Of a stretch of DNA of 64,000 nucleotides, positions 1 to 64,000 are shown piece by piece. The stretch spans positions 2,790,001-2,854,000 of the forward strand of contig NZ_CP081958.1 of the NCBI RefSeq assembly GCF_019823105.1. The letters run 5' to 3'. The stretch's first letter is position 1. Each line of letters opens with the position of its first letter. A program made the position numbers and the translations under genes. This stretch comes from Halobaculum magnesiiphilum. GTDB lineage: Archaea > Halobacteriota > Halobacteria > Halobacteriales > Haloferacaceae. The notes beneath the pieces are model-generated. The model was not told where the DNA came from. It saw only the letters and a program-made list of their open reading frames with translations, and ran no database searches.

Positions 1-37
1 CGGGGATTGAAACGGTTACGGAACCGGGATCGGTGTA

Positions 38-58
38 TCGAAGAAATATTCTCTTCGA
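38..58. promoter_or_regulatory. Inverted repeat with AT-rich centre upstream of the DUF3311 gene
   Basis: Perfect 7-bp arms TCGAAGA (38-44) and TCTTCGA (52-58) enclose the AT-rich spacer AATATTC. The repeat lies 60-80 nt before the two possible starts of the first gene, and the spacer is the most TATA-like sequence nearby. It could be an operator overlapping a promoter, or the end signal of an upstream gene outside the window. Function is inferred. Confidence 0.4.
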
Positions 59-119
59 ACATGCTAACGGAGCGACGATCTGATAACATTCATGGTGTAT
101 GAATTACTACCACCAGGTG

Positions 120-347
120 ATGACGCGAACTCGAAGTGACGCGCTGTGGATCGCGGCGTTCGGGCTGCTGGTCGCGTTCGCCGTCCCGTGGTTCCTCTGG
201 GGCGACGCGACGGTCGTCGCGGGGTTGCCGCTGTGGCTGTGGTGGCACGTCGGCTGGATGGCGCTGGCGAGCGTGGTCTTCGCCGCGTTCGCGCGCGGCG
301 GCGCGTGGGACCGCGGCGTCGACGCGGAGGTGATCCGCCGTGGCTGA
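120..347 (+). CDS. DUF3311-like small membrane protein
   Basis: Small two-helix membrane protein of about 75 residues. Hydrophobic segments lie at roughly residues 6-25 (ending in FAVPWFLWG) and 36-60 (LPLWLWWHVGWM), the layout of DUF3311 proteins, which are usually encoded beside sodium:solute symporters. Its last codons overlap the symporter start by 8 nt and carry that gene's ribosome-binding site, so the two are translationally coupled. It is probably an accessory subunit of the transporter (inference). The start is uncertain: ATG 120 is chosen because it begins just before the first helix, while ATG 99 would add seven residues. Confidence 0.75.
   Translation: MTRTRSDALWIAAFGLLVAFAVPWFLWGDATVVAGLPLWLWWHVGWMALASVVFAAFARGGAWDRGVDAEVIRRG
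326..336 (+). promoter_or_regulatory. Strong Shine-Dalgarno for the symporter GTG start
   Basis: GGAGGTGATCC matches the archaeal 16S rRNA 3' end over 11 nt and lies inside the end of the DUF3311 gene, 3-4 nt before GTG 340. It fixes the symporter start at this GTG and shows that the internal operon gene is initiated by SD pairing. Confidence 0.75.
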
Positions 348-1818
348 CCTGGGCGTCTCGCTGGGCGTCGTCGTCGGCTACCTCCTGATCGCCCTCGCGA
401 TCGGTGTGGTGGCGTACCGGCTCACCGACCGCACGGCCGAGGACTACTACCTCGCGTCGCGGTCGGTCGGGACGGTCGTGTTGCTGTTCACGACGTTCGC
501 GACGCTGCTGTCGGCGTTCACGTTCTTCGGGGGGCCGAACCTCGCGTTCTCGGCGGGGCCCGAGTGGATCCTCGTGATGGGCCTGATGGACGGGATCCTG
601 TTCGCGCTGCTGTGGTACGCGATCGGCTACAAGCAGTGGCTCGTCGGGAAGGCCCACGGCTACGTGACCCTCGGGGAGATGCTCGGCGACCGGTTCGACT
701 CGACGGCGCTGCGGGGGCTCGTCGCCGGCGTGAGCCTGCTGTGGCTGTTCCCGTACGTGATGCTCCAGCAGATCGGCGCCGGCCAGGCGCTCGTGGGGCT
801 GACCGACGGCGTCGTCCCCTATTGGGCCGGCGCGGCGCTGATCACGGTGTTCATGGTCGCGTACGTCGGCCTCTCGGGGCTTCGCGGCGTCGCCTGGACG
901 GACACGCTGCAGGGCGTGTTCATGCTCGGCGTGATCTGGCTGGCGGTCGCGTGGATCGCGACCGCCGAGGGCGGCGTCTCGGCGCTGACCGCCGGGATGA
1001 CCGACTCCGCCCCGGAGTTCGCGGCGCTGGGGGGCGGGCTGTACTCGCCGCAGTGGATGATCGCGCAGGCGGTCGTCATCGCCTTCGGCGTCGCGGCGTT
1101 CCCGCAGGTGAACCAGCGGTTCTTCATGGCCGACCGCGTCGAGACGCTCAAGCGCTCGTTCGCGCTGTGGCCGGTGCTGGTCCTCCTGCTGTTCGTCCCG
1201 GCGTTCCTGCTCGGGTCGTGGGCGGTCGGGCTGGGGATCGAGGTGCCCGACGGGAGCAACGTCCTCCCGCTGCTGTTGAACGAGTACACGCCCGCGTGGT
1301 TCGCGGCGCTGGTGATCGCCGGCGCGCTGGCGGCGATGATGTCCTCGTCGGACTCGATGCTGCTGTCGGGGTCGTCGTACTTCACCCGCGACCTCTACCG
1401 CCCGTTCGTCGCGCCCGACGCGAGCGACGCCCGCGAGGGGTGGGTCGCCCGCGTCGGCGTCGCCGTCTTCGCGGGGTCGACGTTCCTCGCGTCGCTGCTC
1501 GTCGGCGCCGGCGGGGGGCTGGACGCGCTCGTCACCCTCGGGGACACGGCATTCGGCGGCTACGCTCAGCTCACGATCCCGCTGCTCCTCGCGCTCTACT
1601 GGGGCGGCACGACCCGTGACGGGATGATCGCCGGCGTCGTGAGCGCCGAGCTGGTGTACCTCGCGCACGTGTTCCTGCCGCTGCCGGCGACGTACCTCAC
1701 GTGGGACTTCGCGCTGTGGTGCATGCTGCTGTCGCTGGTCGCGACGGTCGCGGTGTCGACGGTGACGGCACCCGCGCCCGCGGCCAACGCCGAGAAGTTC
1801 GGCGTCGGCGCCGACTGA
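340..1818 (+). CDS. Sodium:solute symporter (SSS family)
   Basis: A 492-residue polytopic membrane protein with the SSS/LeuT-fold layout of about 13 helices. The N terminus carries the typical segment TAEDYYLASRSVG, and residues around 328-350 contain the serine-rich MMSSSDSML stretch followed by FTRDLY, which in this family contributes to the second sodium site. The family takes up organic solutes such as carboxylates, pantothenate, proline or sugars with Na+. The substrate cannot be read from the sequence. It starts at GTG behind a near-perfect SD, overlapping the DUF3311 partner by 8 nt, and the two probably form one uptake system. Confidence 0.85.
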   Translation: MADLGVSLGVVVGYLLIALAIGVVAYRLTDRTAEDYYLASRSVGTVVLLFTTFATLLSAFTFFGGPNLAFSAGPEWILVMGLMDGILFALLWYAIGYKQWLVGKAHGYVTLGEMLGDRFDSTALRGLVAGVSLLWLFPYVMLQQIGAGQALVGLTDGVVPYWAGAALITVFMVAYVGLSGLRGVAWTDTLQGVFMLGVIWLAVAWIATAEGGVSALTAGMTDSAPEFAALGGGLYSPQWMIAQAVVIAFGVAAFPQVNQRFFMADRVETLKRSFALWPVLVLLLFVPAFLLGSWAVGLGIEVPDGSNVLPLLLNEYTPAWFAALVIAGALAAMMSSSDSMLLSGSSYFTRDLYRPFVAPDASDAREGWVARVGVAVFAGSTFLASLLVGAGGGLDALVTLGDTAFGGYAQLTIPLLLALYWGGTTRDGMIAGVVSAELVYLAHVFLPLPATYLTWDFALWCMLLSLVATVAVSTVTAPAPAANAEKFGVGAD

Positions 1819-1864
1819 TCCGCGCCACGGCACGCTTTTCCCGTCACCCGATCACGGTCCGATC

Positions 1865-2800
1865 ATGCAGACGCACGTCGTCCCGGTCGGCTTCGACTAC
1901 GACCGGCTCATCGCGCCGCTGGTTCGCGACCAGTTCGACGTGGATCGGGTCGTCCTCCTGGAAGGTGCGGTGGGGAGCGAGGCCAACGTCGAGTACTCCC
2001 GGAACCTCTCACAGAAGCTGGAGACGGACTTCCGGAACCTGCTGGGGGCGGAGACCGAGCGCGTCGAGATAGCCGACGTGTACGACTACGACGCCGCCTT
2101 CGAGCAGGCGTACGACCTGATCAACACCGAACTCGACGCCGACCGGGAGGTGTGGGTCAACGTCTCCTCGATGCCCCGCCCCGTCTCGTTCGCGTTCGCG
2201 ACCGCTGCCCACTCGGTCACGCTGGAGCGGCAGGCCGACCGCGACCGCATCCACACCTACTACACGGCCCCCGAGAAGTACCTGGAGACCGAGTTGGCCG
2301 AGGAGCTCCGGGCGAACCGCGACCTCCTGGGCGACCTGCTCGACGGCGTCGGCGACGACGCGACGGAGGTCGCCGGCGTCGACGCCGACCGGCTCCGCGA
2401 GCGCCTGTCGACGGCGACGGACCTGCTGGCGGAGTTCGACGAGCGGGGCACGACCATCGGCGCCAAGGAGGTTGACGGTAAACACATCATCGAGCTTCCG
2501 GTTGCCTCCTTCTCGAACGTGAAGCCCTTCGAGGAGGTGATCCTCTACAAGCTCGGCGAGGACGGCGAGTTCGAGTCGGTGAGCGAGCTCGCGAAGGCGC
2601 TGGCCGCGGAGTTGAACGAGGAGTACACCGACTCGTTCCGCTCGAAGGTGATCTACAACGTCGACCGCCTCGGCCCCGGCGGGAAGGGGTACATCGAGCA
2701 GGAGTCACACGGGAAGTCCTACCGGACGCGCCTCTCGCGGATCGGGGAGCTGTGGGTGCGCGCGCACGCCGCGGAGGACGCGACCGACTACGACTGGTGA
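1865..2800 (+). CDS. HFX_2341/DUF6293-type regulator, CARF-like domain plus wHTH
   Basis: A 311-residue soluble acidic protein. Residues 1 to about 140 look like a Rossmann-type sensor: an N-terminal strand (THVVPVGFDYDR), then NVSSMPRPVSFAFATAA near residue 97, which resembles the ligand-binding loop of CARF domains. Residues about 220-305 fit a winged helix (FEEVILYKLG, ESVSELAKAL, KSYRTRLSRIGELW). It matches my memory of the haloarchaeal HFX_2341/DUF6293 family. A TATA-like TTTTCCC lies about 30 nt upstream, suggesting its own leaderless transcript. No cas gene is present. It may sense a nucleotide and control a neighbour; that is inference. Confidence 0.65.
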   Translation: MQTHVVPVGFDYDRLIAPLVRDQFDVDRVVLLEGAVGSEANVEYSRNLSQKLETDFRNLLGAETERVEIADVYDYDAAFEQAYDLINTELDADREVWVNVSSMPRPVSFAFATAAHSVTLERQADRDRIHTYYTAPEKYLETELAEELRANRDLLGDLLDGVGDDATEVAGVDADRLRERLSTATDLLAEFDERGTTIGAKEVDGKHIIELPVASFSNVKPFEEVILYKLGEDGEFESVSELAKALAAELNEEYTDSFRSKVIYNVDRLGPGGKGYIEQESHGKSYRTRLSRIGELWVRAHAAEDATDYDW

Positions 2801-2895
2801 CCCCCGCCTCGCCGATTGCCGGCGACCCCTGACAGATCGACGGCTCCTGACCGACCGGCGACCCCCGGTGCCGACCGACCGTTCGGTCGCGCCGG

Positions 2896-3789
2896 CTACC
2901 TGTACCCGGTGGTCAGCCCGGCGACGATGTGGTCGTCGGCCAGCGCCAGCAGGAGGATAACCGGAAGGAGCGCGGTCACCGCGGCCGCGGCGGCGAACGA
3001 CGCGTCCGCCGGGGCGAGCCCGCGAAGCGGGGGAACGATCGGCGCCCAGTCCCCCGGGTCGCCGTTCGTCATCAGCAGCGAGAAGAAGAACTCGGTGTAC
3101 ACCTGGAGGAACGTCAACACGGCCGCGGTCGCGATCCCCGGGCGCGACAGCGGAACGATCACCCGGACGAGCGCGCCGAGCCGCGTCGTCCCCTCGACGC
3201 GCGCGGCGTCCTCGAGGGTGTCCGGGATCCGGTCGAAGAACGTCGTCAACACGAAGATCGCCAGCGGCATCGTCAGCCCCGTCAGGGGGACGCCGGGCCC
3301 GGCAGGGGTGTTGAAGAGATCCGGGCTCGCCAGGGTGACCCCGAACGCCGACCAGGAGAGCGCCCCCGAGAGCAGCCGAAACAGCGGGATGACGAACGCC
3401 ACCGGCGGGAAGTACGCGACACAGAGCGTGATCAGCAGCAACACCCGTTTTCCGGGGAACTCCAGCCGACCGAAGGCGTACCCCGCGAGGGCGGCGACGA
3501 CGACCACGACGACGGTCGTGCTCCCGGCGATGACGAGGCTGTTGAACACGTACCTGAGGAACTCCGCCGCGGCGACCGCGAGGTAGTTCGCCGGCGTCGC
3601 CGCGGCGGGGACGAGCGCCGGGGACGTCCCCGTTGGCGTCACGGAGACGACCAGCAGCCAGTAGAGGGGAAACAGGGCGAACAGCAGGAAGAAGCCGGTC
3701 GCGACCACGAACAGGAGTCGGTAGACGGCGGTCGGATACCGGATCGCGTTGTCGGTCGCGCGTGCGATCCGACCGTCGTCCGTCGCCAT
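2896..3789 (-). CDS. ABC transporter permease, MalG-like (carbohydrate type)
   Basis: A 297-residue inner-membrane permease of the binding-protein-dependent MalG/UgpE class. Six hydrophobic segments are visible, and the EAA loop reads EDAARVEGTTRLGALVRVIVPLSRPG-like around residues 195-220, the surface that contacts the ATPase. The protein ends DDHIVAGLTTGYR, a C terminus typical of sugar permeases. No partner permease, ATPase or solute-binding protein is encoded nearby: the neighbours are a regulator on the other strand and an enolase-superfamily gene. It either works with distant subunits or is a remnant of a dispersed operon. Confidence 0.8.
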   Translation of the reverse strand: MATDDGRIARATDNAIRYPTAVYRLLFVVATGFFLLFALFPLYWLLVVSVTPTGTSPALVPAAATPANYLAVAAAEFLRYVFNSLVIAGSTTVVVVVVAALAGYAFGRLEFPGKRVLLLITLCVAYFPPVAFVIPLFRLLSGALSWSAFGVTLASPDLFNTPAGPGVPLTGLTMPLAIFVLTTFFDRIPDTLEDAARVEGTTRLGALVRVIVPLSRPGIATAAVLTFLQVYTEFFFSLLMTNGDPGDWAPIVPPLRGLAPADASFAAAAAVTALLPVILLLALADDHIVAGLTTGYR

Positions 3790-3863
3790 GGGTCCACCGT
3801 GCGCGAGACGGCAAATAACGGTTTACCTTCCGAGGGCGACGCCCCGGGCTTCAGATCTCGCCC

Positions 3864-4955
3864 TCAGAACTCGAAGCCGCGCGCGGCGGCCGCGGGGGCC
3901 AGCGGCGTCGCCGGGAGCCGGTCGGGTACGTCGGGGTCGTTGAACACGCGGGGGGCCACGTCGTTCGGCGCGTCCGGGTAGAACACAGACGCGAGCGCGT
4001 GCAGTTGGTCGCGGCCGACGCCCAGTTCGAACTGCCCGCCGCCGTACAGCGTCACGTCGCGCTCGCGTGCCCACTCGATCGTGTCCGACAGCGACTCCAG
4101 CGTCCCGAACCGCGAGGGCTTGACGTTCAGCCACTCCGGTTCCCACGGCAGGGCCTCGACGCTCTCGACGCCGTCGATCGGGTAGTCCCACGAGACGCGG
4201 TGCTCCTCGCCCTCGAAGACGTGCCGGGTCTCGTCGGTGATCGCGGGATCCTCGATCACCGCGTTCGGGAACGACTCCAGCACCCATTCGTAGAACTCCG
4301 GGTCCGGCTCCTGGTCGACCTCCGTCCCCTCGTACAGCCCCTTCAGGTCGAGCACGCGAACCTGTTCGGTCGGGAGGTCGTCGACGACGGCGTCGGTCCA
4401 GTCGTCGGTGGGATCGAGCTTGAACCCGATTCCGGGGACACGCTCGGCGATGGCGGTCACGCGGTCCGCAGTGGGTGGCTCGCCCAGTCGGGTCGACGCC
4501 GCGAACGTGACGGGGGCCGCCTCGCGCCCGAGGATGCTCGGGAGGTCGGTGTCCGCCTGCCTGAGCGCGAGATCCATCGCCGCCGACTCGACGGCCCAGC
4601 GGCGATAGGGGTACCCCGTCTTCCGTTCGGGCTCGCCGACCGGGAACAGGTCCACGTCGTCGAGGTGTCGGGAGAACTCCCGGAACGTCCACTCGCCGGC
4701 GAACGCCGCCTCGAACCCGAGGCCGTCGACGGTCGTCCGCGGGTCGCGCTCGGGATCCGCGAACAGCGCGTCGTGATCCGGCGCGTCGTAGGTCACGTCC
4801 TCGCCCCGGCCGAGCTCCCCGCCGCCGCGCAGCCGAAACGTCGTGCTCACGCGCTCGAATCCCGAGGATGTGTCGCTGGCGCGACGCCGGAGCGCCACCG
4901 ACTCGATCGTCAGCGGGAGGTCGGCGATCGCGCGAAAGAGTGTGGGTGTGCTCAC
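3864..4955 (-). CDS. Enolase-superfamily (mandelate racemase/muconate cycloisomerase-like) protein
   Basis: A 363-residue protein with an N-terminal capping region (1 to about 140) and a C-terminal barrel. Candidate catalytic positions in the usual order are K179 (GFKLDP), D203 (VLDLKG), E235 (IEDPAI), D257 (SWDYPID) and K279 (NVKPSRFG), followed by GGGQFELGVGRDQ near residue 305. In this superfamily three acids bind Mg2+ and lysines abstract the alpha-proton of a carboxylate. The KxK motif is reduced to a single lysine. The substrate is unknown and menaquinone-type OSBS is not supported by context. Its start is 74 nt on the other side of the ABC permease, both on the minus strand. Confidence 0.7.
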   Translation of the reverse strand: MSTPTLFRAIADLPLTIESVALRRRASDTSSGFERVSTTFRLRGGGELGRGEDVTYDAPDHDALFADPERDPRTTVDGLGFEAAFAGEWTFREFSRHLDDVDLFPVGEPERKTGYPYRRWAVESAAMDLALRQADTDLPSILGREAAPVTFAASTRLGEPPTADRVTAIAERVPGIGFKLDPTDDWTDAVVDDLPTEQVRVLDLKGLYEGTEVDQEPDPEFYEWVLESFPNAVIEDPAITDETRHVFEGEEHRVSWDYPIDGVESVEALPWEPEWLNVKPSRFGTLESLSDTIEWARERDVTLYGGGQFELGVGRDQLHALASVFYPDAPNDVAPRVFNDPDVPDRLPATPLAPAAAARGFEF

Positions 4956-5010
4956 GGTCGGAGCCTCTCCCCCGTGGAGGATAGTCCTTACCCGTCGGGG
5001 ACGGTCGCCG

Positions 5011-5772
5011 TCACCGGGACGGGAGCGTGTCAGCCTCCAGCAGCTTCACCCGCGTCGCCAGCGCGAGGAACGTCGCCGTGAGCGTGAGGACGACCGCGCC
5101 GGCGGCGGCGATCTCGTGGGTCGGCGACGGGTGGGTGAAGCCGACGCCGGAGTCGAGCAGCACCTGCCCGGGCATGAGCGTGTGGTGGGGCGTCCCGGCG
5201 ACGGGGACGAAGTAGTCGACCACGTCGTTGAGGCCGTACCACGCGACGGCGACGGCGACCGCGCGCACCGGGAACCCCGAGATCCGATAGAGGAGAAAGC
5301 CCTCGACGGTCATCGCGAGGTGCGAGAACAACAGGAACAGGTACATCGGAAGCGGGTTGGCGGCCGTGAAGCCGTCGGCGAACGCCAGGAGGACGAACGG
5401 CGTCCACAGCCCGAGCTTCCAGCAGCCGAAGAAGGCCAGCGCGTTCACGTACTCGTTCGACCGGCCCAGCGCCCACAGCCCCAGCGCGAGCGCGATGAAC
5501 AGCGTCGCAACCGGCGAGTCGGGGACGAAGACCCACATGCTCGGGGGCGTCCCGGCGAGCTGCCAGGTGATCAGCGGGTCCGACAGCGGCAGCGGGTGAA
5601 CGCCGTAGTACCAGAAGCCGAAGGCGGTGCCGACGAGGTTGATCGCGACGACGACCCACGCGATCCGGAGGCCGACGTTCTCGACCGCCCGCGGGAGCGG
5701 CGCGACGTACCACGGGAGATCCGGGCGCTCGGGGAGTCCGTCGTCGGCGGTCAGGTCGGCGAGGAGGCTCAT
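5011..5772 (-). CDS. DUF1405 family membrane protein (copy 1)
   Basis: A 253-residue integral membrane protein with about six hydrophobic helices. The family motif regions include the first helix WVVAINLVGTAFGFWYYG, then GCWKLGLWTPFV, LFSHLAMTVEGFLLY and WYGLNDVVDYF. DUF1405 proteins (B. subtilis YpjA-like) have no established biochemical role. ATG 5772 is chosen because the reading frame upstream is basic shadow sequence and helix 1 follows the N-terminal soluble segment. It is divergent from a second DUF1405 gene across 222 bp. Confidence 0.75.
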   Translation of the reverse strand: MSLLADLTADDGLPERPDLPWYVAPLPRAVENVGLRIAWVVVAINLVGTAFGFWYYGVHPLPLSDPLITWQLAGTPPSMWVFVPDSPVATLFIALALGLWALGRSNEYVNALAFFGCWKLGLWTPFVLLAFADGFTAANPLPMYLFLLFSHLAMTVEGFLLYRISGFPVRAVAVAVAWYGLNDVVDYFVPVAGTPHHTLMPGQVLLDSGVGFTHPSPTHEIAAAGAVVLTLTATFLALATRVKLLEADTLPSR

Positions 5773-5994
5773 TCGGGTGTGGCGTGTGGTGGCGCGTCGC
5801 CGGCTTAGCCGTGGCGATGATCGATACGGATCCGACGCACCGGTCGTCGTGGTCGTCGTCGTCGCCCCCGACTCTCCGCCGGTCGACCCGTCGCGGACAC
5901 CCGCCCGTGTCCCGTGAGGTATCGAGGGATGTCTCCCGAGTGGTTCCGAACCACGCGCCGTTAAGCCGTGGGCGGACGAAGCAGGCGACAACCC
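5773..5994. promoter_or_regulatory. Divergent promoter region between the two DUF1405 genes
   Basis: A 222-bp gap. Near the right end GTTAAGCCGTGG (5960-5971) lies about 30 nt before GTG 5995, and near the left end CTTAGCCGTGGC (5804-5815) lies 35-45 nt before ATG 5772 on the other strand. The two TATA-like cores share the flanking bases TTA(A)GCCGTGG. No open reading frame of note is present. Co-regulation of both genes is an inference. Confidence 0.4.
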
Positions 5995-6705
5995 GTGGCC
6001 GACGACACCGCGACCCGAAACCCGCTTCCCGAGTCGCTGGCGGAGTTCTACCTCACGACGCCGTTCACGCTGGGGCTGTTGCTGCTCGTCAACGCGCTCG
6101 CGTTCCTCGTCGGCGTCCGCTACTACGTCGAGACGATGCCCGCGGTGGCGACGTGGCTGTGGCCGCTGTACGGCGACTCGCCGACGGCGATCGCGCTCGC
6201 CACGCTCGTGCTCGCGGCGCTGGTCCCGTTCGCCGGCCGCCGGCTGTCGTCGGTCTCTCGGACCACCCTGCTGTCGGTGCTGTCGACGCTCGCGGTCGTT
6301 TGGCTGGTGAAGACCGGGCTGTGGACGTTCCTCGCGCTGAACATTCCGTTCGTCCGGCCGGATCTCCCCGCCGACCTGTACGTCGGCTTCGACGCCGACT
6401 CGCTGTGGGCGTACTGGGGCATCCTCGCCACGCACGCCGCCTTCCTCGCGGAGGCGCTGTTGATCGCCCGCGTCGGCCGAACGTCGAGGCCGGTCCTGGG
6501 CGGCGTTGCCGTCCTCGCACTCGCGAACGACCTCTTCGACTACGGCTTCCTCCTCGGGCTCCCGCTGTCGAATCACCCGCCGGTGCGGTACGATCCGGGC
6601 TGGACCCTCGCGCTGGGGAGCCTCGCCGCGACGGTCGTCGCGGTCGCGGTCGCGGCCGCCGTCCTGCCGTCGAGCGACGGCGGGCGTCGCCGACGCGGTG
6701 CTTAA
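5995..6705 (+). CDS. DUF1405 family membrane protein (copy 2)
   Basis: A 236-residue membrane protein with about seven helices, paralogous in layout to the divergent neighbour: LLLLVNALAFLVGVRYY parallels helix 1, VVWLVKTGLWTFLALN parallels the WKLGLW segment, THAAFLAEALLIARVG parallels the SHLAMTVEG helix, and LALANDLFDYGF parallels YGLNDVVDYF. The conserved H, E, N and D in these helices suggest a polar or metal site in the membrane (inference). GTG 5995 is preferred over GTG 5968 because it is about 30 nt after the TTAAG box. Its stop codon is embedded in the promoter of the ArsR-type gene that follows. Confidence 0.72.
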   Translation: MADDTATRNPLPESLAEFYLTTPFTLGLLLLVNALAFLVGVRYYVETMPAVATWLWPLYGDSPTAIALATLVLAALVPFAGRRLSSVSRTTLLSVLSTLAVVWLVKTGLWTFLALNIPFVRPDLPADLYVGFDADSLWAYWGILATHAAFLAEALLIARVGRTSRPVLGGVAVLALANDLFDYGFLLGLPLSNHPPVRYDPGWTLALGSLAATVVAVAVAAAVLPSSDGGRRRRGA

Positions 6706-6709
6706 ATAC
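6701..6709 (+). promoter_or_regulatory. TATA box of the ArsR-type regulator
   Basis: CTTAAATAC lies 27 nt upstream of ATG 6732 and includes the TAA stop of the DUF1405 gene. The spacing fits a leaderless haloarchaeal transcript. Confidence 0.6.
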
Positions 6710-6731
6710 GCCCGGCAGTTACCTCGGGTGT

Positions 6732-7493
6732 ATGGACTCCGCGGTGCTGCTTGATCTCCTGGGAAACGAGAACCGCCGGCGCATCCTCCGGCTGCTCTCG
6801 CACAAGCCGTGTTACGTCACCGAGATCAGCGAGTACCTCGGCGTGTCGCCGAAGGCGGTCATCGACCACCTGCGGAAACTGGAGGACGCGGGGCTCATCG
6901 AGAGCCACACCGACGACCGCCGGCGCAAGTACTTCCACATCGCCCGCGACGTGCGCCTGGAGGTGAACGTCTCCCGGCACGGCTTCGGCACGAAGTCCGC
7001 GTACCCCGCCAACCCGAGCCTCGACATCCAGGGTCGCTGCCCGCACATGCACATCGACCTGGAGCTTCGGTCGGCCGGCGATAACGGAGACAACGAAGAC
7101 AACGGTGAATCCGGCGGCGACAACGACCGCGACGGCGACGCGACCACGGGCGACGGCGACCGCGGCGGCGACGACAGCCGGGGGGATCTGGCCCAGTTGG
7201 CCGCCGAGTTCGACGAGCTCCAGGACCTCGAAAACGAGCTCTCCCTGGCCCAACGGTGGGTCCACGGCCGGATGAGCGAGCTGCTCGACCGCGTGAACGA
7301 CCGCCTCGGCGTCGACGCGGACTCCCGGTTCTACGCCAAGTTGCTCGCGGCCGTCACCTCGACCGACGGAAGCCACCGTGCGGTCGTCGAGGAGGTCGAC
7401 GCCGACCCGCAGGCCGTCGAGGACGGGCTGCAACGGCTCGCGGACGCGGACCTGCTCGCGCGCGAGTCCGGTCGCTGGCGGCTCGCAGGCTAG
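6732..7493 (+). CDS. ArsR-type winged-helix transcriptional regulator with acidic linker
   Basis: A 253-residue protein. Residues 1-75 form an ArsR-like winged helix (LGNENRRRILRLL, YVTEISEYLGVSPKAVIDHL, ESHTDDRRRKYFHI). Residues about 75-115 include the conserved haloarchaeal segment RCPHMHIDLE. Residues about 117-155 are an N/G/D repeat-like disordered linker. The C-terminal part holds a helical segment (LENELSLAQRWVHGRMSELL) and a second small wHTH-like tail (VEEVDADPQAVEDGLQRLADADLL). Such regulators bind DNA as dimers; the ligand is unknown. It has its own leaderless promoter and may govern the adjacent DUF1405 pair (inference). Confidence 0.78.
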   Translation: MDSAVLLDLLGNENRRRILRLLSHKPCYVTEISEYLGVSPKAVIDHLRKLEDAGLIESHTDDRRRKYFHIARDVRLEVNVSRHGFGTKSAYPANPSLDIQGRCPHMHIDLELRSAGDNGDNEDNGESGGDNDRDGDATTGDGDRGGDDSRGDLAQLAAEFDELQDLENELSLAQRWVHGRMSELLDRVNDRLGVDADSRFYAKLLAAVTSTDGSHRAVVEEVDADPQAVEDGLQRLADADLLARESGRWRLAG

Positions 7494-7536
7494 GAACGTC
7501 CGCGGCGAGCGCACCCGGGTCTCGCGCGCCGGACGA

Positions 7537-8061
7537 CTACTCGACGTCCCGCGTCAGGCCCGCCCGGAGGTCGCGGCCGAAGTACACGCCCGCGACCGAC
7601 AGGAGCACGCCGACGGTGACGCCGACGCCCGCGACCGGGAGGCCGTAGTCGGCGAGCAGGCTGGTCCCGATAAGCAGGCTGCCCGTCGTGAGCGTTCCGA
7701 GGAGGAACGCGCCGCCCGCAGCGAGCGCGCCGGCGATGGCCGTCTCCAGATACGCCCGTCGCGAGCGACCCAGGCCGAGGACGAACGCGGCGACGAACAG
7801 CCCGAGATACCGCGCGAGCCCGCCGACGAGCGGCACCGCGGAGCCGGCGATCAGTCCCGTGAGGAGCACGGCCAGCGTGACGAGAAACCCCTTCGCCGAG
7901 AACGGCGTCCGCCCCAGCAGCGCGCGCGAGTCGTCAGCGTCGCTCCGGGGGCCGGGCTCGTCGTCCCCGTCTGTCGCCCCCGTCGACGAGTCGGCGGAGG
8001 GGTCGCCGGCGGCGCCGTCGCGCTCGGCGAGTTCCTGAAGCTCCTCCAGGCTCTTGGACAT
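7537..8061 (-). CDS. Four-helix membrane protein, DUF456-like
   Basis: A 174-residue protein. Residues 1-50 are acidic and disordered (MSKSLEELQEL, then a D/S/G-rich stretch). About four transmembrane helices follow (FLVTLAVLLTGLIAGS, LGLFVAAFVLGL, AIAGALAAGGAFLLG, VAGVGVTVGVLLSVAGVYFG). The glycine- and alanine-rich helices resemble DUF456-type proteins, whose function is unknown. It converges on the ArsR-type gene and is divergent from gatD, with 172 bp between starts. ATG 8061 is the only start before the acidic segment. Confidence 0.6.
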   Translation of the reverse strand: MSKSLEELQELAERDGAAGDPSADSSTGATDGDDEPGPRSDADDSRALLGRTPFSAKGFLVTLAVLLTGLIAGSAVPLVGGLARYLGLFVAAFVLGLGRSRRAYLETAIAGALAAGGAFLLGTLTTGSLLIGTSLLADYGLPVAGVGVTVGVLLSVAGVYFGRDLRAGLTRDVE

Positions 8062-8233
8062 GGGTTCACCTGGGCGGCGCGCGCTCATGGCTCTTGTGCC
8101 GGTTCCGGGGGGACGCGATCGACCGGACGCGCGCGGGCGACCGCGGCAGTTCGACACACGGCGCGGCCACGGACCCCGCACCCGGAACCGCGGACGGGCA
8201 GGTTCAAGTTCGCGCCGGCCGCTACCCTCGCGT

Positions 8234-9505
8234 ATGACCCCGAGCCCCGGAGACCGCGTCCGCGTCGAGCGCGCGGGCGTCACCGACGAGGGCGTGTTGA
8301 TGCCGTCGAGCGACGAGGAGCACCTCGTGCTCAAGCTGGAGGGCGGGTACAACGTCGGCGTCGACCGCGCCGACGCCGCCGTCGAGGTGCTGGAGCGCGG
8401 CGCCCGCGAGGTCGGCGAGGACGAGGACGCCGAGGACGACGCCTCCGAGGTCGCCTTCGACGACGACCTCCCGACCGTGGCGCTCATCTCCACCGGCGGC
8501 ACCATCGCCTCCACCGTCGACTACCGCACCGGCGCCGTCACCGCCCAGTTCGACGCCGAGGACGTGCTGCGCGCCGTCCCCGACCTCGCCGGACGCGCGA
8601 ACTACCGCGGCCGCGTCGTCGCCAACATCCTCTCGGAGAACATGGACCCCGCGATCTGGACGGACCTCGCCGAGGCCGTCTACGAGGAGATCGCGGCCGG
8701 CGCCGACGGCGTCGTCGTCATGCACGGCACCGACACGATGCAGTACTCCGCGTCGGCGCTGTCGTTCATGCTCGACACGCCGGTCCCCGTCGTCTTCACC
8801 GGGAGCCAGCGCTCGGCGGACCGACCCTCCTCGGACAACGTGATGAACGCCGTCTGCGCGGTCGAGGCGGCCAAGTCCGACTGCGCGGAGGTGATGGTCT
8901 GCATGCACGGGACGCCCTCCGACGACTACTGCGCGCTCCACCGGGGGACGCGCGTCCGCAAGAACCACACCTCCCGCCGGGACGCCTTCGAGACCGTCGG
9001 CGCCGAGCCGCTCGGACGCGTCGACTACGGAACTGACGAGTCCGACATCGCGGTGTCGTTCGGGGAGGGGAAGACGTACGCCCGCCGCGGCGACGCGGGC
9101 CTCGCGCTCGCGTCCGATCTCGTCGAGGACGTGGAGCTGGTGAAGTTCACGCCCGGGATGGACCCGGCGGCGCTCGACTACCTCGACGGGAAATCGGGCG
9201 TCGTGATCGAGGGCACCGGCCTCGGACACGTCCACACCGACCTCATCCCGCGGTTCGAGGACCTCGTCGACGACGGCGCGACGGTCGTCATGACGAGCCA
9301 GTGTCTGGAGGGGCGCGTCTGCGACCGCGTGTACGACACCGGGCGCGACCTACTCGACGCCGGCATCGTCGAGGCCGGCGACACGCTCCCAGGCACCGCG
9401 AAGGTGAAACTGATGTGGGCGCTCGCGAACGCCGCCGGCCCCGAGGACGCGATGGGGCGCGATCTGGCGGGCGAGCTGACCGAGGAGTCCACGCCCTGGG
9501 TATGA
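8234..9505 (+). CDS. gatD: Glutamyl-tRNA(Gln) amidotransferase subunit D
   Basis: A 423-residue protein. In archaea GatD is the asparaginase-type glutaminase that supplies ammonia to GatE for converting Glu-tRNA(Gln) to Gln-tRNA(Gln). An N-terminal small beta domain (residues 1-55, GDRVRVERAG, VLKLEGGYNVGV) precedes the asparaginase fold. TGGTIAS (87-93) holds the catalytic threonine and HGTDTM (164-169) the second Thr-Asp pair; both match the family. An acidic insert of about 20 residues separates the domains. gatE is not adjacent; instead a GNAT gene overlaps the stop codon by ATGA. ATG 8234 is chosen because homologous sequence begins there. Confidence 0.93.
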   Translation: MTPSPGDRVRVERAGVTDEGVLMPSSDEEHLVLKLEGGYNVGVDRADAAVEVLERGAREVGEDEDAEDDASEVAFDDDLPTVALISTGGTIASTVDYRTGAVTAQFDAEDVLRAVPDLAGRANYRGRVVANILSENMDPAIWTDLAEAVYEEIAAGADGVVVMHGTDTMQYSASALSFMLDTPVPVVFTGSQRSADRPSSDNVMNAVCAVEAAKSDCAEVMVCMHGTPSDDYCALHRGTRVRKNHTSRRDAFETVGAEPLGRVDYGTDESDIAVSFGEGKTYARRGDAGLALASDLVEDVELVKFTPGMDPAALDYLDGKSGVVIEGTGLGHVHTDLIPRFEDLVDDGATVVMTSQCLEGRVCDRVYDTGRDLLDAGIVEAGDTLPGTAKVKLMWALANAAGPEDAMGRDLAGELTEESTPWV

Positions 9506-10455
9506 GCCGACGGGAGATCGCCCGCGAGGACCCCGACCACGAGTTCGCGATCCGGCAGGCACGCGAGTCCGACGTTGAACACGTCGTCCGGTTCACGCGC
9601 GACACCTGGGGCGACAGACACGGCGATTACCTCCCGGACGTGTTCGACGAGATGGTCGCCGGCGACGGGCCGGACCAACGCACGCTGGTCGTCGATGTCG
9701 ACGACGGCGACGACGTGGCCGGCGTCCTCCAGTGCGTCATGCTCTCGGACACGGAGGCGTGGGCGCAGGCGATGCGCGTCAATCCCGACTACCGCGGCCG
9801 GAACCTCTCGCCGGAGCTCTCGCGGGCGGCGTTCCGCTGGGCGCGCGATAGGGGCGCCGTCGTCTGCCGGAACATGGTGTTCTCGTGGAACGTCGCGGGC
9901 CTGGGCCAGTCGCGCTCGGTCGGCTTCGGCCCCATGACGGAATTCCGCTGGCTCCAGCCCGATCCGGACGCCGACGCCGACCCCGCGCTCGACGTGGTCG
10001 GCGATCCAGACGCCGCGTGGGCGTACTGGACGGCCAGCGACGCCCGCGAGCACCTCCGCGGGCTCGCGATGGACGACGAGGAGTCGTGGGCCTGCTCGGA
10101 GCTGACGCGCGCGGACCTCCGGAACGCCGCAGACCGCGACGGTCTGTTCGTCGTCGCCGACGGCGGCACCCGGGCGATGTCGGCGCTGGCGTACACGTAC
10201 GACCGCGAGACCGACGACGGGGAGACGGTGACGTGGGGCATCTACCACGTCGCCGGGTGGGACGACACCGAGGCGTTGGACGCCCTCACGGACGCGGTCG
10301 CACGCGACGCCGCCGAGCGCGGGATCGACGAGACGCGCATCCTGATCCCAGAGGGGGTTCGGTGGGTGTCGGACGCAGCCGCGGCGCGCACCCCCGTCTC
10401 CGACGAGCCCGACTTCGTGCTCGCGGCCGACCTCACCGACGACTCGCTGTACTGA
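9502..10455 (+). CDS. GNAT-family N-acetyltransferase
   Basis: A 317-residue protein. The N-terminal half is a GNAT domain: FAIRQARESDVEHVVRF opens the fold, and NPDYRGRNLSPELSRAAFRWARDRG near residues 94-118 is the acetyl-CoA-binding motif A, followed by NVAGLGQSRSVGFG. The C-terminal half (from about residue 165) is a second, poorly conserved alpha/beta region that could be a degenerate GNAT repeat. It starts within the gatD stop codon (ATGA), so its translation is coupled to gatD. The substrate is unknown. Confidence 0.78.
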   Translation: MSRREIAREDPDHEFAIRQARESDVEHVVRFTRDTWGDRHGDYLPDVFDEMVAGDGPDQRTLVVDVDDGDDVAGVLQCVMLSDTEAWAQAMRVNPDYRGRNLSPELSRAAFRWARDRGAVVCRNMVFSWNVAGLGQSRSVGFGPMTEFRWLQPDPDADADPALDVVGDPDAAWAYWTASDAREHLRGLAMDDEESWACSELTRADLRNAADRDGLFVVADGGTRAMSALAYTYDRETDDGETVTWGIYHVAGWDDTEALDALTDAVARDAAERGIDETRILIPEGVRWVSDAAAARTPVSDEPDFVLAADLTDDSLY

Positions 10456-10495
10456 CGACCGGACGGTTTTTCTCCCGCTGCCGGGGAGCCCGACC

Positions 10496-10810
10496 GTGTT
10501 CCCCGGCGACTTCCTCCCACTGCTCGGCGCGTCGCTCCCGCCGCTGTTCGGATCGCTTCCGGGCGGCGCCGACCTCGCGTGGACCTTCCTCGTCCGACTC
10601 GTGCCGGCCGCCGGTGTCGCCGGCCTCGTCGGGTGGGACGCCGGGTTCCGCAGCGACAACCCCCGCGCGTGGCCGACCGCCGCGGTCCTCGTCGGCGTCG
10701 CCAGCACGGCCGCGCTGGTCGTCCTCGCCGCGCTGTACCTCGTCGCCGGCCGCGACCATCAGGTCCCCGACCCCGCCGGAGGGGACGGGAACGGCCGACG
10801 CGAGGAGTGA
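10496..10810 (+). CDS. Small three-helix membrane protein
   Basis: A 104-residue protein read from GTG 10496. A hydrophobic N terminus (FPGDFLPLLGASLPPLFG), a helix WTFLVRLVPAAGVAGLVGWDAG and a helix TAAVLVGVASTAALVVLAALYLVAG are visible, ending in a charged tail. I do not recognise a family. It is the first of three consecutive small membrane-protein genes on the same strand, each with its own short intergenic gap. Confidence 0.55.
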   Translation: MFPGDFLPLLGASLPPLFGSLPGGADLAWTFLVRLVPAAGVAGLVGWDAGFRSDNPRAWPTAAVLVGVASTAALVVLAALYLVAGRDHQVPDPAGGDGNGRREE

Positions 10811-10875
10811 CTGCGCCAGGAGGCGCGAGGAGCGGTGCCGCAGGGGTTATCGTCTCCGAGGCGGTGTTCGCAGAC

Positions 10876-11127
10876 ATGGACCTCACAGTCGCGGCCGCGG
10901 CGACGCTGCCGCTCCAGTTCGGCCTGATCGACCCCGGGATCTTCGGCCTGCTCAACGTGATCGTCGCCGCCGTCGTCGGCTACTTCACCTACCAGGACGC
11001 GACGGCCCGAAAGACCGACTCGCCGAAACTGTGGGCCGGCGGGATGGCGCTGGCGTCGTTGCTGTTGAACCTGTTGGGCTTTCTGGTCGCGTTCGCGGTG
11101 TACTACTTCGTCGTCATCCGCGACTGA
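10876..11127 (+). CDS. Small two-helix membrane protein with YQDA motif (copy 1)
   Basis: An 83-residue protein with two helices (GIFGLLNVIVAAVVGYFTY and LASLLLNLLGFLVAFAVYYFVV) joined by the polar loop YQDATARKTDSPKLWAGG. The next gene shares this loop pattern YQDA-x-x-R-x-x-D-x-x-LWA. GGTTATC about 30 nt upstream of ATG 10876 fits a leaderless promoter. Such haloarchaeal microproteins are often left without annotation; no function is known to me. Confidence 0.6.
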   Translation: MDLTVAAAATLPLQFGLIDPGIFGLLNVIVAAVVGYFTYQDATARKTDSPKLWAGGMALASLLLNLLGFLVAFAVYYFVVIRD

Positions 11128-11153
11128 GTCGCGGCCGGCGACACCGACGGGAT

Positions 11154-11160
11154 TTTTATC
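11154..11160 (+). promoter_or_regulatory. TATA box of the second YQDA small membrane protein
   Basis: TTTTATC in GGGATTTTTATCGG lies 23-30 nt before ATG 11183, the spacing of a leaderless haloarchaeal promoter. Confidence 0.5.
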
Positions 11161-11182
11161 GGACGCGTCGCAACGCCGGGAC

Positions 11183-11434
11183 ATGGTCCCCCTTCCACTG
11201 TTCGGCGGTATCCCCGGCGGCGTCGAGCTGCTGATCGTCTTCTTCATCCTCGTGCTGATCTTCTCGCTGTTGCTCCCGGTCGGGATGGCCTACTGGGTGT
11301 ATCAGGACGCCAAGGGCCGGCGCGACACCGACGAGACGCTGTGGGCGCTGGCGACCGTGCTCGCGGGGCTGTTCGTCTCCGTCTTCGGCGCCGGCGCGGT
11401 GCTACTGTTGTACCTGCTCATCGAACGCGAGTAG
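11183..11434 (+). CDS. Small two-helix membrane protein with YQDA motif (copy 2)
   Basis: An 83-residue protein. A first long helix (VELLIVFFILVLIFSLLLPVG) is followed by YWVYQDAKGRRDTDETLWAL and a second helix (VLAGLFVSVFGAGAVLLLYLL), ending IERE. The loop matches the upstream gene at YQDA, R, D and LWA, so the two are probably paralogues that have diverged in their helices. It has its own TATA-like box. Function unknown; a paired or heteromeric membrane assembly is conceivable but not shown. Confidence 0.6.
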   Translation: MVPLPLFGGIPGGVELLIVFFILVLIFSLLLPVGMAYWVYQDAKGRRDTDETLWALATVLAGLFVSVFGAGAVLLLYLLIERE

Positions 11435-11475
11435 GTCACTGATTCCGCGTCGGCGACGGTCCCGACCGCTCAGGC

Positions 11476-11943
11476 TCAGACCTGTACGACCCACGCCCGG
11501 TAGTCGTCGGGCTGGTCGTACACCTCCGCGAACGCGCGGTCGAGAAAGCCCGCGAGCCGGTTGGCGTCCGAGCGCGCCGAGATGCGGACGTTCGTCCCCT
11601 CGGCGTCCTCGGGCGTCTCCTGCTCGTCGATCCGGAACTCCGGGTACTCGTCGAGCAGGTCGTGCAGGCGCTCCAGCTCCTCGTCGGTGCAGTCGAGGTT
11701 GAACGTCTTCTCGGCGAACTGGATCCACGGCGGGGGCGACTCGGCGTCGTCGGGGTCCGCGTCCGGGTTCGCGTCGACGGTCGGCCCGCCGTCCTCGTCC
11801 TCGGCCTCCCCGAATTGCAGCTCCTCGCGCGGCGGCTCGACCTCGATCGTGAGGAAGGCGCTGCCGCGCTCGCGGTGGGCCGTGACGGCGTCGGCGAACA
11901 GCTTTCGCCGGTCGGCCGGCGTGTCGGCGTCGAATCTGGTCAT
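11476..11943 (-). CDS. Conserved acidic haloarchaeal protein of unknown function
   Basis: A 155-residue soluble acidic protein. The N-terminal third (DRRKLFADAVTAHRERGSAFLTIEVE) looks like a helix plus strand. Residues about 50-72 are an acidic disordered insert. The C-terminal part (FNLDCTDEELERLHDLLDEY ... NVRISARSDANRLAGFLDRAFAEVY) is alpha/beta. No catalytic motif is seen. It is divergent from adk, with starts 102 bp apart. ATG 11943 is the only start upstream of the conserved-looking N terminus. Confidence 0.55.
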   Translation of the reverse strand: MTRFDADTPADRRKLFADAVTAHRERGSAFLTIEVEPPREELQFGEAEDEDGGPTVDANPDADPDDAESPPPWIQFAEKTFNLDCTDEELERLHDLLDEYPEFRIDEQETPEDAEGTNVRISARSDANRLAGFLDRAFAEVYDQPDDYRAWVVQV

Positions 11944-12045
11944 GCTCGTTCGTACGGCCAACCGGGGTAAAAACCGGGCGCTCGCGACCCCGCGAACCGC
12001 GCCGGATTCAGCACGCCTTTCACCGTGGCCCCGGAGCGTTCGGGT

Positions 12046-12672
12046 ATGACCGACCACCGAATCCTGCTGCTCGGTCCGCCGGGGGCCGGAAAGGGCACCC
12101 AGGCGACGCGACTCACGGACGAGTACGACCTCGATCACATCACGACGGGCGACGCGCTCCGCCAGAACAAGGAGATGGAGACGGAGTACGGCACGCCCGG
12201 CGAGTACATGGACGCCGGCGAGCTCGTCCCCGACCCCGTCGTCAACGAGATCGTCGTCGCCGCCCTCGAGGACGCCGACGGCTTCGTGCTCGACGGCTAT
12301 CCGCGCAACCTCGACCAGGCGGAGTTCCTCAGCGAGGAGACCGACCTCGACCACGTCGTCTTCCTGAGCGTCCCCGAGGACGAACTCGTCGAACGACTCA
12401 CCGGCCGCCGCGTGTGCGACGACTGCGGTGCCACCTACCACGTCGAGTTCGACCGGCCCGAGGAGGCGGGCGTCTGCGACGAGTGCGGCGGCGAGCTGGT
12501 CCAGCGCGAGGACGACACCGAGGACACCGTCCGCGAGCGCCTGCGCGTCTACCGCGAGAACACCGAGCCGGTCGTCGAGCACTACCGCGAGGAGGGAACG
12601 CTCGTCGAGGTGTCCGGCGAGGGCACCCCCGACGACGTGTTCGACCGCCTGCGCGACGTGGTCGAGGCCTGA
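12046..12672 (+). CDS. adk: Adenylate kinase
   Basis: A 208-residue nucleoside monophosphate kinase that interconverts ATP + AMP and 2 ADP. The P-loop GPPGAGKGT is at residues 10-18, the NMP-binding segment ITTGDALR follows, and FVLDGYPRN is the signature. The LID carries four cysteines (CDDCG and CDECG, about 30 residues apart) as in zinc-binding, bacterial-type long adenylate kinases. In many archaea adk and the DUF106 gene follow secY; here the pair adk-DUF106 is kept but lies about 20 kb from secY and on the other strand. Confidence 0.95.
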
Positions 12673-12718
12673 CCCGGCGGTCCCGGCGTCGAGCCCGCGG
12701 CGCGCCGAGAGTACAACC

Positions 12719-12726
12719 TTCTTACG
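12719..12726 (+). promoter_or_regulatory. TATA-like box of the EMC3/DUF106 gene
   Basis: TTCTTACG lies 24-31 nt upstream of ATG 12750, consistent with a leaderless start independent of adk. Confidence 0.4.
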
Positions 12727-12749
12727 TGGCTATCGCTTAGCGACTGCCA

Positions 12750-13670
12750 ATGGCACGAATCGAGAAGCGCACTCGGGAGCTCGCCGAGGAGCCCGAGATG
12801 CGCGAGGCGATCGAACTCGTCCTCGAGCGCGCGGAGGACGGCGATATCCGGTGGGTCGACGTGCGCGAGGAGCTCTCCAGCGGGCAGTGGGGTCGGCTCA
12901 TCGAGCGCGGCCTCCTCGAGGACGGCGAGGCGGGCTTCGCGCTCGCCGACCGCGACGCGATCGAGGACGGGCTGGAGGCGCCCGACGACTCCGGCGGCGG
13001 CGCGAGCACGGGCGGCAGCAGCGTCGAGATCCCCGACTCCGACGGGGCGTCGTGGAGCATCTACGACAAGGGCGCGGCCGTCGTGACGCTGCTGTTCTTC
13101 GTCGGCTACTCCTACGGCCCGGTCCGGGACGTCGTCGGCAACGGGATCGACGTGATCTTCGGCCCGCTGCAGGACCTGCTGCCGCTGTATGCGGTCATCA
13201 TGATCATCGCGACGCTCACCGGGCTGTACTCCACGCTCCTGCGCGCGAACCTGATGGACATGGACCGGATGGCCGCCTACCAACAGCGGATGAAGGACAT
13301 CCAGGAGCGGCGCAAGGAGGCCAAGGAGCGCGGCGACGACGAGGCGATGGACGCCATCCAGGAGGAGCAGATGGAGGCCATGGGCGACCAGCTCGGCATG
13401 TTCAAAGAGCAGTTCCGCCCGATGGTGTGGATCATGGTGCTCACGATCCCCGCGTTCCTGTGGATGTACTGGGGGATCGGCTTCCGCGGCGCCGAGGGCG
13501 TCTGGACCGACCTCCAGCCGATCGTGCTCCCGATCGCGGGGCAGGTCGGCTGGACGGACTCGCTGTTCATCATGCCCACCTGGATCATCTGGTACTTCCT
13601 GTGCTCGATGGCGTTCACCCAGATCATCCAGAAGGGGCTCAACATCTCGATGTCGCCGTCGACGTCGTAA
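12750..13670 (+). CDS. EMC3/TMCO1-related (DUF106) membrane insertase-like protein
   Basis: A 306-residue membrane protein. Residues 1-100 are a soluble acidic haloarchaeal extension with a small helical domain. The DUF106 core follows: helices near 108-125 and 145-165, a cytosolic coiled-coil hairpin rich in R, K, E, Q and M (YQQRMKDIQERRKEAKE), then helices MVWIMVLTIPAFLWMYWGI and IIWYFLCSMAFTQII. DUF106 is the archaeal branch of the Oxa1/YidC/EMC3 superfamily that assists membrane-protein insertion, and the methionine-rich coiled coil is typical. It follows adk by 77 bp, the usual archaeal neighbour, and has its own TATA-like box. Confidence 0.85.
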   Translation: MARIEKRTRELAEEPEMREAIELVLERAEDGDIRWVDVREELSSGQWGRLIERGLLEDGEAGFALADRDAIEDGLEAPDDSGGGASTGGSSVEIPDSDGASWSIYDKGAAVVTLLFFVGYSYGPVRDVVGNGIDVIFGPLQDLLPLYAVIMIIATLTGLYSTLLRANLMDMDRMAAYQQRMKDIQERRKEAKERGDDEAMDAIQEEQMEAMGDQLGMFKEQFRPMVWIMVLTIPAFLWMYWGIGFRGAEGVWTDLQPIVLPIAGQVGWTDSLFIMPTWIIWYFLCSMAFTQIIQKGLNISMSPSTS

Positions 13671-13735
13671 GCCGGCGCGACGACCCCTCGCGGATTCTCC
13701 CGTTTCTTCGAACCGGTTGGCTTCACCCCGCCCCG

Positions 13736-14428
13736 CTACCGCGTCGCCGACTTCCACTCCCGGAGCCCGACGACCGCGCCGCCGTGCTCGTCGGCGTCGG
13801 CCTCGGTGGCCGCCCACACGAACATCGGGGCCACGTCCTCGGGCTTCCTCCCGTCCTGGTTCCCCGTGAGCGCGGTGTCGACCAGCCCCGGATCGAGCGT
13901 CATCGCCGTCGCGTCGAGGTCGGCGTGCGCCTGCCGGACGACCGCCTCGGCGCCGGCCTTCGAGACGGCGTACGCACCCATTCCCGGCTTCGCGTCGCGG
14001 GCGATCGACCCCGAGGGGACGAGGATCCGCGCGTCGTCGGCCAGGTACGGGACCGCCTCCCGGACCGTCGCGAACACGCCGCGGACGTTCGTGCGAAGCG
14101 TGTCGTCGAACCGGCTGTATGACTCGCCGTCGAGGGGCATCTCGCCGGGCGCGCCGTGGGTGACGCCGGCGTTGGCGACGACCACGTCGATCCCCTCGCG
14201 CTCGCCTGCGCGGTCGGCGTGTTCCATGAGGCGTTCGAGGTCGAACTCATCGCGCACGTCCGCCCGGAGGCCCGAGGCCGAGCGCGAGAGCGCGTCGACC
14301 GTCTCGTCGACCGCGTCGCCGTCGCGCGAGCAGACGACGACGTGTGCGCCGGCGTCGCCGAACGCCGAGGCGACGGCTCGCCCGACGCCGCGCGTTCCGC
14401 CGGTGACGACCGCGGTGATTCCGTCCAT
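13736..14428 (-). CDS. Short-chain dehydrogenase/reductase (SDR)
   Basis: A 230-residue classical SDR. TGGTRGVG (residues 9-16) binds NAD(P), ANAG (about 85-88) stabilises the fold, and the catalytic serine lies in VPSGS and the tyrosine-lysine pair in YAVSK. A basic residue near the end of strand 2 (CSRDG) suggests NADP(H) preference (inference). The substrate is unknown. It is divergent from crtD, with 146 bp between starts, and could belong to isoprenoid or lipid metabolism only by position. Confidence 0.85.
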   Translation of the reverse strand: MDGITAVVTGGTRGVGRAVASAFGDAGAHVVVCSRDGDAVDETVDALSRSASGLRADVRDEFDLERLMEHADRAGEREGIDVVVANAGVTHGAPGEMPLDGESYSRFDDTLRTNVRGVFATVREAVPYLADDARILVPSGSIARDAKPGMGAYAVSKAGAEAVVRQAHADLDATAMTLDPGLVDTALTGNQDGRKPEDVAPMFVWAATEADADEHGGAVVGLREWKSATR

Positions 14429-14543
14429 GGGATCGCCAGGGGTCGGCGGGAGGTAGTGGTTGCGGGCCGCGGCGCCGCGGGTGGAGGGGTCCGTGGGTGA
14501 CGAAATAGGGCTCGTCGGAGAGCGCCCCCGTCCGTGCGCCCAT

Positions 14544-14550
14544 ATTTATA
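14544..14550 (+). promoter_or_regulatory. TATA box of the crtD-lyeJ-cruF operon
   Basis: ATTTATA within CATATTTATACG is centred about 28 nt upstream of ATG 14575, a strong leaderless promoter. No other promoter-like box is seen before lyeJ or cruF. Confidence 0.65.
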
Positions 14551-14574
14551 CGCCGCCCCGCCGTAACACGGTTA

Positions 14575-16173
14575 ATGCGTGACCCTCGTGACCGCTCCTC
14601 GCTGGCCGGCGAGGACGTGGTCGTGATCGGCGGCGGCTTCGGCGGGCTGTCGACGGCCTGCTACCTGGCCGACGCCGGCGCCGACGTGACCCTCCTGGAG
14701 AAGAACGAGCAGCTCGGCGGCCGGGCCTCCACGCTGGAGGCCGAGGGCTTCCGGTTCGACATGGGGCCGTCGTGGTACCTGATGCCCGACGTGTTCGAGA
14801 CGTTCTTCGGCCACTTCGGCCGGAGGCCGTCGGAGTACTACTCGCTGTCGCGGCTGGACCCCCACTACCGGATCTTCTTCAAGGACGGCGATCGGGTGGA
14901 TCTCGTTCCGGACCTGGAGACGAACCGCGAGACGTTCGAGTCGTACGAGACCGGCGCCGGCGACGCCTTCGACGACTACCTCCGCAAGTCCGAGCGCAAC
15001 TACGAGATCGGGATGGAGCACTTCGTGTACGAACACCGCGACGACCTCGCGGACTTCGTCGACCCCGACGTGCTGCGCTACTCGTGGGGGCTGTCGCTGA
15101 TCGGGTCGATGCAGGACCACGTCGAGGACTACTTCGATCACCCGAAGCTCCAGCAGATCATGCAGTACACGCTGGTGTTCCTCGGGGGATCGCCGCACAA
15201 CACGCCGGCGCTGTACAACCTCATGAGCCACGTCGACTTCAACCTCGGCGTCTACTACCCGGACGGCGGCGTCGGCGCCGTCGTCGACGGCATCGTCGAG
15301 TTGGGCGCCGAACTCGGGGTCGACTACGTGACGAACGCGCCGGTCACCGCGATCAAAGGACAGCGCGGCGGGTTCAAGGTGGAGACCGCCGCCGGCGACG
15401 GCGACGCCGCGGCCGGGATGGCCGGAGTCGCCGCGGACGGCGCCGGTGACACGGCCGGCGCGTCGGCCGACGCCGCGATCGCGACCGGAGGCGGCGAGAG
15501 CTACTTCCCGGATCTCGTCGTCAGCGACGCCGACTACGCCCACACGGAGCAGGAGCTGCTCGCGCCGCGCAAGCGCCAGTACGACGCCGACTACTGGGAG
15601 TCGCGCACGTACGCCCCCTCCGCGTACCTCCTGTACATGGGCGTCGAGGGCGACGTGGAGGAGCTCGCCCACCACACGCTCGTGCTCCCGACCGACTGGG
15701 ACGAGCACTTCGAGCAGATCTTCGAGGACCCGGCCTGGCCCGACGACCCCGCCTACTACCTCTGTGTCCCCTCGAAGACCGACGACACCGTCGCGCCGGA
15801 GGGGCACTCGAACCTGTTCGTCCTCGTCCCGATCGCGGCGGGGCTTGAGGACACGCCGGAACTCCGGAGCCGGTACCGCGAACTGGTCCTGGAGGACATC
15901 GCCGAGAACACCGGCGTCGACCTGCGCGAGCGCATCGTCTTCGAGGAGGAGTTCTGCGTCGACGACTTCGCGACGCGCTACAACTCGATGAAGGGGTCGG
16001 CGCTGGGGCTCGCGCACACGCTGCGCCAGACGGCGCCGTTCCGCCCCGGCCACGAGTCCTCGGAGGTGGACGGCCTCTACTTCACGGGGTCGACGACGAC
16101 GCCCGGGATCGGGGTTCCCATGTGTCTGATCTCGGGGCTGCTCACGGCCGAAACGATGGCCGAATCGTCCTGA
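14575..16173 (+). CDS. crtD: Carotenoid 3,4-desaturase (CrtI/CrtD family)
   Basis: A 532-residue FAD-dependent phytoene-desaturase-family enzyme. The dinucleotide fold GGGFGGLSTA is at about residues 19-28, followed by the E-K-N-E-Q-L-G-G-R-A FAD contact; the C-terminal signature YFTGSTTTPGIGVPM completes the FAD site. Directly followed by lyeJ and cruF, it fits CrtD, which desaturates C50 intermediates during bacterioruberin synthesis; a general phytoene desaturase role cannot be excluded from sequence. Residues about 272-308 are an Ala/Gly/Asp-rich low-complexity insert between GGFKVET and YFPDLVVSD that is not expected in the family. Confidence 0.85.
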   Translation: MRDPRDRSSLAGEDVVVIGGGFGGLSTACYLADAGADVTLLEKNEQLGGRASTLEAEGFRFDMGPSWYLMPDVFETFFGHFGRRPSEYYSLSRLDPHYRIFFKDGDRVDLVPDLETNRETFESYETGAGDAFDDYLRKSERNYEIGMEHFVYEHRDDLADFVDPDVLRYSWGLSLIGSMQDHVEDYFDHPKLQQIMQYTLVFLGGSPHNTPALYNLMSHVDFNLGVYYPDGGVGAVVDGIVELGAELGVDYVTNAPVTAIKGQRGGFKVETAAGDGDAAAGMAGVAADGAGDTAGASADAAIATGGGESYFPDLVVSDADYAHTEQELLAPRKRQYDADYWESRTYAPSAYLLYMGVEGDVEELAHHTLVLPTDWDEHFEQIFEDPAWPDDPAYYLCVPSKTDDTVAPEGHSNLFVLVPIAAGLEDTPELRSRYRELVLEDIAENTGVDLRERIVFEEEFCVDDFATRYNSMKGSALGLAHTLRQTAPFRPGHESSEVDGLYFTGSTTTPGIGVPMCLISGLLTAETMAESS

Positions 16174-16181
16174 CCGCGCCC

Positions 16182-17141
16182 ATGCCGACCGCCACCGACC
16201 CGACCGATTCCGGCGACGCCGATGCGACCGACTCCGCCGATCCCGACGCGAGCGACTCCCTCGACGGCGACCCGACCGACCGCGCCGGCGCCGCCGCGAG
16301 CGCCCGCTACCTCCTGAAGCTCTCGCGCCCGCGCTTCTGGCTGTACCTCGCGGGGCCGATCGTCGTCGGGGTCGCCTTCGGCGCGGCGAACGTGGCCGAG
16401 CTATTCGCCCTGGAGAACGTCCTCCTGTTCGGCTACTTCCTGCTCCCGGCGAACCTGTTCCTCTACGGCGTCAACGACGTGTTCGACCGAGACGTCGACG
16501 AGGAGAACCCGAAGAAGGGCGGCCGGGAGGTCCGCTACGGCGGCGACCGCCTCGTCCCCGCGGTCGTCGTCGCGTCGCTGGCGCTGGGCGCGGGGACGTT
16601 CGCGATCATGCCGCCGGCGGCGTGGCCGTACCTCGCGGGCTTCTTCCTCCTCGGGGCGGGGTACTCGGCGCCGCCGCTGCGGTTCAAGACGACGCCGCTG
16701 CTGGATTCGCTGTCGAACGGGCTATACGTCCTCCCCGGCGCGGCGGCGTACGCCCTCGTCGCCGGAACCGCGCCGCCGCTCGCGGCGCTCGCGGGCGCGT
16801 GGCTGTGGGCGATGGGGATGCACACGTTCTCGGCGATCCCCGACATCGAGCCGGACCGCGCGGCGGGTATCCGGACGACCGCGACCGCGCTCGGCGAGTC
16901 GCGGACGCTCGTGTACTGCGCGGCCTGTTGGCTCGCCGCAGCGGGCGCGTTCGCAGCGGTCGACCCGCGGATCGGCGCGGTGTTGCTCGCGTACCCGGCC
17001 CTCGTGGCAGTCGTCCGCCTCGCGGGCGTCGCCGTCGACCGCGCGTACTGGTGGTTCCCCGCGATCAACACCGCCGTCGGCGCCGTACTCACGATGGGCG
17101 CGCTGACCCGGATCGTCCCCCCGGAGGCGGTGCTGCCGTGA
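16182..17141 (+). CDS. lyeJ: Lycopene elongase/hydratase (UbiA-family prenyltransferase)
   Basis: A 319-residue membrane prenyltransferase that adds C5 units to lycopene to build the C50 skeleton of bacterioruberin. The first aspartate-rich motif N98-D-V-F-D-R-D-V-D and the second motif DIEPDRAAGIRTTA are both present, between about eight helices. The N-terminal 40 residues are a D/S/T-rich disordered tail. It starts 8 nt after crtD and overlaps cruF by 4 nt (GTGA), so the three genes form one operon. ATG 16182 is preferred over an in-frame start inside crtD. Confidence 0.88.
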   Translation: MPTATDPTDSGDADATDSADPDASDSLDGDPTDRAGAAASARYLLKLSRPRFWLYLAGPIVVGVAFGAANVAELFALENVLLFGYFLLPANLFLYGVNDVFDRDVDEENPKKGGREVRYGGDRLVPAVVVASLALGAGTFAIMPPAAWPYLAGFFLLGAGYSAPPLRFKTTPLLDSLSNGLYVLPGAAAYALVAGTAPPLAALAGAWLWAMGMHTFSAIPDIEPDRAAGIRTTATALGESRTLVYCAACWLAAAGAFAAVDPRIGAVLLAYPALVAVVRLAGVAVDRAYWWFPAINTAVGAVLTMGALTRIVPPEAVLP

Positions 17142-18055
17142 GTCCCGAGACCCGCCCGGGACGGCTCACGGCCCTCCGCGAGGCGATACCGGCCGACCGG
17201 CGGGAGGCGGAGGCGAGCCTCGACGCGCTCGTGCGCGAGAACCGGTTCACCATCTCGGTCGTGTTTCCGGTCGTGGGCGCGGTCCTGCTCGTCGCCAGCG
17301 CGGAGGGCGCGTTCGCGGGCACGCCGCTTGCCCCGCTGGCGTTCAACGGCGGCATGCTCCTGCTCGGGACGCTCGTGATGCGCTCGCCGCTGGTGGTCGG
17401 ACTCGCGCCGCTGGTGGGGAAACGCGAGTTGGCGGGGATCGGGCTGCTGTCGGCGTACGCGTACGCCATCGAGTACGTCGGCGTGACGACCGGGTGGCCC
17501 TACGGCGAGTTCGAGTACCTCGTCGCGCTCGGGCCGGAACTGGGCGGCGTTCCCCTGGGGTTGCCGGTGTTCTTCCTCCCGCTTGTGGCGAACGCCTACC
17601 TCCTGTGTCTGCTCCAGCTGGGCGACCGGGCGGAGCGCGCGGCCGTGCGGCTGCTCGCGGTCATCGCGCTCGTGCTCGTCATGGACGTGGTGCTGGATCC
17701 AGGGGCCGTCGCGCTCGGCTTCTGGGCGTACGAGGGGGTCGCCGACGCGGGCGCCGTCGGCGTGCTCTCCGGAGCGGGCTTCTACGGCGTCCCGCTGTCG
17801 AACTACGCCGGCTGGGTCGTCTCCGCGACCGTCGCGGTCGTCGCGCTCGACGCCGCCTTCGACCGCGCGGCGCTGCGCGAGCGCCTCGCCGAGTGCGAGT
17901 TCATGCTCGACGACATGGTGAGCTTCGTGCTGCTGTGGGGCGGCGTCAACCTCTGGTTCTGGAACCCCGTCGCCGCCGCGGTCGCGGCGTGCATCGGTAT
18001 CGGACTGGTCCGTGCCGACCGCTTCGACGCGTCGCTGCTCAGGCAGGCGTTCTGA
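17138..18055 (+). CDS. cruF: Bisanhydrobacterioruberin hydratase
   Basis: A 305-residue membrane protein of the CruF (DUF422) family with about seven helices. Conserved-looking segments are YAIEYVGVTTGWPYGEFEY, LVMDVVLDPGAVALGFWAY and GVPLSNYAGWVV, which carry the acidic and aromatic residues typical of carotenoid hydratases. It hydrates the ends of bisanhydrobacterioruberin to give bacterioruberin, the red membrane pigment. GTG 17138 overlaps the lyeJ stop, so the start is fixed by coupling. It converges on crtB, with a 31-bp tandem repeat in the gap. Confidence 0.88.
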   Translation: MSPETRPGRLTALREAIPADRREAEASLDALVRENRFTISVVFPVVGAVLLVASAEGAFAGTPLAPLAFNGGMLLLGTLVMRSPLVVGLAPLVGKRELAGIGLLSAYAYAIEYVGVTTGWPYGEFEYLVALGPELGGVPLGLPVFFLPLVANAYLLCLLQLGDRAERAAVRLLAVIALVLVMDVVLDPGAVALGFWAYEGVADAGAVGVLSGAGFYGVPLSNYAGWVVSATVAVVALDAAFDRAALRERLAECEFMLDDMVSFVLLWGGVNLWFWNPVAAAVAACIGIGLVRADRFDASLLRQAF

Positions 18056-18110
18056 AGGACGGACCGGGAAGGAGAGGCCGCGGCGTCGACAAAGAAACCG
18101 AAACCGACCG

Positions 18111-18184
18111 CGTCAGCGCGCGCGAGAACGGCGACCCGCGGCGTCAGCGCGCGCGAGAACGGCGACCCGCGGCGTCAGCGCGCG
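18111..18184. repeat. 31-bp tandem repeat at the 3' end of crtB
   Basis: Two exact 31-bp units (18111-18141 and 18142-18172, beginning CGTCAGCGCG) are followed by a 12-bp partial third copy (18173-18184). The third copy contains the crtB stop codon, so the repeat reads as duplication of the extreme 3' end of crtB into the convergent spacer before cruF. It probably arose by slippage or unequal exchange. Confidence 0.85.
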
Positions 18185-19134
18185 GGGACGCGGTCGGCGT
18201 GGCCGGCGCCCGAACGGTTCGACTCGCTGTCGCCGTACCGGACACAGGAGACGCGGCGGAACACGGTTTCCGGGTCCTTACATCTGAACCACGCCCACCG
18301 CGTTCTGACGAACAGCTTCAGCTTGCGCAGCGACCCGAGTTCCGGCGTCTCGGTGAGCGTGTCGAAGCCGCGCTCGCGGATGAGCGCGTGGTGCTCGGCG
18401 TACAGCACCGCCGCCAGCAACACGGCGAACTGGCAGTCCTCGGGGAGGTATTTGATCCCCGCGACGCCCTCCTTGTACAGCGACTCCGCGCGGCGAAGCT
18501 CGTGGCGCATCGCCGCCTCGACGTTCCCGTCGAACTCGAAGCGCTTCAGCTGTGCCTCGGTGACGCCGTACTCGCGGAGGGTCTCCTGGGGAAGGTACAC
18601 CCGGTCCAACTCGACGATGTCCTCGCGCACGTCCCGCAGGAAGTTCGACAGCTGGAACGCGTCGCCGAGGGCGGTCGCGTGCGGGAGGGCGGCATCGGGG
18701 TCCTCGGGGTCCATCACCGCCGTCATCATCCGACCGACGGCGGAGGCGGAGCCGTCCATGTACGCCTCGAGGGCCTCGTACGTCTCGTAGCGGTCGGTGT
18801 CGATGTCCTCGCGCATCGCCTCGATGAACGTCTCGACGTCCTCCTCGGCGATATCGTGTTCCTCACACAGCTCGGCGAACGCCGAGAGGACGGCGTCGTC
18901 GGTCTCCTCGCGGCCGAGCGCGGCGTCGCGGAGGCGATCCAGCTCCCGGCGCTGTTCCTCGGACGGGGCCGTCTCCGCGCCGTCGACGACCTCGTCGGCG
19001 ACCCGGAAGAACGCGTACAGCACGTACGTCGGCTCGCGAACCCGTTCGGGCAGCACCCGGGTCGCGAAGTGGAAGGTCTTCCCCGTGCGCTGTTGGATGC
19101 GCTTGCTCCGGGCGATCTGGTCGTCGGCTACCAT
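18175..19134 (-). CDS. crtB: Phytoene synthase
   Basis: A 319-residue head-to-head prenyl synthase that condenses two geranylgeranyl diphosphates to phytoene, the first committed step of carotenoid synthesis. The two Mg2+-binding motifs are D47-E-V-V-D51 and D168-V-R-E-D172, the latter followed by RVYLP as in the family. Residues after about 300 (ESNRSGAGHADRVPAR) are a non-conserved tail ending within a tandem repeat. It lies beside, but convergent to, the crtD-lyeJ-cruF operon, so the early and late steps use separate promoters. Confidence 0.93.
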   Translation of the reverse strand: MVADDQIARSKRIQQRTGKTFHFATRVLPERVREPTYVLYAFFRVADEVVDGAETAPSEEQRRELDRLRDAALGREETDDAVLSAFAELCEEHDIAEEDVETFIEAMREDIDTDRYETYEALEAYMDGSASAVGRMMTAVMDPEDPDAALPHATALGDAFQLSNFLRDVREDIVELDRVYLPQETLREYGVTEAQLKRFEFDGNVEAAMRHELRRAESLYKEGVAGIKYLPEDCQFAVLLAAVLYAEHHALIRERGFDTLTETPELGSLRKLKLFVRTRWAWFRCKDPETVFRRVSCVRYGDSESNRSGAGHADRVPAR

Positions 19135-19207
19135 CGTCGCCCCGACGCGTCCCGCACGCTGTCTTCACTGTCCCGTCCTCGCATCTGAGTAGAATTCCTT
19201 ACGGCGG

Positions 19208-19232
19208 CCGACACCATAACAGTTGGTGCCGG
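19208..19232. promoter_or_regulatory. Imperfect palindrome between crtB and the zinc-finger gene
   Basis: CCGACACC (19208-19215) and GGTGCCGG (19225-19232) form 8-bp arms with one mismatch around ATAACAGTT. The element lies about 75 nt upstream of crtB and 110 nt downstream of the zinc-finger gene. It could be an operator for crtB or an intergenic hairpin. Confidence 0.35.
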
Positions 19233-19343
19233 TTCGGGCGTGCGGTTTCGGCCGTTCTCGACCGGAATTTTCTCGCCGTGAGCCACGTCACATTGCGCCC
19301 GCTCGGCGCGCCGATCCCGACGGCGTTGCGAACGAGGCGGCGG

Positions 19344-19481
19344 TCAGCCGTAGAACGGGTCCGAACAGTCGAAGACGACGCCGTGATGCGGACAGACGTA
19401 CTCGCAGTGGCGATGGACCATCGACGCCCCGCAGTAGGGACACGGGCGCGTCCGCTTCGTCGACTCCTCGGGTTCGCTCAC
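19344..19481 (-). CDS. Zinc-finger microprotein, HVO_2523 family-like
   Basis: A 45-residue protein started at GTG 19481. It holds two zinc-ligand pairs, C-P-Y-C-G (about residues 14-18) and C-E-Y-V-C-P-H-H (26-33), and ends VFDCSDPFYG. In Haloferax, as I recall, a zinc-finger microprotein (HVO_2523) likewise sits next to crtB, which supports both the assignment and the short start; an upstream in-frame start would add a basic, non-conserved stretch. Its role is unknown; DNA, RNA or protein binding are all possible. Confidence 0.7.
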   Translation of the reverse strand: MSEPEESTKRTRPCPYCGASMVHRHCEYVCPHHGVVFDCSDPFYG

Positions 19482-19642
19482 GGTCGACCCGTCGTGGCGC
19501 GGCGACAAAGCGGTTCTGACCGCGCAGCGTCGTTCGGCGGCGACAGCGTCCACCGCCCATCCGCCGGCGGCCGTCCATCCGGCGACCGCGACGCCGCCGG
19601 CGACGGTCCCTCCGCCGACGCGACGGTTACCCCACCGTGCGC

Positions 19643-19650
19643 GTTTTACC
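19643..19650 (+). promoter_or_regulatory. TATA-like box of the molybdopterin oxidoreductase gene
   Basis: GTTTTACC lies 24-31 nt upstream of ATG 19674, consistent with a leaderless transcript. Confidence 0.45.
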
Positions 19651-19673
19651 GCTGGAAGCCCGTATACGCACGA

Positions 19674-21203
19674 ATGACACCACCTCGCGTCCGGCGCGTC
19701 GCGGTCGCGACCGCCTCCGGCGTCGCGGTCGCGGCGGGCACGTTCCTCGTCGCCGGCTTCTCGCCCCGGTGGGTCGTCGTCGCGATCGCCCAGACCGTGC
19801 TGCTCGCGCTCCCCGACGCGGTGTTGGCGGCCGGGATCCAGGGACTGGGCAGCACCGGCCAGCCGCTGCTGGTCGCCGGCTCCGCCGGGCTCGCGGTGGC
19901 GCTGTTCGGCGGGCTCGCGCTGCTCGCGCTCCGTGTCGGCCGGGTCGCCGACAGAGACCGTGCCGAGATCGTCTTCCTCGTCGGGGCGCTCCAGGCGCTC
20001 GCGGCGTTCCTCCTGGCGGTGAACCCGGCGGCGGCCGTCGTCGGGGGCGCGCTCGGCGCAGCGGTCGTCGGTCTGGCGGGCGCGTCAGCGACCGGAACGG
20101 GGGAGGTCTCCCGGGGGCGACGCGGGCTGTTGCGGTCGGCGGGCGCCGCGGCGGCGGCCGTCGGCCTCGCGGGAGCAGGACCGCTCGCGCGGGCCATCGG
20201 CGGCGGGCCGGACGGACGCGACCGGGCGGAGCCGGTCGAGCGCGACCCCCTCGTCGAGCGCCTGCTCGATGGCGCCGCGGCGCGCTCGTTCGACCTCGCG
20301 GGCGCGGAGCCGCTCGTCTCCGAGTCGTTCTACGTCGTGGACAAGAACGCGGCCGACCCGCGGGTCGACCCCGACTCGTGGTCGCTGCGGGTCACCGGCG
20401 CCGTCGACGAGGAGATCGAGATCGACCTCGACGCGGTCGAATCGCGGCCCGCACAGCACCGGTTCGTCACGCTCCGGTGCGTCGGCGACACGGTGAACGG
20501 CCGGAAGACCGACACCGCGGTGTGGACCGGGTTCCCCGTCGCCGATCTCCTCGAGGAGTCGGGCGTTCGGCCCGACGGCTGCTGTGTCATGGTGCGCGCC
20601 GCGGACGACTACTACCAGGCGTTCCCGCTGTCGGCGCTGCGGGACGGCCTGCTCGCCTACCGGATGAACGGCCGTCCGCTCCCGCGCCAGCATGGTGCGC
20701 CGGTTCGGGCGCTGATCCCGGGTCACTGGGGGGAGATCAACGTGAAGTGGATCACCGAGATCGAGATCCTCGAGGAGGAGGCGACGGGCTACTGGGAGGA
20801 GCGCGGCTGGCACGGCACCGGCCCCGTCTCGACGGTCGCGAAGCTCCACCACGTCGAGACCGACGACGGCGCGGTCTCGGTCGGCGGCCACGCGTACGCC
20901 GGAACGAGGGGGGTCTCGGCCGTCGAGGTGTCGACCGACGGCGGCGACACCTGGAGCGAGGCCGACCTCACGGATCGCCTCCCCGGGGCGACCCCCGCCG
21001 ACGCGGACCCCGACGACCCCGACGCCGTCGGCGGCGAGGCGGCGGACGCCTGGCGCGGCTGGCGCTACGAGTACGAGGCCGACGGGGAACACGAGGTCGT
21101 CGTCCGCGCGGTCGAGGCCGACGGCACCGTCCAGCCCGCCGCCGAGCGCGACCCGTTCCCCAGCGGCGCCTCCGGCTACGCGAGCCGGACGGTTCGCCCC
21201 TGA
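19674..21203 (+). CDS. Membrane-anchored molybdopterin-dependent oxidoreductase (sulfite oxidase family)
   Basis: A 509-residue fusion. Residues 1-140 form about five hydrophobic helices. A twin-arginine-like segment with RR at 149-150 then precedes another hydrophobic stretch (about 153-172). Residues about 205-395 are a sulfite-oxidase-type Moco domain with the Mo-ligating cysteine C269 in TLRCVGDTVNG and the pterin-contact region around PRQHGAPVRALIPGHWG. Residues about 405-505 are the Ig-like dimerisation domain (VSAVEVSTDGGDTWSEADL). Catalysis is probably outside the cell. The physiological substrate is unknown, and no heme partner lies nearby. Confidence 0.8.
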   Translation: MTPPRVRRVAVATASGVAVAAGTFLVAGFSPRWVVVAIAQTVLLALPDAVLAAGIQGLGSTGQPLLVAGSAGLAVALFGGLALLALRVGRVADRDRAEIVFLVGALQALAAFLLAVNPAAAVVGGALGAAVVGLAGASATGTGEVSRGRRGLLRSAGAAAAAVGLAGAGPLARAIGGGPDGRDRAEPVERDPLVERLLDGAAARSFDLAGAEPLVSESFYVVDKNAADPRVDPDSWSLRVTGAVDEEIEIDLDAVESRPAQHRFVTLRCVGDTVNGRKTDTAVWTGFPVADLLEESGVRPDGCCVMVRAADDYYQAFPLSALRDGLLAYRMNGRPLPRQHGAPVRALIPGHWGEINVKWITEIEILEEEATGYWEERGWHGTGPVSTVAKLHHVETDDGAVSVGGHAYAGTRGVSAVEVSTDGGDTWSEADLTDRLPGATPADADPDDPDAVGGEAADAWRGWRYEYEADGEHEVVVRAVEADGTVQPAAERDPFPSGASGYASRTVRP

Positions 21204-21255
21204 GCGGGTCCGGTCCCGGGTCGAGCGTCCAGAGCCCGGTCTATCGATCGGAGCC

Positions 21256-21265
21256 GTTATTAACC
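21256..21265 (+). promoter_or_regulatory. TATA box of the ZIP-like transporter gene
   Basis: GTTATTAACC lies about 21-30 nt upstream of ATG 21286 and fits a leaderless haloarchaeal promoter. Confidence 0.5.
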
Positions 21266-21285
21266 GCAACCGGCGCGTTAGCAAC

Positions 21286-22146
21286 ATGGCCGACGTGACT
21301 ACCGACGGGGCCGGGCGTTCCCGGCCGACTCGGACCCGGCTGATCGGCGCCGCGAGCACGGCGGCGCTGGTGGCCGCCACCGCGTACGCGCTCGCGACGG
21401 GACGGACGAAGCTGTTCGGGATCGCGTGGATCGCGTTCGCGGCGATGGCGCTGGCAGGCTGGCTCGGCGCCCGGACGAGCGACACGCACGCCGGAACGCT
21501 CGTGTGGGGGTACGGGCTCGCCGCCGGCGCGATGATCACCAGCGCCGCCGTCTTCCTCCTCCCGCAGTCGATCGGTCAGCACCCCGCCTACGGCGGGTTC
21601 GGCGTCGCGCTCGGGCTGCTCGTCGGCTACGGCGCCCACACGCTCGGTCACCGCCTGTCGCACATGGACCTCCCGCTGGACCGCTCGCTGGCGGAGCTGA
21701 CCGCCCACGCCGTGAGCGCCGGCGCCATCATCGGCATCATCTACGGCAACATGCCGGAGTTGGGCCTCCTGCTCGGGCTGTCGATCGTCTCCCACAAGGG
21801 ACCGGCCGGCTACGCGGCGGTCCGCCGGTTCTCCGGTGGCGGCGGCGACTGGTCGGCGATCCTGCTGCCGGCGTCCGGCGTCGGCGTCGCCGCGATCGCC
21901 TCGTCGCTGTTCGCGCTGCCCGCCTCGGGGGCGGTCCGCGGCGTCGTCTTCGGCTTCGCGACCGGCGTCTTCCTCCACGTCGCGATGGACTTCCTCCCCG
22001 AGTGTGAGATCGGCAGCGAGGTCCACGAGTCGCTGAGCCACGAGGGCGACGCCCACACCCTGCTGGACCGCCTGCGCGTCCACGCCGTCGCCAGCACCGC
22101 GCTCGGCGGGCTCGCGGTGTTCGTCGGCTGGACGTTCGTCGTCTGA
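21286..22146 (+). CDS. ZIP-family-like metal transporter
   Basis: A 286-residue membrane protein with about eight helices. Polar residues expected for ZIP metal paths appear in LTAHAVSAGAIIGI (H and S), SIVSHKGPAGYAAV (the H-K-x-P motif of helix 5) and FATGVFLHVAMDFLPECE (H, D, E, C). ZIP proteins move divalent metals such as Zn2+ or Fe2+ toward the cytosol. The metal is not determinable here. It sits between the Moco protein and the convergent PGF-CTERM operon. Confidence 0.75.
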   Translation: MADVTTDGAGRSRPTRTRLIGAASTAALVAATAYALATGRTKLFGIAWIAFAAMALAGWLGARTSDTHAGTLVWGYGLAAGAMITSAAVFLLPQSIGQHPAYGGFGVALGLLVGYGAHTLGHRLSHMDLPLDRSLAELTAHAVSAGAIIGIIYGNMPELGLLLGLSIVSHKGPAGYAAVRRFSGGGGDWSAILLPASGVGVAAIASSLFALPASGAVRGVVFGFATGVFLHVAMDFLPECEIGSEVHESLSHEGDAHTLLDRLRVHAVASTALGGLAVFVGWTFVV

Positions 22147-22180
22147 TAAGGAAAACGGACCGCGGTTTCCACGGCGATGC

Positions 22181-22639
22181 TTACGACGTGACCCGTCGGA
22201 TCTGCACGGAGATGCCGGCGGCCGCGACCAACAGCACCGCCAGGTTGAACGCGCCGTGGAACAGCGAGCGGTACTCCGCGACGACCCACTGGTTGATCGT
22301 CCGGGAGACGGCGCCGTAGAACTGGATGCCCGCGACGAGCGCGAGCACGACCAGCGCGACGAGCACGAGGTAGTTCACGTACCGGGTGACCCTGTCGCCG
22401 ACGCCGGCCCCGCGGTCGGCCGTCTCGGTCGGCGCACCGCGATCGACGGATTCGGTCGCGCCGCCGCCGTCGACGCTCGCGGGCGTTCCGGAATCCGCAG
22501 ACTTCGCCTCTCGCCCCGTCGTCGCCGGTTCGGTGTCGCTCGATTCGTCCGCCGTCTGGATCTTGTCGTCGGTGCCGCCGGTCTCGTCGGTGTGATCGGT
22601 CTCGTCGGTCCGGTCAGTGTTGTCGGTGTCGTCGGTCAT
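22181..22639 (-). CDS. Two-helix membrane protein with acidic N-terminal tail
   Basis: A 152-residue protein. Residues 1-80 are disordered and dominated by D, T, E and S, with repeated T-D-E-T/T-D-H-T units at the start. Two transmembrane helices follow (about 86-107, YVNYLVLVALVVLALVAG; about 127-145, AFNLAVLLVAAAGISVQI). I recognise no family. The start ATG overlaps the stop of the PGF-CTERM gene (ATGA), so the two are translationally coupled and probably act together at the membrane. Confidence 0.6.
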   Translation of the reverse strand: MTDDTDNTDRTDETDHTDETGGTDDKIQTADESSDTEPATTGREAKSADSGTPASVDGGGATESVDRGAPTETADRGAGVGDRVTRYVNYLVLVALVVLALVAGIQFYGAVSRTINQWVVAEYRSLFHGAFNLAVLLVAAAGISVQIRRVTS

Positions 22640-23643
22640 TGTCGGGTTCGCCTCCGTGCGAGCAGCGCGGCGCCGAGCAGCGCCACGACCGCGAGCGCCG
22701 GGCCGAACCCGGGCGCCCCGGTCGAGGTCTCGGTCGCCCTCGGCGCCTCCGTCATTCGGTCGTCCGCCCCGTCGCCGCCTTCGAAGTCGCCGACCTCGAA
22801 CTCCACCTCGCGGGTGGTCTCGTTGGCCGAGATCGTCTCGGTCGGGTCGAGGTTCGCCACCGAGCGCGCGGTGTCGACGAGGACGCCGTCGCGGTACACC
22901 GCGGCGTCGACGTAGTAGTTGTACTCGCTCGGAACGGTCACCTCGGTCGTCGCGTCGGCGGTGCGGCCGGGACCGATGTCGCTGACGGTCGTGGAGTCGC
23001 GCGCGGCGACGAGGTTCGACTCCGCCTGCCGGACGATGACCTCGACGCGCAACTCGTCGCTCGACTCGGCGCCGCCGTTCGTCAGCGACGCCGCGACCGC
23101 CAGAGTGGTTCGGTTCGCCTCCTCGTCGACCGAGGCAACGGACACCGAAAGCGGCGGCACCGCCTCGCTCTCGGTGAAGCGGACCTCGGTGCCGAGCGCC
23201 TCCAGCCCGGAGACCTCCGTCCGATCGCGGTCGACGACCTGTCCGTCGCGGAAGACGACCGTCTCGATCACGTAGCCGCCCTCGCGGGGCACCTCGATCG
23301 TCGCGTTCACCGGAACGCTCCGGTCGCCGGTCAATTCGTCCAGCTCGAGCGTCCGTTCGGTCGTCAGGAGGCCGGATTCCGCGTCGTAGGCGCGGTAGCG
23401 CACGGAGACGTTGTCCGTGGGGTTGCCGCGGTGGCCGATGCGGGTGTGGAGCGTCAGCGTCGCCGTCGCGCCGTCGACCTCCCCGGGTGCGATCGCCGGC
23501 GACTCGGCGATAGAGACGTGACCGGGACGGACCGGCCCGTCCGCGGTCGGGTCTGCGAGGACGCCGGGACCCACGGCGACCCCGAGGAGGGCGACGAGCA
23601 GGACGGCGACCGCGCCCGCGGTCAGCCGTCGTTCTCGTGACAT
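22636..23643 (-). CDS. Exported PGF-CTERM-anchored surface protein (DUF7490-like)
   Basis: A 335-residue secreted protein. Residues 1-31 are a Sec-type signal (MSRERRLTAGAVAVLLVALL). Two beta-rich repeats follow, about 42-165 and 168-300, each with matching motifs (TLTLHTRIG and TLAVAASLTNGG; YVIETVVFRDGQVVDR and YYVDAAVYRDGVLVDT). The C terminus has PGF at 311-313, a hydrophobic helix and an RRR tail, the tripartite signal cut and lipid-attached by archaeosortase A. It is probably displayed on the cell surface. The downstream two-helix membrane gene overlaps it by 4 nt. Confidence 0.75.
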   Translation of the reverse strand: MSRERRLTAGAVAVLLVALLGVAVGPGVLADPTADGPVRPGHVSIAESPAIAPGEVDGATATLTLHTRIGHRGNPTDNVSVRYRAYDAESGLLTTERTLELDELTGDRSVPVNATIEVPREGGYVIETVVFRDGQVVDRDRTEVSGLEALGTEVRFTESEAVPPLSVSVASVDEEANRTTLAVAASLTNGGAESSDELRVEVIVRQAESNLVAARDSTTVSDIGPGRTADATTEVTVPSEYNYYVDAAVYRDGVLVDTARSVANLDPTETISANETTREVEFEVGDFEGGDGADDRMTEAPRATETSTGAPGFGPALAVVALLGAALLARRRTRQ

Positions 23644-23758
23644 GCGGCCGGGACTGCACAGGCGCGTGGTAAACCCTTTGTGCTGTCCCGATCCCGCACA
23701 GTTCCCCGACCCGACGATCGCCGGTACCGTTTTGCGCCGTGCGCTCGGGAGTTCGATC

Positions 23759-24163
23759 ATGCTGTACGTCCTGGCGACGAACTCGGTTCGAACCAGCGAG
23801 GTGCTGTGCGAGTACCTCCGCGACCGACTCGCACCCGGCGATGCGGTCCACGCGGTCAACTCCCAACGGGGCGGCGACCGGACGGATTCCGTCGAGATCA
23901 GGGACGGCGAGAACGCGCTCGCCGCCGTCGAGGACGCGCTCGGGGGTGTCGCGGACGTGACCGTCGAAACGCACCAGTTCGTGCGCGGCAACCCGCCCGC
24001 CGAGGACGTGCTCGCGTACGCCGACGACGTGGACGCCGACGAGTTCGTCATCGGGATCCGCGACCGCTCGCCGACGGCGAAGGTGGTCTTCGGCAGCGTC
24101 GCCCAGGACATCCTCCTCGGGTCGAACCTCCCGATGCGCGTCGTCCCCCGGGAACAGGTGTAG
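23759..24163 (+). CDS. UspA-family universal stress protein
   Basis: A 134-residue single UspA domain: opening strand MLYVLATNS, a hydrophobic core strand DADEFVIGIRDRSP, and the C-terminal signature segment K-V-V-F-G-S-V-A-Q-D-I-L followed by NLPMRVVP. The nucleotide-binding G-x2-G-x9-G(S/T) pattern is reduced to a partial form (IRDRSPT...FGSV), so ATP binding is uncertain. It is transcribed alone, divergent from the PGF-CTERM gene. Confidence 0.8.
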   Translation: MLYVLATNSVRTSEVLCEYLRDRLAPGDAVHAVNSQRGGDRTDSVEIRDGENALAAVEDALGGVADVTVETHQFVRGNPPAEDVLAYADDVDADEFVIGIRDRSPTAKVVFGSVAQDILLGSNLPMRVVPREQV

Positions 24164-24272
24164 GAACGCCGATCCCCCGCCCGTCGCCCTCCCTCGGCCG
24201 CACGCTACCTTTCGTGAGTCCGGTTCGCACACCGGCGGGTGATTGAAGCGCCGGGACGGCGAGGTCCGGGGT

Positions 24273-24815
24273 ATGCCCGGTCCCGTGTTCCGTCGCGGCG
24301 AGACGGTCGAACTGCGGACGGTCGAGGAGGAAGACGCCGGTTTCCTGGCAGAGCTGGTCAACGACCCGCGGGTCCGCGCGGGGACCGCGATGGCGACCCC
24401 GGTCAGCGAGGCGGACGAACGCGAGTGGATCGACGCCGTCGGCGACGACGGCGGGGTGCACCTGCTCGCGTGCGTCGACGGCGACCCCGTCGGGATCGCC
24501 GGCGTGAACGCGCCGAACGAGACGTGGGGGGTGGCGGAGCTCGGCTATCAGTTCGCGCCCGACGCCTGGGGGAACGGCTACGCCACCGACGCCGCCCGCG
24601 AGCTGTGCGCCCACGCCTTCGCGGAGCGACGCCTCCACAAGGTGTCCGCGAAGGTGTACGAGACGAACCCCGCCTCCGCGCGGGTGTTGGAGAAGGTCGG
24701 CTTCGTCGAGGAGGGACGCCACCGCCGGGAGGCGTTCGTCGACGGCGAGCACGTCGACGTCAGGCGGTTCGGCCTGCTCGCCGACGAGTGGCGCAGCGAG
24801 GCCGACAGCCGATAG
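24273..24815 (+). CDS. GNAT acetyltransferase, RimJ/RimL type
   Basis: A 180-residue GNAT protein of the ribosomal-protein N-acetyltransferase class. TVELRTVEEEDAGFLAELVNDP opens the domain, YQFAPDAWGNGYATDAARELC is the acetyl-CoA loop (Q/R-x-x-G-x-G/A variant WGNGYAT), and VYETNPASARVLEKVGFVEEG is the typical N-x-A-S-x-x-V-x-x-K-x-G-F motif B. ATG 24273 is preferred over ATG 24243, which would add ten non-homologous residues. The substrate is unknown. Confidence 0.85.
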   Translation: MPGPVFRRGETVELRTVEEEDAGFLAELVNDPRVRAGTAMATPVSEADEREWIDAVGDDGGVHLLACVDGDPVGIAGVNAPNETWGVAELGYQFAPDAWGNGYATDAARELCAHAFAERRLHKVSAKVYETNPASARVLEKVGFVEEGRHRREAFVDGEHVDVRRFGLLADEWRSEADSR

Positions 24816-24924
24816 CGTTCGCGGCGGCCTTCCGCCGGCCGTCCCCGCTCGAACGGACGACGACCAACGCCGTCGATACCGAGGCGAGCGGGAGTCTCGC
24901 CTGGGTCGATCCCGGGTACCGGCC

Positions 24925-25167
24925 CTACTTCGTCCACCTGATCTCGTATTCGAGTTCGTACCGCTGCTCGCCCGTCTCCGAGTCGGTGAGGCGTTCGAGT
25001 TCGACTTCGAACGTCGGGTCCTCGGGGACGGCGACCTCCCGTTGGGTCTCGGGACTCTCGAGGCGGACGGTTCCGGCTTCGATCGCTTCGGCCGCGGCGA
25101 CGAGCGTCTCGGCGATCTCCGCTCTCGTTCGCGGTTCCTCGGTCTTGAACAGCTCCTCCTCGGGCAT
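24925..25167 (-). CDS. Amphi-Trp domain protein
   Basis: An 80-residue protein matching the small amphi-Trp family: a helix TRAEIAETLVAAAEAIEAG, a strand VRLE, then amphipathic strands FEVELERL and YELEYEIRW with the characteristic near-terminal tryptophan. The role of this family is unknown. CTAATACC about 25-32 nt upstream on the minus strand suggests a leaderless promoter. It converges on the GNAT gene. Confidence 0.8.
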   Translation of the reverse strand: MPEEELFKTEEPRTRAEIAETLVAAAEAIEAGTVRLESPETQREVAVPEDPTFEVELERLTDSETGEQRYELEYEIRWTK

Positions 25168-25173
25168 ACTCGA

Positions 25174-25215
25174 CTGTCGGTTCCCGGAGGTATTAGCGTC
25201 CCCTGTCGGTTCCCG
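25174..25215. repeat. 13-bp direct repeat around the amphi-Trp promoter
   Basis: CTGTCGGTTCCCG occurs at 25174-25186 and 25203-25215, a 29-bp period, flanking the TATA-like CTAATACC of the amphi-Trp gene on the minus strand. It may be a pair of regulator half-sites, though chance is possible in such GC-rich DNA. Confidence 0.45.
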
Positions 25216-25360
25216 TGGCGTGGGTTCGAGGATCGGTTCCCCGCCGTTCACCGCGGTTCCGGGGCGAGAGACATCGCTTGAGGCGTCTGGGGACAACCGC
25301 GCGCTCAGCGACCGGTTCCGTCGTTCGGACGCACACTATCGCGTCCGGACGCGCAGTTGT

Positions 25361-26587
25361 CTACTCCAGCAGCTCCTCGGCGAGCATCGGGACGAACGTC
25401 CCCACGTCGGTCACCATCCCGACCGCCTGCGCGGAGCCGCGGTCGAGCAGTTGCGTGACGGTGGCGGGGTTGATGTCGACGCAGACGGTTCGCGTCGTCG
25501 ACGGGAGGCAGTTGCCCACCGCCACCGAGTGAAGCAACGACGAGAGCATGAGCACGAGGTCCGCGTCCCGAGCCTGGTCACGGATGGCGTTCTGTGCCTC
25601 GACGGCGTCGGTGATCGTGTCCGGGAGCGGGCCGTCGTCGCGGATCGAGCCCGCGAGCACGAAGTCGCGGTCGTTGTCGACGCACTCGTACATGACGCCC
25701 TCGGTGATCAGCCCCTCGTCGACGGCGTCCTCGATGCCGCCCGCCCGGATCACCTCGCTGATCGTGTAGATGTGGTGTTTGTGACCCTTCCGGGGGTGTT
25801 CCATCGTCTCCACGTCCATCCCGAGGCTGGTGCCGTACATCGACCGCTCCATGTCGTGGACAGCGAAGCCGTTGCCCGCCGAGATCGCGTCGACGTACCC
25901 CTCGCGAACGAGCCGCGCGAGCCCGGGCCCGCCGCCCGAGTGGATGACCGCGGGGCCGGCGACACACAGCACGCGCCCGCCCTGGGCCTTCGTCTCGGCG
26001 ATCGCCTCGGCGATGTCCCGGATGAGCGACGCGGAGGGACGCTCGGCTGAAACGCCCCCGCGCATGAACCCGAACGGTCCCGAGGAGTCGCGGGGGCGTT
26101 CCGGCGGCTTCACCCGGATGCCGGCGTCGCCGGTGACGACGAGGTCGCCCGCCTCGATCCCGTTGAGCACCTTCGTCTCGGCGGAGACCGAGTCGCCGTC
26201 GCGGTCCACGACGATCGCACAGTCCATCTCGATGTTGTCCACGCCGACCCAGTCGCCGTCGACGCGCACGTCGGTCGGGTGGTTCGTCGTCGAGTAGAAC
26301 CCGTCCGGGACGACGTTGTCGTCGGGCGCGGGCGTCAGCGTCGCGTCCGTCGGCGCCGCGAGCGTCGCGCCCGACTGGTGCAGCTCGTGGAGGATGGGGT
26401 GCAGCGTCGCCTCGTCGTCGGCGATCACCCGCATCCGGCAGTACGACTCCTTGTCCTTGCTCGTCCCCACGCGGAACTCCTCGATGTCGAACTCGCCGCC
26501 GAGGTCCATCACGACGGTGAACGCCCGTTCCATGAGGCCGGAGTCGATGATGTGGCCCTCCAGCTCGACCACGTCGCTGACGGTCAT
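25361..26587 (-). CDS. TIGR00300 family protein, archaeal ornithine cyclodeaminase-like
   Basis: A 408-residue protein. Residues 1 to about 95 are the LOR/SDH-type regulatory domain (VVELEGHIIDSGLMERAFTVV). The rest is a Rossmann-type catalytic region with VCVAGPAVIHSGGGP-like sequence near residue 205, GNGFAVHDMERSMYGTSLG near 240, HPRKGHKHHIYTISEVIRAGG near 265 and LMLSSLLHSVAVGNCLPS near 350. The TIGR00300 family includes a reported archaeal ornithine cyclodeaminase (ornithine to proline plus ammonia) related to the C-terminal domain of cyanobacterial ArgZ/AgrE. Activity here is inferred from family. Confidence 0.82.
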   Translation of the reverse strand: MTVSDVVELEGHIIDSGLMERAFTVVMDLGGEFDIEEFRVGTSKDKESYCRMRVIADDEATLHPILHELHQSGATLAAPTDATLTPAPDDNVVPDGFYSTTNHPTDVRVDGDWVGVDNIEMDCAIVVDRDGDSVSAETKVLNGIEAGDLVVTGDAGIRVKPPERPRDSSGPFGFMRGGVSAERPSASLIRDIAEAIAETKAQGGRVLCVAGPAVIHSGGGPGLARLVREGYVDAISAGNGFAVHDMERSMYGTSLGMDVETMEHPRKGHKHHIYTISEVIRAGGIEDAVDEGLITEGVMYECVDNDRDFVLAGSIRDDGPLPDTITDAVEAQNAIRDQARDADLVLMLSSLLHSVAVGNCLPSTTRTVCVDINPATVTQLLDRGSAQAVGMVTDVGTFVPMLAEELLE

Positions 26588-26688
26588 ATCTCCCCTCCGC
26601 CCCGCGCCGGTGAAAAGGTACTCGTAACCGCGGTATCGGCCGTGAACGACGGTCCGTATCGACGGCTCGCGGCGAGCGGGAGGGCCGC

Positions 26689-27636
26689 CTACGGTCGCTC
26701 GAAGACGGCGTCGAGGAACGCCACCTCGTGGGCGAGCACCTCGGTGAACCGCTCGTCCCAGGCGTCGAAGTGTCCCATCGGGAGCGCCACCAGCGAGGAG
26801 TCGGGGAGCTCGTCGGCCAGTCGCTCGGCGGTGTGGTACGGGATGATCTCGTCTTCAGTGCCGGCGACGACGAGCGAGGGGCACGTCACCGCAGACGCGT
26901 CGGCGACCGGGCGGTACCGCGGCAGCGCCAGCAGCGTCCGCGCGCGTGTCCCGTTCTGCCACGTCGAGTCGCGCGGGATCAGCGCCGCGTAGCCGTCGAG
27001 CGCGCCCGGCTCGGTCAGCGCCGCGAACTCCCCGGGGCGGCCGTACACCTTCACCTCGTGGTCCCGGCCGACGAGCCCCGCCAGCCGGTCTCGCAGCCCC
27101 GCCGCCGTCGCGCGCGCCAGGAACCGCGGCGACTTGCTCCGCAGCAGCGCCCGGCCGTCCGAAAAGGGTGTGCGCGCGACGACGGCGTCCACGTCGGAGC
27201 GCTCGGCGGCGACGCCGACGACGTGCCCGCCGCCAAGCGAGACGCCCCACAGCGCGATCCCGTCGCCGAGCTCGTCGAGCCCGCGGACGCGGTCGACGGC
27301 CGCCTCCCAGTCGGCGACCTGCCTACTCGGAAGCACCAGCGGCTCGCCCTCGGAGGCGCCGAAGCCGCGGTAGTCGAACGCGAACGCCGCGTAGCCGACG
27401 TCCGCGAGGTGCTCGGCCACCAGGTCGAGCCCGAAGGCGGCCTCGGCGGCGAACCCGTGGCCGAGCACGACCGTCTCCGGGTCGTCCACGTCGCGCGGGC
27501 GATACAGCGTCCCGGCGCAGTCGTCGCCCTCGACGGAGAAGGTGAGCCGGCGCGTGGAGAACCGCTCGCGGGAGGGGCGCTCCCCGCGAACGCGCCGCGC
27601 CGGCGCCCGGTCGGGGGTCGCGAGCGGGGCGCTCAC
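26689..27636 (-). CDS. Alpha/beta hydrolase
   Basis: A 315-residue serine hydrolase. The oxyanion region is VVLGHGF, a family-typical FDYRGFGASEG follows, and the nucleophile is the serine of WGVSLGGG. A candidate acid lies in VAGTEDEIIP and the histidine in MGHFDAW near the C terminus. GTG 27636 overlaps the stop of the upstream small gene (GTGA), fixing the start and indicating coupling. The substrate is unknown; this subfamily includes peptidase- and esterase-like enzymes. Confidence 0.8.
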   Translation of the reverse strand: MSAPLATPDRAPARRVRGERPSRERFSTRRLTFSVEGDDCAGTLYRPRDVDDPETVVLGHGFAAEAAFGLDLVAEHLADVGYAAFAFDYRGFGASEGEPLVLPSRQVADWEAAVDRVRGLDELGDGIALWGVSLGGGHVVGVAAERSDVDAVVARTPFSDGRALLRSKSPRFLARATAAGLRDRLAGLVGRDHEVKVYGRPGEFAALTEPGALDGYAALIPRDSTWQNGTRARTLLALPRYRPVADASAVTCPSLVVAGTEDEIIPYHTAERLADELPDSSLVALPMGHFDAWDERFTEVLAHEVAFLDAVFERP

Positions 27637-28049
27637 CGGGCCCCTCCGTCGTCGCCGTCGGTCGCGCGGGGGGTGTCCGCGTCGCCGAGATCGGCCTCGA
27701 CGTCTGGGTCCGTCTCGACGGTGTCGAGCACGCGGGCGGAGAACTCCTCCTCGGAGATCCGGTAGTTCGTCACCCCGTCGAGCCACTCGGCCTCGACGTG
27801 CCACGTCGCCTGTACGTCGTCCTCGAACCGCAGCGAGGTGGCGTCGACGCGACACGGCTCCAGGTCGCCGGCCTCGACGAGGTCGATCACGGTGTTGCAG
27901 ACGCGCCCCATCTCGCCGTGGGCGGGGCGTTCCGCGGGCAGGGTCGTCGTGTAGACGACGGCGACCCGATCCGGCGAGACGCGGACGTCGGCAACGTCGA
28001 TGCCGTCGGCTCGCAGCTCCCGGGCCAGAGTCGACTCGTCGATGGTCAT
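27633..28049 (-). CDS. Conserved haloarchaeal protein of unknown function
   Basis: A 138-residue soluble protein. The N-terminal part has alternating strands (VADVRVSPDRVAVVYTTTL, DATSLRFEDDVQATWHVEAEWLDG) and a helix EMGRVCNTVIDLVEAG, resembling a small dimeric alpha/beta fold. The C-terminal 30 residues are an acidic tail (TDPDVEADLGDAD). No catalytic motif is visible. It is the first gene of a two-gene operon with the alpha/beta hydrolase (4-nt overlap). Confidence 0.6.
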   Translation of the reverse strand: MTIDESTLARELRADGIDVADVRVSPDRVAVVYTTTLPAERPAHGEMGRVCNTVIDLVEAGDLEPCRVDATSLRFEDDVQATWHVEAEWLDGVTNYRISEEEFSARVLDTVETDPDVEADLGDADTPRATDGDDGGAR

Positions 28050-28220
28050 GGCGCGGGCTACACTCGCGGGCGACTTACTGGTTCCGGGCGGACACGCGGG
28101 TTCGCGTCGCACGGCCGTAGAACGGGACGGCTGGGAGCGGAGGGGTGGGAGTCCATGTCAGAGGCACTGTGGTCCCTTCGCTCCCAACGCAATGTACCGG
28201 ACGACGCACAACGACTTAAC

Positions 28221-28248
28221 CACTTGGTGAAAAACCGTTCACCACGTG
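28221..28248. promoter_or_regulatory. 28-bp palindrome upstream of the wHTH/zinc-ribbon gene
   Basis: GGTGAA (28226-28231) and TTCACC (28238-28243) are perfect arms around AAACCG, and the symmetry extends outward to CAC (28221-28223) and GTG (28246-28248). A TTAAC box lies just to its left and TGATATAAC (28293-28301) to its right. The element resembles a dimeric regulator operator, perhaps for autoregulation of the gene downstream (inference). Confidence 0.5.
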
Positions 28249-28324
28249 TGTACTGCCCGATATCAGGTGAAGCGAGTTACACCCGATCGTACTGATATAA
28301 CGAACGGAACACGTATCCGTTCCC

Positions 28325-29221
28325 GTGTGGCAGTACGGGTCGATGGGTGTCGACGAGTCGTCGCGGCGGACGTTCGAGTTGCTGGCGAACGAGACGCGCC
28401 TCGGGATCATCTCGGCACTCGGTGAGGCCAGCGGCGAGGGCGGGTACGCGACGCTCACGTTCTCGGAACTGCAGGAGGCGACGGGCGTCGAGGACAACGG
28501 CCACTTCAACTACCACCTGCAAGAGCTCGTCGGGGAGTTCGTCGAGGACCGCGAGGACGGGTACGCGCTGACGCTGGCGGGGATCCGGGCGTATCAGGCG
28601 ATCGTGGCGCGCGTACAGAGGGACTCGCTTTCGGTCGAACCGTTCGAGATCGACGGGACGTGTCCGAACTGTGGCGAAACTAAGGAAGCGTGGTACGAAA
28701 ATTCGAGAGCACAGATCGGCTGTCGATCGTGTGGTAAACTCGAATTCAGATACCCGGTATCTCCCGAATCTATCGATGGTTCGGAGCCTGAAACACTCCT
28801 AAATGCGCTCGACAGACAATTGAGTCGGGACTACCTTTCGATGTTCAACGGAGTTTGTCCGTACTGCGCCGGCAGATCGACCGTTCAGTTGGCCGAGTTT
28901 GAGGAGTATTACGAGGACCTGGGGATGGCATCGACGCCAGTCAACGTCCACGCCGCCTGCGATTCCTGTGCTTGGTTCTTGTACGGGAATCTCGGCGCGC
29001 TACTCATTTTCGAGCCACCGATCTACTCGTTCCTTCGAGAACGTGGCGTCGATCTGTGGGAGGAGTACGTGTGGGAACCGACGCCCGACCATGAGGTCAC
29101 AAACGTGAGTTGGGAACCGCAGCGAGTCGCGGGTGTCTTCGGCCTTGCGGGAGAGGAACTCCGATACGTGCTTGACGAAGATCTCCGGTTGCTCGAGTAC
29201 GAGATCGTCTCCGGCGACTAG
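28325..29221 (+). CDS. wHTH regulator with two zinc-ribbon-like modules
   Basis: About 298 residues. The N-terminal 85 residues are an ArsR-like winged helix (RRTFELLANETRLGIISALGE, FSELQEATGVEDNGHFNYHLQELV). Two cysteine modules follow: CPNCGE with CRSCGK (about residues 118-145) and CPYCAG with CDSC (about 183-224). Haloarchaea have many such HTH plus zinc-ribbon regulators; the ligand is unknown. GTG 28325 is about 25-30 nt after TGATATAAC and suits a leaderless start, while ATG 28343 is an alternative. From about 28,660 the gene is visibly richer in A+T than its neighbours, suggesting transfer. Confidence 0.7.
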   Translation: MWQYGSMGVDESSRRTFELLANETRLGIISALGEASGEGGYATLTFSELQEATGVEDNGHFNYHLQELVGEFVEDREDGYALTLAGIRAYQAIVARVQRDSLSVEPFEIDGTCPNCGETKEAWYENSRAQIGCRSCGKLEFRYPVSPESIDGSEPETLLNALDRQLSRDYLSMFNGVCPYCAGRSTVQLAEFEEYYEDLGMASTPVNVHAACDSCAWFLYGNLGALLIFEPPIYSFLRERGVDLWEEYVWEPTPDHEVTNVSWEPQRVAGVFGLAGEELRYVLDEDLRLLEYEIVSGD

Positions 29222-29509
29222 CTGGCTCGTTGCCGTTACATCGGATCTGCTCCCAACCGCTCGAACACGAGAACCCCCACCGCTCGCTGTTCTCGCGCAC
29301 CTGCATCGACGTTAGCTTGCCGACTCCGTAGCGGTCGTCGCCGTCGCTGTCGTCGCCGTCACAGGCAGCGACACCGGCGGCGTCGGCTCCCGCGTCGCTG
29401 TCGGTCATCGGTCCGTCCTCCGGCGCCCGCGGAAAGTCGCTACCGTTCGACGGCCTTGCCGGCTTCGCCGCCCGCGATCGCGACGGACGGGCGGCCGCCC
29501 CGACCCGGA
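29222..29509. other. Gene-poor gap between convergent genes, possible gene remnant
   Basis: A 288-bp gap between two convergent stop codons. On the minus strand an open frame from ATG 29408 begins MTDSDAGADAAGVAACDGDD and stays open into the antisense of the wHTH gene, without recognisable similarity. The acidic opening looks like real haloarchaeal N-terminal coding sequence, while the rest does not. No tRNA, repeat or convincing terminator is seen. Confidence 0.3.
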
Positions 29510-31747
29510 CTACCGGCCGAACAGCCGGTCGCGCAGGCTCCGCCCGGTCGGCCGCTCGGCAAGCAGCACCGAGCAGTCGACGTCGTTGACGACATCGAGC
29601 GCGAGCGCCCCGCTGACAAGTCGCGAGAGCATCCCGCGCTCGGTCGCCCCGATGACGACCAGCGAGGCGTCCTCGGCGTGGCGCCCGATCGCCTCCTCGA
29701 CGTCGCCCGACTCCACCAGCAGCTCGGCGTCGCCGAGGCCGTGGTCGTTGGCCCACGTGGCGAGGAACTCCTTGCCGTCGCCAACGTCGTCGGCGACGTG
29801 GAGCAGCCGGATCTCCGAGCCGAAGGAGTGGCGAAGGGCGACGGCGATCTCCGCGGAGAGGTCCGAGTCCGGCCCGCCAGCGGTGGGGACGAGCACGCGC
29901 TCGGGGTCGAACCCGCGGTCCTTCAGGACGAGGAAGTCACACGGGAGGTTCCGCGTGAGTTCGTCGACGCGTCCCTCGACGCGGCCGGGGACGCCGTGTC
30001 CCTCCGGCCCCCAGCCCATCACGACGAGGTCGGCCTCGTGGGTGCGGGCGGCGTCGAACACCTCCTCGAAGGACCGGTGGGAGACGATGGTGCTCGTCTC
30101 GACCGGAACGCCGAGGTCCTCGGCGCCGACGCGCGCCCGTTCGAGGAGTTCGTCGCTCCCCTCGTCGAACTTGCGGACGTTGTCCGCGGCGTACTCGAGG
30201 GAGGTCTGGTCCGGGACGGAAACGATGTGGACGGCCTCGACGGTGCCGCCGCGCTCGCGGGCGATGTTCGCGGCGAGCTCGATGAGCGTCCCCTCGGTCG
30301 CGGGGTTCGCCAGCGGCACCATCACCCGGTACTCCCCGCCGTCGGGGGCGACCGCGTCGGCCGCGTCGACGGCGGCGTCGGGCATCCGCTCGGCGCGCGA
30401 GCGGACGAACTCCGAGAGCGCGCCCTCGCTTTCCGTGCGCGAGCGGGCGTACCCGAAGTACCACAGCAGCGCGAACCCGACGAATCCGCCGCCGATGGCG
30501 ATCACCCGCGGGTCGATGAACGCGATGAGCGCCAGGGAGGCGACGGTGCCCACCACCGGCACCGCGGGGTACAGCGGGACGGTGTAGCTCGGCTCGTACC
30601 CCTCGACGTTCGCCTCGCGGAACACGATCAGCGCGACGTTGAGCAGGGCATAGATGACGAGGTGGAGCACCGACCCGAGCGTCGCGAGCGTGTTCACGTC
30701 CGCGAGGACGATGAACAGGAGGATGAGCGCGCCCGTGATGGCGATCGAGCGGTAGGGCGTCCCGAACCGGGGGTGGATCTCGTTGAGGTTCGGGGAGACC
30801 AGGCGATCCCGCCCCATCGCGAAGTTGATCCGCGAGGACGCGAGGATCGAGGCGTTCGCCGAGGAGGCGGTCGCCAGCAGCCCGCCGATCAGCATCGCGA
30901 TCGCCCCCGCGGGCCCGAGGACGATCCGCGCCACCTCGACGACGGCGATCTGGCCGTCGGGGATGGCCGCGATGAACCCCTGCTCGACGGCGGCGCTCAT
31001 CACGATCAACACGAGCGCGTAGATCACGGTCACGATGACGACCGACCCGATCACCGCACGCGGGAGGTTCCGCCCGGGGTCTTTGATCTCCTCGGCGACG
31101 GAGGTGATCTGGACGAACCCCAGATACGAGACGAAGATGAGCCCGGTCGTCGTCAGCATCGGCTCCAACCCGGTCCCCTCGGCGACGTTCGCCGGATCCG
31201 CGCGCAGCGTGCCGGCGATCGTGAACACCGCGAGGATGAGGACCAGCAGCACGACGATCACGTTCTGGAGGCGGCCGGTCTCCTTGGCGCCGACGTAGTT
31301 GACGAGGACGAACAGCGCCGCGCCCGTGATCGCGACGGCTTTCACCCCGACGGGGATCGCGATCCCGACGAACGGGATCCCGATCGATCCGCCGGAGATG
31401 TTGACGACGTACTCGCCGAACCCGACCATGTAGAACGCCGAGGCGAACGCCAGCCCCATCCAGTTGGCCCACCCGGCGACGGAGCCGAACATCGGGCCCA
31501 GCGCCTGATTCACGTAGTAGTAGGCGCCCCCCGAGACCGGCATGGCCGTCCCCAGTTCGGAGGCCGAAAACGCCGTCAGGATCGCGATGGCGCCGCCGAG
31601 CACGAACGAGATCACGGCGAACGACCCGGCCTCGCTGATCGCCTCCCCCGGGAGGACGAAGATCCCGGCGCCGATCATCGTCCCGACCCCGATGGTCAGC
31701 GCCGCGAGCGGGCCCAGGTCCTTCGCGAGCTCCTCTTCGCCGCTCAT
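29510..31747 (-). CDS. APC-family amino acid transporter fused to two UspA domains
   Basis: A 745-residue membrane protein. Residues 1-440 are an APC transporter with 12 expected helices; helix 1 carries GVGTMIGAGIFVLPG, the substrate-binding G-x-G-I-x-G-G-I-F variant. Residues about 475-610 and 615-735 are two UspA domains (VMVPLANPATEG..., VLVPTAGGPDSDLSAE...); the second has GATERGMLSRLVSGALA, close to the ATP-binding G-x2-G-x9-G(S/T) motif. Haloarchaea commonly encode such cationic or amino acid transporter-UspA fusions, probably with nucleotide-sensing control. It overlaps the upstream uspA by 4 nt. Confidence 0.88.
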   Translation of the reverse strand: MSGEEELAKDLGPLAALTIGVGTMIGAGIFVLPGEAISEAGSFAVISFVLGGAIAILTAFSASELGTAMPVSGGAYYYVNQALGPMFGSVAGWANWMGLAFASAFYMVGFGEYVVNISGGSIGIPFVGIAIPVGVKAVAITGAALFVLVNYVGAKETGRLQNVIVVLLVLILAVFTIAGTLRADPANVAEGTGLEPMLTTTGLIFVSYLGFVQITSVAEEIKDPGRNLPRAVIGSVVIVTVIYALVLIVMSAAVEQGFIAAIPDGQIAVVEVARIVLGPAGAIAMLIGGLLATASSANASILASSRINFAMGRDRLVSPNLNEIHPRFGTPYRSIAITGALILLFIVLADVNTLATLGSVLHLVIYALLNVALIVFREANVEGYEPSYTVPLYPAVPVVGTVASLALIAFIDPRVIAIGGGFVGFALLWYFGYARSRTESEGALSEFVRSRAERMPDAAVDAADAVAPDGGEYRVMVPLANPATEGTLIELAANIARERGGTVEAVHIVSVPDQTSLEYAADNVRKFDEGSDELLERARVGAEDLGVPVETSTIVSHRSFEEVFDAARTHEADLVVMGWGPEGHGVPGRVEGRVDELTRNLPCDFLVLKDRGFDPERVLVPTAGGPDSDLSAEIAVALRHSFGSEIRLLHVADDVGDGKEFLATWANDHGLGDAELLVESGDVEEAIGRHAEDASLVVIGATERGMLSRLVSGALALDVVNDVDCSVLLAERPTGRSLRDRLFGR

Positions 31748-32205
31748 TCGTCCACCGGGGACCCGCCGTCGCCGTCGCCGTCACCGTCGGCCGGGCGCGG
31801 CAGGCTCACGACGGGACGGTCGGCCTCGGTGATCAGCCGCATCGCGACGTCGCCGGAGAGCATCCGCACGAACCGCCCGCCGTCGCGGGGCGTGAACACG
31901 ATCGCCGTCGCCTCGACGTCGCCGGCGACCGCGAGGATCCCGTCCACCACGTCGGTGGCGTACGCGATCTCGCGGTCGACGGTCACGTCGGGCATCGCGG
32001 CGTCGAAGGTGTCGAACGCTTCCTCGGCGACCGCCTCCCGCTGCTCGACGCCCGCCTTGTCCACGGCGCCGCCGGCCTTCTCGACGACGTACACGAGCGT
32101 CACGTCGCCCGCGTCGGCGCCGTGGGCCGCGAACGCGGCGGCCGTGTCGGCCGCGTCCCCTTCGGAGGCGACAGGGACGACGACACGCGAGAGCAGGCCG
32201 TTCAT
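31744..32205 (-). CDS. UspA-family protein paired with the APC transporter
   Basis: A 153-residue UspA domain: LSRVVVPVASEGDAADTA at the N terminus, core strand ATAIVFTPRDGGRF, and RMLSGDVAMRLITEADRPVVSLP as the C-terminal signature. The glycine motif is partial (TPRDGG...LSGD), so nucleotide binding is uncertain. The tail is D/G-rich. Its stop overlaps the transporter start (ATGA), and its own start overlaps the stop of a 37-codon ORF, so three frames are chained by coupling. Confidence 0.82.
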   Translation of the reverse strand: MNGLLSRVVVPVASEGDAADTAAAFAAHGADAGDVTLVYVVEKAGGAVDKAGVEQREAVAEEAFDTFDAAMPDVTVDREIAYATDVVDGILAVAGDVEATAIVFTPRDGGRFVRMLSGDVAMRLITEADRPVVSLPRPADGDGDGDGGSPVDE

Positions 32206-32315
32206 CGACGTTCACCCCCGTCGGGGGCGTCGAGTTCGGGGGGAGCGGGGTCGCGTCGGCCGGGCGGCCGACGCGGGTCGCCGACGGTCGCACCGCTGGG
32301 ACGTATGTCGGTCAT
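32202..32315 (-). CDS. Candidate 37-aa small protein, coupled to uspA
   Basis: An ATG at 32315 opens 37 codons (MTDIRPSGATVGD, then proline- and arginine-rich, ending DAPDGGERR) and stops in TGA at 32202-32204, overlapping the uspA ATG as ATGA. GTTTACTCC lies about 26-34 nt upstream, so this ATG would be the leaderless start of the operon transcript. Without it uspA would have a 110-nt leader. Composition is unlike a globular protein. It could be a real microprotein or a leader ORF that serves only for coupling. Confidence 0.4.
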   Translation of the reverse strand: MTDIRPSGATVGDPRRPPGRRDPAPPELDAPDGGERR

Positions 32316-32442
32316 GTACCGTCGGTCGGACCCGATCGGAGTAAACGCTTCCCCTCGCCGCTGACGATCCGGTACCCGGCGGCCTTATACTCCCGTCCCG
32401 GTTCCTCTCCGGCCCCCCTCCGGCTCCGTTCCGGCCGCCCGG

Positions 32443-32637
32443 TCAGCGAACGTCCTCGAGCGACACGGCCCCGTCGGCGTCGACGGTGATCCACGTCGTC
32501 TCCAGCGTCTCCGGGTCGTAGACGGTCACCGAACTCGGGTCCGACCCGTCGTCGAAGAGGTATCGGAGCCCGAACTCGGGGAGATCCTCGAGTGCGGCTG
32601 CCTCCCGGAGCTGCGGCAGATCGTCGCTCGCGTGCAT
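32443..32637 (-). CDS. Small acidic haloarchaeal protein
   Basis: A 64-residue acidic protein: an N-terminal helix (DDLPQLREAAALEDLPEFG) followed by strands RYLFDD, SVTVYDPETLETTWITVD and a short tail. The pattern of a beta hairpin ending in W-I-T-V resembles small haloarchaeal DUF proteins of unknown function. It is monocistronic, with gaps of about 130 bp on either side. No function can be assigned. Confidence 0.6.
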   Translation of the reverse strand: MHASDDLPQLREAAALEDLPEFGLRYLFDDGSDPSSVTVYDPETLETTWITVDADGAVSLEDVR

Positions 32638-32769
32638 GCCAGTACGTCACACGTTCCGGTATATGACAGTGCGGTTCGGATTATCGCGCGTGAGAGTTGG
32701 CGGCGGTCGTGTGGGCTGTCGCCGTGGCCGTCGTCGCGATCGGTCGGCTGCCCGTTCGCCCCGGGTTCC

Positions 32770-33342
32770 CTATGCCCGGTCCACGTCCGTCCGGTTCCAA
32801 TACTGTCGCACCCGCAGCCCCACGAACACGACGGCGGCGACGGCGATCACGCCCAACTGTGGATGCGTGCCCATGTCTCGATAGATCCGGATCAGCCGTA
32901 CCCACGGCGCCACCTCGTCGGCCGAGGACACCGGAACCGGGAACAGCGGGTACAGCAGGAAGCGCGCGGACCACAGGTCACCCGCGAGCAGGAAGCGGTA
33001 CGTGTCGCCTATCAGGTGGCTCAGATAGCCGATCGAGAACGCCCCGGGCGTGACGACCCGCAGGCGCTCGGGCCACGTGTCGCCGTCCCAGCGTCCGGAG
33101 AGGCGTCGCGCGATCCACCACACGGCGAGCGAACACGCGGCGAACGCGAACAGCGAGTGTGCCAACGACCGACCGTACGAGAGGACTTCCACGTACGCGA
33201 GCGGCTTGTCGACCAGATCCGGGAACTGACTGCCGACCGCGAGCGGGACGAGCGCGGCGCGTGCGGGCAGACGATGTCTCCCGACGGCCGCGTACCCCGC
33301 ATACCAGAGGTACGCGAACGCGAGATGCCCCAGCGGTAACAC
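32770..33342 (-). CDS. YdjM/DUF457-like membrane-bound metal-dependent hydrolase
   Basis: A 190-residue membrane protein. It opens MLPLGHLAFAYLWYAG with the conserved early histidine, then GSQFPDLVDKPL (the P-D-x-x-D motif), SLAHSLFAF and YLSHLIGDTYRF, together giving the H/D residues proposed to bind metal in this family (E. coli YdjM-like). About four to five helices are visible. GTG 33342 is the start because the family's first histidine is six residues in. A perfect inverted repeat with a TATA-like centre lies just upstream. Confidence 0.78.
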   Translation of the reverse strand: MLPLGHLAFAYLWYAGYAAVGRHRLPARAALVPLAVGSQFPDLVDKPLAYVEVLSYGRSLAHSLFAFAACSLAVWWIARRLSGRWDGDTWPERLRVVTPGAFSIGYLSHLIGDTYRFLLAGDLWSARFLLYPLFPVPVSSADEVAPWVRLIRIYRDMGTHPQLGVIAVAAVVFVGLRVRQYWNRTDVDRA

Positions 33343-33360
33343 GATGGGAGACAGGTGAGG

Positions 33361-33379
33361 CGTCCCGATAAGCGGGACG
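33361..33379. promoter_or_regulatory. Perfect inverted repeat enclosing the TATA box of the YdjM-like gene
   Basis: CGTCCCG (33361-33367) and CGGGACG (33373-33379) flank ATAAG. On the minus strand the centre reads GCTTATC, a TATA-like box about 26-32 nt upstream of GTG 33342. A regulator binding here would occlude TBP, so this is a good repressor-operator candidate. Confidence 0.5.
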
Positions 33380-33492
33380 ATCGCGTTCGTTCTCCCGGCG
33401 AACGGGTGCGGGTCGACGGGGCAAGACGGAACTCGAAAAACGACGACCGACGAGCCGGCGTCGGTCGGTTCGGCGGTCGATCCCGGTTCGAT

Positions 33493-34956
33493 TCAGTCGC
33501 TGCCGAACATCTGGCGCATCATCGGGTGCATCTCCATGAGCTGCTCCTCGGCGATCTCCTCGTACAGCTTGTAGGTGATCGACACCGTCAGCAGCAGCCC
33601 CGTCCCGGAGACGCCCCCGAGCGTGCCCAGCATGTTCGCCAACACCGCGAGCAGGCCGACGAGCGCGCCGCCGATGACGGTGACCTGCGGGATGTACCGC
33701 TCCATCACCTTCTCGATGACCTGCGGGTTCTTCCGGAAGCCGGGGATCTGCATCCCCGAGTTCTGGATCTGCTGGGCGGTCGACTCCGGCCCCATGCCGG
33801 TCGTCTCGACCCAGAACACCGCGAAGATGGCGCCGCCGACGATCATGAACGTGAGGTCGACGAGCACGCGGAGGACGATCTGCCAGGGTTCGGCGCTCAC
33901 GGTGAACGCCCCGGAGAACCACATCCAATCCGAGCGCGTCTGGATCGGCGCGAGGTAGTAGAACAGCCCGCTCACGGGCTGTCCCTGCGAATAGACGCCG
34001 ACGAACGCCGGGAGCGTCATGTAGTTGTTGAGGATCTGCCCGAGGAACTGGATGTTCGCCTGCAGCGCGCGAACGAGGATCATCGGGAGGACGGACGCGT
34101 AGATGAGCTTCACGGGGAAGCGACCGCGGGCGCCCTTGACGCGGGCGTGGCTCAGCGGGATCTCGACGCGCACGGACTCGGTGTACACGACGACCGCGAA
34201 GATGAGCACCGTGGTGAACAGCGCGAGGATGTTCCCCGGGTCGAACAGCAGCGACTGGACGAACGGGTCGAGCTCGACGCTGCCGGTGATGATCCCGTAC
34301 CACGCGGGGAAGAAGCCGGTCACCTGGGTACCCAGCGCGGGCACGGCGAACAGTCCGGCGACGAGCTGCTGGCTCACGCCCGCGATGATGAACAGGCCGA
34401 TCCCTGAGCCGACGCCCCACTTGGAGATGACCTCGTCCATGAACAGGATGAGGACGCCGCCGACGAAGATCTGCGCGAACAGTACCGCCCGCATGCCGCC
34501 GCCGCCGATGCCCAGCGACGCTGCGAGCTGACTGTCCACCGGGAGGTAGTTGCCGGCGAACACCATCGGCAGGCCCGTCAGACAGATCATCACGACGACG
34601 AGCAGCTTCTGGAGCCCCTGATATAGCACCTGGTCGCGGGGGTCGTCGGTGTCGAGGCCGAGCAGGTCGGCGCCCCCGAGCAGCTGGAGGACGATGGACG
34701 CCGTGACGATCGGTCCGATGCCGAGCTGTAGGATCGACCCCTGCGAACCGGCGAGGATCGACCGGAAGCGACCGTAGAAGTCGCCCCCGGCGCCGCCGGT
34801 GGCGAGTCCGAACATCGTGATATTGGTGAGGAAGAAGTACATCACGAGGATGCCGGCCGTCCAGGCGAGCTTCCGTTTGAAGGGCACGTGCCCCTCCGGA
34901 CGCTCGACCGTCGGCATCCGCGTGAGTACGGGTTCCGCGGTCTCTTTCCAACCCAT
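33493..34956 (-). CDS. secY: Preprotein translocase subunit SecY
   Basis: A 487-residue channel subunit of the Sec61/SecY translocon with ten helices. The N terminus GWKETAEPVLTRMPTVERPEGHVPFKRKL-like region precedes helix 1, and helix 2/plug sequence (GGAGGDFYGRF, ILAGSQGSILQLGIGPIV) matches the archaeal family. The basic loops KLIYASVLP and FRKNPQVIEKVMERYIPQ are also typical. It is the last gene of the ribosomal cluster but is separated from uL15 by 246 bp and has GATATATGG directly before the start, so it may also have its own promoter. Confidence 0.95.
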   Translation of the reverse strand: MGWKETAEPVLTRMPTVERPEGHVPFKRKLAWTAGILVMYFFLTNITMFGLATGGAGGDFYGRFRSILAGSQGSILQLGIGPIVTASIVLQLLGGADLLGLDTDDPRDQVLYQGLQKLLVVVMICLTGLPMVFAGNYLPVDSQLAASLGIGGGGMRAVLFAQIFVGGVLILFMDEVISKWGVGSGIGLFIIAGVSQQLVAGLFAVPALGTQVTGFFPAWYGIITGSVELDPFVQSLLFDPGNILALFTTVLIFAVVVYTESVRVEIPLSHARVKGARGRFPVKLIYASVLPMILVRALQANIQFLGQILNNYMTLPAFVGVYSQGQPVSGLFYYLAPIQTRSDWMWFSGAFTVSAEPWQIVLRVLVDLTFMIVGGAIFAVFWVETTGMGPESTAQQIQNSGMQIPGFRKNPQVIEKVMERYIPQVTVIGGALVGLLAVLANMLGTLGGVSGTGLLLTVSITYKLYEEIAEEQLMEMHPMMRQMFGSD

Positions 34957-35202
34957 ATATCGTGCACCTGGTCGGCCGGCACACCTTAACGCTTCGATCA
35001 GGTCCGCGGCAGCAACGCGCCGTGAGGCGCCGACGCCGGCCGATCCCGGTCCGATCTACGGGGGCGATCACGCGCAGTTTGACGCGGCCGACGACGCGGT
35101 CGGCGCGGCCGCCAGCCGTCGCTCGGGGCGTCGGGACGCGTCGTGTGAAGAAGTGAGCCGCGAACCGCGGGATCCGACCGCGGCGTTCGTCGACGGGGCC
35201 GA
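34957..35202. other. Intergenic region between uL15 and secY
   Basis: This 246-bp gap is the only sizeable break in the ribosomal cluster. On the minus strand CGATATATGG abuts the secY start codon, too close for a leaderless TATA box at the ATG, so the sequence may instead be coincidental. No gene, strong hairpin or T-run is seen. Basal readthrough from uL15 into secY is likely. Confidence 0.35.
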
Positions 35203-35709
35203 TTACTCGTCGTCGCTGTCGGCGTCGGACTGCTCCTCGGACGCCTCGGCGTCGGCCTGCGCCTGCTCGGCGCGGTCGGTCAGCTCCGCGGAGCCGCCGG
35301 CCTCCTCGATGAGGCGGCGGGCTTCGGCGGTGAACGCGTCGGCCGTGACGTGCAGCTCCCCGCGGACCTGCCCGCCGCCGAGCACCTTCACCACGTCGAC
35401 CTCGTGGCCGTCCTCGGCCACGTCGCGGGCGTCGAGGGCGTAGCCGTCGCCCTCCTCTTCGGCGAGGCCGTCGGCCGCCAGGAGGGCGGCGTCCTCGTCC
35501 AGCTTCTGGACGGAGACCTCGACGACCTCGTCTTGCACGCCCTGCGGGCGCTTGAAGCCGTACTTGCCGAGCGGACCGTACAGCTGCCGTTCGTGCTTCT
35601 TGCGGCCGGCCGCGCCGCGACCGCCACGGTGACCGGCGCCGCGCCGGTTCTTGTGGGAGCCGCCGCCGTGCGTGCGCGAGCCGCGCTGGCGTCGCTTCTT
35701 GTTCGTCAT
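35203..35709 (-). CDS. rpl15: Large ribosomal subunit protein uL15
   Basis: 168 residues. The basic N terminus (TNKKRRQRGSRTHGGGSHKNRRGAGHRGGRG) is the rRNA-binding extension of uL15, followed by GKYGFKRP and the C-terminal KVLGGG-x-V-R-GELHVTADAF domain. The last 25 residues are an acidic tail typical of haloarchaea. The ATG overlaps the uL30 TAA by 1 nt. Start 35709 is fixed by the conserved N terminus, although the frame is open further upstream. Confidence 0.95.
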   Translation of the reverse strand: MTNKKRRQRGSRTHGGGSHKNRRGAGHRGGRGAAGRKKHERQLYGPLGKYGFKRPQGVQDEVVEVSVQKLDEDAALLAADGLAEEEGDGYALDARDVAEDGHEVDVVKVLGGGQVRGELHVTADAFTAEARRLIEEAGGSAELTDRAEQAQADAEASEEQSDADSDDE

Positions 35710-36167
35710 TATCGCATCGCCTCCAGGAGGGTGTCGATGTCGTCGTGACGACCGAGCGCGCCGCCGTTCTTCACGGCGTGTTTGATGCCGTCGTGGCCGC
35801 CGCGCGGGGCGTGCAGGCGGAGGACCGGGGAGAGACCCTGCTCGCGCAGCGTCGTCTCCTCCTCGACCAGCGCCGCCGAAAGCGACTCGACGTCGTCGTA
35901 GTCGGTGTTGTCGGCGACCCACTCGTCGTCGACGTCGGCGTCGCCCTCGAGGGGCTCGCCGCGCCGTTCGATGAGCATCGCGACCGTCTCGGTCTCGGGC
36001 TCGCCGAACGCGACGAAGTCGTTCACCTTCGCGATCATCCCGCGGTAGGTGTCCTCCTCGGGCACCAGCGCGCAGTGGTTGATCGCGTGGATGTTGAGCA
36101 TCTTCAGGGTGTCGCGCTGGGCGGCGGACATGTCGATCTCGCCGCGCAGTTGGACGACCGCCTGCAT
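35709..36167 (-). CDS. rpl30: Large ribosomal subunit protein uL30
   Basis: 152 residues, the long archaeal/eukaryotic form. [21 protein letters not shown]-like start, KMLNIHAINHCALVPEEDTYRGMIAKVNDFVAFG and the C-terminal RLHAPRGGHDGIKHAVKNGGALG match the archaeal family. An acidic segment (EGDADVDDEW) is a haloarchaeal feature. It overlaps uS5 and uL15 by 1 nt each. Confidence 0.95.
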   Translation of the reverse strand: MQAVVQLRGEIDMSAAQRDTLKMLNIHAINHCALVPEEDTYRGMIAKVNDFVAFGEPETETVAMLIERRGEPLEGDADVDDEWVADNTDYDDVESLSAALVEEETTLREQGLSPVLRLHAPRGGHDGIKHAVKNGGALGRHDDIDTLLEAMR

Positions 36168-36814
36168 CAGTGCTCACCCTCCGCTTCGCGCTGGACGCGC
36201 CGCGCCCTGTCGGGCGTGCGCGCCTGCGAGGCGTTCTTCAGGGCGTTGAACGTCGCCTTCGCGAGGTTGACCGTCGTCCGCGTGTTCCCGTTCGAGGAGG
36301 TCCAGGCGTCCTGGACTCCCGCGAGCTCGAGGATGTTGCGGACGGTCGGCGCCGCCGCGAGCCCGAGCCCCTGCGGGGCGGGCTTGATCTCGACCTCGAC
36401 GGAGCCGGCCTTGCCGGTCGCCGTCCGGGTGAGCGAGTTGACTCCGCCGGCGGAGTCCTCCCACGAGCCCGAGCCGCGGTCGACCTTGATCATGTTCAGC
36501 TTGGCGACCTCGATGGCCTTCTGGATCGCGCCGCCGACCTGGTCGTCGCGGCCCTCGGCGTAGCCGAGGTAGCCGTCGCCGTTGCCGATGGCGACGACAC
36601 AGCGGAACTTCACCCGGCGACCGGAGTCGGTCATGCGCTGGACCATGTTGATGTCCAGCACCTCGTCCTCCAGATCCGGGAGGAGCTGGTCGACCAACTG
36701 GTGCTCCTTCAGCGGGAGCCCCGAGTTGAGCGCCTGCTCCATCGAGGTGATGTCGCCCTCCTGTACCTTCCGGCCGAGCCGCGTGCGCGGCTCCCATCCG
36801 CCGTTTCTACTCAT
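36167..36814 (-). CDS. rps5: Small ribosomal subunit protein uS5
   Basis: 215 residues. The double-stranded RNA-binding domain starts near [33 protein letters not shown], followed by the C-terminal domain with [28 protein letters not shown]. uS5 lines the mRNA entry region and contributes to decoding accuracy. The start overlaps the uL18 end by 8 nt, the largest overlap in the cluster. Confidence 0.95.
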
Positions 36815-37370
36815 TGTCGAATTCCTCCGTCAGGGTCTCCCGAACCTCGTCGAAGTGTTCGGGCAGGTCCGCCGCGTCGAACTCCCCGCTGTAGAGCGGC
36901 TCGTCGAGCTGCTCGTCGTAGGCGGCGATGTGCTCGCCGCGGTTGCGCGACCAGTCCGCGAGGACGCTCTCGTTGTGCGGGATCTCGAGCCCGGCGTCGA
37001 TCGCTCCTTCCTGCACCGCGAACGCCTTGTTTCCGGGCGTGGCGGTGTTCAGGCCGATGTCGAGGACGGCCTCCTCGAGGCCCGCCTCGACCGCCCGCAG
37101 TCCCGCGAGATAGCCCGTCAGGTACGCGCTGGGGAGATTGGCCGTGGGGGCCTCCCAGCCGTACTCCGCGAGGTCCTCGCTGGATGCGGCCGCGTGTGTC
37201 TCGTCGCCGTTCGGCCCGGGGGAAACCAGCTGCGCCCTGACGTGCTTGTTCGACAGGCGCGCGACGAGGCGCGGCTTGCCGGATTTCAGCAGGCGCAACC
37301 TCTGGTGGTAGTCCGTCCGGACTTCGCGACGGCGACGCATCGGTACCTTGTAGCGTGGTCCGGTCGCCAT
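36807..37370 (-). CDS. rpl18: Large ribosomal subunit protein uL18
   Basis: 187 residues. The archaeal uL18 pattern is clear: [46 protein letters not shown]-like N terminus, TAYLTG-type segment [16 protein letters not shown] and a helical acidic C-terminal part. It binds 5S rRNA with uL5. ATG 37370 overlaps the eL19 stop by 1 nt; an upstream in-frame extension inside eL19 is not used. Confidence 0.95.
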
Positions 37371-37831
37371 CAGTCGTCCTCCAGTGTTACGTCGTAGTTG
37401 TTCACGATGTACGAGTCGAGTCGTCGCACGTCCTCGAAGGCGCCGCCGGAGGCCTTGTTGTACAGCTCGCGGTACTGCGAGCTGTCGAGGGGCCCGTCGT
37501 CGCGGAGCTCCTTGAGGCGTGCGCGCTGGGCGCGGATCCGCGAGATCCACTCGTCCTTCTGACTCTGACGGCCGCCGGCCTTCCCCTTGCGGGAGCCGGC
37601 GCCCGTGCGGTGGCCGTACGAGCGCTTCTCGTCGCGCTCGCGGGCCCGGCCGCGGGAGTTGCCCTTGGCCTCCTTCTCGCGGATGTTGCCCTGTTCGATC
37701 TGCTCGCGGATGTCCTCACGCGTGATCGCGTCCGCGAGCTCGTCCTGTGCCTCCGGGTTGAGCCACACGCGGCTCTTGCCGACGTCGAGTTCGTCGGCGG
37801 CGAGCCGGCGCTGTGCTGCCAGATCGCTCAT
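37370..37831 (-). CDS. rpl19e: Large ribosomal subunit protein eL19
   Basis: 153 residues. [18 protein letters not shown] and [24 protein letters not shown] are the conserved N-terminal helices, followed by the very basic central helix [28 protein letters not shown] that runs along 23S rRNA, and a C-terminal [16 protein letters not shown] helix. It is an archaeal/eukaryotic-specific protein. The start overlaps the eL32 stop by 4 nt. Confidence 0.95.
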
Positions 37832-38541
37832 TCTTCAACCTCCACTTCGACGTAGGTCGGGTTGAGGACGCGGATCTCGCGGTCCTCACACTCGTCCTCG
37901 ATCGCCTCGCGCTTGCGGCCGCCGACCGACGAGGCGATCCGAACCGCCTGGGTCGCCGGGTCGACGCCCTCGAGGTCGTCCGTGTTGAACACGCGGACCT
38001 CCTCGAAGCCGCTCGGGTGCAGGCCGCGGGCGGCCGTCGGCGAGCGGAAGCCCGCCTCGACCTTCGGGCCCTTCCCCTTCATGCTGCGGCGCTGCTTCGA
38101 CAGCTGGCCGCGCGGACGACGCCACGAGGTCGGGATGCGCTTCTTCTTGTGGTAGTCCTGCCGGTTGAACTGCGGCTTGCCCTCGCGGAGCTTCTTGGCG
38201 AGCGCGCGGGCGCGCTCGTCGTCGAGCTCGGGCGTCTTGTCCGCGTGGCCGCGCGGGCGAAGCTCGGTCTCGACGTCCTCCTCGGCCTCCTCCTCGTCGG
38301 GTTCGGCCTCGGACTCGTCCTCCTCGATCTCCGCGTCGGCCTCCTCGTCGACCTCGAGCCCGCCCACGTCCGCCTTGATGCGGGCGGCGAGGGCGTTCCC
38401 GACGCCGTCGACGTCCGCGAGCTCGGACTGGGAGGCCGCCTTCACGTCCTCGACGGTCTCGTAGCCGGCCTCGCGGAGCGCGTCGGCCTTCGACGGGCCG
38501 ACGCCGGAGATGTCCTCGAGCGAATCCACGTCGTCGCTCAT
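37828..38541 (-). CDS. rpl32e: Large ribosomal subunit protein eL32 with helix-hairpin-helix extension
   Basis: 237 residues. The ribosomal core is residues about 120-235 ([41 protein letters not shown]). Residues 1-60 are a helix-hairpin-helix domain ([39 protein letters not shown]), and 60-100 a highly acidic linker. The HhH extension is known in haloarchaeal eL32 and may contact rRNA or DNA; its role is unclear. The gene abuts uL6 with no gap. Confidence 0.95.
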
Positions 38542-39078
38542 TTAGACATCACCCGTGGGCTTGCGCGTGATGTACACGCCGTCCTGGAAGATGCGCGTGT
38601 CCTTGTCGGTCACGCGGGTGAGCTGTTCGATGCTGGCGGCCGTCTGGCCGACGTCCTCCTTGGACGGGCCGGTCAAGACGAGCTCCTCGCCGTCGATCTG
38701 TACGTCGGTGTCGCCGCGGATCGACGCGCGGCGGGGTGCCGTCTCCCCGAGGAAGTTCGTGATGACGACCTCGTCGCCCTCCACGTCCACGTCCATCGGG
38801 AAGTGGGCGTAGAAGACCTCCATCTCGTACTCCCATCCCTCCGTGACCCCGTGGATCATGTTGTCCACGTGGCTCGCGAAGGTACCGACGGTCGCGTTCG
38901 TCTGGCGGTCGGCGTCGTCCGGGTACGCGATGACGACGGCATCGTCCTCCGCGGAGACGCTCACGTCCGGGTACCACAGGCGGCGCGTCACCGAGCCGTT
39001 CGGCCCCTCGATCGTGAGATCGAGGTGGTCGAGGTCGGCGGAGACGTCCTCGGGTAGTTCGATTGTTCGTTCTGCCAT
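38542..39078 (-). CDS. rpl6: Large ribosomal subunit protein uL6
   Basis: 178 residues with the two repeated uL6 domains: LDHLDLTIEGPNGSVTRRLWYPDVSV and the C-terminal ITNFLGETAPRRASIRGDTDV, ending QDGVYITRKP. The protein sits near the sarcin-ricin loop and factor-binding site. ATG 39078 is chosen over an upstream frame overlapping uS8, since family similarity begins at MAERTIELPED. Gaps to its neighbours are 0 and 2 nt. Confidence 0.95.
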   Translation of the reverse strand: MAERTIELPEDVSADLDHLDLTIEGPNGSVTRRLWYPDVSVSAEDDAVVIAYPDDADRQTNATVGTFASHVDNMIHGVTEGWEYEMEVFYAHFPMDVDVEGDEVVITNFLGETAPRRASIRGDTDVQIDGEELVLTGPSKEDVGQTAASIEQLTRVTDKDTRIFQDGVYITRKPTGDV

Positions 39079-39080
39079 TG

Positions 39081-39473
39081 TCAGTAGACGTATGCGATTA
39101 CCTGGCCACCGATGCCCTCCTCGCGGGCCTCGTAGTGGCTCATGACGCCGTGACTCGTGGTCACGATGAGTGCGCCGTAGTCGCGCGCCGGGAGGAATCG
39201 CTTCTCCCACTTCTCGTAGCCGTCCGCGGCCACGGAGTAGCGCGGCTTGACGGCGCCGCACTCGTTGATGGCGCCTTTCAGTTCGACCTCGAACGTTCCC
39301 GCTCGGCCGTCGTCCACGAACTCGAAGCCGTCGACGTAGCCGTTGTCGTACAGCACCTCGAGCGTGGAGCCGATGATGTTCGAGGCGGGCTGGACCGTGT
39401 ATTCCAGATGTCCGACGTCCTCGGCGTTGTCGAGGCCGGCGAGGGCGTCGGAGAGGGGGTCGTTACCTGCCAT
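39081..39473 (-). CDS. rps8: Small ribosomal subunit protein uS8
   Basis: 130 residues. NDPLSDALAGLDNAEDVGHLEYTV is the archaeal N terminus, and the C-terminal RDYGALIVTTSHGVMSHYEA matches the conserved S-x-G-x-M-x-x-x-E/A rRNA-binding signature. It binds the 16S central domain. Gaps to uS14 and uL6 are 2 nt. Confidence 0.95.
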   Translation of the reverse strand: MAGNDPLSDALAGLDNAEDVGHLEYTVQPASNIIGSTLEVLYDNGYVDGFEFVDDGRAGTFEVELKGAINECGAVKPRYSVAADGYEKWEKRFLPARDYGALIVTTSHGVMSHYEAREEGIGGQVIAYVY

Positions 39474-39475
39474 TG

Positions 39476-39667
39476 TTATCGGTACTTCCGGAAGCCCATG
39501 TCGCGGGCGACCTCGCGGAAACACTGGCGGCAGAGGTTGATGTCGTACTTGCCGACGAGCCCCTGCTTGCGCTCGCAGCGCCGGCACTCGACCTCCTGGC
39601 CGGTGCGCTTTGCGGCGTGCTCGCCCGTTTCCTCGGGTCCGGTCGTTTCTATGTCTGCGTCGCTCAT
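39476..39667 (-). CDS. rps14: Small ribosomal subunit protein uS14, zinc-binding form
   Basis: 63 residues. Two CxxC pairs (C-R-R-C and C-R-Q-C, 16 residues apart) bind zinc, followed by [14 protein letters not shown], the conserved C terminus. The first 25 residues are an acidic haloarchaeal addition. The start overlaps the uL5 stop by 4 nt. Confidence 0.95.
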
Positions 39668-40188
39668 GCTGTGACCTCCACGTCGAACTCGCGTTCGAGG
39701 AACGCGACGGCGTCGTCGACGTCCATCCGGTGACCGGTCGGGATCGACCGGGTGACCTTGTCCCGCTTGGAGACGCGGTAGCCCGGTCGCGTGATGGTCA
39801 CGGTGACGTCGAGTCCGTAGATGCCGATCTGCGGGTCGTACTCCTGACTCGGGAACTCCGTGTGCTCGGCCACGCCGAAGCTCACGTTGCCCGTGTCGTC
39901 GAACTGCGAAGCCGAGAGGTCGGCCAGCTCCAGCGCGGTCTCGAGGAACTCGTCGGCGTCCTCGCCGCGCAGGGTGACCTTCGCCCCGATGGGGTCGCCG
40001 GGTCGGATGTCGAACTCGCCGATGGCGCGCTTGGCCGTCGTGCGAACCGTCTCCTGGCCGGTGATCTCCTCGAGGATCTCCTCGCCGTTGGCGAGCTCGC
40101 GACCGCCCTGACCGACGCCCATGTGGACGACGACCTTCTCGATGCGCGGTTCGCGCATCTCGTGGAAGTCCGCGTCAGCCTCGCTCAT
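39664..40188 (-). CDS. rpl5: Large ribosomal subunit protein uL5
   Basis: 174 residues. [20 protein letters not shown]-type N terminus, then [22 protein letters not shown] and [43 protein letters not shown] define archaeal uL5, the 5S rRNA-binding protein at the subunit interface. Four-nucleotide overlaps link it to eS4 and uS14. Confidence 0.95.
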
Positions 40189-40883
40189 TCGTCATCACCC
40201 ACGAAGTTCTCGTCGATAACGACGACGTACTCCTCGACCGTCTCGAAGTCGCCCTCGTCCTGCGTGACGCTCACGGCGTTGTCGCCGGAGCCGGCGGTGA
40301 CGGTGATCTCGTCGATCTCGCCGATCTCGCCGGCGTGCGCGCCGGCGACGGCGGTGACGAGCGCGCCCTCCTCGTAGGGGAAGTGCGCGACGACCTCCTT
40401 GGTGTCGTTGTCGACGACCAGCGAGTCGCCGCCGGCGTAGCTCCCGTCCTCGCTCACGAGGGTCGTCCCGTCGTGGAGCGTGTACTGGAAGTTGCCGCCG
40501 GCGACCTGCGTCTTGCCCGCGACCTTCCCCAGGCGCGAGGAGGCGGCCTCCTCGTCGATGGGCGTCAGCGAGAGCCGACCGCCCTCGCCGGGGAACACGC
40601 GGTAGTACTCCTCGCGCTCGGCAAAGGCCAGGATGTCGAACATCCCGACCGGGCGGGCCTCGTCGGACACCGCCTTGCCGTTGACGAGCACGGATCCGTG
40701 ATCGAGCGCGTAGCGCGCCTCCTTCCGGGAGTCGACGTACCCGAGCACGTCCCGAAGGACGATGAGCAGGGGCACGCCGGACTCGCCGTGCGGGCCCGCG
40801 CCCGCCTTCACGGTGAACGTCTCCTCTTTCCGCTCGATCGGCCACGAGTTCGGGGCCGACAGTCGCTTCTGGTGGTTACTCAT
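40185..40883 (-). CDS. rps4e: Small ribosomal subunit protein eS4
   Basis: 232 residues. It opens [18 protein letters not shown], then an S4-like RNA-binding domain ([32 protein letters not shown]), a central eS4 domain and a KOW-like C-terminal segment ([26 protein letters not shown]). An archaeal/eukaryotic-specific protein. ATG 40883 is chosen by the conserved N terminus; the open frame continues upstream into uL24. Confidence 0.95.
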
Positions 40884-40884
40884 G

Positions 40885-41247
40885 TTATGCAGCCTCCTCG
40901 TCGGACTCCAGACGCGCCTCCCGGCGGTCGTCCTCGAGGTCCAGGTCGACGACGCGCACGTTCGAGGTGTCGAGCGGGCGCGGGGTCTCCTCCCCATCGG
41001 CCTTCTCGACGGTGACGTCCTCGACGTGGATCGCCGACTCGCGGAGATCCACCTCGAGCACCTCACCCTCCTCGCCCGCGAAGTCGCCGCGCATGACCTC
41101 GACGGTGTCGCCCGCGTTGACGCGGACGTTCCGCTGGCCGTACTCCTCCCGGAGCTCCTCCGAGAGGGTGGCGCGGACGAACTTCTGCCGCTCGTGGAGC
41201 GGCGCGTCTCGGGTCCGTGTGCGCTGTTTGTGCGGTTGTTCGCTCAT
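40885..41247 (-). CDS. rpl24: Large ribosomal subunit protein uL24
   Basis: 120 residues. A basic N terminus ([21 protein letters not shown]) is followed by a KOW domain ([39 protein letters not shown]), ending in an acidic tail. It is an assembly initiator of the large subunit. The start overlaps uL14 by 4 nt. Confidence 0.95.
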
Positions 41248-41642
41248 ACGATCTGAGTCGCGGTGGATGCGATGCTCCCGAAGCGTTCGGCGACCTCGCG
41301 CGCGATGGGACCCTTGATCTCGGTCCCGCGCGGCTCCTCCATGTCGTCGATGACGACGGCGGCGTTGTCCGCGAACTTCACGCGGGTGCCGTTCGGTCGA
41401 CGGATGGATTTGCGCTGGCGGACGATGACGGCCTCCAGCACCTGGCGCCGCATCTCCGGCGTCCCCTTGGTCACCGAGACGGTGACCTTGTCGGCGACGC
41501 CCGCTTTGGGGTGGCGATTCTTCGTGCCCGAGTAGCCCGAGACGGAGATGACCTTCAGCTCACGCGCGCCGGTGTTGTCGGCGCACGCGATCAGGGAGCC
41601 CTTCTCCAGGCCCTGCGTGACGTCGGCCTTGAGAGCCTCCAT
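41244..41642 (-). CDS. rpl14: Large ribosomal subunit protein uL14
   Basis: 132 residues. [72 protein letters not shown] and [12 protein letters not shown] are the diagnostic uL14 segments. It lies at the subunit interface near eS6/h14. It overlaps uS17 by 1 nt. Confidence 0.95.
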
Positions 41643-41974
41643 CAGGCATCACCGTCCGTGTCGAGCTGCTCGACCACGACGTGACTCTTCGTCTTCGACA
41701 GCGGCCGCGTCTCGGCGATGCGAACCTCGTCCCCCTCCTCGACGTCGAGGCAGGGCGACAGGTGCGCCGGCACGCGGCTTCGTCGTTTCATGTACCGGTC
41801 GTACTTCGGCACGAATACGTCGTATTCGCGCTCGACGACGACCGTCTTGTCCATCGATGTGGAGGCGACCGTCCCCTCGAGCGTCTGTCCGCGCACGGAA
41901 AGCGATCCGTGGAACGGGCAGTTCTCGTCGGAGCAGGCTTCCTCCGGTTCTGTTACGTTCAGTCCGATTGCCAT
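41642..41974 (-). CDS. rps17: Small ribosomal subunit protein uS17
   Basis: 110 residues of OB fold. An archaeal N-terminal extension with C-S-D-E-N-C-P-F-H precedes [66 protein letters not shown]-type core. It binds 16S helices 7 and 11. Overlaps of 1 nt connect it with Rnp1 and uL14. Confidence 0.95.
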
Positions 41975-42435
41975 TAGTGATCACCCGCACGTTCCGTGCG
42001 GAAGGCGGGTCGTGAGAGCAGTCTGGCCCCATCCACCGTAACGGAGACCGCGTCCTCGCAACCGTCCGACTGACCGGTTCTGACGCCGGTAGTATCGTAC
42101 TGCCCGCGCTTCCCGGCCAGTGTGGGGAAGTCGGGCGACGGAAGTTCGAACGCGGACCCGGGGGCCTTGCGGTCCCCCGCGGCTTCATCTATGGGCTCGG
42201 TGTGACGGCGGCCCACGCCGTCTCCCGATTCCTGCGCGGAGAGGGCGAACCGGAACGTCGTCCCCTCCTTCGGCACCTGTTTGTCCCCCCGAGCGGTGCG
42301 CACCGTGATGGTGCGCATGCTCTCGGACACGACGACGCCGGCGAGCCCGACGTGGGCGTCGCTGGCGGCGGCGGCCACCCGTACCGGGAGGCCGCGGAGT
42401 TCGTGTCGCGTGAGCGTCTCGGGGGTCAGTGCCAT
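41974..42435 (-). CDS. rnp1: Ribonuclease P protein component 1 (Rpp29/Rnp1) with internal extension
   Basis: 153 residues, a subunit of archaeal RNase P that matures tRNA 5' ends. [38 protein letters not shown]-type N terminus, [12 protein letters not shown] and the final [18 protein letters not shown] match Rpp29. Between them (residues about 66-130) lies an insert rich in G, D and S ([18 protein letters not shown]...[10 protein letters not shown]), making the protein about half again as long as the usual 95-100 residue core. Position between uL29 and uS17 is conserved in archaea. Confidence 0.92.
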
Positions 42436-42436
42436 G

Positions 42437-42655
42437 TTATTCGTCGGTGTCGTCCAGGTCGCCTTCCTCGCGCTGGATCGTCTTGATCCGCGCGATCGTG
42501 CGCTTCAGCTCGCCGACGCGACCCGGGTTCTCCGGGGCGCCGCCGGCCGCCTGCACGGCCTTCGCGTTGAGGAGCTCGGTCTCGAGCTCCTCCAGCTCGG
42601 CCTCGCGCTCGGCGGGCGTCATGTCGCGGATCTCCTGGGTGTGGAGGATCGCCAT
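42437..42655 (-). CDS. rpl29: Large ribosomal subunit protein uL29
   Basis: 72 residues: two antiparallel helices, [53 protein letters not shown] being the family core in two parts. It sits at the polypeptide exit tunnel and binds SRP. Gaps of 3 and 1 nt to its neighbours. Confidence 0.95.
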
Positions 42656-42658
42656 CGG

Positions 42659-43600
42659 TTACTCCTCCTCCCCGTCGTCCGCGTCGGCTTCCTCGTCTTC
42701 CATCTCCGCGACGAGGTCCTCGGCCTCGGCCTCGACGTCCTCGTCGAGGTCGTCGAGCTCGGGCTCCTCCTCTTCGGGCTCGGCCGTCTCGGCCGCGTCG
42801 CCGTCGGCGGTCTCGTCGGCCTCGATGACCTCCTCGACGACCTCCTCGTCGATGACCTCCTCGGGCTCGCCCTCGGGGATCTCCGGCTCCTCGAAGTCGC
42901 CCTCGCCCTCGTCGGCCTCCGGGACCTCCTCGTCGTCCACGTCGGCCAGCAGGTCCTCGACGCCCTCGTCGGACGCGGCCGCCTGCTCGACCTCGGGCGC
43001 GTCGGCGTCCTCGGCGATCTCGAAGTCGTCGGGCAGCTCAGCGCCCGGCGGGATGATCTTGACGGTGACGCCGATGGTGCCGAGCTTCATGACCGCGACG
43101 CCCTGGCCCTCGTCGACGACGTCCTCGGCGGGTTCGCCGTTGTGCTTGATGTAGCCGCGGTTGAACTTCTCCACGCGCGAGCGGGCGCCCGTGACCTTCC
43201 CGGAGAGGACGATCTCGGCGCCCAGCGCGCCCGCGTCCATGATCCGGTCGATGGTCGTGTGGCCCGCGCGGCGGAAGTACCAGCCGCGCTCGAGGGCGTT
43301 CGCGAGACGGTCCGCGACGATCTTCGCGTTGAGGTCGGGTTCGTCGACCTCCTGCACGTCGATCTGCGGGTCGTCCATGTCGAAGCGCTCCTCGAGCTCG
43401 GTGGTCACCTTGCGGATGTTCTTCCCGCCCTTGCCGATCACCATGCCGGGCTTCTCGGCCTTGAGCACGATCTGGGTGCCCATGGGCGTCTTCGCGACCT
43501 CCATCCCGCCGTAGCCGGCGCGACCGAGCTCGTCCTCGAAGAACTCGTTGATCTGGCTCCGCTGGAGCCCGTCCTCGATGAACTGGTGCTCGTCCGCCAT
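42659..43600 (-). CDS. rps3: Small ribosomal subunit protein uS3 with long acidic tail
   Basis: 313 residues. The KH domain holds GMVIGKGGKNIRKVT (G-x-x-G loop), followed by the C-terminal uS3 domain (RRAGHTTIDRIMDAGALGAEIVLSGKVTGARSR, GTIGVTVKIIPPGAELP). Residues from about 195 to the end form an acidic tail of over 110 residues dominated by E and D. Acidic tails are common in haloarchaeal uS3, but this one is a third of the protein. uS3 lines the mRNA entry channel. Confidence 0.95.
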   Translation of the reverse strand: MADEHQFIEDGLQRSQINEFFEDELGRAGYGGMEVAKTPMGTQIVLKAEKPGMVIGKGGKNIRKVTTELEERFDMDDPQIDVQEVDEPDLNAKIVADRLANALERGWYFRRAGHTTIDRIMDAGALGAEIVLSGKVTGARSRVEKFNRGYIKHNGEPAEDVVDEGQGVAVMKLGTIGVTVKIIPPGAELPDDFEIAEDADAPEVEQAAASDEGVEDLLADVDDEEVPEADEGEGDFEEPEIPEGEPEEVIDEEVVEEVIEADETADGDAAETAEPEEEEPELDDLDEDVEAEAEDLVAEMEDEEADADDGEEE

Positions 43601-43601
43601 G

Positions 43602-44060
43602 TTACTCGTCCTCCTCGATGATCATTTCGACGTCCACTTGCGGGGTGTTCCAGGCGCTTGCGCGACCCATCGCTCGGGGCTTGCGGCCCTGCTGCTCGCC
43701 GACCTTGTGGGCGGCGACGTGTTTGATCGTCATCGACTCGCCGTCGAACCCCTGCTCGTCGGCGTTGTGTTTGACGTTCTCAAGGAGCTTCAGGAAGTCC
43801 TTGGAGGCCTTCTCGGGGTAGCGACCGGCGTCCCAGCCGTCGATGTCCGAACGGTGACCGACGCCGGAGTTGTGCTTGCGGAACGGGACGGAGCGCTCCC
43901 CGTCGATGACCGCATGCAGGTACTCCTCGGCGTCGGCGACCGTCTCGCCCTTCAGTTCGCGGGCGATGGCCTTGCTGTGCTTGAAGCTGATCTGCCGCTC
44001 GCGGAGCATCCCCTTGGCGGTGGTCTCCGGGTCGGCGTCGACGCTGTAGCTGATTCCCAT
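43602..44060 (-). CDS. rpl22: Large ribosomal subunit protein uL22
   Basis: 152 residues. GISYSVDADPETTAKGMLRERQISFKHSKAIARELKGETV and GRKPRAMGRASAWNTPQVDVEMII are the conserved ends; the long beta hairpin reaching into the exit tunnel includes KHVAAHKVGEQQGRKP. Spaced 2 nt from uS19 and 1 nt from uS3. Confidence 0.95.
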   Translation of the reverse strand: MGISYSVDADPETTAKGMLRERQISFKHSKAIARELKGETVADAEEYLHAVIDGERSVPFRKHNSGVGHRSDIDGWDAGRYPEKASKDFLKLLENVKHNADEQGFDGESMTIKHVAAHKVGEQQGRKPRAMGRASAWNTPQVDVEMIIEEDE

Positions 44061-44062
44061 TG

Positions 44063-44485
44063 TTACTTGAGGGGCACGAACTTCGAGGACCGGGTCGCGC
44101 CGATGCCGGCCTGACCGTGTTCCACGGAATTGCGAGTCAGGTTGAACTCGCCCAGGTAGTGCCCGATCATCTCGGGCTCCACCCTGACGCGCTCGAAGTG
44201 ACTTCCGTCGTACACCTCGAACGTGAGGCCGACGAACGACGGCAGGATCGGCATGTCCCGGACGTGCGTCCGGATCGGGTCGTTCGCCGTCTCCTCTTCC
44301 GTGGCGTCCTCGGCGCTCTCCAGCAGCTTCTGCTGCTGGATACCGAGTCCTCGGTCGATGGTTCGCCGCGCGCGGGCGGGAAGCAGTGCTTTGACCTCGT
44401 CGAGCTCCATTGCCTGCAGCTCGTCGAGCGTGTGGCCGCGGTAGGTGAACTCACCCTCGCGACCGGTGCGGTATTCCGAACTCAT
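44063..44485 (-). CDS. rps19: Small ribosomal subunit protein uS19
   Basis: 140 residues, the archaeal/eukaryotic type with an N-terminal extension ([34 protein letters not shown]). The core [45 protein letters not shown] contains the signature segment, ending [14 protein letters not shown]. It lies in the small-subunit head. Confidence 0.95.
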
Positions 44486-44488
44486 GGT

Positions 44489-45217
44489 TTAGTTGTTCCC
44501 TCCGCGGCCCGTCCGCTTGGAGGCGATGTCGCCGACCTTCCGGCCCGGCGGAGCGTTCCGCGAGACGGACTTCGGCTGTCCGGGGTGCTGGCGGCCGCCG
44601 CCACCGAACGGGTGGTCGACGGCGTTCATCGCGACGCCACGGACGCGCGGGTACTTCGTCCCGCGACTCCGCATCTTGTGGTGCTTCTTTCCGGCCTTCA
44701 CGAACGGCTTCTCCGTGCGACCGCCGCCCGCGACCACGCCGATGGTCGCGCGACAGTCGGGGTTGAGCCGCTTGACCTCCCCGGAGGGGAGCTGGACGAC
44801 CGCCACGTCGCGGTCGTGGGTGAGCAGCGTCGCGTTGACGCCCGAGGCGCGGGCGAACTTGCCGCCGTCGCCGGGCTTGGACTCGACGTTGCACACCGGC
44901 ACCCCCTCGGGGATCTCCGCGATGGGGAGCGTGTTGCCGGGCTTGATCTCCGCGGAGACGCCGACCGACAGCGTCTCGCCGACCGTGATGCCCTCGGGCG
45001 CGAGCACGAGACGGCGGTCGCCGTCCTCGAACTCGACGTCCGCGAGCGGGGCCGAGCGGGCGGGGTCGTGCTCGATGCCGACGACCTCGCCGTGGACGGT
45101 GTCCGCCTCGTCCTCCGCGATCTTCTTGTGCTGTTTGTCCGACTTGTAGCGGTGCGACGGGGCTCGGAACGTCGAGCTGCCGCGACCGCGTCGTTGTCCC
45201 TGAATTCTACGTCCCAT
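44489..45217 (-). CDS. rpl2: Large ribosomal subunit protein uL2
   Basis: 242 residues. [24 protein letters not shown] is the basic N terminus; [21 protein letters not shown] and the C-terminal [19 protein letters not shown] contain the conserved histidine at the peptidyl-transferase centre region. uL2 is needed for subunit joining and peptidyl transfer. Gaps of 2-3 nt. Confidence 0.95.
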
Positions 45218-45219
45218 TA

Positions 45220-45474
45220 TCAGAACACCCCGATCCGGGAGGCGACTTCCTGTGCGTCGCTGTCCTCGTCGAGTTCGACGGTCGCCTTCTTCTTCCCCTG
45301 CGGGGTCACCTGCGTCCGGACCGACTCGACGCCGACGTCGAACTGCGCGGCGACGGCCTCGGCGATCTCGGGTTTGGCGGCGTCCACGTCGACGATGAAC
45401 TGGAGCTTGTTCTGGAAGTCCATCTCGTCCATCGCCTTCTCGGTGACGAGCGGGTGGTGGATGACCGAACTCAT
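45220..45474 (-). CDS. rpl23: Large ribosomal subunit protein uL23
   Basis: 84 residues. [44 protein letters not shown] and [16 protein letters not shown] are the conserved parts. It surrounds the exit tunnel and docks SRP. ATG overlaps the uL4 stop by 4 nt. Confidence 0.95.
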
Positions 45475-46217
45475 CGCTCGGCCACCTCCTCCAGCGCGCT
45501 CTCGGTGAAGACCGTCAGGCGACCGGCGTGGGTGCCGGGCGCAAGGTCCTCGACGCTCACCTCGCGGCCGGTCGCCACGTCGGCGCCGGCGAGGTTGCGC
45601 GCCGCCTTCGACGGCTCCTCGCTGGTGACGAACAGGACCGACTTCGGCTCCTGGGTCTTTCGCCCGCGGGTCGTGCCGCGGCCGGCGCGGATCGAGCGCC
45701 CCTCGTCGGCGCGCTCGATGTCGTCGGCGATTCCGACGGCCTCGAGGAAGGAGACGACCTCCTTCGTCTTCACGAGGTCCTCGAACTCGTCGGAGACGAC
45801 GAGCGGGAGCTCGGTGTCCTCGTCGAAGGCGTGGCCGCGCTCGGCGACCAGCTCGGCGTCGGCGGTGGCCGCGATGGCCGACCGCGTCGCGAGCTTGCGC
45901 TCCTTGTCGTTCACCTTCTTGGTCTGGTCCTTCTCGGCCTTCGGCGGGTGGGCCTTGCGACCCTTGACGGTCTGCGGGACGCGGCGACCCTGCCCGTTCT
46001 GTCGGGGCACGTGGGCCATACCGCGGCCGGAGCCGAACGACTCCGCGGGTGTGCGGAGGCCGGCGAACTCGTCGGCGCCGTACGCCTGTTTCCGGTTTGC
46101 CTGCGCGGCGACGACGGCCCGCCGGATCAGGTCCGAGCGGAACTCCGTCTCGAAGACGCCGGGGAGGTCGATCTCCCCGCTCTCGTCGCCGTTCAGGTCG
46201 CGTACTGTTGTGTTCAT
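45471..46217 (-). CDS. rpl4: Large ribosomal subunit protein uL4
   Basis: 248 residues. [46 protein letters not shown]-type N terminus, the tunnel loop [32 protein letters not shown] and the globular C-terminal domain match archaeal uL4. ATG 46217 overlaps the uL3 TAA by 1 nt; the upstream open frame within uL3 is a shadow. Confidence 0.95.
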
Positions 46218-47233
46218 TATCCTTGGTTCGATGCGGTGGAGACGTAGCGCACCTCGGGGTCGAGGCGCGGCTGGTCGTTCGGCCGGATGGCCGGGCGGAA
46301 CCGCAGGAGGCGCTTGGAGGGACCCGGCAGCGAGCCCTTCACGAGCGCGTAGTGGCCGTCCACCTCGCCGTAGCCCTTGAAGCCGCCCTCGACGGAGGCG
46401 TCGTCGCCCTCGCCGAAGTCGATGAGCCGCTTGTTGAGCTCCGTGCGCTGGTGGTAGCCGGTCTGTCCCTGCTGGGGCACGGTCGAGCGAACGCGCGAGG
46501 GGTTCCACGGGCCGAGGTTACCGATCCGGCGCCGCCAGCCCTGTCGCGCGTGCTTGCCCTTCCGCTTCTGGACGCCCCAGCGCTTGACGGGGCCCTGGGT
46601 GCCCTTCCCCTTCGTGACGCCGGAGACGTCGGTGTACTCGCCCGCACGGAAGACGTCGCCGAACTCGTGTTCGCCGCCGTCCTCCAGCAGGTCGAGCCCG
46701 TAGTCGAGGCGCTCCCCGAGGGAGCCGCCGCCGACACGGGTCTCCATCACGTCGGGCTTCTTCTTGGGGACGTTCGAGAGCGCGGCCGGCTCGGTGTGGG
46801 TGATGAACCGGAGGTCGTCGACGACGCCGTCGTCGACCAGCTCGCGCAGCTCCTCGGCGTCCTCCTCGAAGGTGTTCTCCGCCGGCAGGTCGAGCGTGCG
46901 GTCGAGCTCCTCGTGGAACTCGGTGGCCCACACTTCGGTGACCGGCTTCTGTCCGTACGGCGTGTCCTCGTAGGCTCGCAGGGCGGCCGCCCGCATGGGG
47001 GGCACCTCCACGACCGTCACGGGAACGGACTCCTCCATCCCCTCGCGCGGGGAGTCGGATTCGTCGTTCACCATGACGACGTGGGTCATGCCCGCCTTGT
47101 AGCCCGCGAAGCCCTGGACGCCGGCCGCGCCGTCGTCCTCGGGCCACGAGCGGATGCGGGGGACTTCGCTGCTCGCGCGCTTGCGCGGGCCGAAGCCCAG
47201 CGAACCCTTGCGTGGTCTGCTTGGTTGTGGCAT
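46217..47233 (-). CDS. rpl3: Large ribosomal subunit protein uL3
   Basis: 338 residues, the long archaeal form. PQPSRPRKGSLGFGPRKRASSEVPRIRSW opens the protein; FAGYKAGMTHVVMV, DVSGVTKGKGTQGPVKRWG and the tail reaching the peptidyl-transferase centre (MPQQGQTGYHQRTE-like VPQQGQTGYHQRTELN) are diagnostic. It follows the SPOUT methyltransferase by 10 nt and overlaps uL4 by 1 nt. Confidence 0.95.
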   Translation of the reverse strand: MPQPSRPRKGSLGFGPRKRASSEVPRIRSWPEDDGAAGVQGFAGYKAGMTHVVMVNDESDSPREGMEESVPVTVVEVPPMRAAALRAYEDTPYGQKPVTEVWATEFHEELDRTLDLPAENTFEEDAEELRELVDDGVVDDLRFITHTEPAALSNVPKKKPDVMETRVGGGSLGERLDYGLDLLEDGGEHEFGDVFRAGEYTDVSGVTKGKGTQGPVKRWGVQKRKGKHARQGWRRRIGNLGPWNPSRVRSTVPQQGQTGYHQRTELNKRLIDFGEGDDASVEGGFKGYGEVDGHYALVKGSLPGPSKRLLRFRPAIRPNDQPRLDPEVRYVSTASNQG

Positions 47234-47243
47234 TGTGTTTGGC

Positions 47244-48077
47244 TTACTCCGTGAGTGTGAGCGGCGAGAGCGCGGCGAAGATCGCCTCTTCGGTCCGCAC
47301 CACCTCGCTGCCCTGTCGCGGAATCGCGTTCAGCCAGAGGTCGAACCCCGAGCCGTCCGTGGCGTCGGGGTCGACCGGGACATCCTCGGTGTCCATGCCG
47401 AGGATGGCCGGGAGCCCCCTGCCGGGCGAGCCGAACGCGACGGCGACGTGTGTGTCGCGCATGCGTGCACGCACGTCGGCCAGGCCGGACACGGACAGTT
47501 CGCGTCCGTGTCGCGACGTGGCGACGGCGAGTTCGGCGTCGGCGAGGGCGTCCTCCAAGGCCGCGCCCGTCACCCGAAACCCCGGTGCGGGGTCGTCGGT
47601 GAGGCGGGCACGGACCGGTTCTCTCGAAGAGACCCTGACGGTGACGCGCTCCCCCTCCACGTACTCCCGTCCGGGAGACGCGTGCAGGGAGATCGGGTGT
47701 TGCGTTCCGCAATTGACCCGAACGCGGCCTTCAGGTCCGACCTCGGTCACGATTCCCTCTCGTAGTTCCGACCCGTCGGGGCCGGAGCGAGCGGGCCGCA
47801 TCGGCGGGAGCACGCCGGCGTGCCGGAGTTCCTCGCGTTTCCCCCACACCTCCCGACGGAGGTAGGCGGGGGTCGCGCAGTACTCCAGCACGGTTCGGAC
47901 GTACTCGCCGCCTCTGCGGCGTTCGCCTTCCCGGTCCGGGAAGACGACCAACCGGTCCGCCCGGAAGACCGTCGCCGCGCGGGCGACGTAACCGAGTTTT
48001 CGCGTGGCCTCGCGGCCGTCCTCGGCCTCCCGGACGAGCGACGACGGAACGAGCACGTCGAGCGTCGTTCCGTTCAT
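47244..48077 (-). CDS. SPOUT-family RNA methyltransferase (putative RNA uridine N3-methyltransferase)
   Basis: 277 residues. The N-terminal half (LDVLVPSSLVREAEDGREATRKLGYVARAATVFRADRLVVFPD) and an inserted OB-like beta domain (residues about 100-160, VTEVGPEGRVRVNCGTQHPI) match the C9orf114/SPOUT1-type archaeal family; the C-terminal VAFGSPGRGLPAILG and FDLWLNAIPRQGSEVVRTEEAIFAAL form the knotted SAM-binding part. The family modifies rRNA uridine in other lineages; the target here is unknown. It is the first gene of the S10-like cluster, with a TATA-like TTTTACC upstream. Confidence 0.85.
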   Translation of the reverse strand: MNGTTLDVLVPSSLVREAEDGREATRKLGYVARAATVFRADRLVVFPDREGERRRGGEYVRTVLEYCATPAYLRREVWGKREELRHAGVLPPMRPARSGPDGSELREGIVTEVGPEGRVRVNCGTQHPISLHASPGREYVEGERVTVRVSSREPVRARLTDDPAPGFRVTGAALEDALADAELAVATSRHGRELSVSGLADVRARMRDTHVAVAFGSPGRGLPAILGMDTEDVPVDPDATDGSGFDLWLNAIPRQGSEVVRTEEAIFAALSPLTLTE

Positions 48078-48118
48078 TGTCGCTGCACCGGACTGTACTC
48101 CGTTGATCCTCAGCCGCG

Positions 48119-48128
48119 AGGTAAAAGG
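48119..48128 (-). promoter_or_regulatory. Promoter of the ribosomal protein cluster
   Basis: On the minus strand CCTTTTACCT lies about 42-51 nt before the methyltransferase ATG at 48077, the only strong TATA-like box before the first gene of the cluster. The predicted transcript would have a leader of about 20 nt with GGTG 12-15 nt before the start. The divergent tRNA-Gly lies on the other side. Confidence 0.5.
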
Positions 48129-48273
48129 GTATTGACTCGCGCCCCCGTAGACACGGCGTCACACACCCGTCCGCGGGCGTTTCACGTGGTAACCACTCCC
48201 GTACCAGTCACCGTCACACGGGTGCGATCGCACCCCACGAGACGTTCCCGCACGGCGCCGTCGGAGGAACGGA

Positions 48274-48281
48274 TTTATATA
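48274..48281 (+). promoter_or_regulatory. TATA box upstream of tRNA-Gly
   Basis: TTTATATA is the most canonical TATA box in the window. Transcription would start near 48305, about 43 nt before the mature tRNA 5' end, leaving a leader to be removed by RNase P. A short ORF in the leader cannot be excluded. Confidence 0.6.
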
Positions 48282-48347
48282 CAACCCTGCCGTTAGTGGT
48301 GAATGCGCACCGGGAGAAAGCCACAGACGGCGCCCGGATGCAGGTAC

Positions 48348-48418
48348 GCACTGGTAGTGTAGTGGTATCACGTGACCTTGCCATGGTCACAACCTGGGTT
48401 CAAATCCCAGCCAGTGCA
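48348..48418 (+). tRNA. tRNA-Gly (anticodon GCC)
   Basis: A 71-nt intronless tRNA. Acceptor arms GCACTGG (48348-48354) and CCAGTGC (48411-48417) pair fully, with discriminator A at 48418. The anticodon stem TGACC/GGTCA holds the loop TTGCCAT with anticodon GCC. The T arm is CTGGG-TTCAAAT-CCCAG. CCA is not encoded. The last 22 nt plus 5 nt downstream recur exactly 140 bp further on. Confidence 0.95.
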
Positions 48419-48423
48419 GTTCT
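48397..48423 (+). repeat. 27-bp direct repeat, copy 1 (3' end of tRNA-Gly)
   Basis: GGTTCAAATC...AGTTCT covers the T arm, the 3' acceptor strand and five downstream bases. It is identical to 48537-48563. A tRNA 3' end duplicated as a direct repeat is the classical mark of tyrosine-recombinase integration. Confidence 0.85.
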
Positions 48424-48435
48424 CCGCCGGCGACC

Positions 48436-48464
48436 GAACTCGCGAGGCGACGCCTCGCGAGTTC
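48436..48464. terminator. Perfect 13-bp hairpin after tRNA-Gly
   Basis: GAACTCGCGAGGC (48436-48448) and its exact complement (48452-48464) are separated by GAC. A further five pairs (GCCGG 48426-48430 with CCGGC 48467-48471) can extend the stem. It may terminate or process the tRNA transcript, or be part of a mobile palindromic element. Confidence 0.6.
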
Positions 48465-48484
48465 CGCCGGCTGTGTCTCTCCTC

Positions 48485-48493
48485 GCTGGGATT
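48485..48493 (-). repeat. Inverted partial copy of the tRNA-Gly T arm
   Basis: GCTGGGATT is the reverse complement of AATCCCAGC, found in both 27-bp repeat copies; the flanking GTGAATC also resembles the inverted T arm. It lies between the direct repeats, so fragments of the tRNA occur in both orientations. Confidence 0.45.
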
Positions 48494-48536
48494 GTGAATC
48501 AGGGAGTGGAGCGAACGGAGTGAGCGGAACGACCGT

Positions 48537-48563
48537 GGTTCAAATCCCAGCCAGTGCAGTTCT
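48537..48563 (+). repeat. 27-bp direct repeat, copy 2
   Basis: An exact copy of 48397-48423. There is no tRNA 5' half before it, so it is not a functional tRNA. It is followed by a second, weaker hairpin (GCGAGAC 48582-48588, GTCTCGC 48592-48598), mirroring the arrangement after copy 1. Confidence 0.85.
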
Positions 48564-48677
48564 GTCGCGACCACCCGACGAGCGAGACGCAGTCTCGCGA
48601 GTCGCTTACGATCGCGTGCCACGCGATCGCCCGCGGGGCCAACGCTTATTCCACCCCCGGCGCATCCCCGAGTACCG

Positions 48678-49079
48678 ATGGACGATCTAGACGATGTCTT
48701 CGTCGCGCAGGTGATGTCCGAGAGCCTCTACACCGTCACCCCCGACACGCTGGTCGAGGAGGCGGCGAAGGGGATGATGGAGCGCGGGATCGGCTCGGTG
48801 ATCGTCGTCGACGACGACGGGACCCTCCGCGGGATCCTCACGAACACCGACTTCGTGCAGATCGTCGCCGAGCGACAACCGAAGGACCAGACCCCGGTCT
48901 CCGAGTACATGAGCACGAACCTGGTCACCGCCGACCCCGGCGACTCGCTGGCGGACGTGGCCGCGACGATGCTGGAGCACCGGTTCCACCACATGCCCGT
49001 CACCGACGGCGAGAGCGGCGTCGTCGGCGTCGTCTCGACGACAGATCTGACGGCATACGTCTCGAACCTCCCGGCGTAG
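48678..49079 (+). CDS. CBS-domain pair protein
   Basis: 133 residues containing two CBS domains (a Bateman module): VAQVMSESLYTVTPDTLVEEAAKGMMERGIGSVIVVDDDGTLRGILTNTDFV and VSEYMSTNLVTADPGDSLADVAATMLEHRFHHMPVTD-type second copy. Such stand-alone modules bind adenine nucleotides and regulate partners; the partner is unknown. GCTTATT about 30 nt upstream of ATG suggests a leaderless promoter just beyond the tRNA-derived repeats. Confidence 0.88.
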   Translation: MDDLDDVFVAQVMSESLYTVTPDTLVEEAAKGMMERGIGSVIVVDDDGTLRGILTNTDFVQIVAERQPKDQTPVSEYMSTNLVTADPGDSLADVAATMLEHRFHHMPVTDGESGVVGVVSTTDLTAYVSNLPA

Positions 49080-49100
49080 CCCCACCGGTCCGCCCGTCCC

Positions 49101-49394
49101 TCACTCGGCGTCCCCGTTCGCGTCGTCGATGTCCCCGCTCGCGCCCTCGACGTCCTCGCCGGCGTCCCCGCCGTAGCCGACGGCGTCGGCCGTCTCGACG
49201 AGCGCGAGTCCGTCGAACGAACAGAGGTCGTCGACCGCATCCTGGGGCAGGACCACTCGATAGGAGTCGTACTGGAGGGCCGCCGTCACCTCGCCGCCGA
49301 GCGCCCCGACCGCCTCACGAAAGCCGTCGGCGTCGCGGTCGCCGAGTTCGACGACCAGCGTCGCCGACTCGTCCGGAAGGGGGTCCTCGCGCAT
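49101..49394 (-). CDS. Small acidic haloarchaeal protein of unknown function
   Basis: 97 residues. A beta-alpha-beta pattern (SATLVVELGDRDADGFREAVGALGGEVTAALQYDSYRVVLPQDAVDDLCSFDG) in the first 65 residues resembles a small ferredoxin-like fold, as in inhibitor-type propeptides, followed by an acidic tail. It converges on the CBS gene with 21 bp between stops. No function is known to me. Confidence 0.5.
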   Translation of the reverse strand: MREDPLPDESATLVVELGDRDADGFREAVGALGGEVTAALQYDSYRVVLPQDAVDDLCSFDGLALVETADAVGYGGDAGEDVEGASGDIDDANGDAE

Positions 49395-49564
49395 CCGCCT
49401 GACTGGATGGCTCACGTACACGGATCCTCGAACGACCGCGGCGGTGTTGTGTGTTCCCGTTGCCGCCGCGGACCGCGCTCCGAACCGCGCCGTGGACCGC
49501 ACCGGGAAGCGCCCCGCCCGTGGGACGGGAAAACCGATTTGCGTTCGGCCGCCGTTGGTTCGGT

Positions 49565-49879
49565 ATGACCGTCATCGCGATGTTGAGCGTCGCGCCGGTC
49601 GTCGAGGGGAGCATGGCGGGAGCGGTCGCCGACGCCGTCGACGCGCTCGACGAGTTCGACGTGGACTACGAGACGAACCCCATGGGCACCGTGATCGAGG
49701 CCGACGAGATCGAGGAGGTGATGGCCGCCGCGACGGCCGCGCACAACGCCGTCGACGGCGACCGCGTCTCCACGTTCCTCAAGATCGACGACAAGCGAAC
49801 CCGCGACCAGCGCGCACGCGAGAAGGTCGACGCCGTCGAGCGCGAACTCGGCCGTCCCGCTCGGACCGACCCGGATTAA
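49565..49879 (+). CDS. MTH1187-type thiamine-binding protein (DUF77)
   Basis: 104 residues matching the MTH1187/YkoF-like family: VIAMLSVAPVVEGSMAGAVADAVDALDEFDVDYETNPMGTVIEAD and the C-terminal KIDDKRTRDQRAREKVDAVERELGR. The proteins form tetramers, and some bind thiamine or related ligands. It precedes the metal-transport ATPase by 94 bp with its own promoter in between. Role in the cell is unclear. Confidence 0.85.
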   Translation: MTVIAMLSVAPVVEGSMAGAVADAVDALDEFDVDYETNPMGTVIEADEIEEVMAAATAAHNAVDGDRVSTFLKIDDKRTRDQRAREKVDAVERELGRPARTDPD

Positions 49880-49940
49880 TAACTCAAACGCCGATCGATA
49901 CTAGAAACGAGCAGCCACAACCCGACTTTTAGCAGTCGAC

Positions 49941-49948
49941 TTAATAAC
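49941..49948 (+). promoter_or_regulatory. TATA box of the P1B ATPase gene
   Basis: TTAATAAC lies 26-33 nt before ATG 49974, indicating a leaderless transcript. Short arms CCGAC (49948-49952) and GTCGG (49962-49966) lie just downstream and could be part of a metal-regulator site, but they are only 5 bp. Confidence 0.55.
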
Positions 49949-49973
49949 CGACGAGCGGCTAGTCGGAGTCGAG

Positions 49974-52691
49974 ATGACTCACGAAGACGCCGACGGCGGC
50001 CCCGACCGCCCCGGCGACCGGTCGATCCCGCCGGACCACGACCGGACGGCGGACGACAACGCACACGACCGCACACATGACCGCGCTCACGGCGACGACG
50101 CCCCCGCCGCGGTCCGCGACGGCGACGAGTTCACCCTCTCGGTCCCCGACATGGACTGCGCCTCCTGTGCGGCGAAAGTCGAGCGGAGCGTCTCCGGTGT
50201 CGACGGGGTCGTCGAGATCGACCCGTATCCGACCACCGGAACGCTGTCGGTCGCGACCGACGGTTCGATCGACCGCGACGCGGTCGCCGCGGCCGTCGAG
50301 TCGGCCGGCTACGCCGTCGAGGACGAGCTCGAATCGGTGACGCTGTCGGTACCGGAGATGGACTGCGCCTCCTGCGCCGGGAAGGTCTCGGGCGCGCTGG
50401 AGACCGTCGACGGCGTTCGCGACATCGACACTCGGCCGACCGCGGGGACGGTGCTCCTCCGATTCGATCCCGGGGCGACGACGCTGGCGGCGCTGACCTC
50501 GGCCGTCGAGTCCGCCGGCTACGAGGTCGTCTCCACGTCGATGGACGGGGACGGCGAGGCCGCGGGGGGCGACGGTGAGGAACGGTCGGTCTGGCGGAGC
50601 CGTCGCGCGTACGCGACGTACCTCGCGGCGCTGTTCACCGGCCTCGGCCTCGTGCTCGCGAACCCGCTGGCGCCCGCGGGCGCCGGCCCGACGGTCGACC
50701 TCCTCGGCCGCGCGGTTCGCATCGGCGACCTCGCGTACCTCGCGGCCGTCGCCGTCGGCGGCGTCGCCGTCTTCCGCAACGGCTACTACTCGCTGCGCCA
50801 GCGAAGCCTCGACATCGACCTGCTGATGAGCGTCGCCATCCTCGGCGCCGTCGCAGCCGGGATCGGCTTCGACGAGCCGCTGTACTTCGAGGCGGCGACG
50901 CTGACGACGCTGTTCTCCGTCTCCGAGCTGCTGGAGGGGGCGGCGATGGACCGCGCGCGCGACTCCCTGCGCGAGCTGATGGAGCTGTCGCCGACGGAGG
51001 CGACCGTCGTCAGAAACGGAACCGAGGAGGTCGTCCCCGCCGACGCGGTCGAGGTGGGCGAGACCGTCGTCGTACGGCCGGGCGAACGCGTTCCCCGCGA
51101 CGGAACCGTCACCGACGGCGCCAGCGCGGTGAACCAGGCGCCCGTCACCGGCGAGTCCGTCCCCGTCGACAAGGCCCCCGGCGACGAGGTGTTCGCGGGT
51201 ACCATCGTCGAGGGCGGCTACCTCGAAGTGGAGGTCACGACCGAGGCGGGCGAGGACACCCTCTCGCAGGTCGTCGACATGGTGGAGGCCGCCCAGGGCG
51301 AGCGGTCCGAGCGCGAGCAGTTCGTCGAGCGCTTCGCGAGCTACTACACGCCCGTCGTCGTCGCGTTCGCGCTCGTCGTCGCGCTCGGCCCGCCGCTGGC
51401 CGTCGGCGCGGCGTGGGACACCTACGTCCTCTACGGGCTCACGCTGCTCGTGCTCGCGTGCCCGTGCGCGTTCGTGATCTCGACGCCCGTCACGGTCGTC
51501 TCCGGCATCACTTCCGCCGCCCGCAACGGCGTGTTGATCAAGGGCGGCACCCACCTGGAGGCGATGGGCGACGTGGACGCGGTCGCGTTCGACAAGACGG
51601 GCACCCTGACGAAGGGCGAACTCACCGTCACCGACGTGATCCCGCTGGGCGACAACAGCGAGGACGACGTGCTCCGCTGTGCCCGCGGCCTCGAACTCCG
51701 GTCGGAACATCCCATCGGCGACGCCATCGTCGACCGGGCCGACGCGGCCGGCGTCGACGACCGCGCGGTCGACGACTTCGAGTCTGTCACCGGCAAGGGC
51801 GTGACCGCGACGCTCGACGGCACGCCCCACTACGCGGGCAAGCCCGGGCTGTTCTCGGATCTGGGCTTCGACCTCTCGCACGTCCACGCCGCCACCGACG
51901 GCGGGGTCGTCACCCGCACTTCCCGCGCCATCTGCGAGCGGAACAACTGCCTCGACCTGCTCTCGGACACGGTCCCCGAACTCCAGGCCGAGGGGAAGAC
52001 GGTCGTGCTCGTCGGCACGGAGGAGGACCTGGAGGGCGTCATCGCCGTCGCCGACGAGGTTCGACCGGAGGCCCGTCGAACCGTCGAGCGCCTGGGCGAG
52101 GCGGGCGTGCACACCGTGATGCTCACCGGCGACAACGAGCGCACCGCCCGCGCGGTCGGTCGCGAGGTCGGCGTCGACGACGTGCGCGCCGAGCTGCTCC
52201 CGGACGAGAAGGTCGCCGCCGTCGAGGAGCTGCTCGCCGAGCGCGACGGCGTCGCGATGGTCGGCGACGGCGTCAACGACGCGCCCGCGCTGGCGACCGC
52301 CACGGTCGGAATCGCGATGGGCGCAGCCGGCACCGACACCGCCCTCGAAACCGCGGACGTGGCGCTGCTGGCGGACGACCTCTCGACGCTGCCGTACCTT
52401 CGGACGCTCGCCGAGCGCGCGAACGCCGTCATCCGCCAGAACGTCTGGACCAGCCTGGCGGCGAAGGCCGTCCTCGCCGCGGCGGTCCCCTTCGGCCTCG
52501 TCCCCATCTGGTTCGCGGTTCTCGCCGGCGACGCGGGCATGACCGTCGGCGTCACCGCGAACGCGAGCCGGCTGGCGCGCGTGTCGCCCGAGGACCCGGG
52601 AGCATCCGGCGGAGCCGGAACGCCCGCGGGACCCGGGGCGCCGAACGATCCGGATGCACCGACCGACCCGGCTTCGCCGGCGGACGACTGA
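49974..52691 (+). CDS. P1B-type metal ATPase, Zn/Cd/Pb class
   Basis: 905 residues. A His/Asp-rich N terminus (27-42) is followed by two HMA domains with MDCASC at 60-65 and 129-134. The ion-pathway motif C496-P-C498 is followed by AFVISTP, as in Zn/Cd exporters rather than the copper CPCALGLATP form. The phosphorylated aspartate is D540 (DKTGTLT), and GDGVNDAPA lies near 764-772. Helix 8 has GDAGMTVGVTANA, matching the D-x-G of ZntA. The C-terminal 40 residues are a P/G/A-rich tail. It exports soft divalent metals. Confidence 0.9.
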   Translation: MTHEDADGGPDRPGDRSIPPDHDRTADDNAHDRTHDRAHGDDAPAAVRDGDEFTLSVPDMDCASCAAKVERSVSGVDGVVEIDPYPTTGTLSVATDGSIDRDAVAAAVESAGYAVEDELESVTLSVPEMDCASCAGKVSGALETVDGVRDIDTRPTAGTVLLRFDPGATTLAALTSAVESAGYEVVSTSMDGDGEAAGGDGEERSVWRSRRAYATYLAALFTGLGLVLANPLAPAGAGPTVDLLGRAVRIGDLAYLAAVAVGGVAVFRNGYYSLRQRSLDIDLLMSVAILGAVAAGIGFDEPLYFEAATLTTLFSVSELLEGAAMDRARDSLRELMELSPTEATVVRNGTEEVVPADAVEVGETVVVRPGERVPRDGTVTDGASAVNQAPVTGESVPVDKAPGDEVFAGTIVEGGYLEVEVTTEAGEDTLSQVVDMVEAAQGERSEREQFVERFASYYTPVVVAFALVVALGPPLAVGAAWDTYVLYGLTLLVLACPCAFVISTPVTVVSGITSAARNGVLIKGGTHLEAMGDVDAVAFDKTGTLTKGELTVTDVIPLGDNSEDDVLRCARGLELRSEHPIGDAIVDRADAAGVDDRAVDDFESVTGKGVTATLDGTPHYAGKPGLFSDLGFDLSHVHAATDGGVVTRTSRAICERNNCLDLLSDTVPELQAEGKTVVLVGTEEDLEGVIAVADEVRPEARRTVERLGEAGVHTVMLTGDNERTARAVGREVGVDDVRAELLPDEKVAAVEELLAERDGVAMVGDGVNDAPALATATVGIAMGAAGTDTALETADVALLADDLSTLPYLRTLAERANAVIRQNVWTSLAAKAVLAAAVPFGLVPIWFAVLAGDAGMTVGVTANASRLARVSPEDPGASGGAGTPAGPGAPNDPDAPTDPASPADD

Positions 52692-52751
52692 TCCCGGTTC
52701 CTCCCCCGATCGGAACGTATTCCGGACGCAGGGTCCATCCCCGAGACAATC

Positions 52752-53753
52752 GTGACCGTCACAGCGTGGCTGAGTCGGAACCAGATCGCGGTGTATGCCG
52801 TCGCCGTCGCGTGCGCGGTCGCCGCCGCGGTCGGACGGCCCGGCGCTGTAACGGGACTGGATCGGGCGATCGATCCCGTCTTGGCGGTGTTGCTGTACGT
52901 CACGTTCCTCGAGATCCCGTTCGTCAGGCTGCGCCGCGCGTTCACGAACGGCCGGTTCGTGGCGGCGGCGCTGGCGACGAACTTCCTCGTCGTCCCAATC
53001 GTCGCGTGGGTGCTCACCCGGCCGATCGCGGGCGACCCGGTCGTCCTCGTCGGCGCGCTGTTTGTCCTGTTGACGCCGTGTATCGACTACGTCATCGCCT
53101 TCACCGGGATCGCCGGGGGCGACGCCGAACAGCTCACCGCGACGACGCCGGTGTTGCTGCTGGCCCAGTTCGCGCTGCTGCCCGTCTACCTGTGGCTGTT
53201 CGCCGGCCCCGCCGCCGCGGCCGTCGTCGAGGTGGAGCCGTTCCTCGAGGCGTTCGCGACGCTGATCGCGGCGCCGCTGACGCTCGCGTGGGTGACGGAG
53301 GCGTGGGCCGAGCGCTCGGAGACGGGGCAGCGCGCGGAAACCGCCCTCGGAACCCTTCCGGTGCCGATGATGGCGCTGACGCTGTTCGTCGTGATCGCCT
53401 CGCAGCTTCCCCGCGTCCGCGCGTCGCTCGATCAGGTCGCGGCGGTCGTCCCCATCTACGTCGCGTTCCCGCTGGTGATGGTCGCGGTCGGCCGGGTCGC
53501 CGCCGAGGCGTTCGACCTCGACCTGGGCGAGGGTCGCGCGCTCGTGTTCACCGCCGTCACGCGCAACTCGTTGGTCGTCCTCCCGTTGGCGCTGGCGCTG
53601 CCCGATCGCTACGCGCTGGCGCCCGCGGTCGTCGTGACCCAAACGCTCGTGGAGTTGGCCTGGATGGTCGTGCTCACGCGCGCGGTGCCGCGATGGGTGC
53701 TGCCGAGCACGGCTGCGGCGGGCGCACCCCACCCGGGCGAGGGCGGCGACTGA
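52752..53753 (+). CDS. ACR3-like arsenic resistance/BART-superfamily permease
   Basis: 333 residues with about ten helices. LTPCIDYVIAFTGIAGG near residue 115 corresponds to the conserved P-C-x-x-x-V segment of ACR3-type arsenite exporters, whose cysteine is essential, and FTAVTRNSLVVLPLALALP near 255-275 is the other family signature. The substrate may be arsenite or another anion; sodium:bile-acid-symporter relatives also fit. It follows the Zn/Cd ATPase by 60 bp on the same strand. No arsR, arsC or arsM is nearby. Confidence 0.75.
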   Translation: MTVTAWLSRNQIAVYAVAVACAVAAAVGRPGAVTGLDRAIDPVLAVLLYVTFLEIPFVRLRRAFTNGRFVAAALATNFLVVPIVAWVLTRPIAGDPVVLVGALFVLLTPCIDYVIAFTGIAGGDAEQLTATTPVLLLAQFALLPVYLWLFAGPAAAAVVEVEPFLEAFATLIAAPLTLAWVTEAWAERSETGQRAETALGTLPVPMMALTLFVVIASQLPRVRASLDQVAAVVPIYVAFPLVMVAVGRVAAEAFDLDLGEGRALVFTAVTRNSLVVLPLALALPDRYALAPAVVVTQTLVELAWMVVLTRAVPRWVLPSTAAAGAPHPGEGGD

Positions 53754-53845
53754 CGCCCGGACCCGCCCAGCCCGACGCATCCGACCGGCCGAGCCGAGCC
53801 GCACGAACCGGGAACCATTATTCGCCGGCCGCCGAACCGTCGGCA

Positions 53846-54658
53846 ATGCCCGAGTTCAACGCCTTCTTCGAGACGCTGCGCGAGCGCATCGACCGCGAGG
53901 ACACAGTCGTCTCCGTAGGGCTGGACGCCGACCTCGACCGGATCCCCGAACACCTGCTGGAGAAGGACCTCCCGCGGTGGGCGTTCAACCGCCGGATCAT
54001 CGACGCGACCCACGAGTACGCCGCCTGCTACAAGCCCAACGCCGCCTTCTACGAGGACGCCGACGGCTGGCGCAGCCTCCGCGAGACGGTCGCGTATGCC
54101 CACGGCAAGGACGTGCCCGTCCTGCTGGACGCCAAGCGGGGCGACATCGGCAACACGGCCCGGAAGTACGCCGAGCTGCTGGAGCACGTCGACGCGATCA
54201 CCGCGAACCCGTACATGGGCCGCGACTCGCTGGAGCCGTTCCTCTCGAAGGCCGACAAGGGCGTGTTCGTCCTCTGTCGCACCTCCAACCCCGGCGGGTC
54301 CGACCTGCAGGACCTGGAGCTCGCGTCGGGCGAGCCACTGTACCGCCGCGTCGCCGCCCTCGCGGACCTGTGGAACGAACGCGGCAACGTGGGGCTCGTC
54401 GTCGGCGCGACCGCGCCCGCGGAGCTGGAGGAGCTTCGCGGCGAGGTCCCGGACCTCCCGTTCCTCGTCCCCGGCGTCGGGGCGCAGGGCGGCGACACCG
54501 AGGCGGCCGTCGAGCACGGCCTCGCTGACGGCGTCGGCCTCGTCAACTCTTCGCGGGGGATCATCTTCGCCGGAGAAGACGCCGGCGAGGACTTCGCGAA
54601 GGCGTCGGGACAGGCGGCCAAACGGCTGCGCGATCGGCTGAACCGGTACCGGGACTGA
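53846..54658 (+). CDS. pyrF: Orotidine 5'-phosphate decarboxylase
   Basis: 270 residues, the long (UMP decarboxylase type 2) form. VVSVGLDADLDRIPEHLL binds the substrate base; YKPNAAFYE holds the lysine-bearing strand and LLDAKRGDIGNTARKYA the catalytic D-x-K-x-x-D set. LVPGVGAQGGD and GLVNSSRGIIFA form the phosphate site. It makes UMP from OMP in pyrimidine synthesis. ATTATT about 30 nt upstream of ATG 53846 suggests a leaderless promoter. Confidence 0.93.
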   Translation: MPEFNAFFETLRERIDREDTVVSVGLDADLDRIPEHLLEKDLPRWAFNRRIIDATHEYAACYKPNAAFYEDADGWRSLRETVAYAHGKDVPVLLDAKRGDIGNTARKYAELLEHVDAITANPYMGRDSLEPFLSKADKGVFVLCRTSNPGGSDLQDLELASGEPLYRRVAALADLWNERGNVGLVVGATAPAELEELRGEVPDLPFLVPGVGAQGGDTEAAVEHGLADGVGLVNSSRGIIFAGEDAGEDFAKASGQAAKRLRDRLNRYRD

Positions 54659-54701
54659 CTTCGCCGCGTCGCAGGTGGCCGGTCGGCCGGTCGGTGATCG
54701 G

Positions 54702-54845
54702 CTACGCGTTCGCCCCGGCGGCACAGTCGGCACAGAGCCGACGCTCGCCGTCCCAGTGATCGTCGCAGACGACCGCGCCGCATCCCGGGCACGTGTGCGA
54801 CGCCGTCTCGCGCTCGCAGATCTGACAGAGTCCCGTGACGCTCAT
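54702..54845 (-). CDS. Zinc-finger microprotein
   Basis: 47 residues with four CxxC-type pairs or half-pairs: C-Q-I-C, C-P-G-C, C-D-D-H and C-A-D-C, giving eight possible zinc ligands in a B-box/RING-like cross-braced order. Haloarchaea carry many such CPxCG microproteins of unknown role. It converges on pyrF and is divergent from the J-domain gene. ATG 54845 is the only start before the first cysteine pair. Confidence 0.7.
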   Translation of the reverse strand: MSVTGLCQICERETASHTCPGCGAVVCDDHWDGERRLCADCAAGANA

Positions 54846-54995
54846 GGTGATTCCCGTGTCGGATCGTCGGTCCCCACCGTCTTGGACGCTCCGGCGAGAC
54901 GAACCCGACGGCGATCTCCCGGCGACACGGACGCGGCGTCGACCGACGACAACCGGCGGCGAGGGGTTTACGGTTCGGCGTCGCCGATCACGGGT

Positions 54996-55538
54996 GTGGA
55001 CCGCGACGTGCTCCTGCTCGGGATCGCCGCCGTGCTCGCCGGCCTGACGGCCACCCTCGCGATGTTGGGCATCGCGTACTCGCCGTTCGTGTTCCTCGCG
55101 GCGCTCCCGACCGGCGCGGCCGCCTACTTCCTCTGGTATCAGGCGTCCGGCCGGCTGAAGGAGGACATGCGCTCGCGCGCGGCCGGTCGGCGGTCGGCCC
55201 GGGGAGCGGGCGAGGGCGCGCCCGGCGGCGACTCCCGGTTCGCCCGCGAGGCCCGCGCCCGGATGGGCGACGGCGGCCGCGTGGGCCCCCGCGGCGCCGA
55301 CGGGCGGGGCGCGCGAACGCGCGGTCGCGGGCCGACGGGCGGCCCCGCGATGAACGCCAACTCGGGGATGCCGCCCGGCGACGCGCGCCGAACGCTCGGC
55401 GTCGACGCCGACGCCTCCGGGTCGGAGGTGAAGGCCGCCTACCGCGACCGCGTGAAGGAGACGCACCCGGACTCCGGCGGCGACGAGGAGGAGTTCAAGC
55501 GGGTGAACCGCGCATACGAGACCCTGAAGGGCGACTGA
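54996..55538 (+). CDS. Membrane-anchored J-domain protein
   Basis: 180 residues. Two N-terminal helices (about 4-24, VLLLGIAAVLAGLTATLAML; 28-47, PFVFLAALPTGAAAYFLWY), an R/G-rich disordered middle (55-125), and a C-terminal half-length J domain: ARRTLGVDADASGSEVKAAYRDRVKETHPDSGGDEEEFKRVNRAYETL with the HPD triad. The topology would place the J domain in the cytosol to recruit DnaK to the membrane (inference). GTG 54996 is chosen because the first helix begins there; a longer frame upstream is basic shadow. Confidence 0.8.
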   Translation: MDRDVLLLGIAAVLAGLTATLAMLGIAYSPFVFLAALPTGAAAYFLWYQASGRLKEDMRSRAAGRRSARGAGEGAPGGDSRFAREARARMGDGGRVGPRGADGRGARTRGRGPTGGPAMNANSGMPPGDARRTLGVDADASGSEVKAAYRDRVKETHPDSGGDEEEFKRVNRAYETLKGD

Positions 55539-55570
55539 CGCGCTCGGCCGGTCGCTCTCCCCGCCGCTAT

Positions 55571-55589
55571 TGTGCCATTGGGTGGCACA
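55571..55589. promoter_or_regulatory. Perfect inverted repeat upstream of the GTPBP1-like gene
   Basis: TGTGCCA (55571-55577) and TGGCACA (55583-55589) flank TTGGG and end 13 nt before the TATA box at 55602. This is the position of an activator or BRE-adjacent regulator site in archaeal promoters. Confidence 0.5.
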
Positions 55590-55601
55590 CACGTGAAAAC
55601 C

Positions 55602-55608
55602 GTTATAC
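55602..55608 (+). promoter_or_regulatory. TATA box of the GTPBP1-like gene
   Basis: GTTATAC lies 24-30 nt before ATG 55632 and fits a leaderless promoter; it also decides the start against an upstream in-frame ATG at 55572. Confidence 0.6.
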
Positions 55609-55631
55609 CCGCCCACCGCTACCCGTCGGTC

Positions 55632-57254
55632 ATGGGCGCTGACCGGGCCGTGCTCACACGGACCATCGAGCGCGGCGAGGAGGAGGGCGGGAACGTCGAG
55701 TTCAAGACCCGCCTCACGCGGGAGGTCCATCTCGCGGAGGGCCGCATGGAGTCGCTGGCCGCGCAGCTTCGCCACCGGGTGCTCTCGGGCGACGGCGAGG
55801 CGCTGTACGTGATCGGCGTCACCGACGACGGGGGGATCGCCGGCATCGCGCCGACGGCCTTCTCGGAGTCGATGGACGTGCTCTCCCTGCTCGCGGAGGA
55901 GGCCGACGCCCACATCCACGAGGTGGAGACGTGGGCCGCCGGCGACGGCGAGGCCGAAGGCGGACTCGTGGGACTGGCGACGATCCGCGAGGGCGCCGCC
56001 TTCGAGGCCGACGACGACCACATCGTCGTCGGGACGGCGGGCCACGTCGACCACGGCAAGTCGACGCTCGTCGGCACGCTCGTCACCGGGCAGGCCGACG
56101 ACGGCGAGGGCGGCACCCGCTCGTATCTCGACGTGCAGCCCCACGAGATGGACCGCGGCCTCTCGGCGGACCTCAGTTACGGCGTCTACGGCTTCGACGA
56201 CGAGGGGGCGGTCCGCATGGACAACCCCGACCGCAAGACCGACCGCGCGCGGGTGGTCGAGGAGGCCGACCGGCTCGTCTCGTTCGTCGACACCGTCGGC
56301 CACGAGCCGTGGCTCAGAACGACGATCCGCGGGCTCGTCGGCCAGAAGCTCGATTACGGGCTCCTGACGGTCGCCGCCGACGACGGGCCGACCAAGACGA
56401 CCCGCGAGCACCTCGGCATCCTGCTCGCGATGGAGCTCCCCACGATCGTCGCGATCACCAAGGTCGACGCGCCGCCCGAGGAGCGCGTGCTGGAGGTCGA
56501 GCGCGAGGTCGAGTCGATGCTCCGGGACGTGGGCAAGACCCCACTGCTGGTGGAGCGCCACGGCGTCGCGACCGCCGTCGAGGAGATCGGCGACGGGATC
56601 GTGCCCGTGTTGCTCACCTCGGCGGTGACGCGGGAGGGGCTGGGCGAACTCGACCGGATGCTGGAGCACCTCCCCAAACGCGAGGACGACGCCGACGGCG
56701 ACTTCCGGATGTACGTCGACCGCTCGTACGACGTGAAGGGCGTCGGCGCGGTCGCCTCCGGCACGATCCGCTCGGGCGAGGTGGAGGCGGGCGACGAGCT
56801 CCTGCTCGGGCCGATGCCCGACGGCTCTTTCCGCGAGGTGGAGGTGCGCTCGATCGAGATGCACTACCACCGCGTCGACAAGGCGCGCGCGGGCCGCATC
56901 GTCGGCATCGCGCTCAAGGGCGTGAAGGAGTCCGCGGTCGAGCGCGGGATGGCGCTGGTGCCGCGGGAGGCCGACCCGCGCCCGGTCCGCTCGTTCGACG
57001 CCGAGGTGATGGTGCTCAACCACCCCACCCGGATCCAGGAGGGGTACGAACCGGTCGTCCACCTGGAGACCGTCAGCGAGGCGGCGGTCTTCCACCCGGA
57101 CGGCGGCCGGCTGCTCCCGGGTGACACCGGCGAGACCGAGGTGCGCTTCAAGTTCCAGCCGTACCTCGTCGAGGAGGGCCAGCGATTCGTCTTCCGGGAG
57201 GGCCGGAGCAAGGGCGTCGGCACCGTTACGGGCGTCGAGTACGCCGACGAGTGA
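55632..57254 (+). CDS. GTPBP1-family translational-type GTPase
   Basis: 540 residues. Residues 1-130 are a family-specific N-terminal domain (NVEFKTRLT, LRHRVLSGDGEALYVIGVTDDGGIAGI). The EF-Tu-like GTPase starts near 135: GHVDHGKST (G1), DTVGHEPW (G3) and TKVD (G4). Domains II and III follow (RSYDVKGVGAVASGTIRSG; RFKFQPYLVEEGQRFVFREG). The DTVGHE switch is typical of GTPBP1/2 proteins, linked in eukaryotes to ribosome rescue or mRNA turnover; the archaeal role is unknown. Confidence 0.9.
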   Translation: MGADRAVLTRTIERGEEEGGNVEFKTRLTREVHLAEGRMESLAAQLRHRVLSGDGEALYVIGVTDDGGIAGIAPTAFSESMDVLSLLAEEADAHIHEVETWAAGDGEAEGGLVGLATIREGAAFEADDDHIVVGTAGHVDHGKSTLVGTLVTGQADDGEGGTRSYLDVQPHEMDRGLSADLSYGVYGFDDEGAVRMDNPDRKTDRARVVEEADRLVSFVDTVGHEPWLRTTIRGLVGQKLDYGLLTVAADDGPTKTTREHLGILLAMELPTIVAITKVDAPPEERVLEVEREVESMLRDVGKTPLLVERHGVATAVEEIGDGIVPVLLTSAVTREGLGELDRMLEHLPKREDDADGDFRMYVDRSYDVKGVGAVASGTIRSGEVEAGDELLLGPMPDGSFREVEVRSIEMHYHRVDKARAGRIVGIALKGVKESAVERGMALVPREADPRPVRSFDAEVMVLNHPTRIQEGYEPVVHLETVSEAAVFHPDGGRLLPGDTGETEVRFKFQPYLVEEGQRFVFREGRSKGVGTVTGVEYADE

Positions 57255-57275
57255 GGCGGCTGTCGGATCTGCGCC

Positions 57276-57971
57276 TCAGTGAACGAGGTCCGCCAGCGAC
57301 GGCACCCGCACCGCGCCCTCGGGCGTCGGCTCACGGTCGCCGACGAGCACGGCGCCCATCCCCGCCGCGAGCGCGCCCTCGGCGTCCGACTCCGGGGAGT
57401 CGCCGACGTGGACCGCGTCCGCGGCGTCGACGCCGAGCGCCGACACCCCGACCTCGAACGCCTCGACGGCGGGTTTCGCGGGCGCGTCGTGGCCGGCGAA
57501 CACCACGTCGACGGCGCGGTCCTCCAGGCCGACCGCGCGCGCTTTCTCGGCCTGTGCGTCCGGCGGGCCGTTGGTGACGACGGCGTAGGGAACGCCGCGG
57601 GCGTCGAGCGCCTCCAGCAGATCGCGCGCGCCCGGCCGCCACGACACGTTCGCGTGGTCGCGCTCGTCGGCGAACGCCGCCGCCACCGCCCGTCCGAGGT
57701 CCGGGTCGCGACCGCGGTCCGCACAGAGCGCCGCGAAGCATTCCGCCCGGAGGTCCGCCATCGTGCCGGTCCGGTCGTTGAACTCGGCGAAGCGGTCGTA
57801 GTAGGCCTCCACCGGGAACGCTGGGTCGACGCCGACGGCGTCGAAGGCCGCCGACAGCACCTCCCCCGGCGAGCGACGGTAGGAGACGAGCGTGTCGTCG
57901 AGGTCGAACGTCACGGCCGCGGCCTCGGCCAACGGGGGCGCGAGCCTCGGCTGGTTCCTGTCCTCACCCAT
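57276..57971 (-). CDS. HAD-family hydrolase (phosphatase)
   Basis: 231 residues. Motif I FDLDDTLV (22-29), motif II VVTNGPPD, motif III K in KPAVEAFEVG and motif IV HVGDSPESDAEGALAAGM are all present, with a C1 cap between motifs I and II as in phosphoglycolate phosphatase/dehalogenase-like enzymes. The substrate is not known. Its start overlaps the end of the upstream hypothetical gene by 8 nt, so they form a two-gene operon. Confidence 0.87.
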   Translation of the reverse strand: MGEDRNQPRLAPPLAEAAAVTFDLDDTLVSYRRSPGEVLSAAFDAVGVDPAFPVEAYYDRFAEFNDRTGTMADLRAECFAALCADRGRDPDLGRAVAAAFADERDHANVSWRPGARDLLEALDARGVPYAVVTNGPPDAQAEKARAVGLEDRAVDVVFAGHDAPAKPAVEAFEVGVSALGVDAADAVHVGDSPESDAEGALAAGMGAVLVGDREPTPEGAVRVPSLADLVH

Positions 57972-58539
57972 CGTTGTCCGCGCGCTCGCGCAATTCGCGA
58001 AGCCGATCGGTCGCGGCGTATGCGTCGCCGCGTCTCTCGGCGAGATCGAGCAGCACGAACCACGCGAGGTGACGCTCGACGCGCTCGCGCCACACCGACT
58101 CCCAGTCGTCCGTCCGGTACCGCTCCCAGTTCGGGACGCGGTCGACGAACACCGCGAACGCCTCGTCCGCGGCGAGGCCGTTCGCCTCGTCGGGATCGCT
58201 CTCCCTATCGGGATCGCTCTTCCCCTCCGCGTCGGCCGCGAGGAGCGCGTCGGCCACGTCGCCGGCGCCGTACACGCCAGTGAGGAACTGCTCGCGCAGG
58301 TACGCCGGCGTCGGGTCCGCCCGGAGTCGCTTGAACCCGTCCTCGGTCTCCTCGGCGAGATCGAGCGCCCGGAGGAACGTGAGCCACGTCCGGGCCACGT
58401 CGCGCGAGCGGAGCCCCAGCCGTCGCATCAGCCTGGCACAGCAGTCGTCCTCGCTGCCGGGGACGAGCGGCACCGCGGCCTGCGCGTCGGCGACGAACCC
58501 GAGCGCCTCGGGCGCCTCCGGGACGAGTTTGAACTTCAT
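57964..58539 (-). CDS. Conserved haloarchaeal protein of unknown function
   Basis: 191 residues, helical and moderately acidic. MKFKLVPEAPEALGFVADAQAAVPLVPGSEDDCCARLMRRLGLRSRDVARTWLTFLRALDLAEE is the better-ordered N-terminal part, with a helix-turn-helix-like segment at LRSRDVARTWLTFL; a D/P-rich insert (SDPDRESDPDEA) and helices ERYRTDDWESVWRERVERHLAWFVLLDLAE follow. No catalytic motif is seen. It is coupled to the HAD gene and lies 13 bp downstream of mch. Confidence 0.6.
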   Translation of the reverse strand: MKFKLVPEAPEALGFVADAQAAVPLVPGSEDDCCARLMRRLGLRSRDVARTWLTFLRALDLAEETEDGFKRLRADPTPAYLREQFLTGVYGAGDVADALLAADAEGKSDPDRESDPDEANGLAADEAFAVFVDRVPNWERYRTDDWESVWRERVERHLAWFVLLDLAERRGDAYAATDRLRELRERADNDG

Positions 58540-58552
58540 CGCCGGCGGCGGG

Positions 58553-59488
58553 TCACTGGTAGTCGAAGGACTCCGCGAGCAGGTCCTCGCGGGTCTCGCC
58601 GAGCGCGTACGTCGGGCCGTCGAGCACGTCGACGGTGACCTCGGCGGGCGCGAACACCGACTCGTCGAGCTCGTAGAAGTCGTAGTCGGCGTCGGCGAAC
58701 ACGTCCGCGAACGGGCGGCCGTGCTCGTCGGCCGCGTTGGAGGGCACCTCGTCGAAGCGGTCGAACTCCTCCGCGACGGTGAGGTGGACCTCGCCGCCGT
58801 ACGCGAGCGCGTCGTTCGTCCGGCCCATCGCCTCGGTCTCGTCGTAGCTGACTGGCGCCACCGGCGCCGATCCGGCCACAGACTTGACGTGCTCGGGGTC
58901 GTACCCCAGCTCGAACAGGCGGAAGACCGCGAGTTCGGCCGCGCGCGCCGCCGCCGTCACGCTCCCCGCTGTGGAGCCGAGGGCCGTCGTCGGAAGGAAG
59001 ACGGCCTGCTCGTTCACGTTCGCCTTCTCCGCGACGTGCTCGACGACCTCGTCGTCGGGGAGCGTGGCGCTCTCGACGCACAGGACCGTGAGGTCGAACT
59101 CGTCGTAGTACCCCAGCGCCTGGAACTCGCGCTCCTCGCCCACGAGCGCGCGGGCCGGGCCGGAGCCGAGGCCGGAGAAGTGCTCCGTCTCCAGTTCCCA
59201 GCCGGCCTTCTGGCACCCGAGCAGCGCGATCCCCGGGTGATCCGTCGTCAGCTCCACGTACGGCGTCGGCGAGTCGTCGACGCGGCCCATCCGCGTCTGC
59301 AGGGTCGCGAGCCCCGCCGTCTGGATCTCTGCGAGGAGGAGGCCGGCCTCGAGGCCGCCGTCGGCCTCGACGCCGAAGTCGACGACGGTCGCGCCGGAAT
59401 CGAGCTCGTAGCCGGCGATGTTGAGTTCGTCGGCGAAGTCGAGCGCCTCGTCGACCAGCTCCACCGCCATGCGATTGAGGCTGTCCAT
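58553..59488 (-). CDS. mch: Methenyltetrahydromethanopterin cyclohydrolase
   Basis: 311 residues of the Mch family: LNRMAVELVDEALDFADELNI, TDHPGIALLGCQKAGWELE, FSGLGSGPARALVGEE and VSYDETEAMGRTNDALAYGGEVHL are conserved segments. In methanogens it interconverts methenyl- and formyl-tetrahydromethanopterin. Haloarchaea lack methanogenesis and use folates, so a folate-linked C1 role is generally assumed (inference). It is the promoter-proximal gene of a three-gene minus-strand run with the hypothetical and HAD genes. Confidence 0.92.
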   Translation of the reverse strand: MDSLNRMAVELVDEALDFADELNIAGYELDSGATVVDFGVEADGGLEAGLLLAEIQTAGLATLQTRMGRVDDSPTPYVELTTDHPGIALLGCQKAGWELETEHFSGLGSGPARALVGEEREFQALGYYDEFDLTVLCVESATLPDDEVVEHVAEKANVNEQAVFLPTTALGSTAGSVTAAARAAELAVFRLFELGYDPEHVKSVAGSAPVAPVSYDETEAMGRTNDALAYGGEVHLTVAEEFDRFDEVPSNAADEHGRPFADVFADADYDFYELDESVFAPAEVTVDVLDGPTYALGETREDLLAESFDYQ

Positions 59489-59568
59489 GGGCGGGCTTGG
59501 TCGGCATCCGGGTTAAGTTCGGTCTTGTCTCGGTGTCAGGACGCGGCGGGCGTGCCGCTATCGACCCG

Positions 59569-60003
59569 TCACGGGGAGAGGTACCAGCCGAACAGCGGCG
59601 GGGAGACGAGCAGCGCGATCGGGACGGCGATCCAGACTTGTCCTGCGAGCACGTCGTACTGGCCGAGGGTGACCGAGACCGGCGTCCCTTCGACGTGCCC
59701 GACGACGAACTCGAAGCCGACGGTGAACGCCGTCCAGACGATCCCGATGAGGAGGAGTTCCGCCCGCGTGTAGTCGATCGGCGTCCACGAGAAGTAGGCG
59801 AACGAGAAGAGGAGTATCGCGGCGACCAACGCCGCGGTGCTCGCTACGTGCCCCGTGTACTCGCCGACGCGGGGAACGAGGACGGTCTCTCGAAGAACGC
59901 CGTTAGCGACGGCGATCGTCGCCATCGCGACCCAGACGGCCAACGGATACACGAACACATGCGGTCTGATCGATTCTGCTCCCGGCCCGATCGAAGCGTC
60001 CAT
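59569..60003 (-). CDS. Four-helix membrane protein of unknown function
   Basis: 144 residues. Helices are visible at HVFVYPLAVWVAMATIAVANG, VASTAALVAAILLFSFAYF, ELLLIGIVWTAFTVGFEFVVG and VWIAVPIALLVSPPLFGWYL. The polar FEFVVGHVEG and the loop W-T-P-I-D-Y-T are reminiscent of small permease-like families, but I assign none. ATG 60003 precedes the first helix closely; an alternative ATG at 60087 would add 28 non-hydrophobic residues. It lies between mch and gltB, all on the minus strand. Confidence 0.6.
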   Translation of the reverse strand: MDASIGPGAESIRPHVFVYPLAVWVAMATIAVANGVLRETVLVPRVGEYTGHVASTAALVAAILLFSFAYFSWTPIDYTRAELLLIGIVWTAFTVGFEFVVGHVEGTPVSVTLGQYDVLAGQVWIAVPIALLVSPPLFGWYLSP

Positions 60004-60105
60004 GCGGATAGATTCTCCCGAGGACGGGAAAGTCGCATCGGGGATCCCGGCGAGGGCTCGGTCGTAGTCCGCGGGGAACGGTTTCACCCGGGAAGCCGGA
60101 CCGGC

Positions 60106-63100
60106 CTAATCGTCGCTCGCGACGCCCGCGCCGAACTCCGCGGTCGCGGCGCCGCCCTCGGCGGCGTCGGGGAGCTGTTCGCGCACGTCGTCGCCGCGAC
60201 CCTCCGCGATGACCTCCGCGTAAGCGTCGGGCAGCACCCGGGTGAACTCGCCGACGACCGACTCCCAGTCGTCGAGCAGTTCGCGCGCGCGGTCGCTGCC
60301 GGTGCGCGCGAGATGGTTCTCGACCAGGCGGCGCAGCATCGCCTCGTCCTGGTCGGTCAGCTCCGCCGAGAGGCTCACCATTCCGTGGTTCGTCTTCGCC
60401 GCGAGTTCGTCGTCGGGGTCGTGGACGTACGCGACGCCGCCGGACATCCCCGCGGCGAAGTTGCGGCCGACCTCGCCCAGCACCGCGACGACGCCGCCGG
60501 TCATGTACTCGCAGCCGTGGTCGCCGACGCCCTCGACGACCGCCTTCACGCCGGAGTTGCGCACGGCGAAGCGCTCGCCGGCGACGCCGTTGACGTACGC
60601 CTCGCCGTCGGTGGCGCCGTACAGCGCGACGTTGCCGACGAGGACGTTCTCGTCGGGTTCGAAGGCGGCGTCCTCGGGCGTCTGGACGACGACCGTGCCG
60701 CCCGACAGGCCCTTGCCGACGTAGTCGTTCGCGGCGCCGACGAGGTGGGCGTCCACGCCCGCCGCGAGGAACGCGCCGAACGATTGTCCCGCCTCGCCGC
60801 GGAAGTCCAGATCGAGCGTGCCCGCGGGGAGACCGTCCTCGCCGTGGGCCTCCGAGATGCGGTTCGACAGCGTGGCGCCGACCGCGCGGTCGGTGTTGTC
60901 CACATCCGCGGCGAGTGCGGCCGGCTCGCCCGACTCGACGCTGTCACCGAGTTCGTCGAGCAGCTCCCAGTCGAGCGCCTCCGCGAGGTCGGGGTGGTCC
61001 TGCTCGCGCACCTTGTGGCGCGGGCCGTCGTCGTTCGGCTCGGCGATGAGCGCCGACAGGTCGAGCTTCTTCGCCTTCGGGTGGTCGATCTCCCGCTGGG
61101 AGAGGCACTCGACCCGGCCGACCATCTCGTCGACGGTCGCGAACCCGAGGTCGGCCATGATCTCGCGCAGCTCCTGGGCGATGAACTGCATGTAGTTGAT
61201 GACGTGCTCGGGCTCGCCGGGGAACCGGTCCCGGAGGTCCTCGCGCTGGGTGGCGACGCCCACTGGGCAGGTGTTCTGGTGGCACTGCCGGGCCATTACG
61301 CAGCCCGAGGAGACGAGCGCGGCGGTCCCGAACGCGAACTCCTCGGCGCCCAGCAGCGCGGCGACGGCCACGTCGCGGCCGGTCTTCAGCCCGCCGTCCG
61401 CGGAGACGGTGATCCGGTCGCGCAGGCCGGTCGCCCGGAGCATCTGGTTCGCCTCCGCGACGCCGAGCTCCCACGGCAGGCCGGCGTTCTTGATCGAGGT
61501 CTTCGGCGAGGCGCCCGTGCCGCCGGAGTGGCCCGAGATGTGGACCACGTCCGCCTCAGCCTTGGCGACGCCGGCGGCGATGGTGCCGATGCCGGCCTCC
61601 GACACGAGCTTCACGTTGATGTCGGCCTCGGGGTTGGCCGCCTTCAGGTCGTAGATGAGCTGCTTGAGGTCCTCGATGGAGTAGATGTCGTGCAGCGGCG
61701 GCGGCGAGATGAGCCCGACGCCGGGCGTCGAGTAGCGCACGTGGGCGATGTACTCGTTCACCTTCGCGCCGGGGAGGTGGCCGCCCTCGCCGGGCTTGGA
61801 GCCCTGGGCCATCTTGATCTGGATCTCCTCGGCGTTCGCGAGGTAGTTCGAGGTGACCCCGAAGCGGCCGGAGGCGACCTGCTTCACGCTGCAGTTGCGC
61901 TCGGTGTCGAAGCGCTCGGGGGGCTCGCCGCCCTCGCCCGTGTTGGACTTCGCGCCCAGGCGGTTCATCGCGATCGCGTTGTTCTCGTGTTGCTCGGGCG
62001 AGAGGCTCCCGAGGCTCATCGCGGCCGTCGAGAAGCGCTCGGCGATGTCGCCGACGGCCTCGACCTCCTCGACCGGGATCGACTCGCGGTCGTTGTCGAT
62101 GTCCAGCAGGTTCCGGAGTTCAGCGGGCTCGTCGGGGTCGTTCACCTGGGCGGCGAACTCGTTCCACGCCTCGCGGTCGCCCTCGCGGACGGCGGTGTGG
62201 AGCGCGTTCACCGAGTGGGGGTTCCAGCCGTGTTTGATTCCAGACGACCGGTTCTCGTACTCCCCTTGCGTCTCCAGTTCGGGGTCCTTGCCGAAGCCGA
62301 CCTCGTAGCGCTCGCGGAGGTCCGACTCGATCTCCGGGAGGCCGATCCCCTCGGTCCGGATCTCGGTGCCCTCGAAGTACTCGCGCACCAGGTCGGAGTC
62401 GAGGCCGACCGCCTCGAAGATCTGCGCGCCCTGGTAGGACTCGGCCGTCGAGATGCCCATCTTCGCCATCGTCTTCAGCAGGCCCATCTCCAAGGCGTCG
62501 CGGTAGGCCGACAGCGACTCCTCCTCGTCGGCGCCGTCGGGGCCCGCGACGATGTCGCGGACGGTGTCGTACGCGAGGTACGGACACACCGCGCCGGCAC
62601 CGTAGCCGACGAGACACGCCACGTGGTGGACCTCGCGCGGGTCGCCCGACTCGACGACCAGGCCGGCGCGGGCGCGCAGCCCCTCGCGCACGAGGTGGTG
62701 GTGGACCGCGCCGGTCGCCAGCAGGCTCGGCACGTGCATCCGATCGGGGCCCATGTCGCGGTCCGAGAGGACGACCACGTCGGCGCCGTCGCGGACCGCG
62801 TCGGCGGCGGCCGCGCGCAGGTCCTCGACGGCCGTCCGGAGGTCGTCCTCGGGGTCGAACGTCATATCGAGCGTCACCGACGTGAGATCGCCGTCGGTCG
62901 CCGTCTCCAAGTCCCGCAGCGTCTCGGTTTCCTCCTCGGTCAGGACCGGCGAGTCGTTGACGACCTGCCGGGCGTGTTCCGGGGTCTCGCCCAGGAGGTT
63001 GCGCTGGGGGCCGAGCCGCGTTTCGAGGGAGGTGACCAGCTCCTCGCGGATGTAGTCGATCGGCGGGTTCGACACCTGCGCGAACAGCTGCTTGAAGTAG

Positions 63101-64000
63101 GTAAACAGCGGGCGGTCGAACTCCGAGAGGACCGAGAGGGGCGTGTCGTCGCCCATCGAGCCGACCGGATCCTTCCCCTGCTCGGCCATCGGGCCGATGA
63201 GGTGGTTCAGTTGGTCGGTGGTGTAGCCGAAGGCCGCCTGTTTGCTCCGGAGGTTGTCGTCCGGGCCCGTCCCGGGCGACGGGTCCGCGTCGGCGGTGAC
63301 CTCGGCGAGGTCGCGCTGCTCGGCGTCGACCCACTCGCCGTACTTCTCGTCGGTGAGGTCGGCGAACACCTCCTCGTCGTCGAGGACGCGGCCCTCGCTG
63401 CGGTCGGCGACGAACGTCTCGCCCGGGCGGAGGCGGCCGCGCTCGCGGACCTCGCTGGGGTCGTGTTCGAGCGCGCCGACCTCGCTACCCATCACGAGGC
63501 GGTTGTCGGTCGTCACGTCGTAACGGCACGGTCGGAGCCCGTTGCGGTCGAGCACGCCCGCGACGCGGTCGCCGTCGAAGCCGATGACCAGCGCGGGGCC
63601 GTCCCACGGTTCGACCAGCGAGGCGTGGTAGTCGTAGAAGTCCCGACGGGCCTCGCTCATCGCGTCGTCCTTGCGGTAGGCCTCCGGGATCATCATCCGC
63701 AGCGCGTGCGGGAGGTCGCGGCCGCCGTGGAGGAGCAGATCGAGCGTCTCGTCGACGGAGGCGGTGTCCGACTGGTTGGGGTCCGAGATGATCGGTCGAA
63801 CGGCGTCGAGCTCCTCGTCGGTGAAGCCGCCGTCGGCGAGGTCCGACTGCCGGGCGCGCATCCAGTTGACGTTCCCCTGAATGGTGTTGAACTCGCCGTT
63901 GTGGACGATGTTGCGGTACGGGTGTGCGAGGTGCCACGCGCCGAGCGTGTTCGTCGAGAAGCGCGCGTGCACCAGCGCGACCCCCGACGTGAGCCGGTCG
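60106..64000 (-). CDS. gltB: Glutamate synthase large subunit, 5' end beyond the window
   Basis: The visible 1297 codons lack the true N terminus, which continues past base 64000 with no stop. The class II amidotransferase domain opens in progress (ALVHARFSTNTLGAWHLAHPYRN). The central domain and the FMN/[3Fe-4S] synthase domain follow: GEGGEPPERFD, KMAQGSKPGEGGHLPG, VHISGHSGGTGASP and the cluster ligands in CVMARQCHQNTCPVG. The GXGXG domain is at the C terminus (GGTVVVQ, GATDGEAYVNG, GERFAVRNSGVKAVVEGVGDHG). It makes two glutamates from glutamine and 2-oxoglutarate; haloarchaea use ferredoxin or NADPH-linked forms. Confidence 0.95.
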   Translation of the reverse strand, partial: DRLTSGVALVHARFSTNTLGAWHLAHPYRNIVHNGEFNTIQGNVNWMRARQSDLADGGFTDEELDAVRPIISDPNQSDTASVDETLDLLLHGGRDLPHALRMMIPEAYRKDDAMSEARRDFYDYHASLVEPWDGPALVIGFDGDRVAGVLDRNGLRPCRYDVTTDNRLVMGSEVGALEHDPSEVRERGRLRPGETFVADRSEGRVLDDEEVFADLTDEKYGEWVDAEQRDLAEVTADADPSPGTGPDDNLRSKQAAFGYTTDQLNHLIGPMAEQGKDPVGSMGDDTPLSVLSEFDRPLFTYFKQLFAQVSNPPIDYIREELVTSLETRLGPQRNLLGETPEHARQVVNDSPVLTEEETETLRDLETATDGDLTSVTLDMTFDPEDDLRTAVEDLRAAAADAVRDGADVVVLSDRDMGPDRMHVPSLLATGAVHHHLVREGLRARAGLVVESGDPREVHHVACLVGYGAGAVCPYLAYDTVRDIVAGPDGADEEESLSAYRDALEMGLLKTMAKMGISTAESYQGAQIFEAVGLDSDLVREYFEGTEIRTEGIGLPEIESDLRERYEVGFGKDPELETQGEYENRSSGIKHGWNPHSVNALHTAVREGDREAWNEFAAQVNDPDEPAELRNLLDIDNDRESIPVEEVEAVGDIAERFSTAAMSLGSLSPEQHENNAIAMNRLGAKSNTGEGGEPPERFDTERNCSVKQVASGRFGVTSNYLANAEEIQIKMAQGSKPGEGGHLPGAKVNEYIAHVRYSTPGVGLISPPPLHDIYSIEDLKQLIYDLKAANPEADINVKLVSEAGIGTIAAGVAKAEADVVHISGHSGGTGASPKTSIKNAGLPWELGVAEANQMLRATGLRDRITVSADGGLKTGRDVAVAALLGAEEFAFGTAALVSSGCVMARQCHQNTCPVGVATQREDLRDRFPGEPEHVINYMQFIAQELREIMADLGFATVDEMVGRVECLSQREIDHPKAKKLDLSALIAEPNDDGPRHKVREQDHPDLAEALDWELLDELGDSVESGEPAALAADVDNTDRAVGATLSNRISEAHGEDGLPAGTLDLDFRGEAGQSFGAFLAAGVDAHLVGAANDYVGKGLSGGTVVVQTPEDAAFEPDENVLVGNVALYGATDGEAYVNGVAGERFAVRNSGVKAVVEGVGDHGCEYMTGGVVAVLGEVGRNFAAGMSGGVAYVHDPDDELAAKTNHGMVSLSAELTDQDEAMLRRLVENHLARTGSDRARELLDDWESVVGEFTRVLPDAYAEVIAEGRGDDVREQLPDAAEGGAATAEFGAGVASDD

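Follow-up and report, generated by a model that had tools for sequence, protein, structure and literature searches.

A tRNA-tethered hairpin repeat behind tRNA-Gly(GCC) of Halobaculum magnesiiphilum and its counterparts behind other tRNA genes of Halobacteria

The unit behind tRNA-Gly(GCC)

The window, i.e., the whole stretch of 64,000 nucleotides of the Halobaculum magnesiiphilum genome that was analysed (contig NZ_CP081958.1, positions 2,790,001 to 2,854,000), contains an intact tRNA-Gly(GCC) gene that is followed by a unit of 140 bp (Table 1). As an earlier note on this DNA had stated, the last 22 nt of the tRNA together with GTTCT recur exactly 140 bp downstream: GGTTCAAATCCCAGCCAGTGCAGTTCT is present in two identical copies, which enclose an interval of 113 bp in which, again in agreement with that note, no convincing gene was found. 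The other structures it described are also present: a hairpin after each copy, the first (GAACTCGCGAGGCG-A-CGCCTCGCGAGTTC) with a perfect stem and the second (GCGAGAC-GCA-GTCTCGC) with a stem of 7 bp, and between the copies an inverted fragment of the T-arm, CTGGGATTGTGAA. Since a hairpin follows both copies, the likeness of the repeats extends to 74 nt at 77%. Hairpin 1 is also found in the sister genome G007, and at the tRNA-Gly site of G008 it occurs alone. In a comparison with Rfam 15 only tRNA matches reached the gathering score and none fell outside the tRNA, so that the unit matches no family.

Table 1. Features at the tRNA-Gly(GCC) locus (positions in the window).
Feature	Position	Strand	Remarks
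tRNA-Gly(GCC), intact	48348..48418	+	ARAGORN; Rfam RF00005, 66 bits
27-nt repeat, first copy	48397..48423	+	tRNA nt 52-73 plus GTTCT
140-bp unit	48419..48558	+	trailer with hairpin, then inverted arm, core and tail copy
Hairpin 1 of the unit	48436..48464	+	variable part of the trailer
Inverted arm CTGGGATTGTGAA	48486..48498	+	complementary to tRNA-Gly nt 54-65, one extra base
Type A structured core TCAGGGAG..GAACGACCGT	48499..48536	+	GGA triloop
27-nt repeat, second copy	48537..48563	+	its nt 54-65 pair with the inverted arm
Hairpin 2	48576..48604	+	the trailer found directly 3' of the tRNA in G002, where the site is empty

Recurrence, anatomy and conservation of the unit

The interval is not a one-off. 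A search of the same genome with the 341-bp region returned matches at tRNA-Asp, tRNA-Val and tRNA-Ser loci, where in each case the tRNA's own tail is repeated, preceded by its own T-arm in inverted orientation and a similar core. A repeat of at least 18 of the last 22 nt within 400 bp was found for 17 of the 48 tRNAs of this genome, compared to 0.5% of 1616 mismatched pairs of tRNA and flank, which excludes a chance origin of the repeat. When the inverted arm is also required, 16 of the 48 tRNAs, with 18 complete units, are retained; a further match beyond these, C1:177037, looks spurious, and the unit at C1:980956 is decayed.

The palindrome GATTTGAA-N(25-55)-TTCAAATC occurs in at least 45 of 60 relatives (zero matches in the controls) and, in a phylum-wide sample, in at least 44 of 53 Halobacteria genomes and in 2 of 242 other genomes, with one match apiece; all these counts are lower bounds, as the search patterns demand the TTCAAATC T-loop. 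Among the haloarchaeal matches listed from a public genome collection, nearly all lie behind a tRNA, most of them 32-400 bp downstream, and the tail of the resident tRNA is mostly matched at 18-22 of 22 positions (a few at only 13-17). These matches derive from Halorubrum, Natrinema, Haloarcula, Halobacterium, Natronorubrum, Halorientalis and other genera. The isotypes with units include Asp, Gly, Val, Lys, Arg, Leu, Met, Thr, Glu, Ala and Ser, and recurrent core types sit behind unrelated isotypes in many genera. The feature behind tRNA-Gly(GCC) belongs to a family of tRNA-tethered hairpin repeats that spans the Halobacteria, and we consider the existence of this family and its structure near certain. 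A literature search, with most subscription journals outside its reach, found no description of such a unit; we do not claim priority.

For one core type the apex motif GACGCGCGCAGCGNNNNGAGCACGTC was traced in 11 genomes of the genus. All 18 module-type matches lie 51-179 bp downstream of a tRNA, in sense orientation at the loci checked, and the remaining matches checked (L405, L407) are weak and look like coding sequence. Since every module-type match adjoins a tRNA, ordinary dispersed repeats are excluded for this core type, and an identity with REP or MITE elements was rejected on the same ground.

Several unusual settings were encountered. Four tandem units with identical cores and a period of 86-87 bp stand behind one tRNA at L125 (G024:C2:1034800-1036000). 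On the megaplasmid CP031304 of Natrinema thermotolerans (L008, 2850-3250) a complete unit stands behind a truncated tRNA that resembles tRNA-Glu and of which just the 3' portion, beginning at the anticodon loop, is present; it looks as though the unit had been taken off the chromosome by a mobile element. In Natronorubrum bangense decaying hairpin units stand behind each of two tRNA-Gly(GCC) genes (L007, 7816-8960) on NZ_CP031306, an 827-kb replicon that is filed as a plasmid and carries the ribosomal protein operon. Near-perfect palindromes derived from a tRNA-like anticodon/T half (GATTTGAACC..CCTCTGGCA..GGTTCAAATC) were found in Bifidobacterium (L270, L273); these are probably unrelated to the units and may represent a prophage att site.

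A unit consists, in this order, of a T-rich trailer with a variable hairpin, the inverted arm, a structured core and the direct copy of the tRNA tail, which starts at nt 52-54, continues through nt 73 and ends in a T-rich tail. The insert of ~80-190 bp is geneless. The inverted arm complements nt 54-65 of the resident tRNA, i.e., the T-loop and the 3' strand of the T-stem, with pairing at 87-100% for nt 54-63, 63-71% for nt 64-66 and at background level beyond. Recurring cores include (C/G/T)CAGGGA..GACCGTGG, GTAGA..GCGTGG and CCCTG..CTCCGG.

The fold of the unit is supported by covariation. In 15 type B units double changes occur at 7 of 21 pairs, compared to 2.5 in shuffled data (none of 500 shuffles was as high), and the signal is abolished when partners are slid; the short type A units, with 10 double-change cells, behave like type B. 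After correction by shuffling, the sense RNA folds better in 70 units and the antisense in 21 (p=3.5e-8), the outer arms contain 39 G.T against 12 A.C pairs, T.T, G.G and A/GA mismatches recur at fixed positions, and a GNA triloop is present on the sense strand of 109 of 158 units and on the antisense strand of 7. These biases in fold, G.T pairs, mismatches and triloops indicate that it is the tRNA-sense strand that folds, be it as RNA or as single-stranded DNA, even if they are partially confounded by kinship among the units and by a purine bias in this strand. GNA and pyrimidine triloops are more typical of DNA hairpins than of RNA hairpins, a point against action of the units as RNA. The foot before the hairpin reads GTAG in 19 of the 158 units, TCAG (31) and GCAG (20) being commoner.

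At the 11 sites in common with G007, inverted arm and core are 95.2% and the copy 96.4% identical, compared to 73.7% for the preceding trailer and 75.6% for the downstream DNA. Alignments of the orthologous Tyr, Gly(CCC), Leu and Arg sites reveal the same pattern with compensatory changes; at the Arg site the core has been replaced between conserved arms. For 11 of the 18 units the best match is the orthologous site of a sister. The structure of the tRNA-sense strand thus appears to be kept by selection. It could also be imagined that fork stalling or template switching at T-arms generates tandem duplications of tRNA ends with inverted pieces, which are subsequently homogenised by recombination. 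The decayed copies known from N. bangense (L007) and G003 fit such neutral debris, and some core swaps can be explained by contraction of arrays; identical core types behind unrelated tRNAs in many genera, the covariation in types A and B, and the conservation of the module between diverged flanks strongly disfavour it, and we consider this explanation improbable.

Presence and absence of units and exchange of cores at tRNA genes

The earlier note had made much depend on whether the same interval follows tRNA-Gly in most haloarchaea. The unit is indeed widespread, but at tRNA-Gly both its presence and its core vary: in the relatives the 3' flank holds an exact empty site, other cores, and a decayed unit or none. 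In G002 the tRNA is directly followed by the trailer that in H. magnesiiphilum comes after the second copy, with exactly 140 bp absent. In G007 hairpin 1 and the copy are kept around a type B core, G005 has a type B core, G003 a decayed one of type A, and five other relatives lack the unit. Between tRNA-Gly and a CBS-domain gene, five sisters (L115, L118, L120, L123, L124) have unrelated DNA of ~0.8-2.4 kb with no unit, and at least three of these intervals appear to have small genes in common.

The type A core of the source locus shares 36 of 38 positions with cores that follow another tRNA in G005, G006 and G007. In G007 this is a tRNA of intron length that is orthologous to C1:1789388, and in G005 and G006 its identity was judged by the tail in common, CCCGTCGCGCCCG. 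Since so similar a core sits behind another tRNA, cores evidently move between tRNAs, with arms that match the recipient. G007 has units at a tRNA-Val and a tRNA-Leu site that are exactly empty in the source genome, as well as additional tRNA-proximal units and arrays in a different order. Three different cores are found behind one tRNA-Asp (L244) and two behind the tRNA at L278; some core swaps fit a deletion between adjacent units. Judged from match coordinates, the unit at a polymorphic tRNA-Leu site is present in G002, G006, G007, G008 and G010 and absent from G000, G001, G003, G004, G005 and G009. Units that are present in one genome and absent from another have exact boundary repeats of 27-29 bp, and gain and loss are indistinguishable because a deletion between direct repeats restores the exact empty site.

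The repeats at tRNA-Gly had been proposed to be attL and attR of a tyrosine integrase, or the scar of one. att sites are usually recognised by a direct repeat of the tRNA 3' end (PMC8371274), and the exact empty site in G002, which differs by one repeat, agrees with such a site. However, the 113 bp hold no gene, at least 16 tRNAs have such a unit with arms matched to each, and the cores are not tied to one tRNA. A genuine integrase element is available for comparison in G007 (L409, C1:1499800-1505300), where 3.4 kb located between tRNA-Gly(CCC) and its resident hairpin unit replace the anticodon-arm half of the tRNA and encode a tyrosine recombinase of 436 aa, also matched by PF00589. The att repeat of this element begins within the anticodon arm, takes in the whole T-arm and has no inverted arm and core before it; the succession of inverted arm, core and T-copy seen in the units is absent from this att site. 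This element does contain a 10-nt inverted T-arm ~60 nt after the tRNA, which speaks for the att reading; as the other integrase-adjacent tRNAs examined have none, this piece may have been captured from a unit, and the idea that integrase att sites generally contain an inverted T-arm was rejected. At L371 (G007:C1:807259-808743) an integrase gene (G007:C1:808194-808640) lies ~650 bp behind tRNA-Leu(TAG), with no inverted T-arm. Apart from L409, a scan of the tRNA loci with a strict tyrosine-recombinase motif, which missed at least one integrase, detected none beside them. A viral origin was rejected, as no archaeal-type unit was seen among the 85 IMG/VR matches examined, an observation that also weighs against att repeats. 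Given the units behind many tRNAs and the real integrase element for comparison, the integrase scar was rejected, and a remnant or minimal integrated element at tRNA-Gly seems very improbable. The two other guesses of the earlier note, a minimal palindromic element or a duplicated terminator module, pointed in the right direction but missed the recurrence of the unit.

Possible function and likeness to known systems

Two functional readings are alive in our view: a role in tRNA 3'-end formation, or a selfish cassette of single-stranded DNA. We tentatively prefer the first, at somewhat less than even probability: the unit, a tRNA-tethered, strand-specific hairpin repeat, would be kept by selection, be turned over by recombination and act in 3'-end formation of read-through pre-tRNA. 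Recombination between repeats of 27-29 bp would let units expand, contract and reshuffle, and the near-universal T-loop octamer (GATTTGAA/TTCAAATC) would serve for the swapping of cores. In RNA running past the tRNA, the structure of the sense strand would present a strong hairpin and then a second tRNA-like 3' end with a second T-rich stop, so that the unit may act as a fallback, specific to its tRNA, for 3'-end formation or termination. This function at the RNA level is the least certain step, held with at most moderate confidence.

Hairpins and T-stretches terminate transcription in Haloferax (PMC7237163). As expected of a terminator, the tract at the end of the unit is T-rich: 3.9 T per 12 nt follow the copies, just as 3.9 follow true tRNA ends, compared to a background of 1.75. 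The T-tracts of tRNAs without a unit, predicted to be richer if units serve as backup terminators, are no richer than those of unit-bearing tRNAs (p=0.90), and on this point the idea is unsupported. The unit may in fact never be transcribed, and the patchy distribution of units, over approximately one third of the tRNAs and differing between sisters, sits oddly with a terminator that is needed. Nor would a terminator need the acceptor strand to be copied exactly; this exactness could instead stem from recombinational homogenisation. When pre-tRNA plus unit was folded with RNAfold, the 5' strand of the tRNA paired with the copy in five of five cases, which may be an artefact of multiloop energy terms favouring branching.

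Less likely, in our judgement, is that the units are selfish, non-autonomous DNA cassettes whose folded single-stranded hairpin is recognised by a trans-acting enzyme that inserts it at tRNA 3' ends; by analogy with integron attC sites and REP/RAYT systems, the compensatory changes would then reflect selection for mobility and not for a host function. The arrays in which one tRNA is followed by different cores (L244, L278), the additional tRNA-proximal units of G007, the polymorphic presence with exact duplication of 27-29 bp, the type A core common to different tRNAs and the restriction of mismatches and triloops to the sense strand all fit such cassettes. However, the apex type that was traced never occurs away from tRNAs in the genus, the arrays have no linked candidate enzyme in the strict tyrosine-recombinase motif scan, and a mobile cassette would have to rebuild its arms at every jump, as these match the resident tRNA. 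The predominance of best matches at orthologous sites in sisters also argues against them, and deletion between direct repeats would yield exact empty sites equally well. Somewhat less probable still is a new class of tRNA-parasitic hairpin cassettes whose folded strands, of DNA or RNA, would rebuild their arms from the host T-arm and form integron-like arrays. Such cassettes may offer the tRNA a second 3' end that can be switched to, with an acceptor strand able to compete for the 5' strand of the tRNA.

Few genomic landing sites are as well studied as tRNA 3' ends, and a duplicated tail is routinely taken as a mark of integration. Because the units produce an att-like signature without a detected integrase, att-based calls of genomic islands in haloarchaea can mislead. 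This poses questions on what maintains a tRNA-specific, strand-specific hairpin with a second tail behind many tRNA genes, and on how cores are transferred between tRNAs while the arms still fit the new host.

The units share features with several known systems. In the cassette arrays of integrons, units end in imperfect hairpins (attC) that combine conserved outer arms and a variable tip with asymmetrically placed unpaired bases. The arraying of different units at one site (L244, L278), the imperfect hairpins and the strand-specific unpaired bases are alike, whereas the present units lack cassette genes, have no integrase motif beside the arrays (strict motif) and derive their arms from the resident tRNA. 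In a comparison by eye, the R box consensus of attC (GTTRRRY/RYYYAAC) is unmatched by the unit arms GATTTGAA..TTCAAATC. With the att repeats of tRNA-integrating elements that use archaeal tyrosine recombinases (PMC8371274), the units have in common the exact duplication of a tRNA 3' end flanking an insert and an empty site that differs by exactly one repeat; they differ in being geneless and only ~80-190 bp long, in possessing an inverted arm and a core, in the occurrence of their cores behind many tRNAs and in the lack of a detected linked integrase. REP elements with their RAYT transposases (PMC3733652, PMC2817692) are likewise short palindromes with stem mismatches; of their GTAG or CGTC tags at the hairpin foot, GTAG opens the type B units, with TCAG and GCAG being the commoner feet among the 158 units. 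REPs are scattered between genes, whereas the units occur only behind tRNAs, with tRNA-matched arms. Haloferax terminators (PMC7237163) also combine hairpins with T-rich stops in haloarchaeal 3' regions, one hairpin terminating 59% of transcripts, but in the parts of that report consulted they are not described as copying tRNA ends or forming tRNA-linked arrays. Finally, the PATE, SMR and MITE elements of Haloquadratum (PMC3119063) are short, geneless, palindromic and haloarchaeal as well; these are dispersed and have conserved ends, whereas the ends of the present units vary with the resident tRNA.
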